From Halanaeroarchaeum sulfurireducens (GTDB lineage Archaea; Halobacteriota; Halobacteria; Halobacteriales; Halobacteriaceae), in contig NZ_CP008874.1 in NCBI RefSeq assembly GCF_001011115.1, positions 1,054,001-1,118,000 on the forward strand: DNA of 64,000 nt, read 5' to 3'. How positions within the stretch are numbered: the stretch's first letter is position 1; each line of letters starts with the position of its first letter. Below the pieces are notes generated by a model. The model was given only the letters and a program-made list of their open reading frames with translations. It made no database searches and was not told the DNA's origin. Positions 1 to 64,000 of this stretch are shown in pieces. The translations under genes were made by a program, and so were the position numbers.

Positions 1-81
1 CGCCTGGACATCTCGGAGAGTGCTGCTTCTGAACGTTTCCGCCGAGCGGCACGGAATCTGGCCGAGAAAACGGTAATTTGA
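1..81 (+). CDS. C-terminal tail of an HTH-10 (Bat-type) regulator, partial
   Basis: Frame 1 is open from the window edge to a TGA at 79-81 and gives a 26-residue tail containing DISESAASERFRRAARNLAE. This matches the recognition helix and following helix of the haloarchaeal HTH-10 domain found at the C-terminus of bacterio-opsin-activator-like regulators, where a (G/D)IS...S.R.RRA pattern is usual. The rest of the gene lies outside the window, so the sensor domains and target are unknown. The short length limits certainty. Confidence 0.6.
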   Translation, partial: RLDISESAASERFRRAARNLAEKTVI

Positions 82-84
82 CAT

Positions 85-147
85 CCCCTCCTCGCTGAAG
101 CGCCAGGGTTTACTCCTGCACTTTCCAGAACCGGATGAGGGGTTTTT
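85..147 (+). terminator. Stem with T-run after the HTH-10 gene
   Basis: CCCCTC at 85-90 can pair with GAGGGG at 137-142, which is followed directly by five T at 143-147. A smaller inner stem around the TGAA at 95-98 is also possible. The arrangement fits a transcription stop for the gene ending at 81. The sequence also resembles structured ends that accompany haloarchaeal IS200/IS605 elements, so it may be a remnant of one. Confidence 0.35.
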
Positions 148-153
148 ATCCCA

Positions 154-1155
154 TTAGCGTCCGGTGAGCGCCTCGCTCGCGGGGGAGAACGACAGTACCG
201 TGCCGAGGTTCTCCGCTCTGGCCCGTTCGTACAGCAGATGGGCCGCCGCGACGGTCTCGATGCCGGTGCCACCGCTGTCGAAGAGGGTGATCTGCTCGGG
301 ATCGGTTCGGCCGTCGGCCATGCCGGCGACGACGGCACCGAGCTCGGCGTGCACGTGGTCGTCGTCGTCGATGGCGCCTTTCGATCGGGCGTTGAGGAAC
401 GCCCCCGCATCCTGGTAGACCCTGTCTTCGAGGTCGGGGACGTACACCGATCGTTCGACCGTCGTCGCGTCGATCTCGAACCGTTCGGTATGATACTGTC
501 CCATCGCGGTGACGTGCGTACCGGGTTCGAGATTCGTACCGTCGAAGACGGGTTCGGTCGCGTTCGTCGCGGTGATGACGATGTCCGCGCCGGCGAGGCT
601 GCCCTCGCCGGCGGGCACGGCCTCGACCGGGATTCCGAGAACGTCGGTCATCTCCTCGGCGAAGGCGATCCGGTTCTCTCGCGTCGTGGAGTACACGCGA
701 ACGCGTTCGAGGTCCCTGACGGTCGCCGTCGCCCGGAGCTGTCCCCGTGCCTGAGCGCCGCTTCCGAAGACGGCCACCTCGGTCGCGTCCTCGCGCGCAA
801 GCGCGTCGACGCCGACCGCCCCCGCAGCACCCGTCTTGAACGGGTTCATGCTCGCCCCGTCGATGATGGCCTGAAGGGTGCCGGTCTCCGCGTCGTACAG
901 TGGTGTGACGAACCAGGCGTCCCGAGCGCCAAATCCCGCACTGTACATGTATCCACCCATCGCTCCAGTCTCGGGCAGTATCGCCGCGTACGTCGTAAAC
1001 ATCCCCGGCGGGTCGTCGCTCTCCAGGGCCGTGCGTGGCTCCGCCGGCGCTCCCCTTCCACGCTGGCGGTACGCGGATCGAACGGCGTCGACGTAATCGG
1101 CCGGTTCTGCGAGGTCGGTCACCTCGTCACTCGACAGGAACAGGACTTCGGTCAT
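154..1155 (-). CDS. Ornithine cyclodeaminase / mu-crystallin family protein
   Basis: This 333-residue protein has the length and layout of the ornithine cyclodeaminase/mu-crystallin family. The Rossmann loop is VFGSGAQARGQL at about residues 129-140, and the substrate-side segment NPFKTGAAGAVG is at about 104-115, where many members have RTAA (here KTGA). DSGGTG near residue 293 matches the family's C-terminal DSTG-like motif. Members act as ornithine cyclodeaminases, alanine dehydrogenases, imine reductases or, in halophiles, ectoine-degradation enzymes; sequence alone does not choose. It lies alone on the minus strand, tail to tail with the partial regulator. The ATG is followed directly by a well-conserved N-terminus. 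Confidence 0.8.
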   Translation of the reverse strand: MTEVLFLSSDEVTDLAEPADYVDAVRSAYRQRGRGAPAEPRTALESDDPPGMFTTYAAILPETGAMGGYMYSAGFGARDAWFVTPLYDAETGTLQAIIDGASMNPFKTGAAGAVGVDALAREDATEVAVFGSGAQARGQLRATATVRDLERVRVYSTTRENRIAFAEEMTDVLGIPVEAVPAGEGSLAGADIVITATNATEPVFDGTNLEPGTHVTAMGQYHTERFEIDATTVERSVYVPDLEDRVYQDAGAFLNARSKGAIDDDDHVHAELGAVVAGMADGRTDPEQITLFDSGGTGIETVAAAHLLYERARAENLGTVLSFSPASEALTGR

Positions 1156-1209
1156 GGCCCAGCAATCGGGCCGCAGGGAAAAAGCGTCCCGGATCGGTTT
1201 GCCGTCGCT

Positions 1210-1446
1210 TTACTCCGTCGGTGTGGTAGTCGAGTCCGTCCTCGACCGGGAAACGTGTGCTCGGTTCGGTCCACCGAAGGGAACCGGGCCTCTGACGAAC
1301 ATGGCGTGTGCGATCAGGCCGGCAGCGATCAGACTGCCGACGATGATCGCGCTGTTCAGGGCGATGCCAACGACGTGGAGTCCACCACCCACTCCGAAGA
1401 GGGCCAGTGGGATCAGGCCGAGAACGAGATCGTAATATTCGATCAT
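1210..1446 (-). CDS. Small two-helix membrane protein, unknown function
   Basis: The 78-residue product has two hydrophobic stretches (about residues 6-25 and 31-50) followed by a short charged, Ser/Thr-rich tail, so it is a small integral membrane protein. I do not recognise a functional family. A TTAAG-type box about 31 bases upstream of the ATG fits a leaderless haloarchaeal transcript and supports this being a real gene. Confidence 0.55.
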   Translation of the reverse strand: MIEYYDLVLGLIPLALFGVGGGLHVVGIALNSAIIVGSLIAAGLIAHAMFVRGPVPFGGPNRAHVSRSRTDSTTTPTE

Positions 1447-1474
1447 ACTTGTTCATTACTACGTCAGTATTGCA

Positions 1475-1480
1475 CTTAAG
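1475..1480 (-). promoter_or_regulatory. TATA-like box of the small membrane protein gene
   Basis: CTTAAG on the minus strand lies about 31 bases before the ATG at 1446, the spacing expected for a leaderless haloarchaeal mRNA. Confidence 0.4.
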
Positions 1481-1671
1481 GTTTTTCGTGGGGTAAGAAT
1501 GAACCATTGATGAATGTCCAGTTGCCATGGCAGATATAATGTATAACATATGAATACGGGAGACGAATTGTATTCGATCGGAGGCGACCGATGTTTCCAC
1601 CACCGCCGGTCCGGATTCTCGATTCGAGAAAACCGGTTTCGTTTTGGTGTGTCATTCCACATCGTTGGCAC

Positions 1672-2880
1672 GTGAACAGTAACGACCGTGCCATCGTTGG
1701 ACTGGTGATGATCTCCCACGCGATGGTCCACACCTACGAGCTCTCCATCCCGATTTTCATGACGGTCTGGCTGGACCTCTTCGAGATATCGCCGGGCCGG
1801 CTCGGGCTCGTGGTTTCCGCCGGATACGCGCTGTTCGGTCTCGGCGCTCTTCCGGGGGGCGTGCTTGCCGACGTTCTCGGCTCCCGTCGACTCATCGCCG
1901 TCGCGCTCTTCGGCATGGGTGGCTCGTTCGTCGCGCTTTCGCTTTCACCCTCAATCCCGGTCATCGCCGTCTCGCTCTTGCTGTGGGGGAGCGCGGCGAG
2001 CGTCTATCACCCCTCGGGGCTGTCCCTCATCAGTACTGGCGTGGACGCCCGCGGCGACGCCTTCGCGTTTCACGGGATGGCCGGGAACGCGGGCATCGCA
2101 TTCGGCCCGCTCGCCACGACGTTGTTGTTGCTGTTCACGGACTGGCACCTCGTGGCGCTCGTGCTCGCCGTGCCGGCGCTGCTCGCCGGAGCGTACGCGC
2201 TCCGACTTCGCATCGACGAATCCGCCGCGGTATCGGACGACGCCGACGACAAAACGGGCGGCGTGTCCTCACTCGCCGAATTCGTCGCCGAATCGAAACT
2301 GCTCTTTTTCGGCCCCTTCGTCGCCGTCTTCGGCATCGTCATGGCCTCAGGGCTGTACTACCGGGGCGTTCTCACGTTTCTGCCGGAGATGATCGCCGAA
2401 TTCCCGATGTTCGAACCCATTCAGATAGCGAATCGGGCCCTCGAACCGTCCAGGTACTTCTACTCCGGACTGCTCATGGTCGGAATCGCGGGCCAGTACG
2501 TCGGCGGCAAACTGACCAAGCGGATGCCCACCGAGCGGGCGATCGCGATCGCGTTCGGTGTCCTGGCGCTGCTGGCCCTGGCGTTTTTGCCCGCGTCCAA
2601 CGCAGGACTGATACCGTTCCTCGTCCTCGGCGCCCTCCTCGGATTTTTCCTCTTCGTCGTCCAACCGCTCTACCAGGCGACCGTCGCCGAGTACTCACCC
2701 GCGGGAACCCGAGGGCTATCCTACGGGTACACCTATCTGGGGACGTTCGGCATCGGGGCGTCGGGCGCGGCGATCGCGGGCGGCGTTCTCGAGTTCTTCT
2801 CACCGGGCGTCCTCTTTTTCGTCCTCGCCGGCATCGCCCTCGTGGCCGCGATTCTCGGAGCAGTCCTGAGCTTCCGGTGA
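1672..2880 (+). CDS. Major facilitator superfamily transporter
   Basis: The protein (402 residues from this start) has about twelve hydrophobic segments and the MFS loop 2-3 pattern GGVLADVLGSRR, which marks a secondary transporter of the cytoplasmic membrane. A central charged loop (about residues 185-205) separates the two six-helix halves. An in-frame ATG exists at 1591, but its first 27 residues are not membrane-like. The GTG at 1672 is preferred because the first helix (DRAIVGLVMISHAMVH) follows it at once. Substrate cannot be told. No operon partner: both neighbours are on the minus strand. Confidence 0.8.
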   Translation: MNSNDRAIVGLVMISHAMVHTYELSIPIFMTVWLDLFEISPGRLGLVVSAGYALFGLGALPGGVLADVLGSRRLIAVALFGMGGSFVALSLSPSIPVIAVSLLLWGSAASVYHPSGLSLISTGVDARGDAFAFHGMAGNAGIAFGPLATTLLLLFTDWHLVALVLAVPALLAGAYALRLRIDESAAVSDDADDKTGGVSSLAEFVAESKLLFFGPFVAVFGIVMASGLYYRGVLTFLPEMIAEFPMFEPIQIANRALEPSRYFYSGLLMVGIAGQYVGGKLTKRMPTERAIAIAFGVLALLALAFLPASNAGLIPFLVLGALLGFFLFVVQPLYQATVAEYSPAGTRGLSYGYTYLGTFGIGASGAAIAGGVLEFFSPGVLFFVLAGIALVAAILGAVLSFR

Positions 2881-2897
2881 ATCGGTTAGCTCCGTCG

Positions 2898-3467
2898 TTA
2901 CTTGGGGTCAGGCTTGACGCCAACGAGCGTATAGACGAACCCCCGCTCCTCCACGATCGTATCGAACCCGGCAGCGTCGAGGACGCCGTCGAGTTCGTCG
3001 ACCGTGTAGAACGTGGAGGCGAATCCGACGAGGCGCTCCCCAGCGACCAGCGCCGTTCCACGAAGGGTGTCGGGATCGAATTCCCTGACGACGAAGACGC
3101 CGCCCACGGCGAGAGTCCGGAAGACGTCCTCGACGACCGTCGGGACGGCTGGGAAGTGATGGACCGCGTCGACCGAGATCACGGCATCCAGGGACGCATC
3201 CGGGAAGGGAAGGTGTCTGACGTCGCCCCGAATCGCCGCCATCCCCTGGTTCCGGGCTTTTCGTAACATCCCCTGGCTGCCATCGAAGACGATCGGCTCG
3301 TGCGCCAGGGCGCGAGCGGCCCGTCCGGTTCCCCCGCCAAGGTCTACGAGCGTCGAAAGGTCCCGCTCTGCGTACGAGAGTCCATCGTCCAGGGGTTCGC
3401 GAGCGGTGCCGGGCAGCAGGGCGTCGTAGATGGGAGCCACCCGGTCGAAGACTGGGACGTCGTGCAC
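2898..3467 (-). CDS. Class I SAM-dependent methyltransferase
   Basis: The 189-residue protein has the Rossmann-type methyltransferase motif I LVDLGGGTGRAARAL (about residues 40-54), an acidic strand-2 region (VFDGSQGML), and the motif IV region VISVDAVHHF. This is the UbiE/Methyltransf_11 type. It is convergent with the MFS gene, with 17 bases between stops. The methyl acceptor is unknown. Confidence 0.8.
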   Translation of the reverse strand: MHDVPVFDRVAPIYDALLPGTAREPLDDGLSYAERDLSTLVDLGGGTGRAARALAHEPIVFDGSQGMLRKARNQGMAAIRGDVRHLPFPDASLDAVISVDAVHHFPAVPTVVEDVFRTLAVGGVFVVREFDPDTLRGTALVAGERLVGFASTFYTVDELDGVLDAAGFDTIVEERGFVYTLVGVKPDPK

Positions 3468-3521
3468 TGGTATCTACTGGGGCACGGTGCATATATGAAC
3501 GGCGTGCCATAGGCAGTATCG

Positions 3522-4055
3522 ATGCAGTTCGAAATCCTCGGGTGGTCGCCGGACGGACCGACCCTCGAACTCGACTGGCGTCGGTTCAGGTACGCCGGCA
3601 AGTTCGTCATGTCGAACACGGGAAAGGCGGTCGCCCTGGCGGATGGAGAGGTGGTCGGAGCCCTCGCGTTCAACGCGGATCGCACCGACGAGAACCGCGC
3701 CTGGATCCGCTACGTGACCGTTCGGGACGACCGACGTGGTGAGGGGATCGGCCCGCGACTTACCGCTTTTGCCGCGGACAGACTCCTGGATCGGTACGAG
3801 CGTCTGCGAACCGGAGCGAACAACTCGTTTTCCTACCACTCATTCTACAAGGCCGGTTTCGCCTACACCGGTGAGACGACCGGAATCGCGGAACTCGTTC
3901 TCGAACGCCCCGGCGATCGATCGGGGGAGCGATACCGGGCGGGACTCCATCGATACGACGAGCGCGACCTGGACGAACGCGAACGGCAGTTCGTGGCGGC
4001 CCATCGAAACGACGATCCGCCCGCCGTCATCGACGCACCGAACGGTGATAATTAA
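3522..4055 (+). CDS. GNAT family N-acetyltransferase
   Basis: The 177-residue protein shows the GNAT acetyl-CoA-binding signature: a strand [17 protein letters not shown] with the RxxGxG/A pyrophosphate loop, preceded by a conserved beta strand (VVGALAFN). Domain order and length fit a single-domain cytoplasmic acetyltransferase. It starts 54 bases from the divergent methyltransferase, with the promoters between them. Substrate is not evident. Confidence 0.75.
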
Positions 4056-4081
4056 AGCCCGGGTCCACGAAGAGTATCTCC

Positions 4082-5065
4082 ATGGGGAACGCTGACCTCC
4101 GTCAACTGGCCGTCATCGAGGAGGTCGCCTTCGACGACCTCGACGGTGACGTCGTCGCCGTCGATGCGCACAACTGGCTCTACCGGTATCTCACGATAAC
4201 GGTAAAGTTCACGAACGAGTCCGTCTACACGACCGAGAAGGGTGAGGAAGTTGCCAACCTGATCGGCATCGTCCAGGGCCTCCCGAAGTTCTTCGAAAAT
4301 GACCTCACCCCGATTTTCGTCTTCGACGGGAGCGTCACGCAACTCAAAGCCGACGAGATCGAACAGCGCCGGGATGTGAAAGCCGACGCCGAGAAAAAGA
4401 TGGCCGAAGCGAAGGCGGCGGGGGACGCTGTCGAGGCCGCCCGCTTCGAGTCCCGGACACAGCGGTTGACCGACACCATTCACGAGACGTCGCGCACGCT
4501 GCTAGCCCACCTCGATGTCCCCTACGTCGAGGCGCCGGCCGAGGGCGAAGCCCAGGCAGCGCACATGGCGCGAACGGACGAGGCCGTCGACTACGCCGGG
4601 AGTGAGGACTACGACACGCTGTTGCTCGGGGCGCCGAAGACGTTGCGAAAACTCACGACGCGCGGAGCCCCGGAACTAATGGACTTCAACCGGACGCTCG
4701 CGGAACACGACATCACCCGGGAACAGCTGGTCGACGTCGGCATCCTCGTCGGGACGGATTTCAACGATGGGGTGACCGGCTATGGACCGAAGACCGCACT
4801 CGACGCGATTCACGAACATGGCGACCTCTGGGCCGTTCTCGAGGCCGAAGGGGAGACGATCGAACACGCGGACGAGATTCGCGACCTGTTCTTGGATCCC
4901 GACGTTACCGACGACTACTCCGTCGATCTGGATCCGAGCCCGAATCTCGACGCCGCGAAACGGTACGTTACCGAGGAGTGGGAGGTTCCGATGGGGGAAG
5001 TCGACCGGGGATTCGAACGCATCGAGTCGGCGCTCACCCAGACCGGCCTCGACCGGTGGACGTGA
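4082..5065 (+). CDS. fen: Flap endonuclease FEN1
   Basis: Structure-specific 5' flap nuclease of Okazaki fragment processing and repair. The 327-residue length is typical for archaeal FEN1. The N-domain carries the first metal ligand in [14 protein letters not shown] (Asp 28) and FVFDGS. The I-domain carries [15 protein letters not shown] and [11 protein letters not shown] with the other acidic ligands, and [20 protein letters not shown] is the H2TH DNA-binding segment. The last residues QTGLDRWT form a PIP-box-like PCNA-binding peptide. It follows the acetyltransferase by 26 bases on the same strand and may be co-transcribed. Confidence 0.95.
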
Positions 5066-5119
5066 GAACCGCGAGAACGTTCAGTCGGTTTTACGACGGT
5101 TCACGCATAATGGTGCAGT

Positions 5120-6529
5120 ATGTCCGACGACTATCGCACCGAAGAGGACAGCCTCGGCGAGATGCAAGTACCCGCTGACGCGTACTGGGGCGCACAGACC
5201 CAGCGCGCGGTCGAGAACTTCCCGATCAGCAACGAGACCTTCGACAGGCGGTTCATCCGCGCGCTCGGGATCGTGAAAAAGGGCGCGGCACAGGCCAACC
5301 GAGAACTTGGGTTGGTCCCCGAGGACAAGGCCGACGCAATCATCGAGGCTGCAGAGGAGGTCATCGAGGGCGAGCACGACGACCAGTTCCCGGTCGATAT
5401 CTTCCAGACGGGCTCCGGGACGTCCTCGAACATGAACGCGAACGAGGTCATCTCCAACCGCGCGACGGAGATCTACGGCGGAGAGATCGGCTCCCGCGAA
5501 ATCCACCCGAACGACCACGTCAACTACGGGCAGTCCTCGAACGACGTCATTCCGACGGCCATGCACGTCGCCTCCCTGGAGGCCGTCGTCAACGACGTCG
5601 AGCCCGCCCTGGAGAAACTCCGGGACGCGCTGGCCGACAAGGAAGAGGAATTCCACGACGTCGTGAAGACGGGCCGCACCCACCTCCAGGACGCGACGCC
5701 GATCCGACTCGGACAGGAGTTTAGCGGGTATCGGACACAGGTCGAAAAGGGACTCGTGCGCGTCGAAAATAGCAAGGAACACCTCAGCGAACTCGCGCTG
5801 GGCGGTACGGCCGTCGGAACGGGTCTCAACACGCATCCAGACTTCCCCGAGCTGGCCGCCGAGTACATCTCCGAGGCGTCCGGCGTCGAGTTCCGCGAGG
5901 CGGACAACCACTTCGAAGCCGAAGCCGCTCACGACGCGATGAACGAGGCACACGGCGCGCTTCGGGTCGTCGCAGGCTCGCTCAACAAGATTGCGAACGA
6001 CCTCAGGCTCCTCGCCTCCGGCCCCCGAAACGGCCTGAACGAAGTCGTCCAGCCCGAGAACCAGCCCGGTTCCTCGATCATGCCCGGGAAGATCAACCCG
6101 GTCGTGGCGGAGGCCGTCAATCAGGTTCACAAACAGGTCGTCGGCAACGACGCCGCCGTCGCCGCGGGAGCAGCCGAGGGTCAGATCGACCTCAACCTCT
6201 ACAAGCCGGTTCTGGCCAACAACTTCCTGCAATCCGCGCGCCTCATCGCCAACGCCAGCGACGTCTTTGCAGAGAAGTTTATCGACAAACTCGAGGCCGA
6301 CCGCGAAGAGTGCGAAGAACAGGTCGAACAGAGCATGGCGCTGGCGACTGCGCTCAACCCGACCATCGGCTACGACAAGGCCTCTGAGGTCGCCAAAGAA
6401 GCGCTCAAGAAGGGCAAGACGATCCGGGAGGTCGTCGTCGAGAAGGGGTATCTCACCGAAGAGGAAGCCGACGAAGTCGTCGATCCCGAGAAGATGACCG
6501 AGCGCGTCATCCTCACGGGCGACGACTGA
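5120..6529 (+). CDS. fumC: Class II fumarate hydratase
   Basis: Reversible hydration of fumarate to malate in the TCA cycle. The 469-residue protein is full length and contains the superfamily signature GSSIMPGKINPV at about residues 317-328, the substrate-binding TGSGTSSNMNANEV region, GQSSNDVIPTAMH, and KTGRTHLQDATP. Aspartase and argininosuccinate lyase are relatives, but the class II fumarase motifs and length fit fumarase best. It lies 54 bases after fen on the same strand. Confidence 0.93.
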   Translation: MSDDYRTEEDSLGEMQVPADAYWGAQTQRAVENFPISNETFDRRFIRALGIVKKGAAQANRELGLVPEDKADAIIEAAEEVIEGEHDDQFPVDIFQTGSGTSSNMNANEVISNRATEIYGGEIGSREIHPNDHVNYGQSSNDVIPTAMHVASLEAVVNDVEPALEKLRDALADKEEEFHDVVKTGRTHLQDATPIRLGQEFSGYRTQVEKGLVRVENSKEHLSELALGGTAVGTGLNTHPDFPELAAEYISEASGVEFREADNHFEAEAAHDAMNEAHGALRVVAGSLNKIANDLRLLASGPRNGLNEVVQPENQPGSSIMPGKINPVVAEAVNQVHKQVVGNDAAVAAGAAEGQIDLNLYKPVLANNFLQSARLIANASDVFAEKFIDKLEADREECEEQVEQSMALATALNPTIGYDKASEVAKEALKKGKTIREVVVEKGYLTEEEADEVVDPEKMTERVILTGDD

Positions 6530-6571
6530 AAACCCCCTGTCTTCTTTAGGGCAGCGGCCGCGGTTCACGCC

Positions 6572-7033
6572 ATGCAACGACTCGACCCCCGGGTCGGCGT
6601 GGTATGGGGGCTCGCGGCCGTCGTCGCCGCCCTGATCGTCGGGGCCGTCGCGACGGGAATCGCCCTCTTCCTGATCGACTGGCCGCTCTGGACCGGTGCC
6701 GCCGTCGGTGCCGTCGTCCTGGTCGTGGGTCTCGGATACGCCGCCCTCCGATATCGCATCTGGCGGTACGAGGTGCAAGCGGATGCCCTCTACCTCGAAC
6801 GGGGCGTGCTCACGCGGGTTCGGACCGTGGTTCCCTACGTCCGCATTCAGCACGTCGACACGCAGCGCGATCCTCTCGAACGGATCGTGGGTATCGGGAG
6901 CGTGGTGATCTATACGGCTGGATCGCGGGGAGCAGACGTCTCCATCCCCGGTCTCGATCCGGAGCGGGCAACGGCGTTACAGCAGCGGCTTCGATCGCTC
7001 ATCGGCGAGTCCGACGCCGAGGACGCCGTATGA
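6572..7033 (+). CDS. PH-domain membrane protein (YdbS-like)
   Basis: The 153-residue protein has two N-terminal hydrophobic helices (about residues 10-33 and 38-58). A bacterial-type PH-like domain (bPH2) follows, with the typical LYLERGVLTRVRTVVPYVRIQHVDTQR segment seen here as RIQHVDTQRDPLERIVG. Its TGA overlaps the ATG of the next gene, and the pair matches the bacterial YdbS/YdbT arrangement of small plus large PH proteins. The role is not established. Confidence 0.8.
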   Translation: MQRLDPRVGVVWGLAAVVAALIVGAVATGIALFLIDWPLWTGAAVGAVVLVVGLGYAALRYRIWRYEVQADALYLERGVLTRVRTVVPYVRIQHVDTQRDPLERIVGIGSVVIYTAGSRGADVSIPGLDPERATALQQRLRSLIGESDAEDAV

Positions 7034-8502
7034 GACTCCACCCCCTGACCGTCGCCCTGGAGGGAATCGGTAGAGCGTTCGGGGCCGGCGTGATCGGATT
7101 TACGTTCGGGAGCATCGCGGCTACGTTCATCGTTGGGTATACCACATTGCCAGCAATCGGGTCGGCCGCGGGTGTGCCGCTGGCTATGCTCTTCGGCGTG
7201 ATCGCGTTCGTGTACGAGATCGCCCACTATCGCCATTTCGAGTACGAACTGGCCCAGGATTCCCTCGACATCGCGTCCGGCGTGTTCTTCAGACGGGATC
7301 GCGAAATCCCGCTCGAGCGAATTCAGAACGTCGACATCTCGCGGACGGTGCCGGCGCGGATACTGGGCCTCGCCGTCGTCACCATCGAGACGGCCGGCGG
7401 CGGCGAGACCGAGGCGCGTCTCCGGTACGTCGGTCTCGCGGAAGCTCGGCGCCTGCAGGAAGGGATACGACGGAGAAAACGAACCGCGATAGAGGAAGCT
7501 GGGGCGGAACCCGAGCGCGATCTCCTCTTTGCCCTCGACGACGAGGATCTCGTGTTGCTGAGCGTCCTCTCGTTCGATCCGCGCATTCTCTCGGTCGTCT
7601 TCGTCATTGCGCCCGTGCTTGGACCGAACCTGGTTCCGGACGTCTCGACACCCGACCGGTTCGCCGCCGTCGTTCTGGCGCTCATCGGAGCGCTCGTCAC
7701 GGCGGTCGGCATCTGGGGACTCTCCGCCGCGGCGACGTTCGTCCAGTTCTACGGATTCAAACTCTATCGGGTCGGTGACGAACTGCAGTACGAGCGGGGA
7801 TTGATTCAGCGCTACGACGGGAGCGTGCCGATAGAGAAAATTCAGACCCTCGTCGTCGAGGAAAACGTGCTCATGCGTCGATTCGGCTATGCCGCACTGC
7901 GCGTGGATACCGCCGGGTACGCCCCGGGATCGACGCCGAGCGGCGGGTCCGAGGCGGCCATACCGCTCGCGGCAACGGCAAACATCTACCAGTTCGCCAG
8001 ACAGATTGCGGACTTCGAGCGGCCGGAGATGCGTCGGCTCCCGAAGCGAGCACGGCGCCGGTACGTCGCACGATACAGCCTCGCTGTGGGTGCGGTGGCG
8101 GCCGTGGCGGGGGTCGTCGGGACACAGATCGTCTCGTTTCCCTGGTACTGGACGATCGTGCTTTTCGCATTCGTTCCGGTCGCCGCGGACCGTACGTGGC
8201 GTCACCGCGGGTGGGCGCTCGGCGACGGGTTCGCGTTTACCCGGTCGGGGTTCTGGCGTCGACGCACCCACGTCGTGCCCGACTTCCGGGTACAAACGGT
8301 GATCGAGCGACAGTCGCCGTTCCAGCGCCGGTGGTCGCTCGCGAGCGTCGCCCTCGACACGGCGAGTTCGGGGAGTCTGCTGGGCGGCGGCGCCGTGGCC
8401 ATCGACCTCGACGCCGACGACGCCCGTGGCGTGCGCGAGGCCGTCCGTTCCCGGCTTCAGGCGGCCCTGTCGGAACGGCGGCGTGCCCGGGGCGAAGACT
8501 GA
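7030..8502 (+). CDS. Large PH-domain membrane protein (YdbT-like)
   Basis: The 490-residue protein contains three bPH2-like segments, recognisable from repeated (I/V)PxE(R/K)IQ cores: IPLERIQNVDIS, VPIEKIQTLVVEE, and the C-terminal VVPDFRVQTVIERQSPFQRR. Each is set off by pairs of membrane helices. The ATG at 7030 overlaps the previous stop (ATGA), so the two are translationally coupled and probably form one membrane complex. The frame is open further upstream inside the first gene, but the coupled ATG is the sensible start. Confidence 0.82.
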   Translation: MRLHPLTVALEGIGRAFGAGVIGFTFGSIAATFIVGYTTLPAIGSAAGVPLAMLFGVIAFVYEIAHYRHFEYELAQDSLDIASGVFFRRDREIPLERIQNVDISRTVPARILGLAVVTIETAGGGETEARLRYVGLAEARRLQEGIRRRKRTAIEEAGAEPERDLLFALDDEDLVLLSVLSFDPRILSVVFVIAPVLGPNLVPDVSTPDRFAAVVLALIGALVTAVGIWGLSAAATFVQFYGFKLYRVGDELQYERGLIQRYDGSVPIEKIQTLVVEENVLMRRFGYAALRVDTAGYAPGSTPSGGSEAAIPLAATANIYQFARQIADFERPEMRRLPKRARRRYVARYSLAVGAVAAVAGVVGTQIVSFPWYWTIVLFAFVPVAADRTWRHRGWALGDGFAFTRSGFWRRRTHVVPDFRVQTVIERQSPFQRRWSLASVALDTASSGSLLGGGAVAIDLDADDARGVREAVRSRLQAALSERRRARGED

Positions 8503-8538
8503 ACGATTTTTACCCCTTGCCCGCACACCCTTGGAGTA

Positions 8539-10407
8539 ATGAGCGATTTCGACTACGAGGACCTGGGACTCGTCGCCGGCCTCGAGATCCACCAGCAACT
8601 CGACACGGCGACGAAGCTGTTCTGTTCCTGTCCGACGCGCCTGCGCGAACCCGAGAACGCCGAGCGCACGATCACCCGGTATCTCCACCCGACGGCCAGC
8701 GAACTGGGTGAGATCGACGAGGCGGCACTGGAAGAGAGCAAGGTCGATCGCGAGTTCACGTATCTGGCCTACGATACGACCTGTCTGGTCGAGGAGGACG
8801 ACGAGCCGCCCCATCGGCTGGACGAGGAGGCCCTCGAGACCGTCCTCGAGATCGCCCAGATGATGGACATGTCGCCGGTCGACGAGGCCCACGTCATGCG
8901 AAAGGTCGTCATCGACGGATCCAACACGACCGGATTCCAGCGGACGTCACTGGTCGCTCAGGACGGGCAGATCCAGACGAGTGAGGGGCCGGTCGGTATC
9001 GAGGATCTCATGCTCGAAGAGGAGAGCGCAAAGCGCCTCGAGGAGACGGACGCGGGAGTGACGTACGGACTCGATCGCCTGGGAATTCCGCTGGTCGAGA
9101 TCGGCACCGATCCCGACATCCGATCGCCGGAACAGGCCCGCGAGGCGGCTGAACGCATCGGCATGCTCCTTCGGTCCACGGGGAAAGTCAAACGCGGCCT
9201 CGGATCGATCAGACAGGACGTCAACGTCTCGATCGCCGAGGGTGCCCGCGTCGAGATGAAGGGCGTTCAGAGCCTGGACGACATCGACGACCTCGTTCGG
9301 AACGAGGTCGAACGACAGGTCAATCTGGTCGAAATCGCGACGGAACTCACGTCGCGGGACGCTCACGTCGGTCAGCCCGAATCAGTCACCGCCGTCTTCG
9401 AGGACACCGACAGCGGCGTCATCGCGGGTGCGCTCGACGCGACCGGTGACGTCTGGGCCGTCCCCCTGTTCGGCTTCGACGGCCTGGTCGGGCGGGAGAT
9501 CCAGCCGGATCGGCGTCTGGGGACGGAGTTCTCCGATCACGCGAAACGACACGGGGCGGGTGGCATCTTCCATACCGACGAGCTGCCCGCCTACGGCGTC
9601 ACCGACGAGGAGGTGGCCACCCTTCGCGAGCGGGTCGACGCCGGGCCGGACGACGCGGTCGCGATCGTCGCCGACGAGTCCGCTGTCGCGAAGCAGGCCA
9701 TCGAGGCGGTGGCAGACCGCGCGTCGGTGGCCCTCGACGGTGTCCCCGAGGAGACGAGGGGGGCCCACGACGATGCCACCTCGGAATATCTGCGTCCGCT
9801 CCCCGGGGCGGCACGAATGTACCCGGAAACGGACGTCCCCCCGGTTCGCCCCGATCCGACGGCGGTCGAAACGCCGGAGTTACTCACGGAGAAGGTCGAG
9901 CGCTATCGGGAGGAGTTCGATCTGGACGAGGGGCTTGCCGAGCAGGTCGCTTACGGCAGTCGGTGGGAGCTGTTCGAATCCGCCGTCGAGCGTGGCGTGG
10001 ACGCCACGCTCGCGGCTCAGACGGTCGAGTCGACCGTCACGGAACTTCGCCGGGATGGCGTTCCCGTCGACCGGCTTACCGTCGAGCACTTCGAGGGCGT
10101 CTTTACACTTCTGGCGGCGGACGAACTGGCCCAGGAGGGCGTTCCCGCGTTACTCGAAGCGCTGGCCAACGAACCGGATCGCACCGCGGCCGACGCCGCC
10201 GAGGCCGAGGGTCTTGGGAGTGCCGGTGCCGACGAAGTGCGGCAGGCGGTGCAGGCGGTCGTCGAGCGAAACGCAGAACAGGTCGCGGACGAAGGGATGG
10301 GCGCATTCTCCGCGCTCATGGGCGAATGTATGGGCGAACTCCGCGGGAAGGCCGACGGTGACCTCGTGAGCGAAATCCTCCGCGAGGAGATTCAAAAGCG
10401 GGTATGA
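8539..10407 (+). CDS. gatE: Glutamyl-tRNA(Gln) amidotransferase subunit E
   Basis: GatE is the tRNA-binding/kinase subunit of the archaeal GatDE enzyme, which converts Glu-tRNA(Gln) to Gln-tRNA(Gln). The 622-residue protein begins with the GatB/GatE hallmark GLVAGLEIHQQLDT, continues with FCSCPT and the PLVEIGTDPDIRSPEQARE core, and has the GAD-type insertion in the middle (GVIAGALDATGDVWAVPL). The C-terminus is a YqeY-like helical tail (GAFSALMGECMGELRG). GatD is not in the window. A T-rich stretch about 30 bases before the ATG may be its TATA box. Confidence 0.96.
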   Translation: MSDFDYEDLGLVAGLEIHQQLDTATKLFCSCPTRLREPENAERTITRYLHPTASELGEIDEAALEESKVDREFTYLAYDTTCLVEEDDEPPHRLDEEALETVLEIAQMMDMSPVDEAHVMRKVVIDGSNTTGFQRTSLVAQDGQIQTSEGPVGIEDLMLEEESAKRLEETDAGVTYGLDRLGIPLVEIGTDPDIRSPEQAREAAERIGMLLRSTGKVKRGLGSIRQDVNVSIAEGARVEMKGVQSLDDIDDLVRNEVERQVNLVEIATELTSRDAHVGQPESVTAVFEDTDSGVIAGALDATGDVWAVPLFGFDGLVGREIQPDRRLGTEFSDHAKRHGAGGIFHTDELPAYGVTDEEVATLRERVDAGPDDAVAIVADESAVAKQAIEAVADRASVALDGVPEETRGAHDDATSEYLRPLPGAARMYPETDVPPVRPDPTAVETPELLTEKVERYREEFDLDEGLAEQVAYGSRWELFESAVERGVDATLAAQTVESTVTELRRDGVPVDRLTVEHFEGVFTLLAADELAQEGVPALLEALANEPDRTAADAAEAEGLGSAGADEVRQAVQAVVERNAEQVADEGMGAFSALMGECMGELRGKADGDLVSEILREEIQKRV

Positions 10408-10853
10408 CGACATATTTCGAGGATCGCTCCGAGGGCGACACGGACCGCTTCGGCAGCTACCACGTCACCGAAGCCGAAATCGTCGAGTTCGCCACCACGT
10501 ACGACCCGCAGTGGTTTCATACGGACCCCGTGCGGGCCGAATCGGCGTCGATCTACGGACGCCTCATCGCCAGCGGGTGGCACACGGCTGCGATGACCAT
10601 GCGGATGCTCGTCGACCACCGACTCAGGGACGCGAAGGCCCTCGGTGCACTCGGTGTCGACGACCTCCGATGGCCGAATCCAGTGTTCCCTGGCGAGACG
10701 CTCTCGGTCGAGACCGAGGTCGTCGAGACGCGCCGGTCCGAGGGTGCCCCGGAACGGGGGATCGTAAGGACGGACGTCAGAACGGTCGATGATACGGACG
10801 AAACGAAACTGGAGATGACGCCGATCGTCCTGTACGCCAGCCGCGAGGCCTGA
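10404..10853 (+). CDS. MaoC-like hot-dog hydratase
   Basis: The 149-residue protein has the single hot-dog fold of MaoC/enoyl-CoA hydratase 2 proteins. It carries the pattern FATTYDPQWFHTDP followed by YGRLIASGWHTAAMTMRM; the D-x(4)-H pair is the family's catalytic dyad. Its ATG overlaps the gatE stop (ATGA), suggesting co-transcription, though no functional link to GatE is obvious. The natural acyl-CoA substrate is unknown. Confidence 0.82.
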   Translation: MTTYFEDRSEGDTDRFGSYHVTEAEIVEFATTYDPQWFHTDPVRAESASIYGRLIASGWHTAAMTMRMLVDHRLRDAKALGALGVDDLRWPNPVFPGETLSVETEVVETRRSEGAPERGIVRTDVRTVDDTDETKLEMTPIVLYASREA

Positions 10854-10873
10854 TCGCACCCCGGGGGCGTGTC

Positions 10874-11587
10874 TCAGTCGTCTCGCCGGTCGATCGCCCG
10901 CCGTATCACGCCACGAAGCGTCGTGATCTCACGGCCAGTGGGATGAGCTCGACCGATGAGGCGGCGGATCAGTCGCATCGTCTTCTGGCGTTTTTCCGGT
11001 GGATGGTCGACTGCTTCGAGCAGCTGTTCGAAGTGATCGTAGAACCCCTCGATTTCGCGCTGTTCTGCCCTGGGTCGCTCCGGGAGCTGTGTGTCCTCGA
11101 TAGCGAGGTCGCGGAGTTCGTAGAGTGCCACCGTCGCCGCCTGGCCGAGGTTGAGGGATGGGTACGACGCACTCGCCGGGATCGCACAGATCTGATCCAT
11201 GCGGGCGAGTTCGTCGTTCGTTAGCCCAACGCGCTCGCGCCCGAAGACCAGTGCCGTCCGCGATTCGATCGGCGCCAGTTCGTCGGCTAACTCCGCGGGC
11301 GTCACGTACGGGAAGCGGACGTGCTTCGATTCGTCTTCGTTGGTGACACTGGTGAACGCTACCGTGTGGAACTCGGAGACGAGTTCCCCAAGAGTGATCT
11401 CCCGCGCGCGAGGCAGCACGTCCTCCCGGGCCTGGCCGGCATATCCGTAGGCTTCCCCGTCCCGGTCCAGTTCCGGCGGATCGATCAGGAGGAGTTCCTC
11501 GAACCCGAAGTTCTTCATCGCTCTCGCGATCGTCCCCACGTTGCCGGGTGTCTGCGCGTCGACGACAGCGACGGCCGGCGATGACAT
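10874..11587 (-). CDS. SPOUT RNA 2'-O-methyltransferase (TrmJ/SpoU family)
   Basis: The 237-residue protein has the three trefoil-knot motifs of the SpoU/TrmH superfamily: NVGTIARAMKNFGF, LVFGRERVGLTNDEL and YPSLNLGQAATVALYEL. A helical C-terminal extension of about 70 residues is typical of TrmJ, which methylates the ribose of tRNA position 32. That assignment is the best fit from family layout; another tRNA or rRNA site is possible. It is convergent with the MaoC gene. Confidence 0.85.
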   Translation of the reverse strand: MSSPAVAVVDAQTPGNVGTIARAMKNFGFEELLLIDPPELDRDGEAYGYAGQAREDVLPRAREITLGELVSEFHTVAFTSVTNEDESKHVRFPYVTPAELADELAPIESRTALVFGRERVGLTNDELARMDQICAIPASASYPSLNLGQAATVALYELRDLAIEDTQLPERPRAEQREIEGFYDHFEQLLEAVDHPPEKRQKTMRLIRRLIGRAHPTGREITTLRGVIRRAIDRRDD

Positions 11588-11633
11588 CGATCGATCCTAC
11601 GTGGCGTCCGATTAAAAGGGGACTGACCGCTCC

Positions 11634-12638
11634 TCAGAAGAACGCCGCGACAGACGACGCGTACTCCTCGGGAGCCACGTCGACGACGCTCTCCCCGTGT
11701 ACGGTCTCGAAGAAGGTCGCGTCACTCCAATAGTACTGATCGAAGACCGATCGCGCCACGACGTCGATCACGGGTCTGGTCGCCGGCTCGTCCCTGGCGA
11801 CCTGAAACCCGAAGTTAAAGCTGTTGAGCCCGAGATCCGCGTAGTATTCGAGGACGCCCGTTAGACCCGTCGCGAGGTCATGGAGGGCGTCGCTGTCTGA
11901 GGCTGGCACGCCCTCCGTATCGACGACGCCTCGAACGTGGTACTGGTGACGCGGCGCGAAGGGTGCATACCACGTGACGTCCCCGGTTCGACCCACGTAC
12001 CGTTCGTCGTCACGTTCCGCGTCGAGCAGGTCCGTGAAAAACTGCCGACCGGTACGGTCGTAGTAATTCCGGTGGGCGTCGAGACGGCGGCGCTGGTTGT
12101 TCGTGCCACGGTCGTCGACCAGCGTCTGGACGTGTGGGTGAATGATGCTGCTGCCGGCCGACCGGAGGTAGTTCATGTTCGCCGAGGCGACGGTTGCCTC
12201 CTCCTCCTCCGCAAATACGGCCGTGACGTACTCCATTACGGCCTCGAACCCGTCCGCGAATGTCGAGACGTCGAAGTCCGCGAGGGGAACGTAGTGGTCC
12301 TCGGTCAGGACGACGACGTTCGAGTGTGCCCCATACGGGTTCAGATTGGGAAACGACGTCGCCTCGCCGACGGAACCGCGGTCCATCCCGACGAAGTCGG
12401 GATACTTCGGCGTGGCCTCCTCAACTGTGTCTGGGCAGAAAAAACATCCCTCCGCATCGGCGACCACGGACTCGATGTCGGGGTCGTCCGCGAGCTGGAA
12501 GCTCTCCGGAACGATGCGTGTCTGTCGACCCGTCAAGGGGTCCTCCCTCACGTCGACGGCGATGGTGGTTTCCTCGAAGTCCTCGAGCGGGCTGTAAAAC
12601 GACGTCTCCTGTCGTGTGTGGACGTAGTCGATACCCAT
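11634..12638 (-). CDS. Galactose-1-phosphate uridylyltransferase-like (HIT superfamily)
   Basis: The 334-residue protein resembles GalT: a zinc-type CxxC in GCFFCPD, the PNLNPYGAHSNVVVL strand, and IIHPHVQTLVDD, which matches the catalytic HPHxQ motif of the HIT/GalT fold. It could transfer a nucleotide between a sugar phosphate and a nucleotide sugar. Sugar specificity cannot be read, and no other galactose genes are nearby. It precedes the SPOUT gene on the same strand with 46 bases between them. Confidence 0.72.
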   Translation of the reverse strand: MGIDYVHTRQETSFYSPLEDFEETTIAVDVREDPLTGRQTRIVPESFQLADDPDIESVVADAEGCFFCPDTVEEATPKYPDFVGMDRGSVGEATSFPNLNPYGAHSNVVVLTEDHYVPLADFDVSTFADGFEAVMEYVTAVFAEEEEATVASANMNYLRSAGSSIIHPHVQTLVDDRGTNNQRRRLDAHRNYYDRTGRQFFTDLLDAERDDERYVGRTGDVTWYAPFAPRHQYHVRGVVDTEGVPASDSDALHDLATGLTGVLEYYADLGLNSFNFGFQVARDEPATRPVIDVVARSVFDQYYWSDATFFETVHGESVVDVAPEEYASSVAAFF

Positions 12639-12733
12639 ACCATTCGTGTCGGGCGAGACACCAAAAATTCTCCCGTGGATACTGCCACGACCGCACCGTG
12701 GCTACTATGTGGCGGCGCCTCCCGAGGCGGTAC

Positions 12734-13939
12734 ATGGACACGGTCGCAGTCGGCGACCTCCAGATCGGGGACGATCACCCGCCGCGCATCATGGGCGTAC
12801 TCAACGTGAGTCCGGAATCGCCCTACGATCCGAGCGTCTACCACGATGCCGCCGAGGCCGCCAGCTACGTCGAGGAGTCGCTCGTCGCCGAGGGGGCCGA
12901 CATCGTCGACGTCGGCCTGGAGTCCGCCAACAAACGTTCCCAGACGCTTTCAGCCGACGAGGAACTCGACCGACTCGACCTCGCCGTCCGAACGATCGAA
13001 CGGGTGGACGGCGACGTGGTCTTCTCCATCGAAACCCGCTACGCCGACGTCGCTGACGAGGCGCTATCCCGGGGATTCGACATGGTGAACGACGTCTGTG
13101 GGTTCGCTGACCCGGACATGGCAGACGTGACGAGCGCCCACGACGCCGCCGTCGTCGCGATGGCGAGTCCGCCGGATCTGGATCGCCCCGGGGCCGTCGA
13201 TGACGTGGATTGGGCAACCGAGCGATCGGCCGCGTGGGCGGAGGACGCGAGTTACGTCGACAGACTGTACGCGTCCCTCGAACGCGACGGATTCACGGAG
13301 AAGACGATCGTCGATCCGGCGTTCGGCGGGTGGTCCCAGGACAAGACGCTCGAGGACGACCGTGAGACACTGCGGCGCCTCCGCGAGTTCCGTGCCCTCG
13401 ATCGGCCGATGCTCGTCTCCATCAACCGGAAGAACTTCCTCAAATCGATCGTCGATCGGGACACGGCGGGGGCGCTCCCCGCGAGTCTCGCGGCGACGTC
13501 GATGGCGGTCGAACGGGGTGCACACGTCATCAGAACCCACGACGTGGCGGAGACCCGAGACGCGGCGCTCGTTGGCCGCGAGTTCGCTCGCAACCGCGTC
13601 CGCACGGAGTTCGTCGAAGAGCGGGACGTGACGAACGACCGCGAGCTGCGTCGACACGTCCGCCGCGTCGGCGGATCGAGCGCGGACATCGCCACGTCCA
13701 AACGACGAGCAGTCACCGTGTATGGTCTCGACCCGTCGGATCGACGGCACGTGGTGGATACTGTCGCAAAGACCAGTTTGACTGCCTTCGGAACGGGGCC
13801 GTTACTTCTCGTCGGTCCCGGACCAGCGTTCGACCGGCTGGCAACCACGCTCGAATCCATCGACGGCACCGTGTCACGGATCGCAGCTGACCTGCATCGG
13901 GTGGGGTCCAACGAGAAAGCTTATACCAGATGGGACTAA
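12734..13939 (+). CDS. Dihydropteroate synthase-like protein with C-terminal extension
   Basis: DHPS joins a dihydropterin diphosphate to p-aminobenzoate in folate synthesis. The 401-residue protein starts with the DHPS signature region IMGVLNVSPESPYDP, followed by EGADIVDVGLESANKRSQ (in place of the usual DIGGEST). It also has INRKNFLKSIVDRD (like the SRK loop) and HVIRTHDVAETRDA (like the RVHDV loop). The last 110 residues or so go beyond a normal 280-residue DHPS and include a second strand-helix region (GPLLLVGPGPAFDRL). The start at 12734 is chosen because the DHPS fold begins there; the frame is open further upstream. mptE follows, so the two probably serve one pterin pathway. Confidence 0.75.
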   Translation: MDTVAVGDLQIGDDHPPRIMGVLNVSPESPYDPSVYHDAAEAASYVEESLVAEGADIVDVGLESANKRSQTLSADEELDRLDLAVRTIERVDGDVVFSIETRYADVADEALSRGFDMVNDVCGFADPDMADVTSAHDAAVVAMASPPDLDRPGAVDDVDWATERSAAWAEDASYVDRLYASLERDGFTEKTIVDPAFGGWSQDKTLEDDRETLRRLREFRALDRPMLVSINRKNFLKSIVDRDTAGALPASLAATSMAVERGAHVIRTHDVAETRDAALVGREFARNRVRTEFVEERDVTNDRELRRHVRRVGGSSADIATSKRRAVTVYGLDPSDRRHVVDTVAKTSLTAFGTGPLLLVGPGPAFDRLATTLESIDGTVSRIAADLHRVGSNEKAYTRWD

Positions 13940-14039
13940 AACGGCAATTCGAAGTCGGCCCCCATTGGGTAGGGGTACGCAATCGTGGGGCCGGCCCACA
14001 CAGGATTCCTCAATTCTTTCACGTCTCGTAGCCACAGCC

Positions 14040-14714
14040 ATGGATGACGCGAACTGGATGCCACTGTACGAACGAATACGAAGCGACTTCGGCTACGACC
14101 GGCGTGCCGACGAGCACGCCCGCGACGTCCTCGCCGACTACGCGACGCCCTTCGATTTCGACCGCCTCGACGTCGCGGGGTGTAGCGTTGCCATTGCGGG
14201 TGGCGCGCCCTCACTGGTAGACGAGACGGGACTGGCAGCCGATGCGGACCGGGTGTTCGCCGCGTCGACGGCCGCCGACGTGCTCAAGGCCGCCGAGGTG
14301 CCCGTCGACCTCATGGTGACGGATCTCGACAAAAACGCCGAAACTGCGGTCGCGATGACGAACGCCGGACGACCCGTCGCAGTTCACGCTCACGGGGACA
14401 ACGTCCCTCTCGTTCGGGAGGTGGTCCCGCGGATGGACGCCGAGCACGTCCTCGCGACCACGCAAGTGCGCCCAGTCGATTCCGTCTACAACGTCGGCGG
14501 TTTCACCGACGGAGACCGGGCAGCGTTCCTGGCTGACCACCTCGGCGCCGACCGCCTGGTCTTTCCCGGCTGGGAGTTCGACGACCGCACCGTGGACCGG
14601 GTCAAACGGAAGAAACTCGAGTGGGCAAAGCGTCTGCTCGCGTTTCTGGAAACGCGTCGCAACGAGCAATTCGACGTCCTGGACGGCCACCGATCATCGA
14701 TCGAGCCGCTGTAG
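14040..14714 (+). CDS. mptE: 6-hydroxymethyl-7,8-dihydropterin diphosphokinase, MptE type
   Basis: MptE is the archaeal enzyme that activates 6-hydroxymethyldihydropterin with ATP for pterin cofactor synthesis. The 224-residue protein shows the DUF115/MptE pattern: SVAIAGGAPSL, then ADRVFAASTAADVLKAAEV, the core PVDLMVTDLDKNAETA, and GGFTDGDRAAFLADHLGA. The ATG at 14040 is preceded by the end of the DHPS-like gene 100 bases earlier on the same strand. That pairing supports a shared role in folate-type pterin synthesis. Confidence 0.85.
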   Translation: MDDANWMPLYERIRSDFGYDRRADEHARDVLADYATPFDFDRLDVAGCSVAIAGGAPSLVDETGLAADADRVFAASTAADVLKAAEVPVDLMVTDLDKNAETAVAMTNAGRPVAVHAHGDNVPLVREVVPRMDAEHVLATTQVRPVDSVYNVGGFTDGDRAAFLADHLGADRLVFPGWEFDDRTVDRVKRKKLEWAKRLLAFLETRRNEQFDVLDGHRSSIEPL

Positions 14715-14757
14715 GGCTGGGAGGACGACGATCACGCGGACGTCGTTCGCGCCCTGT

Positions 14758-16113
14758 TTACACGATCGGCAATAGCTCAGAGACGTCGTCCATCTCGTCG
14801 ACCGACAGCAAGGCGTCGAGGGCCGCGTCCCGCTCGGCCTCCGAGAGGTGTTCGCGCGTCCCATCCGCGAACTTGCCGGCGAGTTGCTCCTCGGTGAGCG
14901 GGTTGTCCGGGTGGCCCCGTGGATACGTCATCTCGCACTCGTAGGCCTTCTCGGTCGTGTGGACCACCATCCGATGCGGGAAGCTCTCGCCGTACGCCTC
15001 GGTGTATTCGTCCCGCTCGACGACCTCCATGACATCCATCAACTCGCGAACGTCGTCGGCTTTGACCTTCTCGAGGTCGAACTGCTCGATCGTCATCTCG
15101 CCGTCGATGAACGCGCGCGCGATGCAGTACGGCATCGAGTGGTCGGCCGTCTCGCGGGTCTGTGGATCCCACTTCTCCTCGTCCGCGATGATGCTCACCG
15201 CGGCTTCGTAGGTCTCGTTTTCGATCTTCTCGATATCGGTCCACTCGAGATCTTGCTCCTCGAGCATGTCGAGCGCACAGTTGACCGCGGCCTGGGCGTG
15301 GTACTCGACCGGGTACCGCTTGATGTACGTGCGCGGGAGCTTGAAGTCGCCGCCGCGACCGCCGAACTCCTCGACATCGAGTTCGAACTCGCCCGTGAGC
15401 TGATTGAAGACGCCGAACTCGCCCTCGAAAATCGGTTTCGGGCCGTTGATCCCGGCTTTGGCGAGTTCCGCCGCGACCACCGCGTTTCTGTCGGCGTTGC
15501 CGAAGGCCATCCCCTTCCACTCGGTGAGTTCGCCGGTCCGGGCCTGCCGCATCGCTGCGTGCCCGTTGATCGCGAGACGAACCGCGTCGGCCAGCTCATC
15601 CGTCGAGAGCCCCATGAGTTTGCCGGCCCCGAGCGATGCGGAGGCCAGGCCGTAGTTGACGTGGTCCCAGCCGTTCTTTCGGAGGGAGGCCGCGTCGCAC
15701 AGCCGAGTCTGTACCTCGTAGGCGAGAGCGGTCGCCGTCAAGAGCTCTTCGCCCGAGGACTCGTAGGCATCCGCGACGGTCAGGAGCGCGCCAAAGTTAT
15801 CCGAGGGGTGACCGGGTTCCAGCGAGAGATAGGTGTCGTTCCAGTCGAGGTACCGAATCGCGCTCCCGTTGGCGAGTGTTGCCCGTTCGAGGCTTCCCTC
15901 GCCCCCGCCAATGACCGTGGCGGTACGCTCGGCGCTGGAGCGCTGGGCGTACTCTCGTACCGCCTGTACTGGTTGTTCGTCGAGACCGGCGTAGGCCGTC
16001 GCGATCGAGTCGACGAGCCGATCTTTTGCGTCCTCGATGGTTCGCTCGTCGAGGTCGTCGTACGAGAGTTCCGCTGCGTAATCTGCGAGGTTTTCGGCAA
16101 TTGTTGCAGGCAT
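14758..16113 (-). CDS. prpD: MmgE/PrpD family 2-methylcitrate dehydratase
   Basis: PrpD dehydrates 2-methylcitrate to 2-methyl-cis-aconitate in propionate breakdown. The 451-residue protein is full length for the MmgE/PrpD family and shows YLDWNDTYLSLEPGHPSDN, GWDHVNYGLASASLGAGKLM, and KRYPVEYHAQAAVNCALD, the conserved segments around the active site. It forms a block with prpB on the same strand and the divergent citrate synthase-type gene, which together make the methylcitrate cycle. A strong TATA box 30 bases upstream suggests a leaderless mRNA of its own. Confidence 0.9.
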   Translation of the reverse strand: MPATIAENLADYAAELSYDDLDERTIEDAKDRLVDSIATAYAGLDEQPVQAVREYAQRSSAERTATVIGGGEGSLERATLANGSAIRYLDWNDTYLSLEPGHPSDNFGALLTVADAYESSGEELLTATALAYEVQTRLCDAASLRKNGWDHVNYGLASASLGAGKLMGLSTDELADAVRLAINGHAAMRQARTGELTEWKGMAFGNADRNAVVAAELAKAGINGPKPIFEGEFGVFNQLTGEFELDVEEFGGRGGDFKLPRTYIKRYPVEYHAQAAVNCALDMLEEQDLEWTDIEKIENETYEAAVSIIADEEKWDPQTRETADHSMPYCIARAFIDGEMTIEQFDLEKVKADDVRELMDVMEVVERDEYTEAYGESFPHRMVVHTTEKAYECEMTYPRGHPDNPLTEEQLAGKFADGTREHLSEAERDAALDALLSVDEMDDVSELLPIV

Positions 16114-16136
16114 GCGTGCGGGGTGTAAACGTTTTA

Positions 16137-16150
16137 CATATATATAAAAA
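16137..16150 (-). promoter_or_regulatory. TATA box of prpD
   Basis: The minus strand reads TTTTTATATATATGT here, centred about 30 bases before the prpD ATG at 16113. This is a textbook archaeal TATA box and implies a leaderless transcript. Confidence 0.65.
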
Positions 16151-16238
16151 TCGGGGTTTCAGATCGTCGACTCGGGGAGCGATCGCAACCCGGGACGGGC
16201 CCACGTGGCGCCACAGCCACTCGGTGGCACCGTGCCCC

Positions 16239-17117
16239 CTACTTCTCGGATACCGCGTAGCGTTCCTCGAGTTCCTGAACGAACTCGAAGTCAGTGAGTT
16301 CGTTGCGTAACTCGAAACTGGCGATGTCGTCGACGATATCGGCCGTCCCGCCGGTTTCGTGAATGTGTTCGGCAGTATCCAACATTGCGACCATCGCGGC
16401 CCGGAGCAACGAGTTGGGGAAGATGACCAGATCGTACCCGATCTCGTCGAGCTCCTCGGCGGAGAGCAGCGGCGTCTTGCCGTACTCGACCATATTGGCC
16501 ATGATCGGCGCGTCGATTTCTGCTGCGTATCGACGCATTTCGTCCTCGTCGAGGGGGGCTTCGGGGAAAATCATGTCCGCTCCCGCGTCGGCGAATCGGT
16601 TCGATCGCTCGATCGCGGCGTCGATTCCGAGTCCCTCCCTGGCGTCCGTTCGCGCGACGATCGTGAAATTGGGGTCCTCGCGTGCGTCGACGGCCGCCTC
16701 GATCTTTTGTTCCATCGTCTCCGGATCGACGACGGACTTGTCGTCGAAGTGCCCACACTGCTTTGGGAAGTCCTGATCCTCGATATGGAGCGCCGCGGCA
16801 CCGGCTTGCTCGTAGAGTTGTACCGTCCGTCGAACGTGGATTGGATTGCCATAGCCCGTGTCGGCGTCGGACATGATCGGGATGTCGACGGCCTCCGCGA
16901 CGTATTCGATCTGGTCGCGAAGCTCGGTCTGCGTCGCCAATCCCACGTCGGCGATGCCGAGTTTGGCATTCGAGACGCCGGCCCCGGAGAGGTAGACGGC
17001 GTCGAACCCCACTTTCTCGACGATCTTGGCGCTCAACGCGTTGAAGCTCCCGGGAAGAACGGCAATTTCGTCCCTTTCGATGAGTTCGCGAAAGGTTTCG
17101 CGCGCGTCTGCTGACAT
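16239..17117 (-). CDS. prpB: 2-methylisocitrate lyase (ICL/PEP mutase family)
   Basis: PrpB cleaves 2-methylisocitrate to pyruvate and succinate. The 292-residue length matches PrpB rather than the longer isocitrate lyase. Key segments are LSGAGVSNAKLG, MSDADTGYGNP (Mg-binding aspartates), the catalytic loop IEDQDFPKQCGHF (the KKCGH-type motif), and IVARTDAREGLG. It lies 125 bases upstream of prpD on the same strand, so it belongs to the same pathway block. Carboxyphosphonoenolpyruvate mutase relatives exist, but the neighbours favour PrpB. Confidence 0.9.
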   Translation of the reverse strand: MSADARETFRELIERDEIAVLPGSFNALSAKIVEKVGFDAVYLSGAGVSNAKLGIADVGLATQTELRDQIEYVAEAVDIPIMSDADTGYGNPIHVRRTVQLYEQAGAAALHIEDQDFPKQCGHFDDKSVVDPETMEQKIEAAVDAREDPNFTIVARTDAREGLGIDAAIERSNRFADAGADMIFPEAPLDEDEMRRYAAEIDAPIMANMVEYGKTPLLSAEELDEIGYDLVIFPNSLLRAAMVAMLDTAEHIHETGGTADIVDDIASFELRNELTDFEFVQELEERYAVSEK

Positions 17118-17261
17118 ACAGGGAGTATTAATTCCTAATCCATAATGATATCATGGGTTCGTTAGCTGGTGCCGGGCGGCCATATCGACCAATTTCGTGC
17201 GTAACCGATCCGTCACCGATTGTCCGTACCCTTCAGCGATTTGATAATGGGCTGCCACAAA

Positions 17262-17272
17262 CATTATATTGA
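17262..17272 (+). promoter_or_regulatory. TATA box of prpC
   Basis: CATTATATTGA lies about 25-35 bases before the ATG at 17297, consistent with a leaderless haloarchaeal transcript. Confidence 0.5.
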
Positions 17273-17296
17273 ATAAGGGACATTCTTTGTGTCGTT

Positions 17297-18484
17297 ATGG
17301 CACCAGAAGAACTCGAGGGCGAGATCCAGAAGGGCCTCGAAGGCGTCATCATCGACGAATCGGAAATCAGCCGCGTTTTTGGCGACGAAGGGAAGATCCT
17401 CATTCGCGGGCACGACGTCGAGGACATCGCAAAACACGCTGACCTCCAGGAAACGTTGTATCTCGTGTGGAACGGGGAACTCCCGACTCGTGAGGAGTAC
17501 GAGCCGTTCCGCGATGATATGTTCGAACGGCGGGAGCTTCCGGACGATGTCATAGAGACCCTCCGCAACTACGCGGCGGCCGACCTCCATCCGATGGACG
17601 CGATGATGGCCACGACCGCCAATCTTGCGGGCTACGACGACCACATCGACCCCCACGCGCCCCAGACCTTCGAGGACAGCATCGACGAGGTCATGGAAAT
17701 GGGCAAGAACATCGTGGCCAAGCTACCGACCATCACCGCATCGTATCAACGGATGCGGGAGGGAAAGGATCCGATCGCTCCGCGAGAGGATCTCACGTTT
17801 GGCGAGAACTTCCTGTACATGCTTCAGGGAGAGGTACCCCCAGAGTTGTTCGCCGACGCCCTGGAGACGGAAATTCAGATTCACGTCGACCACGGTGCGA
17901 ACGCCTCGACGTTCACCTCCCGGGTCGTTGCCTCTGCGATGGCCAATCCCTACGAGGCCGTCACGTCCGCGATGGGCGCGCTCGCCGGCCCGCTTCACGG
18001 TGCGGCCAACCAGGACGCGTTGAACATGCTGGACGATATGGACAAAAGCGAGAAGTCCATCGAGGAGTGGGTCCAGGACCGCTTCGACGAGGGCGACGTG
18101 ATCTACGGGTGGGGTCACCGCGTCTACAACACCTACGACCCCCGGGCCAAAATCGTCGCCGAGTACGCCGAGGACATCATCGACTCCCCGTACGGTGACG
18201 ACCGGTGGTACAAGCTGGCACGCGACCTCGAGGGGTACCTCATGGAGAACACGGAGCTCGCGGAAAACGGCATCGCGCCCAACGTGGACTTCTACTCGGG
18301 GACCGTTTACCAGCAGATGGGTATTCCGACGGACATCTACACCAACCTGTTCACCATGAGCCGGGTCGGTGGCTGGCTCGGACACATCATCGAGCAGTAC
18401 TCCGACAACCGCATCATCCGTCCGAGAGTCCAATACACGGGACCCGACGAACGTGACTGGGTGCCCTTTGAAGAGCGGTCCTGA
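17297..18484 (+). CDS. prpC: 2-methylcitrate / citrate synthase
   Basis: This enzyme condenses propionyl-CoA (or acetyl-CoA) with oxaloacetate. The 395-residue protein is of the citrate synthase family: VDHGANASTFTSRVVAS, the signature GPLHGAANQDALNML with the catalytic His, GWGHRVYNTYDPRA with the second His, and NVDFYSGTVYQQMGIP with the catalytic Asp. Family motifs do not separate citrate from 2-methylcitrate synthase. The divergent prpB and prpD genes next door make methylcitrate synthase the better reading, although the enzyme may be bifunctional. Confidence 0.85.
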   Translation: MAPEELEGEIQKGLEGVIIDESEISRVFGDEGKILIRGHDVEDIAKHADLQETLYLVWNGELPTREEYEPFRDDMFERRELPDDVIETLRNYAAADLHPMDAMMATTANLAGYDDHIDPHAPQTFEDSIDEVMEMGKNIVAKLPTITASYQRMREGKDPIAPREDLTFGENFLYMLQGEVPPELFADALETEIQIHVDHGANASTFTSRVVASAMANPYEAVTSAMGALAGPLHGAANQDALNMLDDMDKSEKSIEEWVQDRFDEGDVIYGWGHRVYNTYDPRAKIVAEYAEDIIDSPYGDDRWYKLARDLEGYLMENTELAENGIAPNVDFYSGTVYQQMGIPTDIYTNLFTMSRVGGWLGHIIEQYSDNRIIRPRVQYTGPDERDWVPFEERS

Positions 18485-18841
18485 CGACGCACGGATGGCT
18501 CTTTGACGTCCCGGTGACGACCCATGGACGGCCCTTGGCCACCCATGTACCGGTGACGTACGAACGGCCCGGCGGACCATGGCGAGAACACATTGGGGCC
18601 ACTTGGGGCCGTCTGCCACGCCCCGAACACGGATCGGAATGCAGTTAGGCCGAACCCGCGGGCGCTGTCGCGGCTAGGAACAGCCGGTCAGTGACAACGG
18701 CAGCCTTTCCGCGGTGGTTTACGATACATTCCGGGGCGGCACCGACGGAGAACGTCCGAATCGGAGCTGTCACCCCTTCGAGAGGGCTATCGCTACCCGG
18801 AAGTCGGGCCGAAAAATGGTCGTTTGGATGGTGAACCGCGA
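18485..18841. other. Gene-free interval with short repeats
   Basis: No convincing coding frame is seen between prpC and the ribosomal stalk genes. The first 120 bases carry imperfect repeats (CCGGTGACG twice, ACGGCCC twice, CCATGG twice, TTGGGGCC twice) that could form hairpins at the 3' end of prpC. Both flanking genes end here, so this is a terminator region. Confidence 0.4.
18812..18816 (-). terminator. Oligo-T after the L12 gene
   Basis: Five T on the minus strand lie about 26 bases beyond the L12 stop codon. A short T-run in this position is the usual archaeal terminator. Confidence 0.35.
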
Positions 18842-19180
18842 TCAGCCGAAGAGGTCGCCCAGGCCCTCGCCCGATGCGTCCTCTTCTTCCTCGTCTGCTT
18901 CCTCTTCTTCGGCTTCTTCGGCTTCCTCTTCAGCTTCCTCTTCTTCGGCTTCCTCGGCCTCGGCTTCGCCACCGGCCGCACCGCCAGCGGGGGCGGCAGG
19001 CGCGGCGGCAGCCTGCTCGATGGCCTCTTCGATGTCCACGTCTTCGAGGGCGGCGACGAGCGCCTTCACGCGTGACTCCTCGACATCGACGTCGGCAGCC
19101 TCGAGCACGCCGGTAATGTTGTCTTCGTTGATCTCTGCGCCAGATTCGTTCAGGATGAGTGCTGCGTAAACGTACTCCAT
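18842..19180 (-). CDS. rpl12: 50S ribosomal protein L12 (P1)
   Basis: Stalk protein that recruits translation GTPases. The 112-residue protein starts [10 protein letters not shown], has the helical dimerisation domain, an Ala/Gly/Pro hinge ([15 protein letters not shown]), a long Glu-rich tail, and the archaeal C-terminal peptide GLGDLFG that contacts elongation factors. The frame is open beyond the start, but the ATG at 19180 matches the family N-terminus. It follows rpl10 by 7 bases and shares the same C-terminal peptide type. Confidence 0.96.
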
Positions 19181-19187
19181 TGTTGTA

Positions 19188-20228
19188 TTATCCGAACATG
19201 TCTCCGAGCCCTTCGCCGGCTTCCGACTCGTCATCGTCGTCATCCTCGGCTTCGGCTTCGTCGTCTTCGGCTGGCTCGGTTTCCGTGTCTTCGTCGTCCG
19301 ATTCATCGGGTGCGGCCTCGGGTTCGGCCGCTGGTTCCTCGACGTCCTGGAGTTCCTCCGGGAGGGCCTCCTCGTCGTCGACGTTCGCGGCGAGTGCCCG
19401 CACCTGTGCATCAGCCGTGCTCACGAGGTCGTCCATTAGCTCCGGACTCTCGATTGCTGCCTGCAGGCCGAGGCTTTTGGCCTCGCCGCTGGCCTGTGCG
19501 AGCATGGTCGGGGCCGTCCGCTCGGTCGGGTACTCGGCGTTGATCGAGAGGTTTCGCGCGGCCGTCGCGGCGGCGGCGACGTCGTCGCGATATTCCGCTA
19601 TGTCCAGTTCGAGTTCGTCGGACTCGAAGAGGACGCCATCGGCGTAGACGGCTCGCAGGTCGAGGCCGACCTCCTTCGGCTCGATGCCAAGTTCGGAGAG
19701 GACGTTGGCCACGTCGGCCGAAACGGTCTCGCCTTCCTCGACGACCGTACTGTCTTCGAGTACCTGAATCGACCCCTCATCGATCCGTGCGTTCGCGCCG
19801 ATGCTCTGCAGTTCACCGACGAACGGGCCCGGATCCATGCCGGTGTCGCCCTCGGGGATCACGATGTCGTTCGGGGCGACCTCACCGGCGTTGATTGGTG
19901 CCGGCGTCTTCGACGCCTCGAGGTGTTTGTAGAGGGCGAAGGGGTTGTCGTTCGTCCCGACGAGTCCCACGTGTCCCGTGAGATACTCGCCGAGCGATTC
20001 GAGTCCCTCGTCGATTCGGTCGAGGGCACGGTTAAGCAGCGTGTTGCGACTCATGCGCAACGTCGCCTCGCCGTACAGTTCCGAGCGCATCTTCTGGAGC
20101 TGTCGGCTCGGAATCCCTTCGATGTCGACGACCCCGATACTCTCGAAGTTCTCGATGAGGCCGGCGATCTCGTCTACTTCGCCTTTCTTCCACTCGGGAA
20201 CGACGTCTGTTGTGCGTTCGGTGGACAT
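19188..20228 (-). CDS. rplP0: 50S ribosomal protein L10 (P0)
   Basis: P0 anchors the L12 dimers to 23S rRNA at the GTPase centre. The 346-residue archaeal-length protein has the N-terminal rRNA-binding domain ([27 protein letters not shown]) and helical L12-docking segments. A very acidic tail ends in GEGLGDMFG, almost the same as the L12 tail. It begins right after the L1 stop and is followed by rpl12, the standard archaeal order. Confidence 0.96.
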
Positions 20229-20867
20229 CTATGCTACCTCGACTGCGGGACCCATCGTGGTCTTCACGTAGATGCTATCCACGTTGAGCGGTCCCTTTTC
20301 GAGATTGGCGTGCAGCCGACGGACGATGACGTCGATGTTGTCCGCGATATCCTCGGCGGACATGTCGGCGGCGCCCACGCGTGAGTGGAACGTGCGACGT
20401 TCACCGCTGCGAAGCTGCACGGTGTTTTTCATGCGATTGACTGTCTCGACAACGTCGTCGTCGGGTTGGAGCGGAGTCGGCATCTTCCCCCGGGGACCGA
20501 GAACGGTCCCGAGGTAGCGACCGATATCCTGCATCAGGGACGCCTCCGCGACGAAGAAGTCCGTCGCGTCTGCGAGGTCCTTTGCGGCATCGGAGTCGTC
20601 ACCGAGGTCCTCGAGGTCGTCCTCGTCGAGGACATCGTCGGCGACGTCCTCGGCTCTGACCGCGGTTTCGCCTTCGGCGAACACCACGATGTTGGTCTCC
20701 TGACCGGTACCCGACGGCAGCACGACGCTCTCGTCGATTCGATTCGACGGGTCGTTGAGGTCGATGTCGCGCAGATTGACGGCGAGATCCACCGTTTCGC
20801 GGAAGTTCCGCTCCGGTGCATCCTCTAGGGCACGACGTACGGCCTCTTCAATATCTGTATCTGCCAT
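20229..20867 (-). CDS. rpl1: 50S ribosomal protein L1
   Basis: L1 forms the mobile stalk that guides E-site tRNA and in archaea also represses its own mRNA. The 212-residue protein has the domain I segment [19 protein letters not shown] and the conserved [16 protein letters not shown]. The initiator ATG is preceded 5 bases away by a strong GGAGGTGA ribosome-binding site, in contrast with the leaderless genes around it. That suits a gene with a regulated leader. Confidence 0.96.
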
Positions 20868-20972
20868 TTTTCACCTCCGTAGTCTACGACCCTGGTGGGC
20901 CGGATCTCCTACGGGTCAGTGAAACAGGCTACGCCTGTCTCGTCTCGAACGAGGCCGATGGCGGCCTTAAAC
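20868..20972 (-). promoter_or_regulatory. Promoter and structured leader of the L1-P0-L12 operon
   Basis: On the minus strand a TTTAAG box lies at 20966-20971, followed by a leader of roughly 70-75 bases up to the L1 ATG. The leader holds a perfect hairpin, ACAGGC-GTA-GCCTGT (20924-20938), and a strong Shine-Dalgarno GGAGGTGA at 20872-20879. L1 of archaea is known to repress its operon by binding an mRNA mimic of its 23S site near the start of L1. This leader is the expected place, but the mimicry itself was not tested here. Confidence 0.5.
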
Positions 20973-21007
20973 CCGTCGAAAGAGAAGCTCGCGAGAAATC
21001 CGATCGC

Positions 21008-21496
21008 TCACGCCGTTGCTTCGTCGGCCAACACGTCGTCGTACTCGCCTGCGTCGACTTTCTCTTTGAACTCGCGGGCGTCCTCGCCCTCGATGGTCAC
21101 GCCGAGGGAGGCACAGGTGCCGACAACTTCCTTCGCGGCGTTCTTCAGGTCGTAGGCCAGCAGGTCTGGCAGCTTCTGCTCGGCGACCGTCTTGACCTGT
21201 TCGATGTTGAGGTCGGCCACGAAATCCTCCTGAGGCTCGCCGCTGCCCGTCTCGAACCCGGCCTCATCTTTGATGAGAGCCGCTGTTGGCGGCACACCGA
21301 CCTCGATATCGAAGGCACCGTCTTCCTCGTAACTGACCGTTACGGGGACTTCGGTGCCGTCGAACGCGGCCGTCTGCTCGTTGATTTGCTGTACGACCGC
21401 CTGCACGTCGACCGGGGTCGGACCGAGTTCCGGTCCAAGGGGCGGACCCGGATCGGCCTGTCCACCGGGTACGAGGACTTCTATCGTCTCAGCCAT
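21008..21496 (-). CDS. rpl11: 50S ribosomal protein L11
   Basis: L11 binds the GTPase-associated region of 23S rRNA. The 162-residue protein begins MAETIEVLVPGGQADPGPP, with the conserved PLGPELGPTPVDV and the C-terminal RNA-binding domain ending in GTCASLGVTIEG and a variable tail. The start at 21496 is set by family homology. It is 140 bases upstream of rpl1 on the same strand, and the promoter between them suggests a separate transcript, as in other haloarchaea. Confidence 0.96.
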   Translation of the reverse strand: MAETIEVLVPGGQADPGPPLGPELGPTPVDVQAVVQQINEQTAAFDGTEVPVTVSYEEDGAFDIEVGVPPTAALIKDEAGFETGSGEPQEDFVADLNIEQVKTVAEQKLPDLLAYDLKNAAKEVVGTCASLGVTIEGEDAREFKEKVDAGEYDDVLADEATA

Positions 21497-21519
21497 ATGC
21501 ACAGGAAATCGACACGCGG

Positions 21520-21527
21520 CTTTAACC
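21520..21527 (-). promoter_or_regulatory. TATA-like box of rpl11
   Basis: GGTTAAAG on the minus strand lies 25-31 bases before the L11 ATG, so the mRNA is probably leaderless or nearly so. Confidence 0.5.
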
Positions 21528-21745
21528 TTTGTCTTTTCCCGAAACGGCGGTTCACCGCCGAATCGACGGAGTTCCGGTGGTCTCCGTGTGGCCGGCGACG
21601 AGGGCCTTCCCCTCGACCAGCCCCACGACCGGCGTAGAACGAGCGACGGGTGTATCCCTCTGGGTTGTCGGTCACCGGCTCGAAATTCGCACCACGGACC
21701 CGAATGGAACACCCTTTTTGCCGCCAACAATCTACCGAGCAGACG

Positions 21746-22858
21746 ATGGGACTCGAGGAGGAGATCGAAGCGCTCGAAGAAGAGATAGCCGAGACGCCTT
21801 ACAACAAGTCGACAGAGGCGCACATCGGCCGTCTCAAGGCCAAACTGGCCGAGAAAAAAGAGGACCTCGAGCGCCAGCAGTCCGGCAGCGGTGGGGGTGG
21901 CGGCTACGCAGTCGAGCAGACGGGTGACGCGACCGTTGCCCTCGTCGGATTCCCGAGTGTGGGCAAGTCCACACTCATCAACGCTCTCACGAACGCCGAC
22001 AGCGAAGTCGCCGCCTACGAGTTCACCACCCTCGACGTCAATCCGGGCATGCTACAGTACCGCGGGGCCGCCATCCAGCTCCTCGACGTCCCCGGCCTCA
22101 TCGAGGGGGCCGCAGACGGCCGGGGTGGCGGTCGGGAGGTCCTCTCGGTCGTCCGGACGGCCGACCTGGTCGTGTTCATGCTTTCAGCGTTCGAAATTGG
22201 GCAATACGATCGACTCTACGACGAACTATACGCGAACAAGATTCGCCTCGACACCGAACCGCCGAGCGTTCGCGTCACGAAAAAAGGGAAGGGCGGTATC
22301 GACGTCAATGCCTCGGGAGACATCGGCCTCGACGTGGAGACGATCAAAGACGTCGCTCGCGAACACGGCTACGTCAATGCGGACATCGCCATCAGGGGCG
22401 ATCCGGACATCGACGAACTCATCGATGGGATCCAGGACAACCGCGTCTATCTCCCCTCGCTCGTTGCCGTCAACAAGGTCGATCTCATCGAAGCGAGCTA
22501 TGCGGAGACGATGAAGGAATCCCTGCGCGATCATGGCATCGATCCCGACGAAGCGGTTTTTATCAGCGCGGAGAAAGAACGCGGCCTCGATACGTTCAAA
22601 GAGCGCATCTGGAAACAGCTCGGACTCATCCGCGTGTACATGGACAAGCCGGGACGGGGGGTCGACCGGGACGAACCCCTGGTGATCAGGCAGGGCGAGA
22701 CCGTCGACGACGCCCTTCACAAACTCGGGGGAACGCTCGACGAACGGTTCCGATTCGCACGCGTCACGGGCCCGAGTGCGATCCACGACGAACAGCAGGT
22801 GGGTCGTGATCACGTCCTCCAGGACGAGGACGTCCTCCGCATCATCGCCAGGCGGTGA
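21746..22858 (+). CDS. Drg/Obg-family GTPase with TGS domain
   Basis: The 370-residue protein is a developmentally-regulated-GTP-binding (Drg) type GTPase, a translation-linked factor in archaea and eukaryotes. It has an N-terminal coiled coil (residues 2-48), a Gly linker, the G1 loop VGFPSVGKSTL, G2/G3 YEFTTLDVNPG and DVPGLIEGAA, and the base-recognition NKVD. The Drg-specific insert (about 150-245) follows G3, and the C-terminus is a TGS domain (about 295-370). The ATG at 21746 agrees with the coiled-coil start; the upstream open frame lacks family similarity. Confidence 0.93.
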   Translation: MGLEEEIEALEEEIAETPYNKSTEAHIGRLKAKLAEKKEDLERQQSGSGGGGGYAVEQTGDATVALVGFPSVGKSTLINALTNADSEVAAYEFTTLDVNPGMLQYRGAAIQLLDVPGLIEGAADGRGGGREVLSVVRTADLVVFMLSAFEIGQYDRLYDELYANKIRLDTEPPSVRVTKKGKGGIDVNASGDIGLDVETIKDVAREHGYVNADIAIRGDPDIDELIDGIQDNRVYLPSLVAVNKVDLIEASYAETMKESLRDHGIDPDEAVFISAEKERGLDTFKERIWKQLGLIRVYMDKPGRGVDRDEPLVIRQGETVDDALHKLGGTLDERFRFARVTGPSAIHDEQQVGRDHVLQDEDVLRIIARR

Positions 22859-23626
22859 TCACAGGAGCGCATCCGGCGCACCCGCCAGTGTGCGCAGCGC
22901 CTCCGCTTCGACGTGGTGAAGGTCCCCAGGAACGATCAGGAGGTGAAGCGGATCGCCGAAGTCTTCGTTCGCAAGTCCCAGAAGACTGTCGGCTCGAACG
23001 ACTGGATCTGGACTACCGGCTCTCGCGACGACCACCCCCAGCACGTCCTCGTTCCAGTGCTGGCGGAGTATGTCGGCAGCAGTCGTCGCGTTCATGTACT
23101 CCTCCTTGGCCGCCTTGATGTCGAGGTACACGAGCGTGTGCAAGCCACGGTCCAAATTGTCCTCGAGGGTGTCGATCACGCTTCCCGGGACGCCGTCGGC
23201 CCCGTGCGCCCAGGGGAACGGCAACGTCGTGGCCTTCCCGAACCGATAGTTCTGGAGACCGGTCAGACTGCTCGCCGCCGTCTCGGCGGTCGGCGCGTGG
23301 ATCACGCGCGTCTCGATACCGCGCTCGTGTGCTCGGAGGCGCAGATCCACGTGCGTCGTCGAGATCATGGTGTCTCCCGCCGTCAGGAAGGCTGCGTCAC
23401 CCTCCCGGGCGGCGGCGAGAATCGGATCTGGCTCCCGCTCGACGCCAGCACGATCTCGGACCTCGATAGTGACGTCGTGGTAGGACTCCAGATCGTCGAC
23501 GGACGTTCCGACGAGACGGCTCGTGTAGAATTCCGCGAAGACCGCGTCCGCGTCGCGAAGCGCGGCCTGGCCCGCAACGGTTATCGAGTGCTCGTCGTAG
23601 AGACCGAGTCCGATGAACGTGAGCAT
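22859..23626 (-). CDS. dphB: Diphthine synthase
   Basis: DphB is the SAM-dependent methylase that builds the diphthamide residue on elongation factor 2. The 255-residue protein has the DphB N-terminus MLTFIGLGLYDEHSITVAG, FLTAGDTMISTTHVDLRLRA, and the RFGKATTLPF segment, all typical of this precorrin-methylase-fold enzyme. Its stop abuts the stop of the Drg GTPase, so the genes are convergent. Both serve translation, but that is the only link. Confidence 0.93.
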   Translation of the reverse strand: MLTFIGLGLYDEHSITVAGQAALRDADAVFAEFYTSRLVGTSVDDLESYHDVTIEVRDRAGVEREPDPILAAAREGDAAFLTAGDTMISTTHVDLRLRAHERGIETRVIHAPTAETAASSLTGLQNYRFGKATTLPFPWAHGADGVPGSVIDTLEDNLDRGLHTLVYLDIKAAKEEYMNATTAADILRQHWNEDVLGVVVARAGSPDPVVRADSLLGLANEDFGDPLHLLIVPGDLHHVEAEALRTLAGAPDALL

Positions 23627-23713
23627 ACGTTCACTCGACAGTCACCCAGCGTATACGTTTCGACGTGTCCCGAGAAGCGCCAGTCGTAAGCCGACCGACG
23701 GACGAGATAGACC

Positions 23714-24697
23714 ATGACGGTTCCGTGCGTGCGCGTCGAACGAGAACGCGGCGAGGCGGCGCGCCAGCGCCTCGAGGCGGCGGACCTCCTCTCGGAGACA
23801 CACGACATCGCGGTCGACGACGGGCGGCTCTACATCCCGGTGGCCAGCGAGGAGACAGTGCCCGATGACCTCGAGGTCGTCGAGTACGACCCGCCCGTCC
23901 GCGACACCCAGACGATGCCCGCCGACATCCTCGGCGTCGAGCCGACCTACGAACGGCTCGGCGACGTGATCATCATCGACGAGGACGATCCCGACCGAGC
24001 GCAGGTCCTCGCCGACGCCATCATGGACTCGGATCTACCGGTTGCCACGGTCGTCAACAAGCAATCGAAAATCACGGGTGAGCAACGGATTCGCGACTGG
24101 TCGGTACTGGCGGGTGACGGGACCGAAACGGTCCACCGCGAGTACGGCGCGGAATTCGTTCTCGACATCGCATCGGTGTACTTCTCACCCCGTCTCGCCA
24201 CCGAACGCCACCGAGTGGTCGAGCAGGTCCGTGCGGGCGAACACGCCTTCGACATGTTCGCTGGCGTCGGCCCGTACGCCGTTCCGATGGCGATGCAGGG
24301 CGCCGAGGTCGTCGCCACGGACATCAACGAGACGGGGATCGAGTACCTCCGGAAGAACGCGATCAGGAACGGTGTCTCCGAGTCAGTTACGGCCATCGCC
24401 GGCGACGTCCGCGAGCAGGGGGACGACTACGGCGACTGGGCCGATCGGCTCGTGATGAACCTCCCGCATACCGCCGACGAGTTCCTGGACACCGCTGTGA
24501 CCCTCGCCGGTGACGAGGCGATACTCCACTATTACGACATCCAGCACGAGGACGATCCCTATGCGCCGGGCGAGTCGGCCATACGGGCGGCCGCCGAACC
24601 GGAGTACGCAGTCTCGGTCGAGACCCGCCACGAAGTCCGGACCTATGCTCCCCACGAGGTGAACGTGGTCCTCGACGTTCGATTGGCGCGTCGGTGA
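23714..24697 (+). CDS. trm5: tRNA (guanine-37-N1) methyltransferase, Trm5 family
   Basis: The 327-residue protein has the archaeal Trm5/Taw2 layout: an N-terminal D1-like domain, RYGAEF-type segment HREYGAEFVLDIASVYFSPR, the SAM motif I FDMFAGVGPYAVP, ATDINETGIEYLRKN, and the catalytic-loop motif NLPHTADEF. It makes m1G37 in tRNAs, which prevents frameshifting. Taw2 (wyosine) enzymes share these motifs, but NLPH rather than a Taw2-type motif favours Trm5. The start ATG is 87 bases from the divergent dphB. Confidence 0.88.
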   Translation: MTVPCVRVERERGEAARQRLEAADLLSETHDIAVDDGRLYIPVASEETVPDDLEVVEYDPPVRDTQTMPADILGVEPTYERLGDVIIIDEDDPDRAQVLADAIMDSDLPVATVVNKQSKITGEQRIRDWSVLAGDGTETVHREYGAEFVLDIASVYFSPRLATERHRVVEQVRAGEHAFDMFAGVGPYAVPMAMQGAEVVATDINETGIEYLRKNAIRNGVSESVTAIAGDVREQGDDYGDWADRLVMNLPHTADEFLDTAVTLAGDEAILHYYDIQHEDDPYAPGESAIRAAAEPEYAVSVETRHEVRTYAPHEVNVVLDVRLARR

Positions 24698-24806
24698 GAC
24701 ACCTTTCGGTCCCCGAACCGAACCAGCCGCTTAATGATTCCGCGGCACCCTCAAGCCCAACAGTTAGGTGCCCACCCATTCGACATTCGGTACTCAGGTA
24801 GATTCG

Positions 24807-25643
24807 ATGCACCCGTACCCCACGATCCGCTCGATCGAAGAAACGGCGACGTCCCTCAACGAGGGCCATCTCTGGTTACAGGAGTACGTGACGGGTCCAA
24901 TCCTGGGATGGACGATGGACGAATCGGGGCTCATCACCTTCGGTATGGACGGCGAGACCGTCGATACGGCGCCCCCGTCACTCCGCCGAGCGGTGGACCA
25001 CGTCAGGACACACATCGACAGGGACGGGTTGCGCTCCGGTGTCGACGACGTCTCCCAGTTCGTGTTTTACGGCTTCGCCACGAGAAACGAGGGAATCGAC
25101 TACGACTGGGAAGCGATACAACCGTTTCTCGGCGTCGACATCTGGGCGGCTCCGGATGAGGATTTCGTTCCGCCGGACGTCACCGAACGCGTCTACGACG
25201 CCATTGGGCTCGCACCGATCCCCGCGTTTGAAAAGGAACTTCCCGCGACGCACTTCGATCCTGCCACCTACGAACCACCCCAATCGCACTGGCGGGACGG
25301 CCCCGCCGTCGGCGTCGTCGTGCGAAAGAAAGGTGGGCAGCGATACCGTCTCGGCAGCAAACCAACCGACGTGAGTCAGGCGGACACGGTCGACCCGGAA
25401 ACCGTGATCGACTCGGAGGTTTCGCGACTCCTCGATGGTGAGCTCGATCGGTTGAATGCGACTGCGGAGACGGTCGACGTGAACACCCTCGCCGACCGGA
25501 TCTTCGATCGGATCGCTCGAACATCATACGTCGCGTTGCGAGACGAACTCAACACGGCACCCGACGGCGTCCGTGAGATGGTGCGAACGGCGGTTCGAGG
25601 GGAGATCCGGACCACTCGACGGGGTTCGGACGACACAGCGTGA
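24807..25643 (+). CDS. RNA-ligase-like protein lacking the catalytic lysine
   Basis: The 278-residue protein has the order of motifs of haloarchaeal RNA-ligase/nucleotidyltransferase proteins. The motif I region is LWLQEYVTGPILGW; the usual form is EKxDG, but here a Tyr stands in place of the nucleotidylated Lys. The motif III region is FVFYGFATRNEGIDYDW, where the usual FGE has lost its Glu. A motif IV/V-like region GVVVRKKGGQRYRLGSK follows. The fold assignment is from pattern memory, not a search. If right, this is a non-catalytic member. A start at 24768 is possible, but MHPYPTIRS at 24807 fits the family better. Confidence 0.5.
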   Translation: MHPYPTIRSIEETATSLNEGHLWLQEYVTGPILGWTMDESGLITFGMDGETVDTAPPSLRRAVDHVRTHIDRDGLRSGVDDVSQFVFYGFATRNEGIDYDWEAIQPFLGVDIWAAPDEDFVPPDVTERVYDAIGLAPIPAFEKELPATHFDPATYEPPQSHWRDGPAVGVVVRKKGGQRYRLGSKPTDVSQADTVDPETVIDSEVSRLLDGELDRLNATAETVDVNTLADRIFDRIARTSYVALRDELNTAPDGVREMVRTAVRGEIRTTRRGSDDTA

Positions 25644-25704
25644 CCGAGCCGACGTCATCGGACGAGCCAAGGTCTTAATGTCTTGGTGCTGGTAGCGATT
25701 ACCG

Positions 25705-28356
25705 ATGGCCACCGACGACGCCGCCGAGGAGTCGGACGCCGACGACCTGACGGAGACAGACTCCGACGACCTGAAGGGGGCGGACGACGAGCCCACCGAG
25801 GACGGTTCGGTCCGTGTGGGAGCGTACACCTGGCTGGATTATTTCGAGGAATTCGGGGACGAGAACGACGAAGAACACATTACGACCGGCGGAGGCGATG
25901 GGGGTGCTCCGGCGGTCGACTGGGAGTCGGTCTCGTTCGATCCGGACGAGCAATGTGGATTTCACCCCGACGACGCGATGGAACGAATAACAAACGGTAT
26001 AGCGGCGGCGACCTCGCTCCAGGACTATTTCCGCGAATTTCTCGACCCCGCCACCACGCCGGTCCGCAAGGGGGAGTATCTCTGGGAACACTACAAACAC
26101 GAGTACTACTACAGATCGGACGGGGCGCCTCCCCGCGACGAAAACGGGGAGGTCGTCCCCTTCGACCGGTCGGACGCCCTCGGGTTCGATCACTCACGCC
26201 GACGAAACGTTCTCTCGGCTGGAGCCGATCGAGCAGCGGCATTGGCTGATCTGGTCGACGAGCGGACCGTCGACGTCAACCCCACCCTCGACGAGGACGC
26301 GTTTTTCAGTACGGTCGACGGGGAGTCGACCATCGTCTCCCGGTACGATCTTGAGAAGGCCGTCACGTTCGAGAAAAAGCGTCACCTGCGCGAAGTCGAG
26401 CGGTACTGGGTGAACAAGCCCTACGCGTTCGTGATCATCGTTCACTCGGAGAAGGAAAACGAAAAGAAATACTACGTCATCGAGCCCCATCTGACGCCGA
26501 TCGAGGCGGATCTCCAGGAGTTTCTCACCGAGAAATTACGGATGGCGATCAAGTACGCCGAATCCGACGTGGCGATCGAGGGGAGCGAAGCGGAACGCCG
26601 GGACGTCATCGAGCGGGAAACGGGAAAGCTGCTCCGCAGATACGATCTGTATTTGGGACAATCCCGGGTGGGACGCGGGACGTTCGACCGACTCCTCGAT
26701 TCCGTCGCGGAACAGGGCGGTGAATTCGGGGAGCGCTTCGTCGGTGCCCTTGAATCACGAGGGGTGTACGAATCACCTGGAACCGAACAAACGTCCGGTA
26801 TCGCCGGCATGGCGATCAGGCCGGAGCCGGTCCTCATAGAGGAGGACGCCGACACCCTGACCCAGTTCCAGGTCGAGAAACTCCTCTACGTCCTCAAGCG
26901 GGATTTTATCGGATACGAGCGAATCGACGCCATCAAACACGACATCAACGTCGAGGATATCTCCGTCGACGGCTACGACAGCCCGGTGTTCGTCTATCAC
27001 ACCGATTACGAACAACTCATTACGAACGTCGAGCACGGTCGCCAGCAACTCGACGACTTCGTCGTCAAACTCGCCCAGCGGTCCGGGAAGGGTATTAGCA
27101 AACGGCAACCCCAGGTCGAGGCCACGCTCCCGGATGGATCGCGGGCCCAGCTCACGCTCGGCGAGGAGGTTTCCGACCACGGAACGAATTACACCATCCG
27201 TCAGTTCAAGGAGATCCCGTTCACCCCGATCGATCTCATCAACTGGCGAACGTTCTCGTTGCGCGAAATGGCGTTTCTCTGGCTGTGCATCGAGAACAAC
27301 AAGTCACTCATGTTTGCCGGTGGGACTGCCTCCGGGAAGACGACGAGCCTGAACGCCGTCTCGCTGTTCGTCCCCTCCAACACGAAGATCGTGTCAATCG
27401 AAGATACGCGGGAGGTCGAACTGCCCCAGCGCAACTGGATCGCGTCCGTCACCCGGCCTTCGTTCGGCAAGGACGAGCGCGGGGACATCGACGAGTTCGA
27501 CCTCCTGGAGGCCGCCCTTCGCCAGCGGCCCGATTACATTATCATGGGAGAGGTGCGTGGCGAGGAGGGGCGAACGCTCTTCCAGGTCATGTCGACCGGG
27601 CACACGACGTACACGACGTTCCACGCGGACAACGTAAGCGAGGTAATCAAACGGTTCACAACCGACCCGATCAACGTCTCCAAGACGCTGTTCACCGCGC
27701 TCGATCTCATCTCGATTCAGACGTCGACCAGAGTGCGGGGCAAGAAGGTGCGCCGGAGCCGGGAACTGACCGAGATACGGCGGTACGATCCGGAGAACGA
27801 TGAAATCAACGTCAACGACGTCTTCCAGTGGCAGCCGGAGACCGACACGTACCGGCACTCGGCCGATTCGACGACCCTCGAGGAAATCAAATTCGACCGG
27901 GGGTGGTCGGACGAGCAACTCGACCGCCATATGGACGAACGTGAGGCGGTCCTCGCGTACCTCATCGACAGGGGACTCAATACGTACGCCGAGGTGGCGG
28001 CGACCGTCCAGGCCTACATCAACGATCGAGAGACGGTTCTAACACTCATCGCAAACGACGACCTCGAAGCGGCACTCGATGACCTGCGACAGATGGAAAG
28101 TGTCCTCATCGACGTCGACGAGGAAAAAGAGGAGATGGTCCCCCGCCCCGATCCGGACGAAGAAGTCCAGTCCAGTGCACGCTCCGTTCTCGATGCCGCC
28201 GACGACACCATCTTCGACCAATACCGGGGCGAAAACGCACCGGACATCTCCGATGTCCTCGTTTTCGAATCGGGGGCTGAGGACGTCGAAGTGCGAGGGG
28301 ACGACGGTGTCGACGACGCTGACGGCCAGCCGCCTTCGGAGGCGGGCGACGAATGA
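25705..28356 (+). CDS. pilB: Type IV pilus / type II secretion ATPase
   Basis: Hexameric ATPase that drives assembly of archaeal type IV pilus-like structures at the inner face of the membrane. The 883-residue protein has an acidic N-terminal extension, then the GspE-type domain with Walker A GGTASGKTT (Lys about 545), Asp-box EDTREVELPQ, Walker B IIMGEVRGEEG (about 612-622) and the His-box STGHTTYTTFHAD. A long acidic C-terminal tail (about residues 800-883) is typical for haloarchaea. The next gene, the membrane platform, overlaps its stop by 4 bases. Confidence 0.92.
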   Translation: MATDDAAEESDADDLTETDSDDLKGADDEPTEDGSVRVGAYTWLDYFEEFGDENDEEHITTGGGDGGAPAVDWESVSFDPDEQCGFHPDDAMERITNGIAAATSLQDYFREFLDPATTPVRKGEYLWEHYKHEYYYRSDGAPPRDENGEVVPFDRSDALGFDHSRRRNVLSAGADRAAALADLVDERTVDVNPTLDEDAFFSTVDGESTIVSRYDLEKAVTFEKKRHLREVERYWVNKPYAFVIIVHSEKENEKKYYVIEPHLTPIEADLQEFLTEKLRMAIKYAESDVAIEGSEAERRDVIERETGKLLRRYDLYLGQSRVGRGTFDRLLDSVAEQGGEFGERFVGALESRGVYESPGTEQTSGIAGMAIRPEPVLIEEDADTLTQFQVEKLLYVLKRDFIGYERIDAIKHDINVEDISVDGYDSPVFVYHTDYEQLITNVEHGRQQLDDFVVKLAQRSGKGISKRQPQVEATLPDGSRAQLTLGEEVSDHGTNYTIRQFKEIPFTPIDLINWRTFSLREMAFLWLCIENNKSLMFAGGTASGKTTSLNAVSLFVPSNTKIVSIEDTREVELPQRNWIASVTRPSFGKDERGDIDEFDLLEAALRQRPDYIIMGEVRGEEGRTLFQVMSTGHTTYTTFHADNVSEVIKRFTTDPINVSKTLFTALDLISIQTSTRVRGKKVRRSRELTEIRRYDPENDEINVNDVFQWQPETDTYRHSADSTTLEEIKFDRGWSDEQLDRHMDEREAVLAYLIDRGLNTYAEVAATVQAYINDRETVLTLIANDDLEAALDDLRQMESVLIDVDEEKEEMVPRPDPDEEVQSSARSVLDAADDTIFDQYRGENAPDISDVLVFESGAEDVEVRGDDGVDDADGQPPSEAGDE

Positions 28357-30368
28357 GCGCATCGTCGGCGACCGTCGACCGGGAGACCGATCAGATCGCC
28401 GACCTATTTTATCCCCTCTACGAATTGGCGTTCTCGGGACAGAGCGATTTCGTCTCTGACATGGACCGCAAACTGGCCGAAGCGAGAATGAACGAGACGG
28501 TCGAACTCTTCCTGGCTCGCGCCATCGGGTACGGCACCCTGAGCGGTCTCGCTCTCTGGGGTATCGGAATGCTGGTCGGGTACCTCGTGTTCACGACCGG
28601 CATCGTTTCCGTCGGCACGCTCATCGGCCTTCCGGTCCCCAACGAAACGCTCTATTCGGTCATCGAGGCGGTGAAAATTCCCTCCCTCGTGCTCGGTACC
28701 GGCGTTATCTTCGGACTGACCGGATTCGCCATCGGGTTTGGCGGACTCGTCGCCATTCCCTACACCCGGGCGTCGAGTCGAAAACGGGAGATCAACATGT
28801 TACTCCCCGACGCGATCTCCTATATGTTCGCGCTCTCGACGGGCGGGCTCAATCAACTCGAGATTCTCGAATCGATGGCGCAGGCCGACGACGTCTACGG
28901 CGAGGTGGCCCTGGAGTTTCGCTCCATCGTTCAGGAGACCAAGTATTTCGACGTGGACTACCGGACCGCGGTGCGAAATCGCTCACTGGAGACCCCGAGT
29001 GACGAGCTGAGCCAGTTCCTCACAGATATGCTGTCCATCATCAACTCCGGGGGAGACATGACAGACTTTCTGGAGGACAAGAAGAACCGACACATGCGGA
29101 CGGCAAAACAGGAACAGGAGACGAACCTCGAGACTCTGGAGCTGTTCGGGGAGATGTACATGACGCTCTCGCTTTTTCCCTTGCTTTTGATCATCGTCGT
29201 CGTCATCATGAGCATGCTCGGTCAGGCCGACCAGGATATCCTCTACGCGACCATCTATGGGTTGATTCCGGGCGTCGGACTGGCCTTTCTCGTCCTGGTT
29301 TCGACCGTCAAACAGGACGAGCCGGGCGACGGCTACCTGTCCCTCTCGAACGAACGCGATCCTGACGCCAAAGAGCCCGGGTTGCTCGATATGGGACTCG
29401 TCGAGGAGTACGTCGGCGAGCGTTCGGTCTTCTCGCGAATAAAGACCCGCGAGGGCACCCATATTACCGCCCAGTTGCTCAGACGACCACACCTGTTCTT
29501 CCGGGACAATCCGCTTTACTCCCTCGGGATCACGGTCCCCGTGGCGATCGCCCTTCAGGTTTCCGCACTCCGGGCCGGCGTGGCACCCACGTCCATCGGC
29601 GGAATAATCGATAATCCGATCTATAGTACGTTCCTCTACGCGTACGTTCCACTCTACGTCATCGGCGTTCCGACCGCGATATTCTACGAGTGGAACGTCT
29701 ACTCGCGCCATCTCGTGGTGGACAAACTGTCCGAAAACCTCAGGAAACTCTCCAGTGCGAACGATACTGGATTGACCCTCCTGGAGTCATTGCGGACCGT
29801 GTCCGAGACGTCACGGGGGAAACTCGGCGAGGAATTCGCCCGAATTCACGCGAAGGTGAACTACGGAACGAGCCTTGAGGAGGCGCTCGTGGAGTTCAAC
29901 AACAAGTATCACATTCCCCGTCTCTCGCGGACGGTCAACCTCGTGAGCAAGGCCCAGGAGGCATCGAGTGAGATTTCGGCAGTCCTGACGACCGCGGCAC
30001 AGGCGTCCGAAAATCAAGATGACATCGATCGTGAGCGCAAATCCCGGACTCGAATGCAGGTCGTCATCATCATCATGACCTTCCTGACCCTGTTGGCCGT
30101 CATGGCCATTCTGAAAGTCAGTTTTCTGGACGTCATGGCCGGTCTCTCGAGTCAGGCCAGCGACGGCGGTGGGGCCGCCGGGGGCGTCTCGTTCGGTGGT
30201 TCCATCGACATCCAGTTGCTGACGTTGCTGTTCTTCCACGCGGTTACGCTCCAGGGAATACTGGCTGGGTTCATCGCTGGATACATCCGAGACGCACGGA
30301 TCCTCTCGGGCGTGAAGTTCGCGATTGTCCTCCCGACCATCTCGCTGGTGGTGTTCGCGTTCATCTAA
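28353..30368 (+). CDS. pilC: Type II secretion / pilus membrane platform protein (TadC/PilC type)
   Basis: The 671-residue polytopic protein has two T2SSF domains: the first around residues 150-250 (LPDAISYMFALSTGGLN) and the second around 460-560 (KLSSANDTGLTLLESLRTV). Each is followed by membrane helices. It anchors the ATPase and the growing pilus. ATGA overlap with the ATPase gene shows coupling, and four pilin-like genes follow without gaps. Archaeal PilC proteins normally carry this tandem domain layout. Confidence 0.9.
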   Translation: MSASSATVDRETDQIADLFYPLYELAFSGQSDFVSDMDRKLAEARMNETVELFLARAIGYGTLSGLALWGIGMLVGYLVFTTGIVSVGTLIGLPVPNETLYSVIEAVKIPSLVLGTGVIFGLTGFAIGFGGLVAIPYTRASSRKREINMLLPDAISYMFALSTGGLNQLEILESMAQADDVYGEVALEFRSIVQETKYFDVDYRTAVRNRSLETPSDELSQFLTDMLSIINSGGDMTDFLEDKKNRHMRTAKQEQETNLETLELFGEMYMTLSLFPLLLIIVVVIMSMLGQADQDILYATIYGLIPGVGLAFLVLVSTVKQDEPGDGYLSLSNERDPDAKEPGLLDMGLVEEYVGERSVFSRIKTREGTHITAQLLRRPHLFFRDNPLYSLGITVPVAIALQVSALRAGVAPTSIGGIIDNPIYSTFLYAYVPLYVIGVPTAIFYEWNVYSRHLVVDKLSENLRKLSSANDTGLTLLESLRTVSETSRGKLGEEFARIHAKVNYGTSLEEALVEFNNKYHIPRLSRTVNLVSKAQEASSEISAVLTTAAQASENQDDIDRERKSRTRMQVVIIIMTFLTLLAVMAILKVSFLDVMAGLSSQASDGGGAAGGVSFGGSIDIQLLTLLFFHAVTLQGILAGFIAGYIRDARILSGVKFAIVLPTISLVVFAFI

Positions 30369-30370
30369 CT

Positions 30371-30784
30371 ATGCGTGCACAGACGACGCTGGACTTCCTG
30401 GTCGGTGTGTCCATCTTTCTCCTGACGGTCGCCATGGTTATGGCGATGATACCCGGGATTCTGGATCCGTTCGCACTCGAGGAGAGTTCGTCTCCCGTTC
30501 AAACGAACCGAGCGGCCACCGCCCTCGCGACGGACGAACTGGCCGATGACGGCGATCCCTACGTTCTCTCGACAACGAAGGTCGACGCGTTCTTCGTTGG
30601 AACTGACGTCACTGATCAGCTCGGACTCGACGAAGATCGTGCCACGAACGTCACTCTCGAAAACGAATCTGGCATCGTCAAGGCAATTGGCCCGCCCGTC
30701 CCCCAGGATCGTTCCACGACGACTGCCTGGCGAACCGTTAGCTACGAGGGCGCTCAGGCGACGGTGCGGGTGAGAACATGGTGA
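30371..30784 (+). CDS. Pilin-like protein 1 of the pilus operon
   Basis: The 137-residue protein starts with a short polar stretch (MRAQTT) followed at once by a hydrophobic helix LDFLVGVSIFLLTVAMVMAM and then a soluble, acidic domain. This N-terminus is like the class III signal of archaeal pilins and minor pilins, but no clean cleavage motif can be claimed. It sits 2 bases after pilC in the same operon, so it is likely an accessory or minor pilin. Confidence 0.65.
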   Translation: MRAQTTLDFLVGVSIFLLTVAMVMAMIPGILDPFALEESSSPVQTNRAATALATDELADDGDPYVLSTTKVDAFFVGTDVTDQLGLDEDRATNVTLENESGIVKAIGPPVPQDRSTTTAWRTVSYEGAQATVRVRTW

Positions 30785-31371
30785 GAGACGATCGAGCGCA
30801 GGGTCATACCCTGGAGGGGATCGTCGCCGCGTTGCTCATCGTCACCAGCGTCGCGTTCGCGTTACAGGTGACGGCCGTCACACCGCTGACCGCGAGTACG
30901 GCGAGCCAGCACGTCGAGACGCAGTACGAGCACGCGGCGACGGGGGTCCTCGCGAGTACCGCTGCAAGCGACGAGATCGACACGACACTCCGCTATTGGA
31001 ACGAGTCGAGTGCGGGCTTTCATGGGAGTGCCGACAACGGTTTTTACGTCGGTACCGCGCCGCCGACGCCGTTCGGGGACAATCTAAACGAAACCTTCGA
31101 CGACCCGGGCGTCGCGTACAACGTCGACGTCACGTACGTGACGTCCGACGGGACCCTCGCGAATCGGCGCGTCGTTCACTTCGGCCAGCCCACGGATACC
31201 GCCGTGACTGCCACGCGAACCGTCGTCCTGTACGATACTGATCCGGTTCTCGATCGAAATCACGAACCGACCGGGAGGACACTCACGAACGCCACGTACT
31301 TCGCACCGGATGCCTACGACGGCCATCTCTACAACGTCGTCGTGGTGGAGGTGACGATATGGCGGCTGTAG
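30778..31371 (+). CDS. Pilin-like protein 2 of the pilus operon
   Basis: The 197-residue protein begins with a charged segment then QGHTLEGIVAALLIVTSVAF, which resembles the pseudopilin pattern (G-x-T-L-E before a helix, with Glu at the +5-like place). It has an extracellular-type domain rich in Thr, Asn and Asp. Its start overlaps the previous stop by 7 bases, so translation is coupled. The role is inferred from the operon. Confidence 0.65.
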   Translation: MVRDDRAQGHTLEGIVAALLIVTSVAFALQVTAVTPLTASTASQHVETQYEHAATGVLASTAASDEIDTTLRYWNESSAGFHGSADNGFYVGTAPPTPFGDNLNETFDDPGVAYNVDVTYVTSDGTLANRRVVHFGQPTDTAVTATRTVVLYDTDPVLDRNHEPTGRTLTNATYFAPDAYDGHLYNVVVVEVTIWRL

Positions 31372-31805
31372 ACCGGGGCGTCTCGACCGTTCTCGGATAC
31401 TCGCTGAACCTCGTCGTCGCGACGCTCCTCGTCGTCGGCCTGCTCGGCGCCGCGGTCACGCTCGTCGATTCCCAACACGATCGAGCGGCGCGCGCCGAAC
31501 TGGACGTCATCGGCGAGCGGTTCGCGGCCGACGTCGAGACGGCTGACCGACTCACACGATCCGCCAATGGGGGATCGGTGTCCGTCGTCAGTCGGTTGCC
31601 ATCCCGAATCGCCGGGTCGACGTACGACGTCGCAATCGTCTCCGAATCGGGCGCGGCGGCGGTGGCGTTATCGCTGGACGGGAACGATGAGACCGTCGTC
31701 GTCCCGATCAACAACGAGACGCCGATCGAAGAATTCAGGCGTACCGGCGGAACGGTACGAATTCGGACGAGCGGTGACGGGACCCTGGAGGTCGTCGATG
31801 ACTGA
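31359..31805 (+). CDS. Pilin-like protein 3 of the pilus operon
   Basis: The 148-residue protein has the N-terminus DRGVSTVLGYSLNLVVATLL, close to the RGxSxxxG... pattern of haloarchaeal pilins, with a single membrane helix and a small beta-rich tail. Its ATG lies 13 bases inside the end of the previous gene. Like its neighbours it was probably exported and assembled by the ATPase and platform of this operon. Confidence 0.65.
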   Translation: MAAVDRGVSTVLGYSLNLVVATLLVVGLLGAAVTLVDSQHDRAARAELDVIGERFAADVETADRLTRSANGGSVSVVSRLPSRIAGSTYDVAIVSESGAAAVALSLDGNDETVVVPINNETPIEEFRRTGGTVRIRTSGDGTLEVVDD

Positions 31806-32508
31806 TCGCGCAATTAGCGACGTACTCGGATACGCCCTTGTCTTCGCGCTGATCGTGAGCATGGTTGGGATGGTCTACACCACCGGCGTCGGTGGGTTAC
31901 AGGACGCCCGGGACTTCGAGAAGTTGTCGAACGCCGAACGGGCCTTCGACGTCCTCGATTCCAACATCGCCGATGTGACCCGCGGGACGGCTCAGGTTCG
32001 CGGGACAGAGATCAAACTCCACGATGGGAGACTGGGGCTCGGAGAGCCGGTGACGATCAACGTCTCCGTCGACGGCGAGGGATCGTATCGCGGAACGATA
32101 CAACCCCTGTACTACGCAGGAACGGACGATGCCAGGATCGTCTCGTCGAATGGGGCGGTCTTTCGAGAGTTCGACGACGGTGTCCTCTTACGCAGCGAAC
32201 CAGCGGTCTCCGTGGGCGAACAGACCGTCGTGCCGATAATCGTCACGCAGAGCCGTGACACCTCGATTGCCGGGTCCGGGCGCGTTCTGGTCAGGACGTC
32301 CGCCGTCGATCGGTCGGTCGTTCACCTTTCCGCCGCCGACGAGAACGCGACCATCACGATCGATTCGCCGCGAGCGGGGGTCTGGGCGGACCATCTCTCC
32401 TCGGATTCGCGAACGTCCTGTGACGTGTCCGGAGACGTCGCGACGTGCACCGTCGACACCGACGAGGTGTACGTCCAGGTCGTCCGCGTCGACGTCGCCC
32501 TGATCTGA
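31798..32508 (+). CDS. Pilin-like protein 4 of the pilus operon
   Basis: The 236-residue protein starts DRAISDVLGYALVFALIVSM, a haloarchaeal pilin-type N-terminus (RAISxVxG before the hydrophobic helix), followed by a soluble domain of about 190 residues with many beta strands. The ATG at 31798 overlaps the previous stop by 8 bases. A longer frame exists upstream but would read through gene 3, so this start is right. It is the largest pilin-like protein of the operon. Confidence 0.7.
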   Translation: MTDRAISDVLGYALVFALIVSMVGMVYTTGVGGLQDARDFEKLSNAERAFDVLDSNIADVTRGTAQVRGTEIKLHDGRLGLGEPVTINVSVDGEGSYRGTIQPLYYAGTDDARIVSSNGAVFREFDDGVLLRSEPAVSVGEQTVVPIIVTQSRDTSIAGSGRVLVRTSAVDRSVVHLSAADENATITIDSPRAGVWADHLSSDSRTSCDVSGDVATCTVDTDEVYVQVVRVDVALI

Positions 32509-33957
32509 TCACTCGAGGTGTACCGTCACGTTGTTCTCGGAGACGTGGAGGTAGGTGACATACTGTCCGGACCTGTCAGTAATCACGTATCCACCGGAGG
32601 CGTCCTCGTTCACGTTCCCTTCGGAACTCTCGTCAGACCCCTCACCTGGCCCGTCCTTGACCGTCAGGTCGACGTTGGGGCCGAGAAGCCCCACGTAGTG
32701 ATTCGTTACGTTCCCAATCGTCGTCGTATCGTCTACCTCGAACGTCGTTCCACCGTCGGATTCCCACTCGACGGTATCGGCGTGCTCGTCGAACGTGATC
32801 GGGTCCGCGAGATCGTTGTCCACGTCGTAGACCAACAGCTCGTTGTTTTTGACCGTGGTGTACGTCATTCTCGTTGTACCCGTGAGATTGGCAGTGAGCC
32901 TCGCTTCGTTTTCCTCGTCCCCATTGACGTCGCTACACTCGACCTGAAACGCGTCTTCGTCGTGCCAGCCTTGGTATTCCGACCCATTGGTGTAGAATAC
33001 CGTTGCGGAGACGTCATCGTCACAGCTTGCCTGCCCATTCGTCGCCAGATGTATCTCGAACTGTTGATTCCCCGATTCGGCGTACATCGACCAGTCGAAC
33101 CCGGTAAACACCTGACTATCGGGCTGGTCGGGAGCGATCGTGATCGTCAATTCCGATAGCGGGTGACCGCCGCCCAGGGCCCGAAGCTCGATTGGTTCCT
33201 CGTCCATGGGCATATCGAAATCCCCGTACGTACCGGTCGACACGAGTTCGAACACGGCGGTCTCGTTTTCGTGATACGTGCTCACGGTACCGTCAGTCCG
33301 CGACTCGAAATAGTTCGCCCAGGCCCGGTAGAACTCGCTCTGGACGGCAACCTGGATGGTTCCGTTCTGCACGGGATTCGTATACGAGGAGTTATCGGGG
33401 TACACCGTTCGTGACTCGTTTTCCACTGCGATATCCGCGCTGGCAGAACCAGCCACGGACCCGGTACCGGAGACACCGATGATCGGCAGAGTCAGCGTCA
33501 TGCCGCGATAGTGCATCTCCGGGGTCGATATCATCGTACTCCCGCCAGTCGACTCCGAGCGCCAGACGCCACCACCCTGGTACGCGATGGTCGTCGGCCC
33601 CGACTCGTACTGTATCGTCCCCAGCGTGTCGTTGTATATTTCGCGGGACTCTCCCTCAGTGTAATTGACGTGTGTGACCCTGATCCGGCCCGTATCGGGA
33701 GCGACGCTGTACGTTCCCTGTCGCCCTCGACCCAGAGAGACGGACTGGGAATTTGATTCACCGAAGGCCACCAGCGACGCCCTCGAATCGAGTTGACTGA
33801 GGGCGTGCTCGGAGCTTTGCACGTCGACGGTATGCTGGATCCCACTGATCGCACCGCTGCCGAACGTGGCGAGGGCAGTTACACTCAGGATGGTGATCCC
33901 GAGCAACAGGACGACCCCGAGCGTCTCGCTTTGACTGCGGTCCCTCGTCCCATCCAT
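32509..33957 (-). CDS. Secreted or pilin-like surface protein, unknown family
   Basis: The 482-residue protein starts DRSQSETLGVVLLLGITILS, a pilin-like signal with one hydrophobic helix, and then a long extracellular domain rich in Ser, Thr, Asn and acidic residues with many N-glycosylation-type sites. It is convergent with the pilus operon, whose last gene ends one base away. It may be an adhesin or minor subunit of the same structure. The ATG at 33957 fits better than 33984, because the short signal follows it directly. Confidence 0.65.
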   Translation of the reverse strand: MDGTRDRSQSETLGVVLLLGITILSVTALATFGSGAISGIQHTVDVQSSEHALSQLDSRASLVAFGESNSQSVSLGRGRQGTYSVAPDTGRIRVTHVNYTEGESREIYNDTLGTIQYESGPTTIAYQGGGVWRSESTGGSTMISTPEMHYRGMTLTLPIIGVSGTGSVAGSASADIAVENESRTVYPDNSSYTNPVQNGTIQVAVQSEFYRAWANYFESRTDGTVSTYHENETAVFELVSTGTYGDFDMPMDEEPIELRALGGGHPLSELTITIAPDQPDSQVFTGFDWSMYAESGNQQFEIHLATNGQASCDDDVSATVFYTNGSEYQGWHDEDAFQVECSDVNGDEENEARLTANLTGTTRMTYTTVKNNELLVYDVDNDLADPITFDEHADTVEWESDGGTTFEVDDTTTIGNVTNHYVGLLGPNVDLTVKDGPGEGSDESSEGNVNEDASGGYVITDRSGQYVTYLHVSENNVTVHLE

Positions 33958-34000
33958 GGACGGTACTCGACCGGGATGGGTCAAGAAACCAGCGGGGACG

Positions 34001-34201
34001 TCACTGGATCTCCTCGATCGATACCGCGTGGTCGCTATCGATCGTCAGCCAGCGGGTCGCGTTTCGTTCGTCGACGCCCGATCGAAAGATCGTTACCTCG
34101 GTCGGGTCCTCCTGATCGTCGAAGAGGTAGCAGAGTTCGAACTCCGGCAGTTCGTCCAGTTCCGCACTGTCCAGGTCATCGATTTGTCCGATTGCGCTCA
34201 T
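34001..34201 (-). CDS. Small haloarchaeal protein, unknown function
   Basis: The 66-residue acidic product has the pattern ELPEFELCYLFDDQEDPTEV followed by TIFR and a TRWLT motif, similar to small haloarchaeal proteins of unknown role with a compact beta fold. A start at 34309 would add 36 residues that look non-coding; the internal ATG at 34201 begins the conserved part. No functional clue from neighbours. Confidence 0.5.
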   Translation of the reverse strand: MSAIGQIDDLDSAELDELPEFELCYLFDDQEDPTEVTIFRSGVDERNATRWLTIDSDHAVSIEEIQ

Positions 34202-34371
34202 GGCGTCGATTTCGATCGGTGACTGAGTCACCACGACGTTCGGGCGGCGGTACTGTTCTCGGGCGGCGCGTCTAGGAGTTGCCGGAGTCGGTATAAATAA
34301 ATTTGGCACATCCCTCGACGGTGAGAACTGACGAAACCCAACCGAGTGATGGCTCAGCGATCGGCGTCGTC

Positions 34372-34614
34372 TCAGGAACGAATCCGACGGATTAGAACCG
34401 CGACGACCGCCGACACCACGAGGCTCGCGAAGAGGGCGAGGGCCACGAGAAGTGCTGTCGATCGCGTCGACGACGATTCTACGGTTTCCCGCACGGTCGG
34501 TTCAGGGTCGGTGTCGGTACGGGCGGTTGGTGGTGAACGGGACGGTGAATCCGTCGGATCGGGTTCGTCGGTGTGGATATGCAACTCCAATGCGGTGACG
34601 TCTTCGAAGACCAT
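34372..34614 (-). CDS. Small C-terminally anchored membrane protein
   Basis: The 80-residue protein has a short N-terminal segment (MVFEDVTALELHIHTDE), a Pro/Ser/Thr-rich linker, and a C-terminal helix ALLVALALFASLVVSAVVAV followed by RRIRS, so it is a tail-anchored membrane protein. An earlier ATG at 34641 is possible. Function unknown. Confidence 0.5.
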   Translation of the reverse strand: MVFEDVTALELHIHTDEPDPTDSPSRSPPTARTDTDPEPTVRETVESSSTRSTALLVALALFASLVVSAVVAVLIRRIRS

Positions 34615-34718
34615 GTGTGAACCAACGGTCTCCCGTACCATATTAGTTGTGTGACAAGAATTCGATTGTCAGGGGCCCTTGCCCGTCTAGGGTCCCTGCT
34701 CGTCTGGGCCCTTTTTCG

Positions 34719-35093
34719 TTAGGAACGCTGGCCAATACGGCGCCACCCGGTCGACGCCAGCGGCGTGCCACCGGTGTCGCCCGCATCGACGCGAACCCGG
34801 AGTGAGCCGTCGTCGTTCAGTTCCACGGTGACGGTATCGAAGTCGGTCACGTACCGCGTCGTCTGCTTGCCAGGTGTACTCACGTCGATTCGTTCGCTGA
34901 CCAGCCCGGTCTCGGAGAGTGACTTCAATTTCCGGTACGTGGTCGACAGGGGGATGTCGCAGGCCGCCTCGATCTCCCGTGCCGACATCGGTTCGGAGAG
35001 TGCCTCGAGTATGCGGCGGCTGTTCTCGTCCGTCAGCGCCTCGAGTACGGCCTCGATACCGGCTTCGTCGACGGTGGCTGTGTGTGAATTCAT
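34719..35093 (-). CDS. ArsR-type winged-helix regulator
   Basis: The 124-residue protein has an N-terminal winged helix-turn-helix: LEALTDENSRRILEALSEPM, ARE(I)EAACDIPLSTTYRKLKSL as the recognition helix, and a wing with TPGKQTTRYV. A small beta domain follows. This is the haloarchaeal ArsR/HTH-20 type that binds DNA as a dimer. It lies 64 bases downstream of the DUF302 gene on the same strand and may regulate it. The inner ATG at 35093 is preferred over 35144. Confidence 0.8.
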   Translation of the reverse strand: MNSHTATVDEAGIEAVLEALTDENSRRILEALSEPMSAREIEAACDIPLSTTYRKLKSLSETGLVSERIDVSTPGKQTTRYVTDFDTVTVELNDDGSLRVRVDAGDTGGTPLASTGWRRIGQRS

Positions 35094-35157
35094 GGTGTTG
35101 GAATCCCAGTGTGGATTCCTAGGGGGATCGATCGCGGTGGACACCGCCCGTGCTCCT

Positions 35158-35550
35158 TCAACCGCTCAGGGAGTCCAGAACGCGATCGAAGCGTTCGTCG
35201 ATCGTATCGACGATGTCGTCGAGGTCGGGATTGTCCGTCAGACCGATCAACGTAGACGGGTCCACGGCACTTACGACGACCGTCCCGTCGGCGGTCTCGT
35301 GAATGGCAACGTTGCACGGTAGCAACGCCCCGAGTTCGGGTTCGACCGAGACACCCTCGAACGCGGCGGGCGGGTGACACGCCCCGAGGACGCGATACTG
35401 CTGGATATCTTCCCCGAGTTTATTGGCAAACGTGGCCTGGAAGTCGATGTCGCTCAGTACCCCGAAGCCCTCCTCGTTCAACGCCTCGACGACCTCATCG
35501 ACGATGTCATCGAATGTGCCGTGTATTTCGATCCGTTTTGTATATGGCAT
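35158..35550 (-). CDS. DUF302 family protein
   Basis: The 130-residue protein matches the DUF302 layout: FDDIVDEVVEALNEEGFGVLSDID, the YRVLGACHPP segment, and LLPCNVAIHETADGTVVVSAVDP. Members are small cytoplasmic proteins of uncertain role, often near sulfur or metal stress genes. The downstream ArsR-type gene on the same strand fits a stress or redox context but does not prove it. Confidence 0.8.
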   Translation of the reverse strand: MPYTKRIEIHGTFDDIVDEVVEALNEEGFGVLSDIDFQATFANKLGEDIQQYRVLGACHPPAAFEGVSVEPELGALLPCNVAIHETADGTVVVSAVDPSTLIGLTDNPDLDDIVDTIDERFDRVLDSLSG

Positions 35551-35726
35551 TTGGTAGCCTCTCTACCCACCATTTCGGGGCCGACCTGTAGAAGGGTTTG
35601 GATCGTGGTATCCGCCTTCCGCGATCGAAGGGTGTCCACCGGGGTACGACCCCCTCACAGCGGTACAGCGCGGGAGCCCACCCTTTTACCGGTGGGTCTA
35701 TCCGTCGGAGGCGGTAAGGTTGCTCC

Positions 35727-36344
35727 GTGGATGCATCCGATGTCCGTGAGGAGTGGGCGACCAGGACCGGCGAATACTCCCCGCGGTACTACGCGTACTA
35801 CGGCCCCAACGAGGTGAGCCGAGCCCTCGAATCACACCTCGACGAGCGCGTCTCTCGGGACGCATCGGTACTGGAACTCGGGTGCAGCTCGGGCCGACAT
35901 CTCAAGCATCTGTACGACCACGGATATGAGGATCTCGCTGGCATCGAAATCAACGAGGAAGCCATCGAGGTGATGGGTGAGGAGTATCCCGCAGTTGCGG
36001 CGGAGGGGGAGTTCTATACCGGAGCGATCGAGTCGGTCGTCGAATCGATGGCCGACCGCGCATTCGACGTCGTCTATTCGGTTCAGACCCTCCAACATCT
36101 CCATTCCGATACCGAGTGGGTCTTCGATTCGATCCGCCGAATCACGGGTCAATTCCTCGTGATCGTCGAGATCGAGGGGGATGAGCACCGGGGGGACCGC
36201 GACGTCGCCGTTCAGAACGTCGACGGTATGCCACTAACGTACCGGAACTGGCGTGATGTGTTCGAGGGAGCGGGGTTTTCTCAGGTTTACGAGGAGGAAA
36301 TCGACAACAACACGCTTCGCGTCTTCGAACGGACGGATCGCTGA
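35727..36344 (+). CDS. Class I SAM-dependent methyltransferase
   Basis: The 205-residue protein has motif I VLELGCSSGRHLKHL, AGIEINEEAIEVMGEEYP for the ribose-binding acidic residue, and FDVVYSVQTLQHL as motif IV. It is a Methyltransf_11-type enzyme of unknown substrate. GTG at 35727 is taken as the start, because the nearest ATG at 35731 is out of frame. The N-terminal EEWATRTGEYSPRYYAYYGP is a conserved-looking lead-in. Confidence 0.78.
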   Translation: MDASDVREEWATRTGEYSPRYYAYYGPNEVSRALESHLDERVSRDASVLELGCSSGRHLKHLYDHGYEDLAGIEINEEAIEVMGEEYPAVAAEGEFYTGAIESVVESMADRAFDVVYSVQTLQHLHSDTEWVFDSIRRITGQFLVIVEIEGDEHRGDRDVAVQNVDGMPLTYRNWRDVFEGAGFSQVYEEEIDNNTLRVFERTDR

Positions 36345-36653
36345 AAGTGCGGAATACTGGCCATTCCTCTTCTAAGAGCTTGGTAAATTCGCCAGTCCCG
36401 GAGGCCTTATCCATGAGTGGGACCTATATTCGGACGTAATGGCACCTGACCAGTCCGACGGACACGAAACCAGGTGTCACACTTCGCGCGCGCCACCGAC
36501 CGACTATCTCGGTCGTGTATCGCCCTCCACGGTCCCCGAAACGACCTCCCCGTGCGGCGCCATTCCGATCGCAAATGACGGATTCGGACCCATCGGTCCA
36601 CTATCGGTACCGACTTCCAAACGATTCGACGGCTCACTCCCCTCCCACACATA
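36345..36653. other. Gene-free interval
   Basis: No coding frame here has plausible composition or a family pattern. Presumably it holds the 3' end of the methyltransferase gene and the promoter of the next gene; the closing CTCCCCTCCCACACATA is pyrimidine-rich rather than a ribosome-binding site. Confidence 0.4.
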
Positions 36654-37235
36654 ATGTCCGACGAAATCCCACCGACGGTCTTCACGCTTCGATCGAACAT
36701 CACCCTCCCACTGGAGGACGTACACGAGTTCTTCGAGTCGGTTGATCTGCCCCCCGAGATCGAAGATATTCAGATCGAGCGACGAAACAACCGATTGCTC
36801 ATCAGTTCCGTCGCGAGCGACGAGTCGCTCAGCAAGTACACGCCGACGGCGGAACTGAAAGCGAAGGTGTACGAGAAGCGCGTGTACGAAGAGCCGCCGG
36901 AAGACCGGCAACCATACGCGAATCGTGCCCCCGACGAGGAAGAAGAGCCGATCCCCTCGGAACTCGTCGAATACGCCCGGTTCGCCGGCCGCGGCGACGA
37001 GGTCCTTCGAAATACGGCCCTCCAGTATCCGATGTTCACCGTCCTGGCCGAACTCGCGCTACAGGCCGAAGAGGGGAAATTGACGGCCATCACGGCCGTG
37101 GAAGGCGAACTCGAAGCCACGCGCATCGTCGAGGGCGACGACCGCCCGGCAACCGTCGAAGTCGTCGAGGAGAAGACGGAAAGTGACGAGGCCCAAAACG
37201 GCGTCGATTGGCGCGAGAACGAGTACATCAAGTAG
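36654..37235 (+). CDS. Conserved-looking haloarchaeal protein, unknown function
   Basis: The 193-residue acidic protein has no motif I recognise. It contains an N-terminal segment FTLRSNITLPLEDVHEFFES and a central Glu-rich linker (EEEEPIP). A C-terminal half (PMFTVLAELALQAEEGKLTA) looks like an alpha/beta domain. It has no membrane segment or signal. The acidic composition and good GC codon use argue that it is a real haloarchaeal gene. Confidence 0.6.
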   Translation: MSDEIPPTVFTLRSNITLPLEDVHEFFESVDLPPEIEDIQIERRNNRLLISSVASDESLSKYTPTAELKAKVYEKRVYEEPPEDRQPYANRAPDEEEEPIPSELVEYARFAGRGDEVLRNTALQYPMFTVLAELALQAEEGKLTAITAVEGELEATRIVEGDDRPATVEVVEEKTESDEAQNGVDWRENEYIK

Positions 37236-37299
37236 TTTCACACGGCGTTCACCGTCTTTGAACCCACAGACGTATCACCCTGGATCCGTGCGTATTCGC

Positions 37300-37770
37300 A
37301 TGGCAATCGAATCCGGCGATACGGTTTCACTGGAGTACATTGGTCGTCTTCCCGACGGCGAAATTTTCGACACCTCCCGTGAAGCGGTCGCGGACGAAGC
37401 AGGCATCGCCAGCGAGCAGCCCGACCGGGAATTCGCGCCGCTCACCGTGGAGATGGGCGCCGAGCAGATCATCCCGGGGCTCGAGGACGCCCTCTACGAC
37501 ATGACGGTTGGCGAGACGGACACCGTCACGATTCCCCCCGAAAAAGCGTATGGCGAACCGACCGACGAGCAGATCATCGAACACGATCGTGAGGAGTTCG
37601 ACGACATGCTTCAGGGACAGTCGCCGTCCGAGGGAATGCAGGTACAGACCCAGCAGGGACAGATCGGGACCATCATAGCTCTCGACGATGACGTCGTCGA
37701 GATCGATTTCAACCACGAACTGGCGGGCGAGACGCTCGAATTCGAAGTCGAGATACTGGAAATCGAGTAG
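37300..37770 (+). CDS. FKBP-type peptidyl-prolyl isomerase (SlyD-like)
   Basis: This is a prolyl isomerase and chaperone. The 156-residue protein has the FKBP core GDTVSLEYIGRLPDGEIFDTS, then GAEQIIPGLEDALYDMTVGE and IPPEKAYGEP. The IF (insert-in-flap) domain follows (about residues 90-130), and the FKBP strand returns at the end with VVEIDFNHELAGETLEFEVE. This interrupted layout is that of archaeal short-type SlyD-like FKBPs. The ATG at 37300 is fixed by homology. Confidence 0.9.
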   Translation: MAIESGDTVSLEYIGRLPDGEIFDTSREAVADEAGIASEQPDREFAPLTVEMGAEQIIPGLEDALYDMTVGETDTVTIPPEKAYGEPTDEQIIEHDREEFDDMLQGQSPSEGMQVQTQQGQIGTIIALDDDVVEIDFNHELAGETLEFEVEILEIE

Positions 37771-37840
37771 TCGAGGAATCGAACCCCCGTGGCGCCGAGG
37801 GGGATTCGGGAACGGTTTTTCTCACAAAACGTTCCGTACC

Positions 37841-37854
37841 AAATAGATTAATAG
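37841..37854 (+). promoter_or_regulatory. TATA box of the universal stress protein gene
   Basis: AAATAGATTAATAG is centred about 28 bases before the ATG at 37876, which fits a leaderless transcript. Confidence 0.5.
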
Positions 37855-37875
37855 TTGGTTTCCATATGTCCATCT

Positions 37876-38298
37876 ATGAGTCGGATACTCGTGCCGGTGG
37901 ACGGTTCGGAGCACGCTGAAAACGCCTTCGAATACGCAGTTGAGCACTTCCCGGAGGACGACATCGTCGCGTTACACGTGATCGAACTGCCGGAAGGATA
38001 CTTCGCAGCGTTCGCGGAGGACACCGAGTCACTGCCGCAAGTCGAGGATGCAAAGGAGCGAGGCCACCAAATTTTGGGCGATATCGAATCGCTCGCAGCG
38101 GACCTCGACGCCGAGGTCGAGACCGAGATCATCTCCGGAAACCCCCCGGACAAGATCCTCTCGTACGTCGAGGATGAGGACGTAGACGAGATCGTAATCG
38201 GCAGTCGTGGGCTATCGGGCGTCGGACGGATTATGTTCGGGAGTGTTGCCGAACAGGTCGTCCGCCGGTCGGAAGTTCCCGTGGTCGTGGTTCACTGA
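37876..38298 (+). CDS. Universal stress protein (UspA family)
   Basis: The 140-residue protein shows the UspA fold: RILVPVDGSEHAENAFEYA at the N-terminus, VALHVIELP, and the ATP-binding loop IVIGSRGLSGVGRIMFGSVA (G-2x-G-9x-G-S/T) near the C-terminus. Such proteins bind ATP and act in stress response, usually as cytoplasmic dimers. It stands alone with its own TATA box, and its target is unknown. Confidence 0.92.
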   Translation: MSRILVPVDGSEHAENAFEYAVEHFPEDDIVALHVIELPEGYFAAFAEDTESLPQVEDAKERGHQILGDIESLAADLDAEVETEIISGNPPDKILSYVEDEDVDEIVIGSRGLSGVGRIMFGSVAEQVVRRSEVPVVVVH

Positions 38299-38335
38299 CC
38301 GGAAACTCTTGGGACTTATTGGCGGTTTCTGTCGT

Positions 38336-39529
38336 TCAGAATCGGTCCGCGATCATGGAGGCCGCCGCTTTTCCCGTGCGGGCGGCCGTATTGAAACTCG
38401 GATAGTAGGCGAAGTCGCCCGCCAGTAACACGTTATCCGAATACTGGAGATCGGGGATCGATGCACCCGGCCGAATTCTCGGCGTCGTGGGTATCACGAC
38501 GGAATCGAGCGTTTCGGGCTCGTCCCGATAGACCTCGGCGACGTCGATCTCGTCTTCTCTATCGCGCACGTACGCGTGATGTTCGTCACCGACCGCGATC
38601 ACACTCCGCAGATTGTAGTCATCGTCTCCGCCGATGAGGAGGTTCACGTCTTCTTTGATGTCACCCTCCACAGTCACCGTCCGTGTCCGATTGAACTCCG
38701 TTCCGAAATCCGCATCGAGAATCTCGGCGGAGATATTGATGGGTGCTGCCAACACGGCATAATCGAAGGTCTCCTCGGCACTATCGCCGTCCCGGCGGTA
38801 CTGAACGTGGACCTCGTCTCCATCCTCACGGACATCCGTCACCTCGGCTCCATCGACTAGACGCTCCGGTGGCAATTCTGCCTGGAGCCCCTCCACGAAG
38901 TCGTATTGGCCGTTCGGGAGAACGAAGGCCCCCTCCCGAACCATATTCACGACCTTCTTCAACGAAGCGGCCGATCTGTCAGCACTCGTCTCCTCGAAGT
39001 GATCGTCGTAGGTCATCGCTCTCAGGGTGGGCTCGATGAGCATCTCCCTGAGATCCTCGCTATATTGGTCCATCCACTCCCGAATCGACTGGTCGTGGAG
39101 TTCCTCGTTCTTTGGCCCGCGGTCGAGGGGGTCGAAACGCACGTCTCCCAGATTATCGTGAAACTTCCGAACAGACTCGCGATCCAGCCCGACCATCGGG
39201 GCGAATATCCGTCGCATCCCTTTCTCGAGGAGGGACAGGTCACTCCGAGGTGTGAGGAATATCTCCATCTGGTCGAACGTCGTTATCTCGCCATCCTGAA
39301 ACGCGCCCATCTCTTCGAGGGGGAGTGACTCGACGGTGTCGTCCAGTCCGAAGTCCGATGCGAGCTCTAGAATGGCTTCGTCGGTTGCCGAGATGATCTT
39401 TGCAGTGTCGGACACTTCTCCGTCGGTAACCTCACGTTTTTCGAGTACGTGGGCTTCGATATCATATTTGTTGAGTTCGTGGGCGCACGCGATACCCGCG
39501 ATACCGCCACCGATAACGGCAACTCTCAT
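38336..39529 (-). CDS. FAD-dependent amine-oxidase-like oxidoreductase
   Basis: The 397-residue protein begins with an FAD dinucleotide-binding motif VAVIGGGIAGIACAHELN and an acidic strand-2 end (VLEKREV). It ends with the family's FAD-binding C-terminal segment (VLLAGDFAYYPSFNTAARTGKAAASMI). The layout is that of the protoporphyrinogen oxidase / phytoene desaturase / monoamine oxidase superfamily. Substrate is not evident; a role in carotenoid or haem chemistry is possible but not supported by neighbours. Confidence 0.8.
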   Translation of the reverse strand: MRVAVIGGGIAGIACAHELNKYDIEAHVLEKREVTDGEVSDTAKIISATDEAILELASDFGLDDTVESLPLEEMGAFQDGEITTFDQMEIFLTPRSDLSLLEKGMRRIFAPMVGLDRESVRKFHDNLGDVRFDPLDRGPKNEELHDQSIREWMDQYSEDLREMLIEPTLRAMTYDDHFEETSADRSAASLKKVVNMVREGAFVLPNGQYDFVEGLQAELPPERLVDGAEVTDVREDGDEVHVQYRRDGDSAEETFDYAVLAAPINISAEILDADFGTEFNRTRTVTVEGDIKEDVNLLIGGDDDYNLRSVIAVGDEHHAYVRDREDEIDVAEVYRDEPETLDSVVIPTTPRIRPGASIPDLQYSDNVLLAGDFAYYPSFNTAARTGKAAASMIADRF

Positions 39530-39638
39530 GACTGTGATTTTCTCTCATTATTCTTGATATATGTTCTGGGATGGAACGAGTCAGTAAAAAATAAGTTACG
39601 CTAGTTCGGTATGTTGTGCCGAACGTGATCCAGAGAGG

Positions 39639-40325
39639 ATGACGGAGCAGTTACGACGACGAGACGTCCTGGGTGCTGGTGTCGCAACTATCGCCACCGT
39701 CGTGGCAGGGTGTGCTGGCGATACCGATGCGGACGAGTCACCCCAGGAAACGACCACGGAGCAGAGTACAGGTACCGAAACACAGACCGATTCACCACAG
39801 ACTGATACCATGCCTTCGACGATCCTCAACGGCGACATCGAACAGAAAGGCGAGTTGACCCTGTCGAGCCCCGATTTCTCCGACGGCGAACGGATGCCGG
39901 ACTGGGTCGGCTACGCGAACGACAACGACAATCCGGAACTCGAGATCAGCGGAGTTCCCGACGAGGCCGAATCGCTCGTCCTGGTCGTGGACGATCCCGA
40001 CGCTCAGCCCGTGGCAGGACATACCTGGGACCACTGGTACGCCTGGGACATCGATCCCGACATCGGAACGATCCCCCGTAACTGGGACGGCGGATCGGCA
40101 ACTGAGGGACACAACGACTTCATCGAGTACGGCTACGGCGGCCCCTCTCCGCCCGAAGGGAGTCACGGGTACCGGTTCAAACTCGTCGCCATCGACGCCG
40201 AACTCGGCGTTCCCGCCGAAACGCGCAAAACGCGTGTCGGCTCCGCCATCGCCATGAACGCCGAAGTGCTGGCAAGCACGCAGATCGTCGGTGACTACCA
40301 CGCCGAACAGGGGACCACGTTCTAG
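39639..40325 (+). CDS. PEBP / Raf kinase inhibitor-like Tat lipoprotein
   Basis: The 228-residue protein has a twin-arginine lipobox signal (RRRDVLGAGVATIATVVAGC, lipid-modified Cys at about residue 27) and a Thr/Glu-rich linker. The YbhB/YbcL PEBP domain follows: TLSSPDFSDGERMPDWVGYA, LVLVVDDPDAQPVAGHTWDH, and YGGPSPPEGSHGYRFKLVAI with the ligand-binding His/Asp. It is exported folded and anchored outside the cell membrane. PEBP function in archaea is unknown. Confidence 0.85.
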   Translation: MTEQLRRRDVLGAGVATIATVVAGCAGDTDADESPQETTTEQSTGTETQTDSPQTDTMPSTILNGDIEQKGELTLSSPDFSDGERMPDWVGYANDNDNPELEISGVPDEAESLVLVVDDPDAQPVAGHTWDHWYAWDIDPDIGTIPRNWDGGSATEGHNDFIEYGYGGPSPPEGSHGYRFKLVAIDAELGVPAETRKTRVGSAIAMNAEVLASTQIVGDYHAEQGTTF

Positions 40326-41398
40326 GACTCCCCTGACGGGGGCGGTTCCCCCTCATCCCGACGTACCGGTTCATCACACAACGGTTCGATTCCGTATTTT
40401 TCGATGACCTCGGCAGTGACGTTTTCGACCTCCGCCAGGTGGACCAGTGGATTGCCGGGAAAGACGACGGGATTTTTCAGAATACCCACCAGCAAGCCGG
40501 TGAAGGGGGCCCGAATCGTGTCTGTTCCCCGCTTGAACGGACTGGTAATCCGACAGATGATCTCTCCCTCGTGGACCAATTCTCCACGTTCCTTGCGCAT
40601 GTCGACGATTCCGCCCGAGTTAGAGCGGAGCCACGTGCGCTCACCCCAGCCCTCGACGATCGTCCGCCAGCCCGGCCAGCGGACCACCTCGTCCGGATAG
40701 ATACCGTATTCGGCGAAGATACTCCGAACGCCACGGAACGCCTCGTCGATACAGCTCTGTTCGAATCGCCTCGCCTCTCCCATCTCGATTGTGATCGTCG
40801 GGATACCGTTCTCGGTCGCTTCCCGCCGGAGTGTCCCCTCCTGGCCCTCTCCGTCGAGGATAACGTTCGCTCCGAACGCCCGTGCGAGCCGTGCCGTTTC
40901 CTCGGTATCCATATCGGCACGAATGTGGAACATGTTGGTCCGCCCTCTCGTCGACGTATGGAAGTCGAGGCCGAAGTCACAGGGCTGGATGAAGTTCTCG
41001 TAGATGTGGTAGGCGATCCGGTGAGCAGACGTGCTGTCGGGGTCGCCGGGGAACGCTCGGTTGAGGTCTCGATCCGTGACCGGAAGGTACCGCTGCTGGG
41101 TGGTAAACCCGGGCACGTTCAGGACCGGCAGGCCGACCAGACACCCGTGAATCTCCTCGTGATCCCACTCGTCGACGACGCGGCGGACCACTTCCACGCC
41201 ATTCAACTCGTCTCCGTGAATCGCCGCCGAGAGGAACACCGTCGGGCCCGGTTTGCTTCCATTGACAATCGTCACGGGCATATCGACCGGGTCACCGAGA
41301 TACCACTCCCCAACCTGATGCTCGAACTTCGCAGTCTGGCCCGGCCGAACCACGCCACCTTCGTATTCGAAGGAATCGGATTCGTCTTCGATTTTCAT
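40322..41398 (-). CDS. Succinylglutamate desuccinylase/aspartoacylase family protein
   Basis: The 358-residue protein is an M14-like zinc amidohydrolase. Its zinc motif is SAAIHGDELNGVEVV (His 61, Glu 64), and the third ligand lies in FGLDFHTSTRGRTNMFH; ENGIPTITIEMGEARRFE carries the general-base Glu. It removes an acyl or carboxyl group from an amino acid-type substrate. It shares the strand with the small gene and the ATP-grasp gene upstream, so they may form one unit. Its substrate cannot be read from the sequence. Confidence 0.82.
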   Translation of the reverse strand: MKIEDESDSFEYEGGVVRPGQTAKFEHQVGEWYLGDPVDMPVTIVNGSKPGPTVFLSAAIHGDELNGVEVVRRVVDEWDHEEIHGCLVGLPVLNVPGFTTQQRYLPVTDRDLNRAFPGDPDSTSAHRIAYHIYENFIQPCDFGLDFHTSTRGRTNMFHIRADMDTEETARLARAFGANVILDGEGQEGTLRREATENGIPTITIEMGEARRFEQSCIDEAFRGVRSIFAEYGIYPDEVVRWPGWRTIVEGWGERTWLRSNSGGIVDMRKERGELVHEGEIICRITSPFKRGTDTIRAPFTGLLVGILKNPVVFPGNPLVHLAEVENVTAEVIEKYGIEPLCDEPVRRDEGEPPPSGES

Positions 41399-41463
41399 CG
41401 GTTATTCCTCACGTGTTTCGTCCGTCCACGACGCTGTTACAGCGTCTACTGTTGCGGTGTCGT

Positions 41464-41811
41464 TCATTCTGCCCCCGGGTCGGAGTTGGTCTGGGTCGAG
41501 CCCTGGTCGTCTCCCGGCTTACTCTCCTCCGACCGTCTCCTCTTCGTCTCTGGGGCCCGTCCGGTGATAAATGGGCTCGTTCGACCACCGGTCGGCTGGC
41601 GTCGTACCACACGGACGGTTTCGTCGCCCGCGAACGTGTCGGTCTTACCGTCAAGGGCAAACACTCTCTCGCCGCCGACCAGGGGGAGTGCCTCCTCCGT
41701 CACGAACGGAACACCTTCTGGGGTAACGAGCGGTCCGGCGAGTGGCTTCGGTCGATGCGGTGGCGTCACGGCCGGTCCGAACGTCGGGTCGGTTCGTACG
41801 ATCGTGTACAT
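41464..41811 (-). CDS. Small hydrophilic protein between ligase and aspartoacylase genes
   Basis: The 115-residue product has an N-terminal beta-rich part (GGERVFALDGKTDTFAGDET) and a charged, disordered C-terminal tail ending DPGAE. I do not recognise a family. It sits between the ATP-grasp gene (30 bases upstream) and the aspartoacylase gene on the same strand. It could be a component or a substrate of those enzymes, but this is a guess from position. A start at 41835 is also possible. Confidence 0.5.
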   Translation of the reverse strand: MYTIVRTDPTFGPAVTPPHRPKPLAGPLVTPEGVPFVTEEALPLVGGERVFALDGKTDTFAGDETVRVVRRQPTGGRTSPFITGRAPETKRRRSEESKPGDDQGSTQTNSDPGAE

Positions 41812-41841
41812 TTGGTGGTGGCTCTCGAATGGCACGGGTGA

Positions 41842-43068
41842 TTATAGGCCATACCGGTTGGCGAGCGCTTCTCGGTCGATTAGATCGGGGATGCCAGGTT
41901 CGAATGGCCCCGAGCGGCTCACGCTCCTCCCGTACGCGAGCAGGTTTGCTGCCGAATCCCATCGGAGTCCCTCCCGACCACGGGTGAGCGCGTTGACGTA
42001 CCGTTCTTTCGATCCCGGCGAAAGATTGCCCTCACCGAACACCAGGTACTCACCCCTCTCGGTTCGGTACCGTTCCTTCAGGAGGCCTTGCAGGACGTCG
42101 TCCGGGACGGCCTCGAGGCGGCTGTCGTCGGGATCGACGACGAGGAGGTCCCACCCGATCCAGGTGTGTAACCGGTCGGACGACTGGGCCGCCAGGGCTG
42201 CCAACTCGTCGTGCAGGTCGGCGACGGCACGTTCGACGGCCGGGTCGACACCTGGCATGTCCATCGGTTCGACTGCACCTCGCTCAAGAAGGGTCGCGGT
42301 GGCATCGCGTAGCGTGGAAGCGCCGGTATCCACGATGTTCAGGTTACTCTTGTCGGTGTTCGGATCGCCGAAGCGGTTTTCCCCCGAGATCGGGGTCCGT
42401 CCCGCCGCGATCACGCGTTTATCGTATCGGTGAGGAACGGCATACTGGAGCAGGAACTGCTCCGGCGCGTCCAGAAACGGGTCGGGTGCCGCGTCAGTCG
42501 CCCAATCCTCGAGAAACCCATCCACACCCCCCGGATAAAACCAGATGCCCCGCCCCTGCGTCGAGGCGCGCGCCTTCAGTACGAGGGGGGCGTCCGCGAT
42601 GAAGTCCTCCGCCAACGCATCCATTGTCGGTTCGCCTCCATCGCTGAGATAATAGTCGATCGGTTGCCACGGCGGAACGGCGAGGGCCGTGTCGTACAGT
42701 TCCCAGTACTGCATGGCTTTGTCGCCAAGAAATCGCGGGATCGGGGCCGGGTTGATCACCTTCACCGCCGTTTCACAGAGGTCTACGTACTTTCTTCCCA
42801 TGGCCCGTCGGAACGTCGACGTCGGAATGATCGTCAATTTACCGAGCCCCCGTTTCTCCAGCGTCGCGTTGATCTCCGCCAGTGCCATTCCGCCAACGAC
42901 GAGTGACCCATCGTCGGTGAACCGGATTCCGTCCTGCTGGAGGCCGATCTTATTGATGACGCCGAGATCGACCAGAGTCTGCTTTCTGTTGTTGAGTGTC
43001 GCCGTCACACTATTGACACCCACTGCAAATCCGGTCGGTGTATCGAACCTGGCCAATCCCTCGATCAC
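41842..43068 (-). CDS. Alpha-L-glutamate ligase-like ATP-grasp protein
   Basis: The 408-residue protein resembles RimK-related alpha-L-glutamate ligase-like proteins: GVNSVTATLNNRKQTLVDLG, PLVLKARASTQGRGIWF as the ATP-grasp nucleotide loop, QYAVPHRYDKRVIAAGRTP, and GWDLLVVDPDDSRLEA as the metal-binding C-terminal part. ATP-grasp ligases join a carboxylate to an amine through an acyl-phosphate. Here the product could be a glutamate or other amino acid amide on a protein or small molecule. It is divergent from the CofE-like gene and upstream of the aspartoacylase gene. Confidence 0.72.
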   Translation of the reverse strand: MIEGLARFDTPTGFAVGVNSVTATLNNRKQTLVDLGVINKIGLQQDGIRFTDDGSLVVGGMALAEINATLEKRGLGKLTIIPTSTFRRAMGRKYVDLCETAVKVINPAPIPRFLGDKAMQYWELYDTALAVPPWQPIDYYLSDGGEPTMDALAEDFIADAPLVLKARASTQGRGIWFYPGGVDGFLEDWATDAAPDPFLDAPEQFLLQYAVPHRYDKRVIAAGRTPISGENRFGDPNTDKSNLNIVDTGASTLRDATATLLERGAVEPMDMPGVDPAVERAVADLHDELAALAAQSSDRLHTWIGWDLLVVDPDDSRLEAVPDDVLQGLLKERYRTERGEYLVFGEGNLSPGSKERYVNALTRGREGLRWDSAANLLAYGRSVSRSGPFEPGIPDLIDREALANRYGL

Positions 43069-43278
43069 AACGTATTACTAGTCAAGCAGTTACCAAGATA
43101 TAGATTGTGGCCAGTCTGGCTGCGTTCGGAATACAGGCACTTCATTCGCATCTTTCCAAATGGCGATGCCGGTTGTGAACTGTTTTTGACCGACTCCGTC
43201 AGGAAGAACCGATACGATATCTCCTCGACCCCTGTGGAGGTGAGGTTTGATTTACCCGGAACACGAAGGATAACTCAC

Positions 43279-44133
43279 ATGTCCGAACTATCGTTTCGGG
43301 GGATAGATATCGGCCGAGTCGAACCGGGCGAGGACCTCGTAGAACCGCTCGTCGAGACGACGAACGACGAATATCCCCTGCAGGACGGGGACGTGGTCGT
43401 CATCACGTCGAAGGTCGTTTCGACGGCTGAAACCCGTTTTGTCGCGGCCGACAGCGTGACGGTGACCGATCGTGACGAGCGTGTCGCCGACGTGACCGGT
43501 CTCGATCCCCGCGAGGTCGCCGTCATCTACGAGGAAAGCGAGGTTCTGGGGGCCATACCGGTCGGAGACATCGGAAAAGATCTCCTCCTGGAGCAGGCAG
43601 TCGACACCGAGACGGCCGAAGAAGCCATCGAGCGGATGCCCGCTGCCCTGTTGACCGATCGAAACGGTCGGCTTTGCACGAATGCGGGCGTCGACTGGTC
43701 GAATTCTCCCGAGGGAATGATGACATTACTCCCCGAGGACCCCGACGCGAGCGCACGCGAAATTCGTGAGCAATTAGAAGACCGCACCGGGGCCGATCTT
43801 GCGGTGATCCTGGCCGATTCAGAGATCATGGGGTCCGGGTCGATGGACCTCGCCGTGGGTTGTTCCGGCATCGAGGCGATCGATAGCAACTTCGCTCGAA
43901 CGGATCTCTACGGGGAACCCAAGGTCGGAGGAGTGGATCTCGTGGCCAACGAGATCACCGCGGGCTCCGCTCTGTTGTTCGGCCAGACTGACGAGCGGAT
44001 TCCGGTCGTCGTCGCCCGCGGGCTCGACTATGAGGACGGCGAGGGTGTACCGAACGCCGGGGGACTGATCCGACGGGGGCTGCGAAAAACGATCCAGTTG
44101 ACGACCCGATTGAAAGCCCGTGAGTGGTTTTAA
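43279..44133 (+). CDS. CofE-like F420-0:L-glutamate ligase family protein
   Basis: CofE adds glutamates to coenzyme F420. The 284-residue protein has LQDGDVVVITSKVVSTAETR, NGRLCTNAGVDWSNSPEG and the DS-containing ILADSEIMGSGSMDLAVG. In classical CofE the last region reads close to DTxGRPWRxG, so this copy has lost the RPWR segment. It is also about 30 residues longer than usual. The start at 43279 gives a good N-terminus. It may be a real CofE or a paralogue with a different substrate; its ATP-grasp neighbour favours the latter. Confidence 0.7.
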   Translation: MSELSFRGIDIGRVEPGEDLVEPLVETTNDEYPLQDGDVVVITSKVVSTAETRFVAADSVTVTDRDERVADVTGLDPREVAVIYEESEVLGAIPVGDIGKDLLLEQAVDTETAEEAIERMPAALLTDRNGRLCTNAGVDWSNSPEGMMTLLPEDPDASAREIREQLEDRTGADLAVILADSEIMGSGSMDLAVGCSGIEAIDSNFARTDLYGEPKVGGVDLVANEITAGSALLFGQTDERIPVVVARGLDYEDGEGVPNAGGLIRRGLRKTIQLTTRLKAREWF

Positions 44134-44204
44134 TTCATCTCTAGGTTATCGTTGATTCGAAATCAATGCCAAAATTAATAAATTCAATCCAACATCAATT
44201 CCAT

Positions 44205-44645
44205 ATGCCCTCTCGCCGTCAACTACTGTGTGCGAGTGGACTGGCGCTTGGCGCCACCTTCGCCGGATGTTCGGCCGTCCCTGTCCCCCGTCCAAAACTG
44301 GATTTCGCAATCGATAATGCTCGTTCAACAACCGTCCCAGTCGATATCAGGTTCTTCCGACCGGATATCGCAGAGCGAAGTGAGGCCCTAGTCTATCAAA
44401 ACACGGTCGAGGTGCCACCCCGTGACAATCCGGATGACCTCTGGCAAGTCATGGATGTGGCACCCGATCGCCGATATCGTATCAAACTCCTCGTCGGAAG
44501 CCCCTCCAAATCGCACCATTATCACTACCATCCGGACTGCTCGGACGACAACCCGTATGATATTGGCGCCGTGGCAAACCTCCTTCAGGGCGGCGGCGTT
44601 AGATTTACCCAAACCACGTGTTCAGACGACGAACCCTTCCTGTGA
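44205..44645 (+). CDS. Tat lipoprotein, unknown function
   Basis: The 146-residue protein starts MPSRRQLLCASGLALGATFA with the twin Arg, and a lipobox Cys (FAGC) follows at about residue 22. A beta-rich domain comes next, containing a histidine cluster SHHYHYHPDC and four later cysteine-poor strands. It would be an exported membrane-anchored lipoprotein, perhaps metal-binding because of the HHYHYH run. The AT-rich lead before the ATG marks the beginning of the accessory region. Confidence 0.6.
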   Translation: MPSRRQLLCASGLALGATFAGCSAVPVPRPKLDFAIDNARSTTVPVDIRFFRPDIAERSEALVYQNTVEVPPRDNPDDLWQVMDVAPDRRYRIKLLVGSPSKSHHYHYHPDCSDDNPYDIGAVANLLQGGGVRFTQTTCSDDEPFL

Positions 44646-44700
44646 CGGATATATCCTCGGTATCGAGCGGGTGCCACTTTTGTTAACTGCGCTTCTCTGG

Positions 44701-44727
44701 TGAATGATATGCGCTATCAATTTAGCA
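44701..44727. repeat. 27-nt imperfect palindrome, single copy f
   Basis: A 27-base unit ending ATTTAGCA, with TGAAT-type left arm and central ATGCGC. It belongs to the same family as the paired elements at 45106-45199, 46003-46096 and 46621-46714. Two mismatches sit in the right arm (ATTTAGCA against ATTCAGCA). Its partner 67 bases away was not recognisable, so it is a solo or decayed copy. Confidence 0.55.
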
Positions 44728-44801
44728 CAGATATATTGACATTGACTGAGTAGGTTTGAATTCTCTTTGTAACTCCGGAGGGGCAATCCGTGAGACAGCT
44801 T

Positions 44802-45008
44802 CTAATTGCCTTCAGTCCGGTTCTTGCTCCACCAAAATGCAATCAGAACAAAGGCAAATCCTTCGAGTCTGGCGAGTTTGTATACCCACGGCTTAAACTC
44901 GAATGTTGCCTCCTCCGTCGTCGTAATATCCATCATGTAATCTATGACTTGTCTTGGGAAGAGCAATTCAATAAGACCAAAGACTGCCAAAACGATTCGG
45001 AGTATCAT
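44802..45008 (-). CDS. Small two-helix membrane protein
   Basis: The 68-residue product has two hydrophobic helices (about 3-20 and 45-62) separated by a short charged loop, and starts MILRIVLAVFGLIELLFPRQ. It is a small membrane protein of unknown function. A longer open frame upstream to 45164 runs through the repeat element at 45106-45199, so the internal ATG at 45008 is taken. The gene sits alone between palindrome f and element M1. Confidence 0.5.
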   Translation of the reverse strand: MILRIVLAVFGLIELLFPRQVIDYMMDITTTEEATFEFKPWVYKLARLEGFAFVLIAFWWSKNRTEGN

Positions 45009-45105
45009 AGTCCAAAATTTTGCCGCCGCCAGCAAATAATCAGCGAGGATTCTACCGGTCTGAAAACAAGTGTGTTTGTTACCATCCCCTCCACAATGTG
45101 CGCAT

Positions 45106-45199
45106 TGCTGAATTCGCGCGTTGTATTCAGCAACGATCGAATGTTTCCATCCGGCTGATGACAAAAACTGACTGCTGAAGATAGACCATCAAGTCAGCA
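45106..45199. repeat. Paired palindrome element M1 (94 bp)
   Basis: Two 27-nt imperfect palindromes at 45106-45132 and 45173-45199, start to start 67 bases apart. The left copy has perfect 8-base arms TGCTGAAT and ATTCAGCA. The right copy begins TGCTGAAG and ends GTCAGCA, and is roughly the inverted form of the left. The 37 bases from 45116 to 45152 are almost identical to 46013-46049 (two differences). Confidence 0.75.
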
Positions 45200-45312
45200 G
45201 AGGTTCTACCGTCATCTTCGGGAAAAGCAGACGAGGGGTGATTTCAGGAATTTTCATTCGACACCTGGGGTGTCGTCCGCTCAGCGGATCGTGTAGCATG
45301 ACGAGTAGTAAT

Positions 45313-45663
45313 TCACAGACTGAGGCTGTTTTTGATCGCAGCATCGATCTTCGCCATTCGCGTTGCCGGCACCGACCCGATATTTTTCGTTACTCGTTTG
45401 CTAATATCGACAACACGGATCTGACTGAGATCGGCCACCGAATCGTGATTGAGAGTAGTGTTCGATGCAAGGACTTCCACCTCAAACGGGTAGATGTCAG
45501 TGGGATCGTATTGCTTCGTGAAGGGGGCGACGATCGTCGTTGGGGAGTGCTGGTTGCCAACGTCGTTTTGAATAACGACACAGGGCCTATTCGAACCCTG
45601 TTGCTCACTCCCCTTCGTTGGATTCAATTCGACAGTGACGATGTCTCCGCGACGCACCTTCAC
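45313..45663 (-). CDS. mazF: MazF-type endoribonuclease toxin
   Basis: The 116-residue protein has the MazF/PemK core: RRGDIVTVELNPTKGSEQQG, NRPCVVIQNDVGN, TTIVAPFTKQ and LSQIRVVDISKR, with the conserved catalytic Arg and Thr. It cleaves mRNA when freed from its antitoxin. It follows the AbrB-type antitoxin gene after 3 bases. Type II toxin-antitoxin modules of this kind are common on mobile DNA. Confidence 0.9.
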   Translation of the reverse strand: MKVRRGDIVTVELNPTKGSEQQGSNRPCVVIQNDVGNQHSPTTIVAPFTKQYDPTDIYPFEVEVLASNTTLNHDSVADLSQIRVVDISKRVTKNIGSVPATRMAKIDAAIKNSLSL

Positions 45664-45666
45664 AGG

Positions 45667-45936
45667 TCACTCGCCCCACTCGGGAGCATCCCCGAGTCGA
45701 TCGGTTGCTTCTGCTGACGTTCCTTCCATCTCTTCGACCAGCTGCCGAGACCGGTCTGCTCTTTTCTTGTATCCTTCCGCTAAGCGCTCTTCGTCCGTCG
45801 GTGGCTTGATGATGATCTCGTCGTTAACTTCGATGAACCTAATCTCGTCGCCACCTTCGATCCCGCGGCGGTCGCGGAGCTCTTTCGGGATGGTGACTTG
45901 ACCTCGATCACCGACTTTACGGGTATGTTCTGTCAT
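45667..45936 (-). CDS. mazE: AbrB/MazE-type antitoxin
   Basis: The 89-residue protein has the swapped-hairpin AbrB DNA-binding domain: VGDRGQVTIPKELRDRRGIE with GDEIRFIEV, followed by an acidic, unstructured C-terminal tail of about 45 residues that would bind the toxin. It most likely represses its own operon through the direct repeats just upstream of its ATG. It is transcribed before mazF with a 3-base gap. Confidence 0.9.
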   Translation of the reverse strand: MTEHTRKVGDRGQVTIPKELRDRRGIEGGDEIRFIEVNDEIIIKPPTDEERLAEGYKKRADRSRQLVEEMEGTSAEATDRLGDAPEWGE

Positions 45937-45941
45937 ATGGA

Positions 45942-45960
45942 TTCATACTTTTTTCATACT
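45942..45960 (-). promoter_or_regulatory. Direct repeats before mazE (probable operator)
   Basis: The sequence AGTATGAA (plus strand TTCATACT) occurs at 45942-45949 and 45953-45960, 11 bases apart, close to one helical turn. It lies 6-24 bases before the mazE ATG. AbrB-type antitoxins bind such repeats to repress their operon. Confidence 0.55.
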
Positions 45961-46002
45961 ATTAGTGTTGTCGGTGCCTGCCGACTTGTAGAACCAGTCA
46001 CG

Positions 46003-46096
46003 TGCGAGATATGCGCGTTCTATTCAGCAACGATCGAATGTTTCTATCCAGATACTATCAAAACCTGCCTGCTGAACTTAGAGCGCGAATGCAGCA
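46003..46096. repeat. Paired palindrome element M2 (94 bp)
   Basis: Two 27-nt units at 46003-46029 and 46070-46096. The left begins TGCGAGATATGCGCG and ends ATTCAGCA; the right begins TGCTGAAC and ends AATGCAGCA. The inverse of the right unit closely matches the unit at 53459-53485 (about 24 of 27). The element sits 66 bases before the mazE start codon, with the same spacing as M3 before the next gene. Confidence 0.75.
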
Positions 46097-46119
46097 CACC
46101 TGTACGATCTGATTGACGA

Positions 46120-46554
46120 TCAGGCGACTGTATTGGTTTTTCCAGCGGCGAATTGGCGACCCCGACGGAGGATGACGCCGACCCCAAACGCGATGACGCC
46201 AAGTAATAGCGCCAACGGAACCCACATTTCCCACGCGCCGGCTCCGCCGAATGATAGCGGGAGTGCGACGGGAGATGGCTGATCAAGGTAGAGCCACCAG
46301 TAGTACGTCAGCCTGGCGATCACCGGTGCTAACACGAGGATTACGCTGATTGCGAGCCCACTATTGTCATAGGCCCACCAACTCGCCAGCACCAATCCGG
46401 CGATGACGAGTGCTGGCTCCACGATTGCACCCACAGCAACCGGTAGGAACGAAATGATCAGAATGAGCGCGGAGACGCCCACCGCCAAGAGAACTCCCTG
46501 TAACGACCGATCCTGGTCGCTTCCGAGCAGTGCGGTACGGACGTCGATCTCCAT
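46120..46554 (-). CDS. Four-helix membrane protein, unknown function
   Basis: The 144-residue protein has four hydrophobic segments (about 20-40, 46-64, 68-85 and 108-128) and a short basic C-terminus, giving a compact membrane protein with short loops. I recognise no family. It is the sole gene between elements M2 and M3, with M3 66 bases before its ATG. Confidence 0.55.
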   Translation of the reverse strand: MEIDVRTALLGSDQDRSLQGVLLAVGVSALILIISFLPVAVGAIVEPALVIAGLVLASWWAYDNSGLAISVILVLAPVIARLTYYWWLYLDQPSPVALPLSFGGAGAWEMWVPLALLLGVIAFGVGVILRRGRQFAAGKTNTVA

Positions 46555-46620
46555 ACGTCCACTTCAATCGTGAGTGGTATATCTCTTGTTCAGACCCGAA
46601 TTACGGCAACGTGGACGGCT

Positions 46621-46714
46621 TGCTGTATCCGCGCTCTCAATTTAGCAGGCACAACACCTAACTATGCAGATTATGTCAGTAGCGTCCTACAGGATATAGA
46701 GAATGAGTTCAGCA
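46621..46714. repeat. Paired palindrome element M3 (94 bp)
   Basis: Left unit at 46621-46647 (TGCTGTATCC...ATTTAGCA) and right, more decayed unit at 46688-46714 (ends GAGTTCAGCA), again 67 bases start to start. It lies 66 bases upstream of the ATG of the membrane-protein gene ending at 46120. Confidence 0.65.
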
Positions 46715-46868
46715 CGGGCGGATGCGGTTGGTTTAGATAATTGCTTACAAAATCCGAACGTAGTTCATCTAATGACAGTCGCCATCCACCGTGTACAATG
46801 GAAATGGGAGGATATCAACCGGAGCGCTGCGGTCGAAAAGTGGATTCACCAATTACTCGCGACCCACC

Positions 46869-46943
46869 TTAATCGCTGCGGCGGAGTGCCAGCAGCGCAG
46901 TCAGACCCAACAGCGCGAGCAGAAAGGTTATAATTTCTGAAAA
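46869..46943 (-). pseudogene. Orphan C-terminal membrane anchor
   Basis: The minus strand reads TFLLALLGLTALLALRRSD and then TAA, with a TAG 24 codons upstream. A hydrophobic helix capped by two Arg at the extreme C-terminus is the anchor of haloarchaeal surface proteins (PGF-CTERM-like region). Nothing of the rest of such a gene is visible, so this is a leftover fragment. Confidence 0.55.
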
Positions 46944-47031
46944 CTATTGTTAAACGTAACGGATGAGGCATCCAGCAATCCACACACTTGCTGAGACAGC
47001 AGTCGATCTACCGAATGAGGAGCAATAAGTA

Positions 47032-48486
47032 GTGCGACATCGCATCCTCGCCGGTGGGTTCTCGCTTCTTTTGATCCTGTCCGCGATATCTGTGGCCGTC
47101 CCAGTAACGGGGTCAATCTCCAACCTTGCGATCGAATCGGCAACTCCGTCAGTTGAAGACCCAGCACCGGGTGAACGATTCTCCGTCTCGGTCACGATCG
47201 CAAACCACGATGCGACAGAGGCGGTCGAAGTGACTGACGTGTATATTCGTGACGCTGGAAGCGCGAACACGCACGTTCGTGTTGACGACGTTGGAACGAT
47301 TCGGCCAGGAGGGACTCTTTCTGTACCACTGTCGCTCATGTTCGACGATGCAGGGACCAAGGACCTTCGAGTCCATACCAGAGTCGAAAACGAAAGTGGA
47401 GATTCACGCTCGATCACCTATCCGCTCACGATTGACGTTGAGCCTCCGGACAACGCGATTTTGACCGTGGACGACGTAGATGCAGTCGCCGGACAGGAGG
47501 AACATGTGAATGTCACCGTATCCAACGGTGATGACCGGTCACTCTCCAATGTTAGACTCGAACTCACCGGCGACGCCGTTGTAGACAACGCCGAACGGGT
47601 CACCGCCTCGCTGGATGCGGGTACCCAGGTTGTCCACGGTTATGATGTAACGTTCCCAGAACCGGGCAGACAGTCGATCACTGGGACGATCACTTACAAA
47701 ACGGCTGATGGCATGACACGATCGATCAACCGATCGGTGACTCTGGATGTCGCACCTGCACGGGTGGATCCGGAACTCACCGTGACACCAATAGAATCGG
47801 AGAGAGGTCCGGCCCTTGAGGTCTCCCTTACGGAGTACGGAAACGCCGAATTGCGAGATGTCGGGGTTCGAGCACTCCAAAACGGTACTGTGGTGGCACG
47901 GACCCTCTTGGAAGATGTGCCCGCTGAGGAAACGCGAACGGCTACACTCGACGACACAGACCTCGGAGATGGAAATATCTCAGTAGTTGCTTCGTACACC
48001 GCCGCAGGGACGGAGCGGACGATCCAGACGTCGCGTTTGTACCAACCGACTGAGTCGGCTTCCGTGGTTCTCTCGGGTGTCGAAGCCACCCGCGATGGCT
48101 CGATAGTCACACTCCGTGGGGATGCCGCAAACGTCGGAAGTAGCGACGTGGAGTCCGTGCTCGTCGCAATTGAGCCGGTGGCGGGAGTCACTCCAACGTC
48201 GCCGAATCGGGACTACTTCATTGGCGGGATCGAGGCGAGCGAATTTGGGACCTTCGAGCTCACGGCCAATGTCACGGACACGACTGAGACGGTCCCGGTT
48301 CGAGTTACCTACTCGGCCGACGGCGAGCGGTTCTCCCAGGTAGCTCCCGTCGAACTCGATGGAGCGGCCGCCGAGGCGGGCTCCGATGAGGAGTCCACTT
48401 GGGACCGTATTCGGCTACTGGAAATGGCCATAGTTGGTCTCGTCGTTGTCCTCCTCGGGGCGGCGTTGTATCGCTGGCGCACATGA
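47032..48486 (+). CDS. Secreted CARDB-type protein linked to an ABC transporter
   Basis: The 484-residue protein starts at GTG with a Sec-type signal (about residues 1-30) and ends with one helix (LLEMAIVGLVVVLLGAALYRW) and RT. Between them are three or four beta-sandwich domains with the COG1361/CARDB pattern of repeated (E/D)xxxV...V.N strands (for example LEVSLTEYGNAELRDVG). It is membrane-anchored and faces outside. Its stop overlaps the start of the ABC ATPase (ATGA), so it is part of that transporter operon. The likely role is as an external partner, as in MacB-type systems. Confidence 0.78.
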   Translation: MRHRILAGGFSLLLILSAISVAVPVTGSISNLAIESATPSVEDPAPGERFSVSVTIANHDATEAVEVTDVYIRDAGSANTHVRVDDVGTIRPGGTLSVPLSLMFDDAGTKDLRVHTRVENESGDSRSITYPLTIDVEPPDNAILTVDDVDAVAGQEEHVNVTVSNGDDRSLSNVRLELTGDAVVDNAERVTASLDAGTQVVHGYDVTFPEPGRQSITGTITYKTADGMTRSINRSVTLDVAPARVDPELTVTPIESERGPALEVSLTEYGNAELRDVGVRALQNGTVVARTLLEDVPAEETRTATLDDTDLGDGNISVVASYTAAGTERTIQTSRLYQPTESASVVLSGVEATRDGSIVTLRGDAANVGSSDVESVLVAIEPVAGVTPTSPNRDYFIGGIEASEFGTFELTANVTDTTETVPVRVTYSADGERFSQVAPVELDGAAAEAGSDEESTWDRIRLLEMAIVGLVVVLLGAALYRWRT

Positions 48487-49145
48487 GCATCATCGAACTT
48501 GAAGGGGTCGTCAAGGAGTATCAAAGTGGGTCCGAAACTATCGAGGCTCTGAAGGGCGTCGATTTTTACGCTAACCGGGGCGAGATGGTGACGGTGATCG
48601 GCCCCTCGGGATCAGGCAAGAGCACGATGCTCAATATGACCGGACTCCTTGACACGCCCACCGAGGGTATCGTTCGGCTGGAGGGCGTTGACGTCTCAGC
48701 GCTCAGTGAGGACGAACTCACCGAGAAGCGCCGTTCGGGAATCGGCTTCGTGTTCCAGGACTTTCACTTGTTGCCGATGCTCACCGCGGTCGAAAATGTC
48801 GAATTGCCTTCGATGTGGGACACCAGTGTTGACCGGCACGGACGGGCAATCGATCTGCTGAAGCGAGTAGGGCTCGAGGACCGGCTCGACCACTTACCCA
48901 GCGAGCTTTCCGGTGGACAACAACAACGGGTCGCTATCGCACGGGCACTGATCAACGAGCCGAAAATCCTCCTCGCCGACGAGCCGACTGGGAACCTCGA
49001 CCAGGACACCGCCCGAACCATCCTGGCTGAGCTCACGCGACTCAAGACCGAGGAGGACATCGCGATCGTTGTCGTGTCACACGATGAACTGCTGATGGAG
49101 TACGCCGACCGGACAGTCGAACTTATCGACGGGGTGATTACGTGA
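48483..49145 (+). CDS. ABC transporter ATP-binding protein (MacB/LolD type)
   Basis: The 220-residue protein has Walker A VIGPSGSGKSTMLNM, the signature LSGGQQQRVAIARAL, Walker B KILLADEPTGNLD, and an H-loop VVVSHD. The GNLD D-loop and the short length are typical for the LolD/MacB/FtsE-like group. It powers the permease encoded next, whose start overlaps its stop by 4 bases. Confidence 0.92.
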   Translation: MSIIELEGVVKEYQSGSETIEALKGVDFYANRGEMVTVIGPSGSGKSTMLNMTGLLDTPTEGIVRLEGVDVSALSEDELTEKRRSGIGFVFQDFHLLPMLTAVENVELPSMWDTSVDRHGRAIDLLKRVGLEDRLDHLPSELSGGQQQRVAIARALINEPKILLADEPTGNLDQDTARTILAELTRLKTEEDIAIVVVSHDELLMEYADRTVELIDGVIT

Positions 49146-50290
49146 CCAGCATCGCCGAAGTGCTCTGGCGGTTCCCCAGCGCTTCGATGGCCTGGCGAAA
49201 CCTCGGTCGCAACCGGGTCCGAACGGCGCTCGCCGCGCTCGGGGTCGTCATCGGCGTGGTCGCGATCGCCTCGCTCGGCATGGCCGGAGCCGCTCTTCAG
49301 TATCAGGCAACCCAGGACCTTGGCGGCCTCGCAAACGAGGTGACGGTTGTGCCCGGCGAAGACAATGATGAAGACGGGTTGACCGAAGCCCAGGTGGGGG
49401 CAATCCAGAACGTCGTCACCGACGCAACGGTCGTTCCGCAGAAGTCGGACCAGACGGTTATTGAGTCGGGTAGCGAGCAATCGAGGGTTAGCGTCACCGG
49501 TGTGACCGAAGCGAGCGCGCTCTACGATGTCGGATCGGGGAGGGCCCCGGACCGCCTGCAATCGGGGGCCTTGATCGACAGCACGACCGCTACAGAGTTG
49601 AATCTCGGGCTCGGCGATCCCGTCGAGTACGACGGGCGGCTCTACCGGATTCGGGGCATTATTGATTCGGGGGGCGGATTCGGTGGGCCCGGTGGTGGTA
49701 CTGGGACGCTGGTACTCCCCATTTCGGCCCTGGATAGCGAGTTCTACAGCACGGTAAGTGTGGTCGCCGAAGACGGTGAACAGGCCACCCGAATCGCGAC
49801 CTCCATCGAGGACCGGCTCAACGAACGGGAAGAGGTGGTGAGTGCGTCCACGCTGGCGGACGTGCAGGAACAGATCGAATCCTTCCTGGGGACACTGAAC
49901 CTCGCACTATTCGGAATTGGCTCGATATCGCTGGTCGTCGCCAGCGTGGCGATCCTTAACGTCATGCTGATGAGCACTGTCGAGCGCCGGGGTGAGATTG
50001 GTGTGCTCCGGGCGGTCGGCATCCGACGTGGAGAAGTGCTCAGGATGATCCTCACCGAAGCGGCCTTCCTGGGTGTGATTGGTGGGGTCCTGGGCGTAAT
50101 CGTCTCCTTCGGCGTGGGACTGCTCATGTTCGAGTTCCTGGTCGGAGATGCAACTCTTGTCTTCGTGTGGCAGAGTTCACAATATCTCATCTTGGGCTTC
50201 GTGTTTGCCGTTGGAGCGAGTGTACTCAGTGGGCTCTACCCGGCCTGGAAGGCAGCTAACGAACGCCCAGTTGACTCGTTACGAGGGTGA
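49142..50290 (+). CDS. ABC3-type permease (MacB/FtsX-like)
   Basis: The 382-residue protein has an N-terminal helix, a large external domain of about 200 residues (MacB periplasmic-core type), and three C-terminal helices. It carries the FtsX/MacB segment ERRGEIGVLRAVGIRRGEVL, which contacts the ATPase. The GTG start overlaps the previous stop. Such systems export peptides, lipoproteins or drugs or transmit force across the envelope. Here the CARDB protein of the same operon is the obvious partner. Confidence 0.9.
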   Translation: MTSIAEVLWRFPSASMAWRNLGRNRVRTALAALGVVIGVVAIASLGMAGAALQYQATQDLGGLANEVTVVPGEDNDEDGLTEAQVGAIQNVVTDATVVPQKSDQTVIESGSEQSRVSVTGVTEASALYDVGSGRAPDRLQSGALIDSTTATELNLGLGDPVEYDGRLYRIRGIIDSGGGFGGPGGGTGTLVLPISALDSEFYSTVSVVAEDGEQATRIATSIEDRLNEREEVVSASTLADVQEQIESFLGTLNLALFGIGSISLVVASVAILNVMLMSTVERRGEIGVLRAVGIRRGEVLRMILTEAAFLGVIGGVLGVIVSFGVGLLMFEFLVGDATLVFVWQSSQYLILGFVFAVGASVLSGLYPAWKAANERPVDSLRG

Positions 50291-50302
50291 ACCGCCTTGG
50301 GG

Positions 50303-50419
50303 TCAAGCCCCGAGGCTCCCCGTTTTGATGACGCGACTTGCAGGAACCGACGAAGACCCTGCTCCGTGGGTTCCCACAGCGGTCGCAGCCTCCACGGGCG
50401 GAGATTCGGCGTGTCCTAT
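50303..50419 (-). pseudogene. tnpB C-terminal remnant with IS200/IS605-type end
   Basis: On the minus strand the frame reads ESPPVEAATAVGTHGAGSSS and, four residues further on, VIKTGSLGA then TGA (50303-50305). This is the variable tail of haloarchaeal TnpB proteins, whose C-termini often end near VVETGSPxLKE. The stop lies in a GC-rich hairpin (CTTGGGG/CCCCGAG, 50296-50314) typical of the element's right end. Nothing upstream can be assigned to TnpB, so this is only a fragment. Confidence 0.6.
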
Positions 50420-50578
50420 ACGTAATATTCCACAACACGCACGAATATCACGACAGACACGTGACTGCCTATGGCGAGAAGTTCAGCTCTCCCATATCCT
50501 GAAATCACGAACTTTGTGGCGTACTGTTGATAGAAACCGTTCCCAAACGTACATACTCTTTGACGAGAATTAGGATCT

Positions 50579-50863
50579 ATGCTCTTGGTCCTCCTCGGAA
50601 TTGTAGTTCTCGGACTCGCTGCTGCCGCTGGTGTAGCCGTATATCGAACCGAAAAGCCACGATCGGTGCTTCGAGCCGGGCTGGTATTCAGCGTGTTACT
50701 AGTGACGCCTTTGCTGGCCTTTTTCCTTCTCGCTGTAGTTCTGACGTCGTCCACACCGGGTGTAGTGATTATTTTGCCTCTCTTCCTCCTTGGCGTGGGA
50801 CTGTATATTCTGGCCGAAGGGAGGCTCCCGGATTTCGTTCGGCAATTTGTTAGCTTTCGATAA
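50579..50863 (+). CDS. Small three-helix membrane protein
   Basis: The 94-residue protein has three hydrophobic segments (about 2-20, 33-54 and 60-78) and begins MLLVLLGIVVLGLAAAAGVA. Its end is charged (EGRLPDFVRQFVSFR). I recognise no family. It lies next to the tnpB remnant and the AT-rich tract, so it belongs to the accessory part. Confidence 0.5.
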   Translation: MLLVLLGIVVLGLAAAAGVAVYRTEKPRSVLRAGLVFSVLLVTPLLAFFLLAVVLTSSTPGVVIILPLFLLGVGLYILAEGRLPDFVRQFVSFR

Positions 50864-51317
50864 TTCTTGTATACTCCTTCACTCAGTCATAATATACTCG
50901 AGAGGGCCTTTTGGAATTCATATAGCCTGATCGGTATAGCGTGACCGACTCAAAGGATTAGATGCAGCAGAATAAAGAAAAACAACCGATGAATAACTAC
51001 GGGCTTCACTTATGAAGGGATCGTTCGTTTGCCAATCGTCCCAAGTCACGTACGTAGTGGATGATTCGATCACCTTTTACGGTCAGATACCCGACTTGGG
51101 GGTTTTACTGACTGTGTATCTCATCAAGAGATATGGACTGGGGCTTCAGAATTCGAAAAGATGTACCATCTTGGGTGATGAAACTGGTTCTGATTAGTGC
51201 CATCCTGCTGATTGCCGGTCTCCAGTATTTAAACATCATATGACCACAAGCAACTGTTGACGGGTGCCGGTGGTTAATGTGGGAGTATAGTTACCGATGG
51301 TTTGTGGGGATTTTGCG
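50864..51317. other. AT-rich interval with no convincing gene
   Basis: The stretch is AT-rich and its open frames are short with ordinary non-coding composition. Nothing conserved is recognised in it before element M4. Confidence 0.4.
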
Positions 51318-51413
51318 TGCAAGATACGCGCGATGTATGCAGCACCACCCTAGGAAACTACCGAGATTCAGCCATGAGCGCGTTGCTGAATGTAGACCTT
51401 CTATTCATCAGCA
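51318..51413. repeat. Paired palindrome element M4 (96 bp)
   Basis: A 27-nt unit at 51318-51344 (TGCAAGATACGCGCG...ATGCAGCA) and a 30-nt unit at 51384-51413 (TGCTGAAT...ATTCATCAGCA), start to start 66 bases. The second unit has 3 extra bases in the right arm. It is the most diverged of the paired copies. The 200 bases from 51414 to the kinase start hold no gene. Confidence 0.55.
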
Positions 51414-51618
51414 CCCGATTGTACTTTTCAGATAGTAACGAAAACGGAGTGCAAAATAGCGACCATCTATCCAGCAAATATAACTCCGGTATTATACGTT
51501 AGATTTCCCCCCGTTAGCCGTTCTACAGCAAACCGCTGATGGAGAGGACATCGACATTTTATACCCCTTGGTTAATCAAGGCACACTGATTTTCGAAGGA
51601 GCTTCCAATAACTAGTTA

Positions 51619-53388
51619 ATGGCTAGCATAGACAAGCGGGCCATATTTGAGGGGATGACACGGACGCTGCCCGTGCTGGCGTTTGTCGTCGACGCAGAGG
51701 GCGTATTCAGGGAGATCATTGCCAACGGGTATACCGACGATTTCCTGTTTGAGGAACCCTCAACGGCCATCGGCAAGTCCATCAACGAACTCTTCGCAAC
51801 CGAAAAAGCGGAATCGTTCGCAGAGCACATCGACCAAGCACTACAAACAGGGGTTGTCCAAGAATTCGAGTACTCTTTGCCTATCAAGGGGAAGACCCGC
51901 AGATTCGAGGGCTACATGGCTCCCATGGATGCGGATTTAGATGAGGAGCAAGTTATCTGGGTCGCCGAGGACATCACCGAGCGCAAGGAACGCAACCTCG
52001 AACTCGAACGGCATGAGGTGTTCCTGGAGAGCATCCGGGAAGAAGTTCTCGTGACGGATACCGACCTCAACATCACATACGAAAGTGCAGCCGTTCCAAA
52101 ATTATATGGATATGAACAGGGTGAGCGAGTCGGCGATCCCATTTTAGAATATGTACACCCGGATGATACCGAGCAGGTCAGGGCCCACTTTGAAGAACAA
52201 CTCGATGAGTCGGGACCGACCCAGCCGATCGAGTATCGAGGAGAGAACAAAGACGGCACTTGGACGTGGGTCGAGAGTCAGGCGCGGATACTGAAAGATC
52301 ATCCCGCAATCGGGGGCGTCGTCATCACGAGTCGTGACATCTCTGAGCGCGTCGAACACCGCAAAAAACGCAAACGTCAGCACACCCACTTAGAGAACGC
52401 GGAGCAGCTCGCCGAGATGGGTGGGTGGGAGTATAGACCAGATACCGAAACAGTCCAATTGACAGAAGGCGCGCAGCAATTATTTGAGATTTCTGATAGT
52501 TTAAATCTCGAGCTCCCGGAAACCTTCAACTTCTACCACGAGACGGATCAGCCAAAAATTGAGGAGGCATTTGAGAAGTGTCTCGAATCCGGTGTGGGGT
52601 TTTCAATCGACGCGCAGATAATAACAAACGAGGGGCGGCAACGATGGGTTGAGTCAACTGGAACTCGAAGTACCGAGGACGGAGTGACGAAACTGACTGG
52701 CGTGATTCAGGACATCACGCAGCACAAAGGCAGGGAACAACGGCTAGAAGTACTGAATCGCGTGCTTCGACACAATCTCCGTAACGAATTGGGTCAGATT
52801 CAGGGATATGCTGAGATGATTAATGAGCACCTGCCGGCCGAGTCACAGGAGTTCCATTCAAAGATAGTGGCGAGTGCCGATCGGTTGCTCGCGTTGTCCG
52901 AAAAATCCAAAAAATTCACCACGGCCATGGCGTATAACTACGTAACTGGGCCGGTAGAACTCGAGCCTCTCATGGAGGCTATCTGTGACGAATATCGAGA
53001 GAAGTATCCCGACGCCACCATCGAAACCGAACTCTTTGACGCTCGGGCGCCGGGAAACGAAATGGCAATAAGGCTCATTTTCGAGGAACTTTTCGAGAAC
53101 GCGCTGAAGCACAATAATCGAGACAACCCCACGGTAAACCTCGTCGTGGTGAGTCCAGAAGACAACCGCGTCAAAATTCGCATCAGTGATAATGGCCCCG
53201 GCCTCAGCGAGTTAGAACAAGAAGTAATCCAATCTGGTGAGGAGACAGCCCTTCAACATAGCCTCGGGATTGGGTTGTGGACCACTAGTTGGCTTGTGAG
53301 CGAACTCAGTGGCGATATGCAAGTGACGGCAACGGATGATCAAGGGACGACTTTTACGATCAAGCTCCCCGCTGAAGAATTTTCGTGA
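51619..53388 (+). CDS. PAS-domain sensor histidine kinase
   Basis: The 589-residue protein has three PAS-like domains (about 10-118, 130-250, 262-375), each ending with a typical DITxR/DISER-type strand (VAEDITERKE, ITSRDISERVE, VIQDITQHKG). The H-box VLRHNLRNELGQIQGYAEMI (His about 385) follows, and then the HATPase with N-box FEELFENALKHNN, G1 ISDNGPGLSE and GIGLWTTSW. There is no receiver domain and no membrane segment, so it is a soluble sensor. No partner regulator is adjacent; the lone HTH gene 100 bases downstream is on the other strand. Confidence 0.92.
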   Translation: MASIDKRAIFEGMTRTLPVLAFVVDAEGVFREIIANGYTDDFLFEEPSTAIGKSINELFATEKAESFAEHIDQALQTGVVQEFEYSLPIKGKTRRFEGYMAPMDADLDEEQVIWVAEDITERKERNLELERHEVFLESIREEVLVTDTDLNITYESAAVPKLYGYEQGERVGDPILEYVHPDDTEQVRAHFEEQLDESGPTQPIEYRGENKDGTWTWVESQARILKDHPAIGGVVITSRDISERVEHRKKRKRQHTHLENAEQLAEMGGWEYRPDTETVQLTEGAQQLFEISDSLNLELPETFNFYHETDQPKIEEAFEKCLESGVGFSIDAQIITNEGRQRWVESTGTRSTEDGVTKLTGVIQDITQHKGREQRLEVLNRVLRHNLRNELGQIQGYAEMINEHLPAESQEFHSKIVASADRLLALSEKSKKFTTAMAYNYVTGPVELEPLMEAICDEYREKYPDATIETELFDARAPGNEMAIRLIFEELFENALKHNNRDNPTVNLVVVSPEDNRVKIRISDNGPGLSELEQEVIQSGEETALQHSLGIGLWTTSWLVSELSGDMQVTATDDQGTTFTIKLPAEEFS

Positions 53389-53458
53389 TAACGTTTCAAT
53401 AGGTTTGCCGGGGACAGAAATCGGGCAGATTTGCTACTAAGGTCGCCAATTAGCCGAG

Positions 53459-53485
53459 TGCTGCATTCGCGCCTTGAGTTCAGCA
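53459..53485. repeat. 27-nt palindrome copy d
   Basis: A 27-nt unit beginning TGCTGCATTCGCGCC and ending GAGTTCAGCA, the reverse complement of which closely matches the right unit of M2 (about 24 of 27). It lies between the kinase gene and the end of the HTH-10 gene. No second unit at the usual 67 bases was recognised. Confidence 0.65.
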
Positions 53486-53493
53486 ATGCGATA

Positions 53494-53703
53494 TTATTCA
53501 CCGAGGTCAGCCTCGCGCAAGACGACATCAAGAGCGCGGTGTATTTCCTCGGAAGCTTCTCGGCTCGACATCTCGTTTTTCTTAGCTAATTCAATTGTTG
53601 AAACCTCCCGCGGTACCTTGAAATAGCCGTTCCGGACGGCACTCTGAAGGAGGTCTCGCTGAGTGTCGGACAGTTCCGATGGGCCTTCCTGGTTTGACCG
53701 CAT
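53494..53703 (-). CDS. Stand-alone HTH-10 protein
   Basis: The 69-residue protein consists of one helix-turn-helix of the Bat/HTH-10 type: LSDTQRDLLQSAVRNGYFKV, PREVSTIELAKKNEM, and SSREASEEIHRALDVVL as the recognition region. Normal members have about 200 residues with a sensor part, so this is either a minimal regulator or the end of a broken one. It is flanked by palindromes d and b, like a cassette. Confidence 0.65.
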   Translation of the reverse strand: MRSNQEGPSELSDTQRDLLQSAVRNGYFKVPREVSTIELAKKNEMSSREASEEIHRALDVVLREADLGE

Positions 53704-53811
53704 GCTTAGTCACCACCCTTTCGGGAGCAGTTACTGTCGGGGGCAACCCCCTTATTAGCATCTTGGCCTTGTGGTGTGTTAGTTCTACGCACTTTGGCGA
53801 AAGTAAACAGA

Positions 53812-53838
53812 TGCGAGATATGCACCTTGTATTCAGCA
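53812..53838. repeat. 27-nt palindrome copy b
   Basis: A 27-nt unit TGCGAGATATGCACC...ATTCAGCA. It is nearly the same as the left unit of M2 (about 23 of 27). It lies 109 bases before the HTH-10 start and 90 bases before the transposase remnant. Its pair at the usual 67 bases (TGCTTGATACGGAGCG from 53879) is only half recognisable. Confidence 0.65.
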
Positions 53839-53929
53839 GCCAGTTACTGACGATTTTTGGGTAGTACAGAAATAGGGATGCTTGATACGGAGCGTTGTTC
53901 CAATAGCGATTGGGAATTTCTATTTCCCG

Positions 53930-54222
53930 ACGATATTTCTACGATTGCCGCTGACAAAGGCGACTACTGGAGTGATCGCAGAATGATGGTCCGGGAGAAC
54001 AGCGTTCGTCCAGTGATCAAACATCGAGAATTCGATAGCTTGGACGCGGCGCACAACGCCCAACTCGACGACGATACCTACCACCGCCGATCCGTCGTCG
54101 AGGTCGTCTTCCGCGTCCTCAAACAACGGTACGTCGACCGGTTAACCTGCCGCTGTTGGTATCGCCAGTGCCGTGAATTCGCGCTCAAATGTGTCGTCAA
54201 AAATATCGACGACAGCCTCTGA
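53930..54222 (+). pseudogene. IS5-type transposase C-terminal remnant
   Basis: The frame contains IAADKGDYWSDRRMMVREN, VRPVIKHREFDSLDAAHNA and the signature YHRRSVVEVVFRVLK, which is the Y-(2)-R-(3)-E-(6)-K motif of IS4/IS5-family DDE transposases (Glu at 54100-54102). It ends KCVVKNIDDSL. Only the last third of a transposase is present and the N-terminal two-thirds with the first catalytic Asp are missing, so it is dead. Confidence 0.8.
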
Positions 54223-54315
54223 ACCGCTACCGTATGATTTCAGGCGTTTCAACAGGTCCCTATAAAGGACTTTGTATATCATGCATATCATTTAACATGT
54301 TCTTAGGACAACTAA

Positions 54316-57126
54316 ATGGGCATGGTTCCCCAAACGGCAGCAAGACAATCACAGGATCAGTATTATTCATTGACTAGGGGCCGGGTTCGCAGACGGCTCA
54401 TCGGTCTTCTCGTTATCGTGATTATCGCAGCGGTCGGAGTGAGCTTGTTTGCCGGGGTGACGGCGGCCTCGCCGGCGGATACTTCTTTTGAAAGTGGAAA
54501 TGGAACAGCAGAGAACCCATATGAGGTCTCGAACTGGACGCAGCTAGCCGATGTCAACGAAGATCCCACCGCACACTACGTTCTTGTGAACGATCTTAAT
54601 AAGAGTACAGATGGATACGACCAATACGCAAACACGACTGCCAACAATGGTTCTGGGTGGGTCCCACTTGGCAATTCTACTACTACGTTCACAGGGACGT
54701 TTAATGGCCAGTGGCATACCATCGACGGGCTGTATATCGACCGCCCGGACAATCTCCGAAACGGACTCTTCGGCCACATCGGTTCAGGCGGAGAAGTGAC
54801 GAAGGTCGGAGTGACGAACGTAAATATCACCGCTGACCAGGTGACTGGTGCATTGGCGGGCAGAAACAACGGATTGATCACAAACAGCTACGCCACAGGC
54901 GAGGTCGATGGTGTTAATGGTGAACGAATAGGTGGACTGGTAGGGTATAACGAAGGAGATGGAACGATAGAAAACAGCTTCAGCCGTGTGAATGTGACGA
55001 GTACTGCCGAGAAGGTTGGTGGTCTTGTCGGGGACAACAGTAATGCAATCATCAAGAAATCTTACAGCACCGGTTACGTGGACGCATCTGCAGCAGATAC
55101 AGGAGGCCTCACCGGAAGAGAGGACGGCAGTACCACAGTCGTGGACAGTTTCTGGGACACGGAGACATCGGAACAATCTTCTTCAGCCGGGGGAACGGGA
55201 AAGACCACCGCGGAGATGAAGAACGTCTCTACGTTCACAGATACAGGAACAGATGGATTAACTAGCCCATGGGACTTCGTTAACGATCCTAACGGTGACA
55301 CGGCGACAGCAGATATCTGGGCCATCAATACGTCGGTTAACGACGGATATCCTAATCTACAGTATTCCTTTGAATACAAAGAGCTGCCGTATGTAATTAT
55401 GAATGAGGGCGATACTGATGAATACAAACTCTATATCGTTCCGAAGGATACTGGAAACAATAAGGTATGGGGTGGCTTTGGCACCGAAGTGGGTGCAGAC
55501 GCCCAAAGTGCGACCGATGGAACGCCTAATACTGACGCAATAGTGGAGGCGTATGGAGAATCGGAGCCTTATGAAGGAGCAACTGATTATGCGGCAAAAC
55601 TATCCACTGACTTAGACGAATACGGCTACAACGACTGGTTCCTGCCGGCAAAGGACCAGGCTTCTGCAATATTTAATAAAACAATATACAAGGGCGGTTA
55701 TGAGAGCGAATGGGAAGCGTTTGGCGCGGCGGATAAATATTGGACGTCCACAGAGGTCGGCCCTAAAAACGCCCACATTGTGAGATCCGATGGCGATAAC
55801 TTCACCGGCAATAAGGACAACCTGTACCGGGTGCGTGCTGTACGTAGGGCTAGTACGAGCACGAGTACAGATGATACTGCTGCATGGGACATCACCACGG
55901 CGAAATACACCGGTATCAGCACTCCGACTCAGGATACAGGACCGGAGGGAATCCACTTCAGCCCTGACGGGAAGACGATGTACGAGATGGGGTATAGCGA
56001 CGAAGGATTGTATCAGTACGAACTTTCTGAGGCGTGGAACATCTCCACTGCTAGTCACATAGGGGATAAGGATACACTCGCCGAGTCCACTGATTCGTCC
56101 GATTTGTTCATCAGTCCTGATGAAACAAATCTCTACGAAGTCGATAAATCCGGCGGCGTGGTCTACCAATTCGGCATTTCAAACGGTGATATCGATACTA
56201 AGGGAGGTGTCCCAGCGGAGGTAGCGACACAGAGTTCCGATCCCGAAGATATTCATTTCAGTTCGGATGGAACGAAAATGTACGAATTAGGGCCTGATAC
56301 CGTCTACGAGTACGACCTATCGACGCCGTGGGACGTCTCTACAGCGGACCACGTAGGCGCCACCGAAAATACCGTCTACGGGTCAGCAACAGGTCTATTT
56401 TTCCACCCGGACGGAGAGAAAATGTATGTACTCGGTGAAGCTGACGATAAAATACATCAGTTCAGTCTCGGTACAGCGTGGGATCTGTCTACGGCATCCC
56501 CTGATGATAAGTCGGTGAATATCGAACAAGATAACGCACACAGCTTGTACATCGGTGAGACAAATACAGGATCAGACAAGCTGTTCTTCACCGATAGAGC
56601 AGGTGAAGCCGTGTATCAGTACTCGGTGGAATCCACGGCGGATATAGAGAGTATTGAGGTAAAAACCCAGCCTACGCTCGATTACGACTCCGGGGACAGT
56701 CTGGACTTGAGCGGAATGGAAATTACTGAAAATTACACCGACGGAACTACGAAAACCACAACGTATGGCGATGCTTATTGGAATGATAATTATAATGCAA
56801 CTCCTTCAAACGGAACTGCATTGGATGATAGTGATCACGGAAAAACTGTCGCAATAACGCATATCTCAGGAGAGGAAACACACACCAACACGTTGGCCGT
56901 GAATACCGTAGTAGAGAGCATCAATGTTACAAGCCAACCCAATACCCTCACCTACAACTCCAGCGAAAGCCTGAACCTAAGCGGTCTGGAGGTAGAGATG
57001 AACTGGAGTGACGGCACCCTGGATGAGAATATATCCTATGCCAACTTTTCCTCTTACGGTCTAACCGCGGATCCTGATGAAGGAGATACATTGGATGAAA
57101 CCGATGAGAATGTCACAGTGAGGTAG
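54316..57126 (+). CDS. Surface protein with GLUG repeats, DUF1566-like and beta-propeller domains, probably truncated
   Basis: The 936-residue protein starts with a hydrophobic segment (about 27-52). Next come GLUG-type repeats (about 120-265: NNGLITNSYATGEVDGV, IGGLVGYNEGDGTIENSFS) and a FWDTETSxQ..GTGKTTAEMK linker. A DUF1566-like domain follows (about 360-512, YGYNDWFLPAKDQ and WTSTE). A beta-propeller comes next (about 524-775, repeats of GIHFSPDGKTMYEMG), and then Ig-like Big-3-type repeats. The ending NVTVR is abrupt and has no anchor, and repeat copies lie at 57141-57266. The next gene is a paralogue. By alignment with it, a TTG at 54370 may be the true start. Confidence 0.75.
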   Translation: MGMVPQTAARQSQDQYYSLTRGRVRRRLIGLLVIVIIAAVGVSLFAGVTAASPADTSFESGNGTAENPYEVSNWTQLADVNEDPTAHYVLVNDLNKSTDGYDQYANTTANNGSGWVPLGNSTTTFTGTFNGQWHTIDGLYIDRPDNLRNGLFGHIGSGGEVTKVGVTNVNITADQVTGALAGRNNGLITNSYATGEVDGVNGERIGGLVGYNEGDGTIENSFSRVNVTSTAEKVGGLVGDNSNAIIKKSYSTGYVDASAADTGGLTGREDGSTTVVDSFWDTETSEQSSSAGGTGKTTAEMKNVSTFTDTGTDGLTSPWDFVNDPNGDTATADIWAINTSVNDGYPNLQYSFEYKELPYVIMNEGDTDEYKLYIVPKDTGNNKVWGGFGTEVGADAQSATDGTPNTDAIVEAYGESEPYEGATDYAAKLSTDLDEYGYNDWFLPAKDQASAIFNKTIYKGGYESEWEAFGAADKYWTSTEVGPKNAHIVRSDGDNFTGNKDNLYRVRAVRRASTSTSTDDTAAWDITTAKYTGISTPTQDTGPEGIHFSPDGKTMYEMGYSDEGLYQYELSEAWNISTASHIGDKDTLAESTDSSDLFISPDETNLYEVDKSGGVVYQFGISNGDIDTKGGVPAEVATQSSDPEDIHFSSDGTKMYELGPDTVYEYDLSTPWDVSTADHVGATENTVYGSATGLFFHPDGEKMYVLGEADDKIHQFSLGTAWDLSTASPDDKSVNIEQDNAHSLYIGETNTGSDKLFFTDRAGEAVYQYSVESTADIESIEVKTQPTLDYDSGDSLDLSGMEITENYTDGTTKTTTYGDAYWNDNYNATPSNGTALDDSDHGKTVAITHISGEETHTNTLAVNTVVESINVTSQPNTLTYNSSESLNLSGLEVEMNWSDGTLDENISYANFSSYGLTADPDEGDTLDETDENVTVR

Positions 57127-57140
57127 TAACCAAATTGGAA

Positions 57141-57266
57141 TGCAAGATGGAGCGTGTGTCTGCAGCAGCCATTCCCCACACCCACGTAGTTATCGTCGGC
57201 AGAAATGTATTCTCAACCCTTGATATTTTAATTCGCCCGTGCTGCACTCAACGCTCGAGTCCATCA
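57141..57266. repeat. Palindromes j and k after the truncated gene
   Basis: A 27-nt unit at 57141-57167 (TGCAAGATGGAGCGT...TGCAGCA) and a weaker one at 57240-57266 (TGCTGCACTC...CCATCA; about 19 of 27 to copy d). They are 99 bases apart rather than 67. The gene-free interval 57127-57454 holds them and nothing else recognised apart from the upstream region of the second surface gene. Confidence 0.5.
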
Positions 57267-57454
57267 CTTGTGATATCTAGCACGACTCCACATGTAGCGA
57301 AGCCCGATCCACGTAACGTTCGATGACCCGATTGTGACCTTATAGTTGCCTTTGTTGACCATGCCCACAGGCCATCCATATCGGAGTCCTACTATACCCA
57401 TGGTGATTGGACAGCGGACACTAGACAATCCGAACCAGTGTTCACGGGTGTGAT

Positions 57455-60400
57455 ATGACTAGTGGGCTGGTTCGCAGACGGCTCATCGATCTTGTCGTTC
57501 TCGTGGTTGTCGCAGCGGTCGGAATGAGCTTGCTATTTACTGGGACAGCGGTGGCCACAACCACGTTTGATGGGGGAAATGGAACAGTAGATGACCCATA
57601 TCAGATATCTAACTGGACTCAGCTAGCCAATGTCAGCGAGTACCCCACCGCACACTACATTCTTGTGAATAATCTTACTCAGAATACAGATGGATACAAC
57701 ACAACCGCATCAAAAACTGCCAACGGTGGTGCTGGGTGGATCCCACTTGGCGCTGGGACTACTGCTAATCCTTCGTTCACAGGGACGTTTGATGGCCAGG
57801 GATATACCATCGACGGGCTGTACATTGACCGCTCGAGCAACCTGAACGGATTGTTCGGCTACATCGGTGCAGGCGGAGAGGTGAAGTACCTCGGGGTAAC
57901 GAACGTAAACCTTACCGGTTCTAGCAAGATGGGAGGGTTAGCAGGGAGAAATAATGGTCTGATCGAGAGCACCTTCACCACAGGCGTGGTTGATGGTTAT
58001 CATCGAACAGGTGGACTGGTGGGTCATCAAGATGGTGCAACGATAAAAAACAGCTACAGCGGTACGGAGGTTATCAGCAATGGTGAGTATATAGGTGGCC
58101 TGGTCGGGGACAACAGCAATTCAGATATTTATAAAAGTTACAGCTACGGTATCGTGGACAAGGCAGGTACCGGTGCGAGCGTCGGTGGCCTCACCGGAAG
58201 AGAGGACGGGACTACCATAGTCGAGGACAGTTTCTGGGATACGGAGGCCTCGGGACAATCTACTTCGCCCAAGGGAACGGGAAAGACTACTGCGGAGATG
58301 AAGAACGTCACAACGTTCACGGATACTTCAACAACAGGGTTGACCAACCCGTGGCACTTCGTTGATGACCCCAATGATGATACAAGTCAAGAAGAGATCT
58401 GGGACATCGACACGTCGATAAACGACGGGTATCCCCATCTGCAACCTCCTACGCTGCCGCATGTAATTATGAATGAGGGTACTTCTAATGAATATAAACT
58501 CTATATTTACCCCAAAGAACCTTTATTTACTCACGTATGGGGTGGTCATAATGCGGGCAGTGTCGGTGCTGACAGTTTTACTGATGGAGGAGGTAATACC
58601 CTCACAATAGTGGATGCGTTTGGAGAGGCGGAACCGTATGCAGGAGCAACTGATTATGCGGCAAAAGTAAGCGAGGAGAGAAACGCATACTACTCCAACG
58701 ACTGGTTTCTGCCGGCAAGAGACCAGCTTGAAAAAATATACACAAGTCCAATAAACAAGGGTACGTACGCGGACGAGTGGGAAAGTTTTGCCAATGACCC
58801 TTATTGGTCATCTACAGAGGGCACCGGCGACGCTCATTTCGTAAACATGGGGAATGGCAATCTTGGCACCGGCAACAAGGACAATGCGTACTATGTGCGT
58901 TCTGTGCGGGTAGACTGGGATATAGGGTTGAACAGTCCGGCGGACGGCAGTAGAGGTATTATGACCTCCCCGGACCTCAACGTGACAGTCGCCAGCCCCA
59001 GTGGCAACGATAGCACCGTGGATTTCTATGAAGTTACTGGATGGAACACCACTACGGCGACAGACACTGGAAAAACTGCTCCGACCCAGGACACAGGACC
59101 GGAAGGAGTACACTTCAGCCCTGACGGATCGAAGATGTACGTGATGGGCTACAGTGATGAAGCAACGTATCAATTCTCCCTTGGCACGCCGTGGGATATC
59201 AGCACTGCTACCTACGAAAAACAAAGAGTGAATATCAACGCCAATTCAGCCGACCTCTTCATCAACCCTAATGGAACAAAACTGTACGAACTCGAAATGG
59301 CTGACGGTCAACTCCACTCGGACACCATGACTACGGCATGGGATATCGGGTCTGCGGATTCAGTTGCCGAAGCGACCATAAATACACAGAGTACCGATCC
59401 CGAAGATATTCATTTCAGTCCTGATGGAACGAAAATGTACGAATTAGGTGCCGATACAGTCTACGAGTACAACCTATCGACTGCGTGGGATATCACTTCA
59501 GCAACATATACTGGTGAGAGTATTCTAACCACAAGTGGCGCCACGGGCCTGGCTTTCCATCCGGATGGGAATAAAATGTATGTGATTAACGGGGATGGTG
59601 ACGCTAAGATACATCAGTACAGTCTCACTACAGCCTGGGATTTATCTACGGCAACGAATGACGCTATTACCTCCCCGGCTGTCAGTCCGGGGGACCCACA
59701 CAGCCTGTTCTTCAAGACGACAGGGAGCGAACTGTACTTCGTCAGTAGAGGCGGCGAAACGGTGCATCAGTATTCGTTAGACTCGTCCGGCGAGTTGATC
59801 AATAATGTTTCCAACGTCCCAAGCGGTACGGATGCAACGCACACCTGGAGCGGACTCGATACCTACAGGTACTACGAGTGGTTCGTCACCGCCAATGATA
59901 GCTCCACGAGCACGACCTCCAACACCTGGTCGTTCACGACCGGCGAGAAGACGGAGGATACGACAGCGCCATCGGTAACGGTCGACCAGCCGAATGGCGG
60001 TGAGCGTCTCGGGGGGTCGACCTTCGATATCCAGTGGACGGCGACCGACGACTACGGTATTGCCACGGATGGCATCAATCTCACGTACTCCCCAGACAAT
60101 GGGTCGACGTGGACGACCATCGCGACCAACGAAACCAACGACGGCACGTACAACTGGACGGTCCCGTCGATCAACAGTACGACCGTTCTCGTGCGGGTAC
60201 AGGCAACGGATACGAGCGGCAACACGGGTCAGGACGTGAGTGATAGCACGTTCACGATCGACAGCACCGTGCCGGACCTGCAGACGGCGGAGACGGGTGA
60301 CGCAAACGGAAATGGAACGGTCGATACGATCACGGCGACGTTCACGGAGAGCGTGGCTGACTCGTCAGTAAGTACGGGCGACTTCTCGCTTTCGGCGGGG

Positions 60401-63400
60401 ACAGTGGATAGCGTCTCACCAGGAACGACGACCGACGACGACACGGTCGTCCTGACAGTCTCCGGACTCCCGAGCGGGAACACCTCGGCAACGCCGGATG
60501 TGACGCTCGTGGCTGACAGCGTCACGGATCTCGCAGGGAATACCGGGCCGTCGACGAACACAACGGTAACTGCGAGCGACGGAGCGTCGCCGGTGATGCT
60601 TTCGGCGGTCACTGGAGATGCGGACGGGAACGGCCATCTGGATCGGGTGACGGTGACCTACAGCGAGGGGGTGACGCAGGCGAGCACAGCTGTCGGTGAT
60701 TACGACATCGGTGGCGCAACCTACGAGGGAGAATCATTCGTGACGGACGACGACGGCGACGCCACGCTGGTATTCAGTGTAACGGAACTGGGAACGTTCG
60801 ACACCGGTGCCACGCCGGATGTGGCGTACGCGCAGGGTACAACGGCAGACGCAGGTGGCAACCTCATGGCCAGCCAGACTATTACGGACACCGCAGACGG
60901 AGCAGTTCCTGTCCTCGTGAGCACGGTTCCAACCGACGACGCCACGGGAGTGAATACGGGAACGAATCTGGACGCAACGTTCAGTGAGTCTGTCGTCACC
61001 GGGTCAGGGAACGTCGAGATTCGACAGTCGGCAGACGACACCGTGTTCGAGGAGATCGGGATCACCGACTCCGGGAAGGTCAGCATCAGCGGTGATACTG
61101 TAACCATCGACCCCGACGGGACCCTTTCGGGAAATACAGGTTATTACGTACTGATTGACGGTACGGCGATCGACGACTCGTCTACCAACTCGTTCGGTGG
61201 CATTTCAGACAACACCACGTGGAATTTCGAGACTGCGGATACCACCGCCCCCTCGGTAACGGTGGACCAGCCGAATGGCGGTGAGCGTCTCGCCGGGGGA
61301 TCGACCTTCGACATCCTTTGGACAGCAACGGATGCCGGCGGCATCGCCACGGATGGTATCGATCTCGCGTATTCACCCGACGGTGGGACAACGTGGACGA
61401 CGATTGCGACCGGCGAAACCAACGACGGCACGTACACCTGGACGGTACCTTCGATCGACAGTACGACCGTTCTCGTGCGGGTACAGGCAACGGATACGAG
61501 CGGCAACATGGGTCAGGACGAGAGCGACAGCCCGTTCGAGATCGACAGCACCGTGCCGGACCTGCAGGGGGCCACGACGGGTGAAGCAAACGGTGACGGA
61601 ACAGTCGATACGATCACGGCGACGTTCACTAAGAGCGTGGATGACTCGTCAGTAAGTACGGGTGACTTCTCGCTCTCCACGGGAAGCGTGGATAGTGTTT
61701 CGACCGGGACAACGGCCGATGACGATACGGTAATCCTGTCCGTCTCTGGACTTCCCAGCGAAGACACGTCTACAACGCCGGATGTGACGCTCGTGGCTGA
61801 CAGCGTCACGGATCTCGCAGGGAATACCGGGCCGTCGACGGACACAACGGTAACTGCGAGCGACGGAGCGTCGCCGGTGATGCTTTCGGCGGTCACGGGC
61901 GACGAGGACGGAGACGGCCATCTGGATCGGGTGACGGTGACCTACAGCGAGGGGGTGACGCAGGCGAGCACAGATGTCGGTGATTACGACATCGGTGGCG
62001 CAACCTACGAGGGAGAATCATTCGTGACGGACGACGATGGCGACGCCACGCTGGTATTCAGTGTAACGGAACTGGGAACGTTCGACACCGGTGCCACGCC
62101 GGATGTGGCCTACGCGCAGGGTACAACGGCGGACGCTGATGGCAATCTTATGGCCAGTCAGACAATCACGGACACAACCGATGGTGCCGCTCCCGTGCTC
62201 GTCTCGACATCGCCGGTCGATGGTGCAACCGGTGTTGGCACAGACACGAACCTGGTTACGACGCTCAGCGAATCAGTCGTCGCTGGATCGGGGAACGTCG
62301 AGATCCGACAGTCGGCGGATGACTCGTTATTTGAGGCCATCAACATCACTGATCCCGGAAAGGTGGACATCACCGACGAGGTCGTGACCATCAATCCGGA
62401 CGGAACTCTCACCGGGACCGTCGGGTACTACGTGACCGTCAACGCCACGGCCCTGGACGACACGGCAGGGAATTCCTATCCGGGTATCTCTGCGAATACA
62501 ACGTGGAACTTCGAGACCGCGGATACCACCGCCCCATCGGTGACGGTCGAGCAACCGAACGGCGGTGAGCGTCTCGCCGGGGGGTCGCTGTACAACATCC
62601 AGTGGACAGCGACGGATAATGTAGGTATCCAGGCGAATTCGACCGATCTGGCGTATTCGACCGACAGCGGCACGACCTGGACGACGATTGCGACCGGCGA
62701 AACCAACGACGGCACGTATACCTGGACGGTACCTTCGATCGACAGTACGACCGCTCTCGTGCGGGTACAGGCAACGGATACGAGCGGCAACACGGGTCAG
62801 GACGTGAGCGACAGCACGTTCGAGATCGACAGCACCGTGCCGGATCTGGCGGGCGCAACGACAGCCGACGTGGCTGGCGACGGGACCGTCGATCGGGTGA
62901 TGGTCACGTTTAGGGAGCCGGTCGACGACGGGTCGATCGCAACCACCGACTTTTCGATGTCCATGGGGACCGTCGAAGCGGTCGCCACGGGGGCGACGGC
63001 CGACGACGCGTCCGTGGTGCTGACCGTCAGCGGCCTCGCCACCAACGACACGTCAGTCAACCCCTCCGTAACAGTAGCGGCCAGTTCCGTCGAGGATCTC
63101 GCGGGGAACGCGGGGCCGTCGACCGACACGGCGGTCACGGCGAGTGATGGGGCGGCCCCGGTGCTCCTCTCGGGAGTCACTGACGACGGGGATGCGAACG
63201 GGCAAATCGATCGCGTGACACTCACGTTCAGTGAGGGCGTGACGGGCGGAAGCACCTACGCCAGGGATTACAACGTCGTCGGTTACGACGGTGAGACGAT
63301 CAGGTCGGACGATGGTGACGAAACCCTGAACGTAACGGTCGTCGAATCGGGAACTGCGGACAGCGATGCGACGCCGGAAGTCACCTACACTCGCGGCACG

Positions 63401-64000
63401 AGTGCGGACGCTTCGGGAAATCTCGTTGCTAATCGAACCATCAGGGCGCGCGACGGTGTTGGGGATGACGATGGCAGTAGTGACGGGGATGACGATGATG
63501 GTAGCGTAAGTACTGGTGGCGGTGGTGGTGGATCCACATCGAGTGAATCCGAAGTGACCACCACAGAGACCGACGGTCAGGCGACGATCAACATCTACCG
63601 GCTCAGTCCAGGCGGTTCGGTCAACGTCGGGTTCAGCCAAGTGAATACGGAGACCGTCTCTCTCCAGGAAGTCAGCACATCTTTCGACATGGGAACGACC
63701 ATCGACAATACAATGACAGTACAGGTGAGTGAGACGCCACCTGCACACGTCCCGGAACCGGAGGGGGGTACCCACCTGGGATACACGACGATCGAAATTG
63801 AAGGCAACCTTGCCGATAGCGTCACCCAGGGTAAATTTACCTTCAACATCGACCCCGCCCGGCTCGAGGAACTGGATGCCGCTCCTGAGGACGTGAGCGT
63901 AATGCGGCACCACGACGGTGAGTGGCAGGAAGTGACCACCACTTCCATCGACGACACGACCTATCGAGTTACCACGCCGGGCTACTCCACCTTCGCGATC
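57455..64000 (+). CDS. Giant PGF-CTERM-type surface protein, partial at the 3' end
   Basis: One open frame runs from ATG 57455 to the end of the window (2,182 codons, no stop), with frame checked at several points. Order: signal/TM (about 10-34), GLUG repeats (95-252), DUF1566-like domain (333-487, NDWFLPARDQ and WSSTE), beta-propeller (526-779), Fn3-like piece, two and a half copies of a 427-residue Ig-like block (844-about 2000), an Asp/Gly linker (about 2000-2029), and a PGF-pre-PGF-like region (about 2036 on). The PGF-CTERM anchor itself would lie just past the edge. The last residues, TTPGYSTFAI, are those that usually precede it. It is therefore a cell-surface protein, perhaps an adhesin. 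Confidence 0.85.
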   Translation, partial: MTSGLVRRRLIDLVVLVVVAAVGMSLLFTGTAVATTTFDGGNGTVDDPYQISNWTQLANVSEYPTAHYILVNNLTQNTDGYNTTASKTANGGAGWIPLGAGTTANPSFTGTFDGQGYTIDGLYIDRSSNLNGLFGYIGAGGEVKYLGVTNVNLTGSSKMGGLAGRNNGLIESTFTTGVVDGYHRTGGLVGHQDGATIKNSYSGTEVISNGEYIGGLVGDNSNSDIYKSYSYGIVDKAGTGASVGGLTGREDGTTIVEDSFWDTEASGQSTSPKGTGKTTAEMKNVTTFTDTSTTGLTNPWHFVDDPNDDTSQEEIWDIDTSINDGYPHLQPPTLPHVIMNEGTSNEYKLYIYPKEPLFTHVWGGHNAGSVGADSFTDGGGNTLTIVDAFGEAEPYAGATDYAAKVSEERNAYYSNDWFLPARDQLEKIYTSPINKGTYADEWESFANDPYWSSTEGTGDAHFVNMGNGNLGTGNKDNAYYVRSVRVDWDIGLNSPADGSRGIMTSPDLNVTVASPSGNDSTVDFYEVTGWNTTTATDTGKTAPTQDTGPEGVHFSPDGSKMYVMGYSDEATYQFSLGTPWDISTATYEKQRVNINANSADLFINPNGTKLYELEMADGQLHSDTMTTAWDIGSADSVAEATINTQSTDPEDIHFSPDGTKMYELGADTVYEYNLSTAWDITSATYTGESILTTSGATGLAFHPDGNKMYVINGDGDAKIHQYSLTTAWDLSTATNDAITSPAVSPGDPHSLFFKTTGSELYFVSRGGETVHQYSLDSSGELINNVSNVPSGTDATHTWSGLDTYRYYEWFVTANDSSTSTTSNTWSFTTGEKTEDTTAPSVTVDQPNGGERLGGSTFDIQWTATDDYGIATDGINLTYSPDNGSTWTTIATNETNDGTYNWTVPSINSTTVLVRVQATDTSGNTGQDVSDSTFTIDSTVPDLQTAETGDANGNGTVDTITATFTESVADSSVSTGDFSLSAGTVDSVSPGTTTDDDTVVLTVSGLPSGNTSATPDVTLVADSVTDLAGNTGPSTNTTVTASDGASPVMLSAVTGDADGNGHLDRVTVTYSEGVTQASTAVGDYDIGGATYEGESFVTDDDGDATLVFSVTELGTFDTGATPDVAYAQGTTADAGGNLMASQTITDTADGAVPVLVSTVPTDDATGVNTGTNLDATFSESVVTGSGNVEIRQSADDTVFEEIGITDSGKVSISGDTVTIDPDGTLSGNTGYYVLIDGTAIDDSSTNSFGGISDNTTWNFETADTTAPSVTVDQPNGGERLAGGSTFDILWTATDAGGIATDGIDLAYSPDGGTTWTTIATGETNDGTYTWTVPSIDSTTVLVRVQATDTSGNMGQDESDSPFEIDSTVPDLQGATTGEANGDGTVDTITATFTKSVDDSSVSTGDFSLSTGSVDSVSTGTTADDDTVILSVSGLPSEDTSTTPDVTLVADSVTDLAGNTGPSTDTTVTASDGASPVMLSAVTGDEDGDGHLDRVTVTYSEGVTQASTDVGDYDIGGATYEGESFVTDDDGDATLVFSVTELGTFDTGATPDVAYAQGTTADADGNLMASQTITDTTDGAAPVLVSTSPVDGATGVGTDTNLVTTLSESVVAGSGNVEIRQSADDSLFEAINITDPGKVDITDEVVTINPDGTLTGTVGYYVTVNATALDDTAGNSYPGISANTTWNFETADTTAPSVTVEQPNGGERLAGGSLYNIQWTATDNVGIQANSTDLAYSTDSGTTWTTIATGETNDGTYTWTVPSIDSTTALVRVQATDTSGNTGQDVSDSTFEIDSTVPDLAGATTADVAGDGTVDRVMVTFREPVDDGSIATTDFSMSMGTVEAVATGATADDASVVLTVSGLATNDTSVNPSVTVAASSVEDLAGNAGPSTDTAVTASDGAAPVLLSGVTDDGDANGQIDRVTLTFSEGVTGGSTYARDYNVVGYDGETIRSDDGDETLNVTVVESGTADSDATPEVTYTRGTSADASGNLVANRTIRARDGVGDDDGSSDGDDDDGSVSTGGGGGGSTSSESEVTTTETDGQATINIYRLSPGGSVNVGFSQVNTETVSLQEVSTSFDMGTTIDNTMTVQVSETPPAHVPEPEGGTHLGYTTIEIEGNLADSVTQGKFTFNIDPARLEELDAAPEDVSVMRHHDGEWQEVTTTSIDDTTYRVTTPGYSTFAI
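59984..62548 (+). repeat. Tandem 1.28-kb coding repeat in the giant surface gene
   Basis: The block starting with VDQPNGGERL recurs at 59984, 61265 and, with VEQPNGGERL, at 62549, that is every 1281 and 1284 bases (427 and 428 codons). Each block has four beta-sandwich domains: GGERL-type Ig, two calcium-dependent-looking domains (DGNGHLDRVTVTY), and an SbsA-like Big-5 domain (NVEIRQSADDTVFE). Long stretches are identical in DNA, such as 60473-60540 and 61777-61844, so the copies are recent or homogenised. Confidence 0.8.

Follow-up and report, generated by a model that had tools for sequence, protein, structure and literature searches.

A rare ATP-grasp-type ligase beside an aspartoacylase-family hydrolase in Halanaeroarchaeum sulfurireducens, possibly a partner swap within the RimK/aspartoacylase pairing of haloarchaea

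Results

Two of four neighbouring genes may form a ligase/hydrolase unit

In a 64,000-nucleotide stretch of the Halanaeroarchaeum sulfurireducens genome (the window), the gene for an ATP-grasp-type ligase stands beside that for an aspartoacylase-family zinc hydrolase, and these two may form a functional unit, a partner-swap variant of the RimK/aspartoacylase pair of haloarchaea. We hold this view tentatively and put its probability a little below even. A sequence-only reading of the same DNA had proposed a larger amide-making and amide-breaking system, in which a CofE-like gene and a small open reading frame (ORF) also took part; the ATP-grasp and hydrolase genes survive from that proposal, and the other two have dropped out of it.

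All four reading frames were present at the place and on the strands described, the CofE-like gene on the plus strand and the other three on the minus strand (Table 1). The CofE-like gene was taken to start at 43279 and not at 43105, because all its full-length relatives align from there. The hydrolase and ATP-grasp genes share one strand and are separated by the small ORF, which starts 6 bp after the ATP-grasp stop codon, and by a 65-bp gap.

Table 1. Features of the locus, in window positions
Feature	Position	Strand	Size and basis
AstE/aspartoacylase-family zinc hydrolase	40322..41398	-	358 aa; Pfam PF24827 AstE_AspA, 158 bits; conserved active-site residues
Small ORF, orphan	41464..41835	-	123 aa; putative gene; C-terminal part disordered-looking
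ATP-grasp-type ligase, very rare undescribed family	41842..43068	-	408 aa, GTG start; motifs, single 62% identical relative
Intergenic region from which the ATP-grasp unit and the CofE-like gene diverge	43069..43278	.	Reading-frame coordinates and the CofE-like start of relatives
CofE-like paralogue, subfamily distinct from F420 CofE	43279..44133	+	284 aa; PF01996 over the whole length, 172 bits
Island or rearrangement, non-collinear with sister species G242	38299..48614	.	Synteny; holds all four genes

An ATP-grasp-type family with two known members

Judged from its sequence, the ATP-grasp-like protein represents an undescribed and very rare family that is new to the databases searched. No match was obtained in Pfam, NCBIfam or PDB, and scans with its one relative, taken to E 10, likewise returned nothing meaningful. 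This single relative is encoded on contig L005 of a metagenome-assembled haloarchaeon. Further members were found neither in overlapping samples of 391 haloarchaeal genomes and 393 genomes of the phylum, the genus mate G242 included, nor, beyond L005, in a pattern search of contigs from 84,980 species or in plasmids, phages and viral contigs. Weak matches in G200, which ran antisense to a CDC48-like gene, and in G166, where no gene was plausible, were dismissed as chance, and a match in G309 turned out to be PurK and was rejected as a family member.

The protein was compared with a published list of ATP-grasp superfamily features (PMC4431377). The linker lysine before the RAGNYA domain corresponds to K117 in LGDKAxQY, which is invariant in both members. 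The second lysine and the glycine-rich loop (ssxGbGl) are represented by K165 and ASTQGRGI, of which the lysine and TQGRGI are invariant, and the acidic residue and metal-binding ExN of the kinase-like half by D307 and E346-G-N348, again invariant. The [E/D]xR motif typical of the clade that forms peptide bonds is also found in both members, as D216-x-R218. An ordered and spaced pattern of such motifs matched 23 stop-free frames in the sampled DNA (haloarchaeal RimKs, two further ATP-grasps of the source genome and the window family) and none of 14,730 shuffled frames; since the pattern had been loosened twice until it caught known ATP-grasps, this third, partly tuned version counts as supporting and not as independent evidence. 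A profile built from the two sequences matched PurK weakly (E 0.006) but in the correct position, precisely in the DK...VPPF...LKAR...GRG region. AlphaFold2, run on the two-sequence alignment, reached a pLDDT of 36, and the fold assignment therefore rests on the motifs. Identity with RimK was not supported: neither member matched PF08443, and hhalign against haloarchaeal RimK was not significant.

On L005, the ATP-grasp gene directly abuts a gene for a creatininase-family amidohydrolase (PF02633, 227 bits; stop at 3365, start at 3366), and neither an aspartoacylase-type hydrolase nor the small ORF was found on this contig. Both known members thus adjoin a metal amidohydrolase, but of different families, and with two members and different hydrolase neighbours a conserved linkage lies beyond statistical proof. 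The L005 pair directly follows ribosomal protein genes at positions 1-1990 (S5, L30 and L15, identified by eye), which may reflect either an insertion or a join made in assembly.

The hydrolase family is usually paired with a RimK-RimB-type fusion

The window hydrolase keeps the active-site residues H61, E64, N113, R114, H147 and E205 and, these included, 131 of 144 conserved columns. Its relatives of solved structure are 3cdx, 3na6 and DoeB (6twm/6twl). With DoeB, an N-acetyl-diaminobutyrate deacetylase (TIGR02994), and with AstE and AspA it has family and active-site residues in common, but it scored far below the NCBIfam equivalog cut-offs for all three (92.6 vs 402.7 bits for DoeB, 28.1 vs 305.65 for AstE and 34.5 vs 180 for AspA), and no ectoine or arginine-catabolism genes were seen adjoining it.

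Close orthologues of the hydrolase (58-68% identical) occurred in 224 of the 242 sampled haloarchaea, and the usual partner there was a fusion of RimK with a RimB-type protease domain (PF08443 + PF05618); E < 1e-100 served as the threshold for both counts. The fusion was detected in 221 genomes, every one of which also had the hydrolase, while 18 genomes had neither, three had the hydrolase only (G109, G167 and G183) and none had RimK only. Fisher's test gave p = 2e-24 for this co-occurrence (n = 242, kinship ignored), a value that is overstated because related genomes are not independent; the absences were spread across several families. Among the 99 genomes with both positions listed, the hydrolase lay within 8 kb of the fusion in 92 and less than 2 kb from it, start to start, in 57. 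The same divergent pair was present at two annotated plasmid loci. Nearly all sampled haloarchaea thus retain the aspartoacylase-family hydrolase and the RimK-RimB-type fusion together as a gene pair. That an ATP-grasp gene next to an aspartoacylase-family hydrolase gene is a meaningful combination, as proposed from the sequence, was borne out by this usual adjacency to RimK and by the ATP-grasp/amidohydrolase pair of L005. No paper on the haloarchaeal pair was found in the literature searched; an earlier mention in the amidoligase comparative genomics of Iyer et al. 2009 is possible.

Second-copy hydrolase/RimK loci were observed on accessory islands and plasmids (L121, L122, L085-L093). HTH regulators and, nearby, genes for redoxin, TauE, aldehyde dehydrogenase or DsbA-like proteins are frequent there, and a redox or sulfur link of these loci is possible. 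A role in thiol metabolism, suggested by redoxin, DsbA-like and dihydrolipoyl-dehydrogenase genes near some of the plasmid hydrolase loci, was rejected for the window, where such neighbours are absent.

The hydrolase has been lost beside rimK and occupies a new position

Synteny showed that the hydrolase gene has disappeared from its place beside rimK and stands at a new position. In the sister species G242, it is divergent from rimK and flanked by the sdh (succinate dehydrogenase) operon on one side and by an HhH-GPD gene on the other (L117). Both flanks and rimK recur in the source genome, where the rimK-adjacent hydrolase is missing; between the aligned blocks, about 240 bp stand in its place (L112 8394-8636; G000:C1 at ~1529.4 kb), with just tiny matches to the G242 gene region. 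The RimK fusion itself is intact at the ancestral site (G000:C1:1528058), and no gene of this genome other than the window hydrolase is a close copy of the RimK-associated hydrolase of haloarchaea. In the hydrolase tree, the window copy fell outside the clade containing the G242 copy (support 100/99); its branch is the longest of the family (0.55), which makes its exact place unsure.

Since the genome retains its RimK fusion, the window hydrolase may serve that fusion in trans, as a relocated or xenologous copy, the ATP-grasp being a chance island neighbour with an unrelated substrate. We regard this explanation as quite possible but on balance doubtful. It would account for an intact fusion in a genome with no other close hydrolase copy and for the preserved active site and conserved columns, and unrelated genes do gather in lineage-specific islands. 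It agrees less well with the common strand of the hydrolase and ATP-grasp genes and with the amidohydrolase that directly adjoins the other member of the ATP-grasp family; the long branch of the hydrolase also suggests a changed constraint. On the partner-swap reading, the rimK-side hydrolase has been lost, as synteny shows, and, as we infer, a divergent copy arrived in, or moved to, the island beside a different ATP-grasp. The locus offers a natural experiment, in which a hydrolase parted from its own ligase now stands beside another.

Collinearity with the sister species is interrupted at the locus

Synteny between the window and G242 stopped at 38298, and from 48615 onwards the window matched another part of the G242 chromosome; the genes in between are therefore non-collinear with the sister species. 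The corresponding place in G242 lacks this ~10-kb stretch with the window hydrolase, which may be a genomic island of recent origin or a rearrangement. The G+C content of the window is 0.597, compared with 0.61-0.69 where the genome was sampled elsewhere.

A MazF/PemK toxin and MazE antitoxin pair is encoded at 45313-45936 on the minus strand, and an 84% identical relative of the toxin occurs elsewhere in G242 (G242:C1:1479002). The low-G+C segment 44711-46647 contains imperfect repeats, with an 84-nt pair at 45116 and 46013 and 17-nt copies at 44711, 46013 and 46631, which are possibly remnants of a mobile element.

The locus could also be read as a degenerate island, a set of recent acquisitions that have no joint function and are in part nearing loss. 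This is consistent with the restriction of the stretch to this species and the lower G+C content of the window, with the MazEF module and repeated remnants nearby and with the partial or truncated state of the CofE-like copies in three genomes (G069, G234 and G114). All three enzyme genes in the window are nevertheless full length, with intact key motifs and a normal coding signal, and we consider this reading distinctly unlikely.

The CofE-like gene and the small ORF stand outside the pair

The CofE-like gene is a paralogue and a separately inherited neighbour outside the ligase/hydrolase pair. It scored below the TIGR01916 equivalog cut-off for F420 CofE (166 vs 180.65 bits). With CofE, the coenzyme F420-0:L-glutamate ligase, it shares PF01996 and the core motifs NAGVDxSN and LLPEDP; in comparison with the canonical cofE of the source genome (33.6% identity) it has an N-terminal insertion and a different C-terminus and has lost the GRPFR loop. 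The lack of an RPWR segment, noticed earlier from the sequence, was confirmed and could be specified: canonical haloarchaeal CofE has GRPFR at this site, and the window copy and its aligned relatives show a deletion and different residues there. A second, canonical cofE, the search for which had been suggested, was located 700 kb away at G000:C1:398742 (243.7 bits). This canonical copy stands C-terminally in an open frame of 640 aa (L084 5558-7480), a putative fusion.

Members of the CofE-like subfamily (59-81% identity) had a patchy distribution, being present in about 14 of the 242 haloarchaea besides the source genome, and none of these genomes contained the ATP-grasp. Their neighbours varied, from a CNNM/CBS transporter gene in one genus to oleate hydratase in Natribaculum and peroxiredoxin with cytochrome bd in Halomicrobium. 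In G223, the 81% identical sequence makes up the C-terminal portion of an open frame of 770 aa (L070 6837-9149), which may be a fusion or merely an unbroken upstream frame. The sparse occurrence, the varied neighbourhoods and the presence of a canonical cofE spoke against including the CofE-like gene in the system, and a survey of gene neighbourhoods across haloarchaea refuted the four-gene set, as the four genes were not neighbours elsewhere.

The small ORF gave no meaningful Pfam or NCBIfam match and had no relatives in the plasmid collection or in the loci compared. Its coding score was 0.098 per codon (-0.017 in the C-terminal part), compared with 0.22-0.40 for its neighbours; the weak signal and the missing relatives leave its status as a gene unsure. 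The idea that its product is a glutamate acceptor was not supported, for the same two reasons and because the ORF is absent from the operon of the L005 relative.

Glutamylation by the whole set, with the ATP-grasp, the CofE-like ligase and the hydrolase adding and removing glutamates on a cofactor or at the C-terminus of the small protein, is thus highly improbable, and the four-gene version was rejected on distribution. The genes are physically close, the CofE core motifs are kept and the last residue of the small protein is Glu; in Pseudomonas, moreover, a C-terminus gains Glu through RimK and loses it through RimB (PMC11957791). These points are outweighed by a CofE-like subfamily that recurs in varied contexts and meets the ATP-grasp in the source genome alone, by an ATP-grasp that is not a RimK according to Pfam and NCBIfam, and by the orphan, weakly coding small ORF with no counterpart at the relative's locus.

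Discussion

In the proposed unit, the ATP-grasp enzyme would most likely use ATP to turn a carboxylate into an acyl-phosphate and couple it to an amine, yielding an amide or a bond like that of peptides; the chemistry of the superfamily and the D-x-R signature point to this reaction. The zinc centre of the hydrolase would cleave an amide of the N-acyl amino-acid type, so as to recycle the product or to trim a precursor. The substrate that both enzymes would share is probably an acylated amino acid or peptide of small size, and neither the CofE-like gene nor the small ORF would be needed. In mammals, RIMKLA/B and ASPA act in N-acetylaspartyl-glutamate and N-acetylaspartate metabolism. This combination of an ATP-grasp RimK-type ligase and an aspartoacylase working on related N-acyl amino acids is eukaryotic and may serve as an analogy only.

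A farther-reading interpretation, which we consider rather unlikely, is that the window protein founds a new ligase family which, alongside a zinc amidohydrolase of the aspartoacylase type in the window and of the creatininase type in L005, would constitute an undescribed haloarchaeal pathway of amide making and breaking or of ligation followed by trimming, a natural partner swap of the functionally uncharacterised RimK-fusion/aspartoacylase pair.

In Pseudomonas, glutamates are attached to a ribosomal protein by RimK and taken off it by RimB, and hybrid RimBK proteins also occur; the survey that described them covered bacterial accessions (PMC11957791). Like RimK/RimB and the RimBK hybrid (Pseudomonas, Desulfotalea; PMC11957791), the proposed unit couples an ATP-grasp peptide-bond ligase to a hydrolytic enzyme. 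It differs in that the window ATP-grasp matches no RimK model and has no RimB domain, and in that the hydrolase is a zinc enzyme of the aspartoacylase family and not a retropepsin. In haloarchaea, the partner of this hydrolase family already unites RimK with a RimB-type domain in one protein; the protease domain is C-terminal in it, whereas it is N-terminal in the reported RimBK (PMC11957791).
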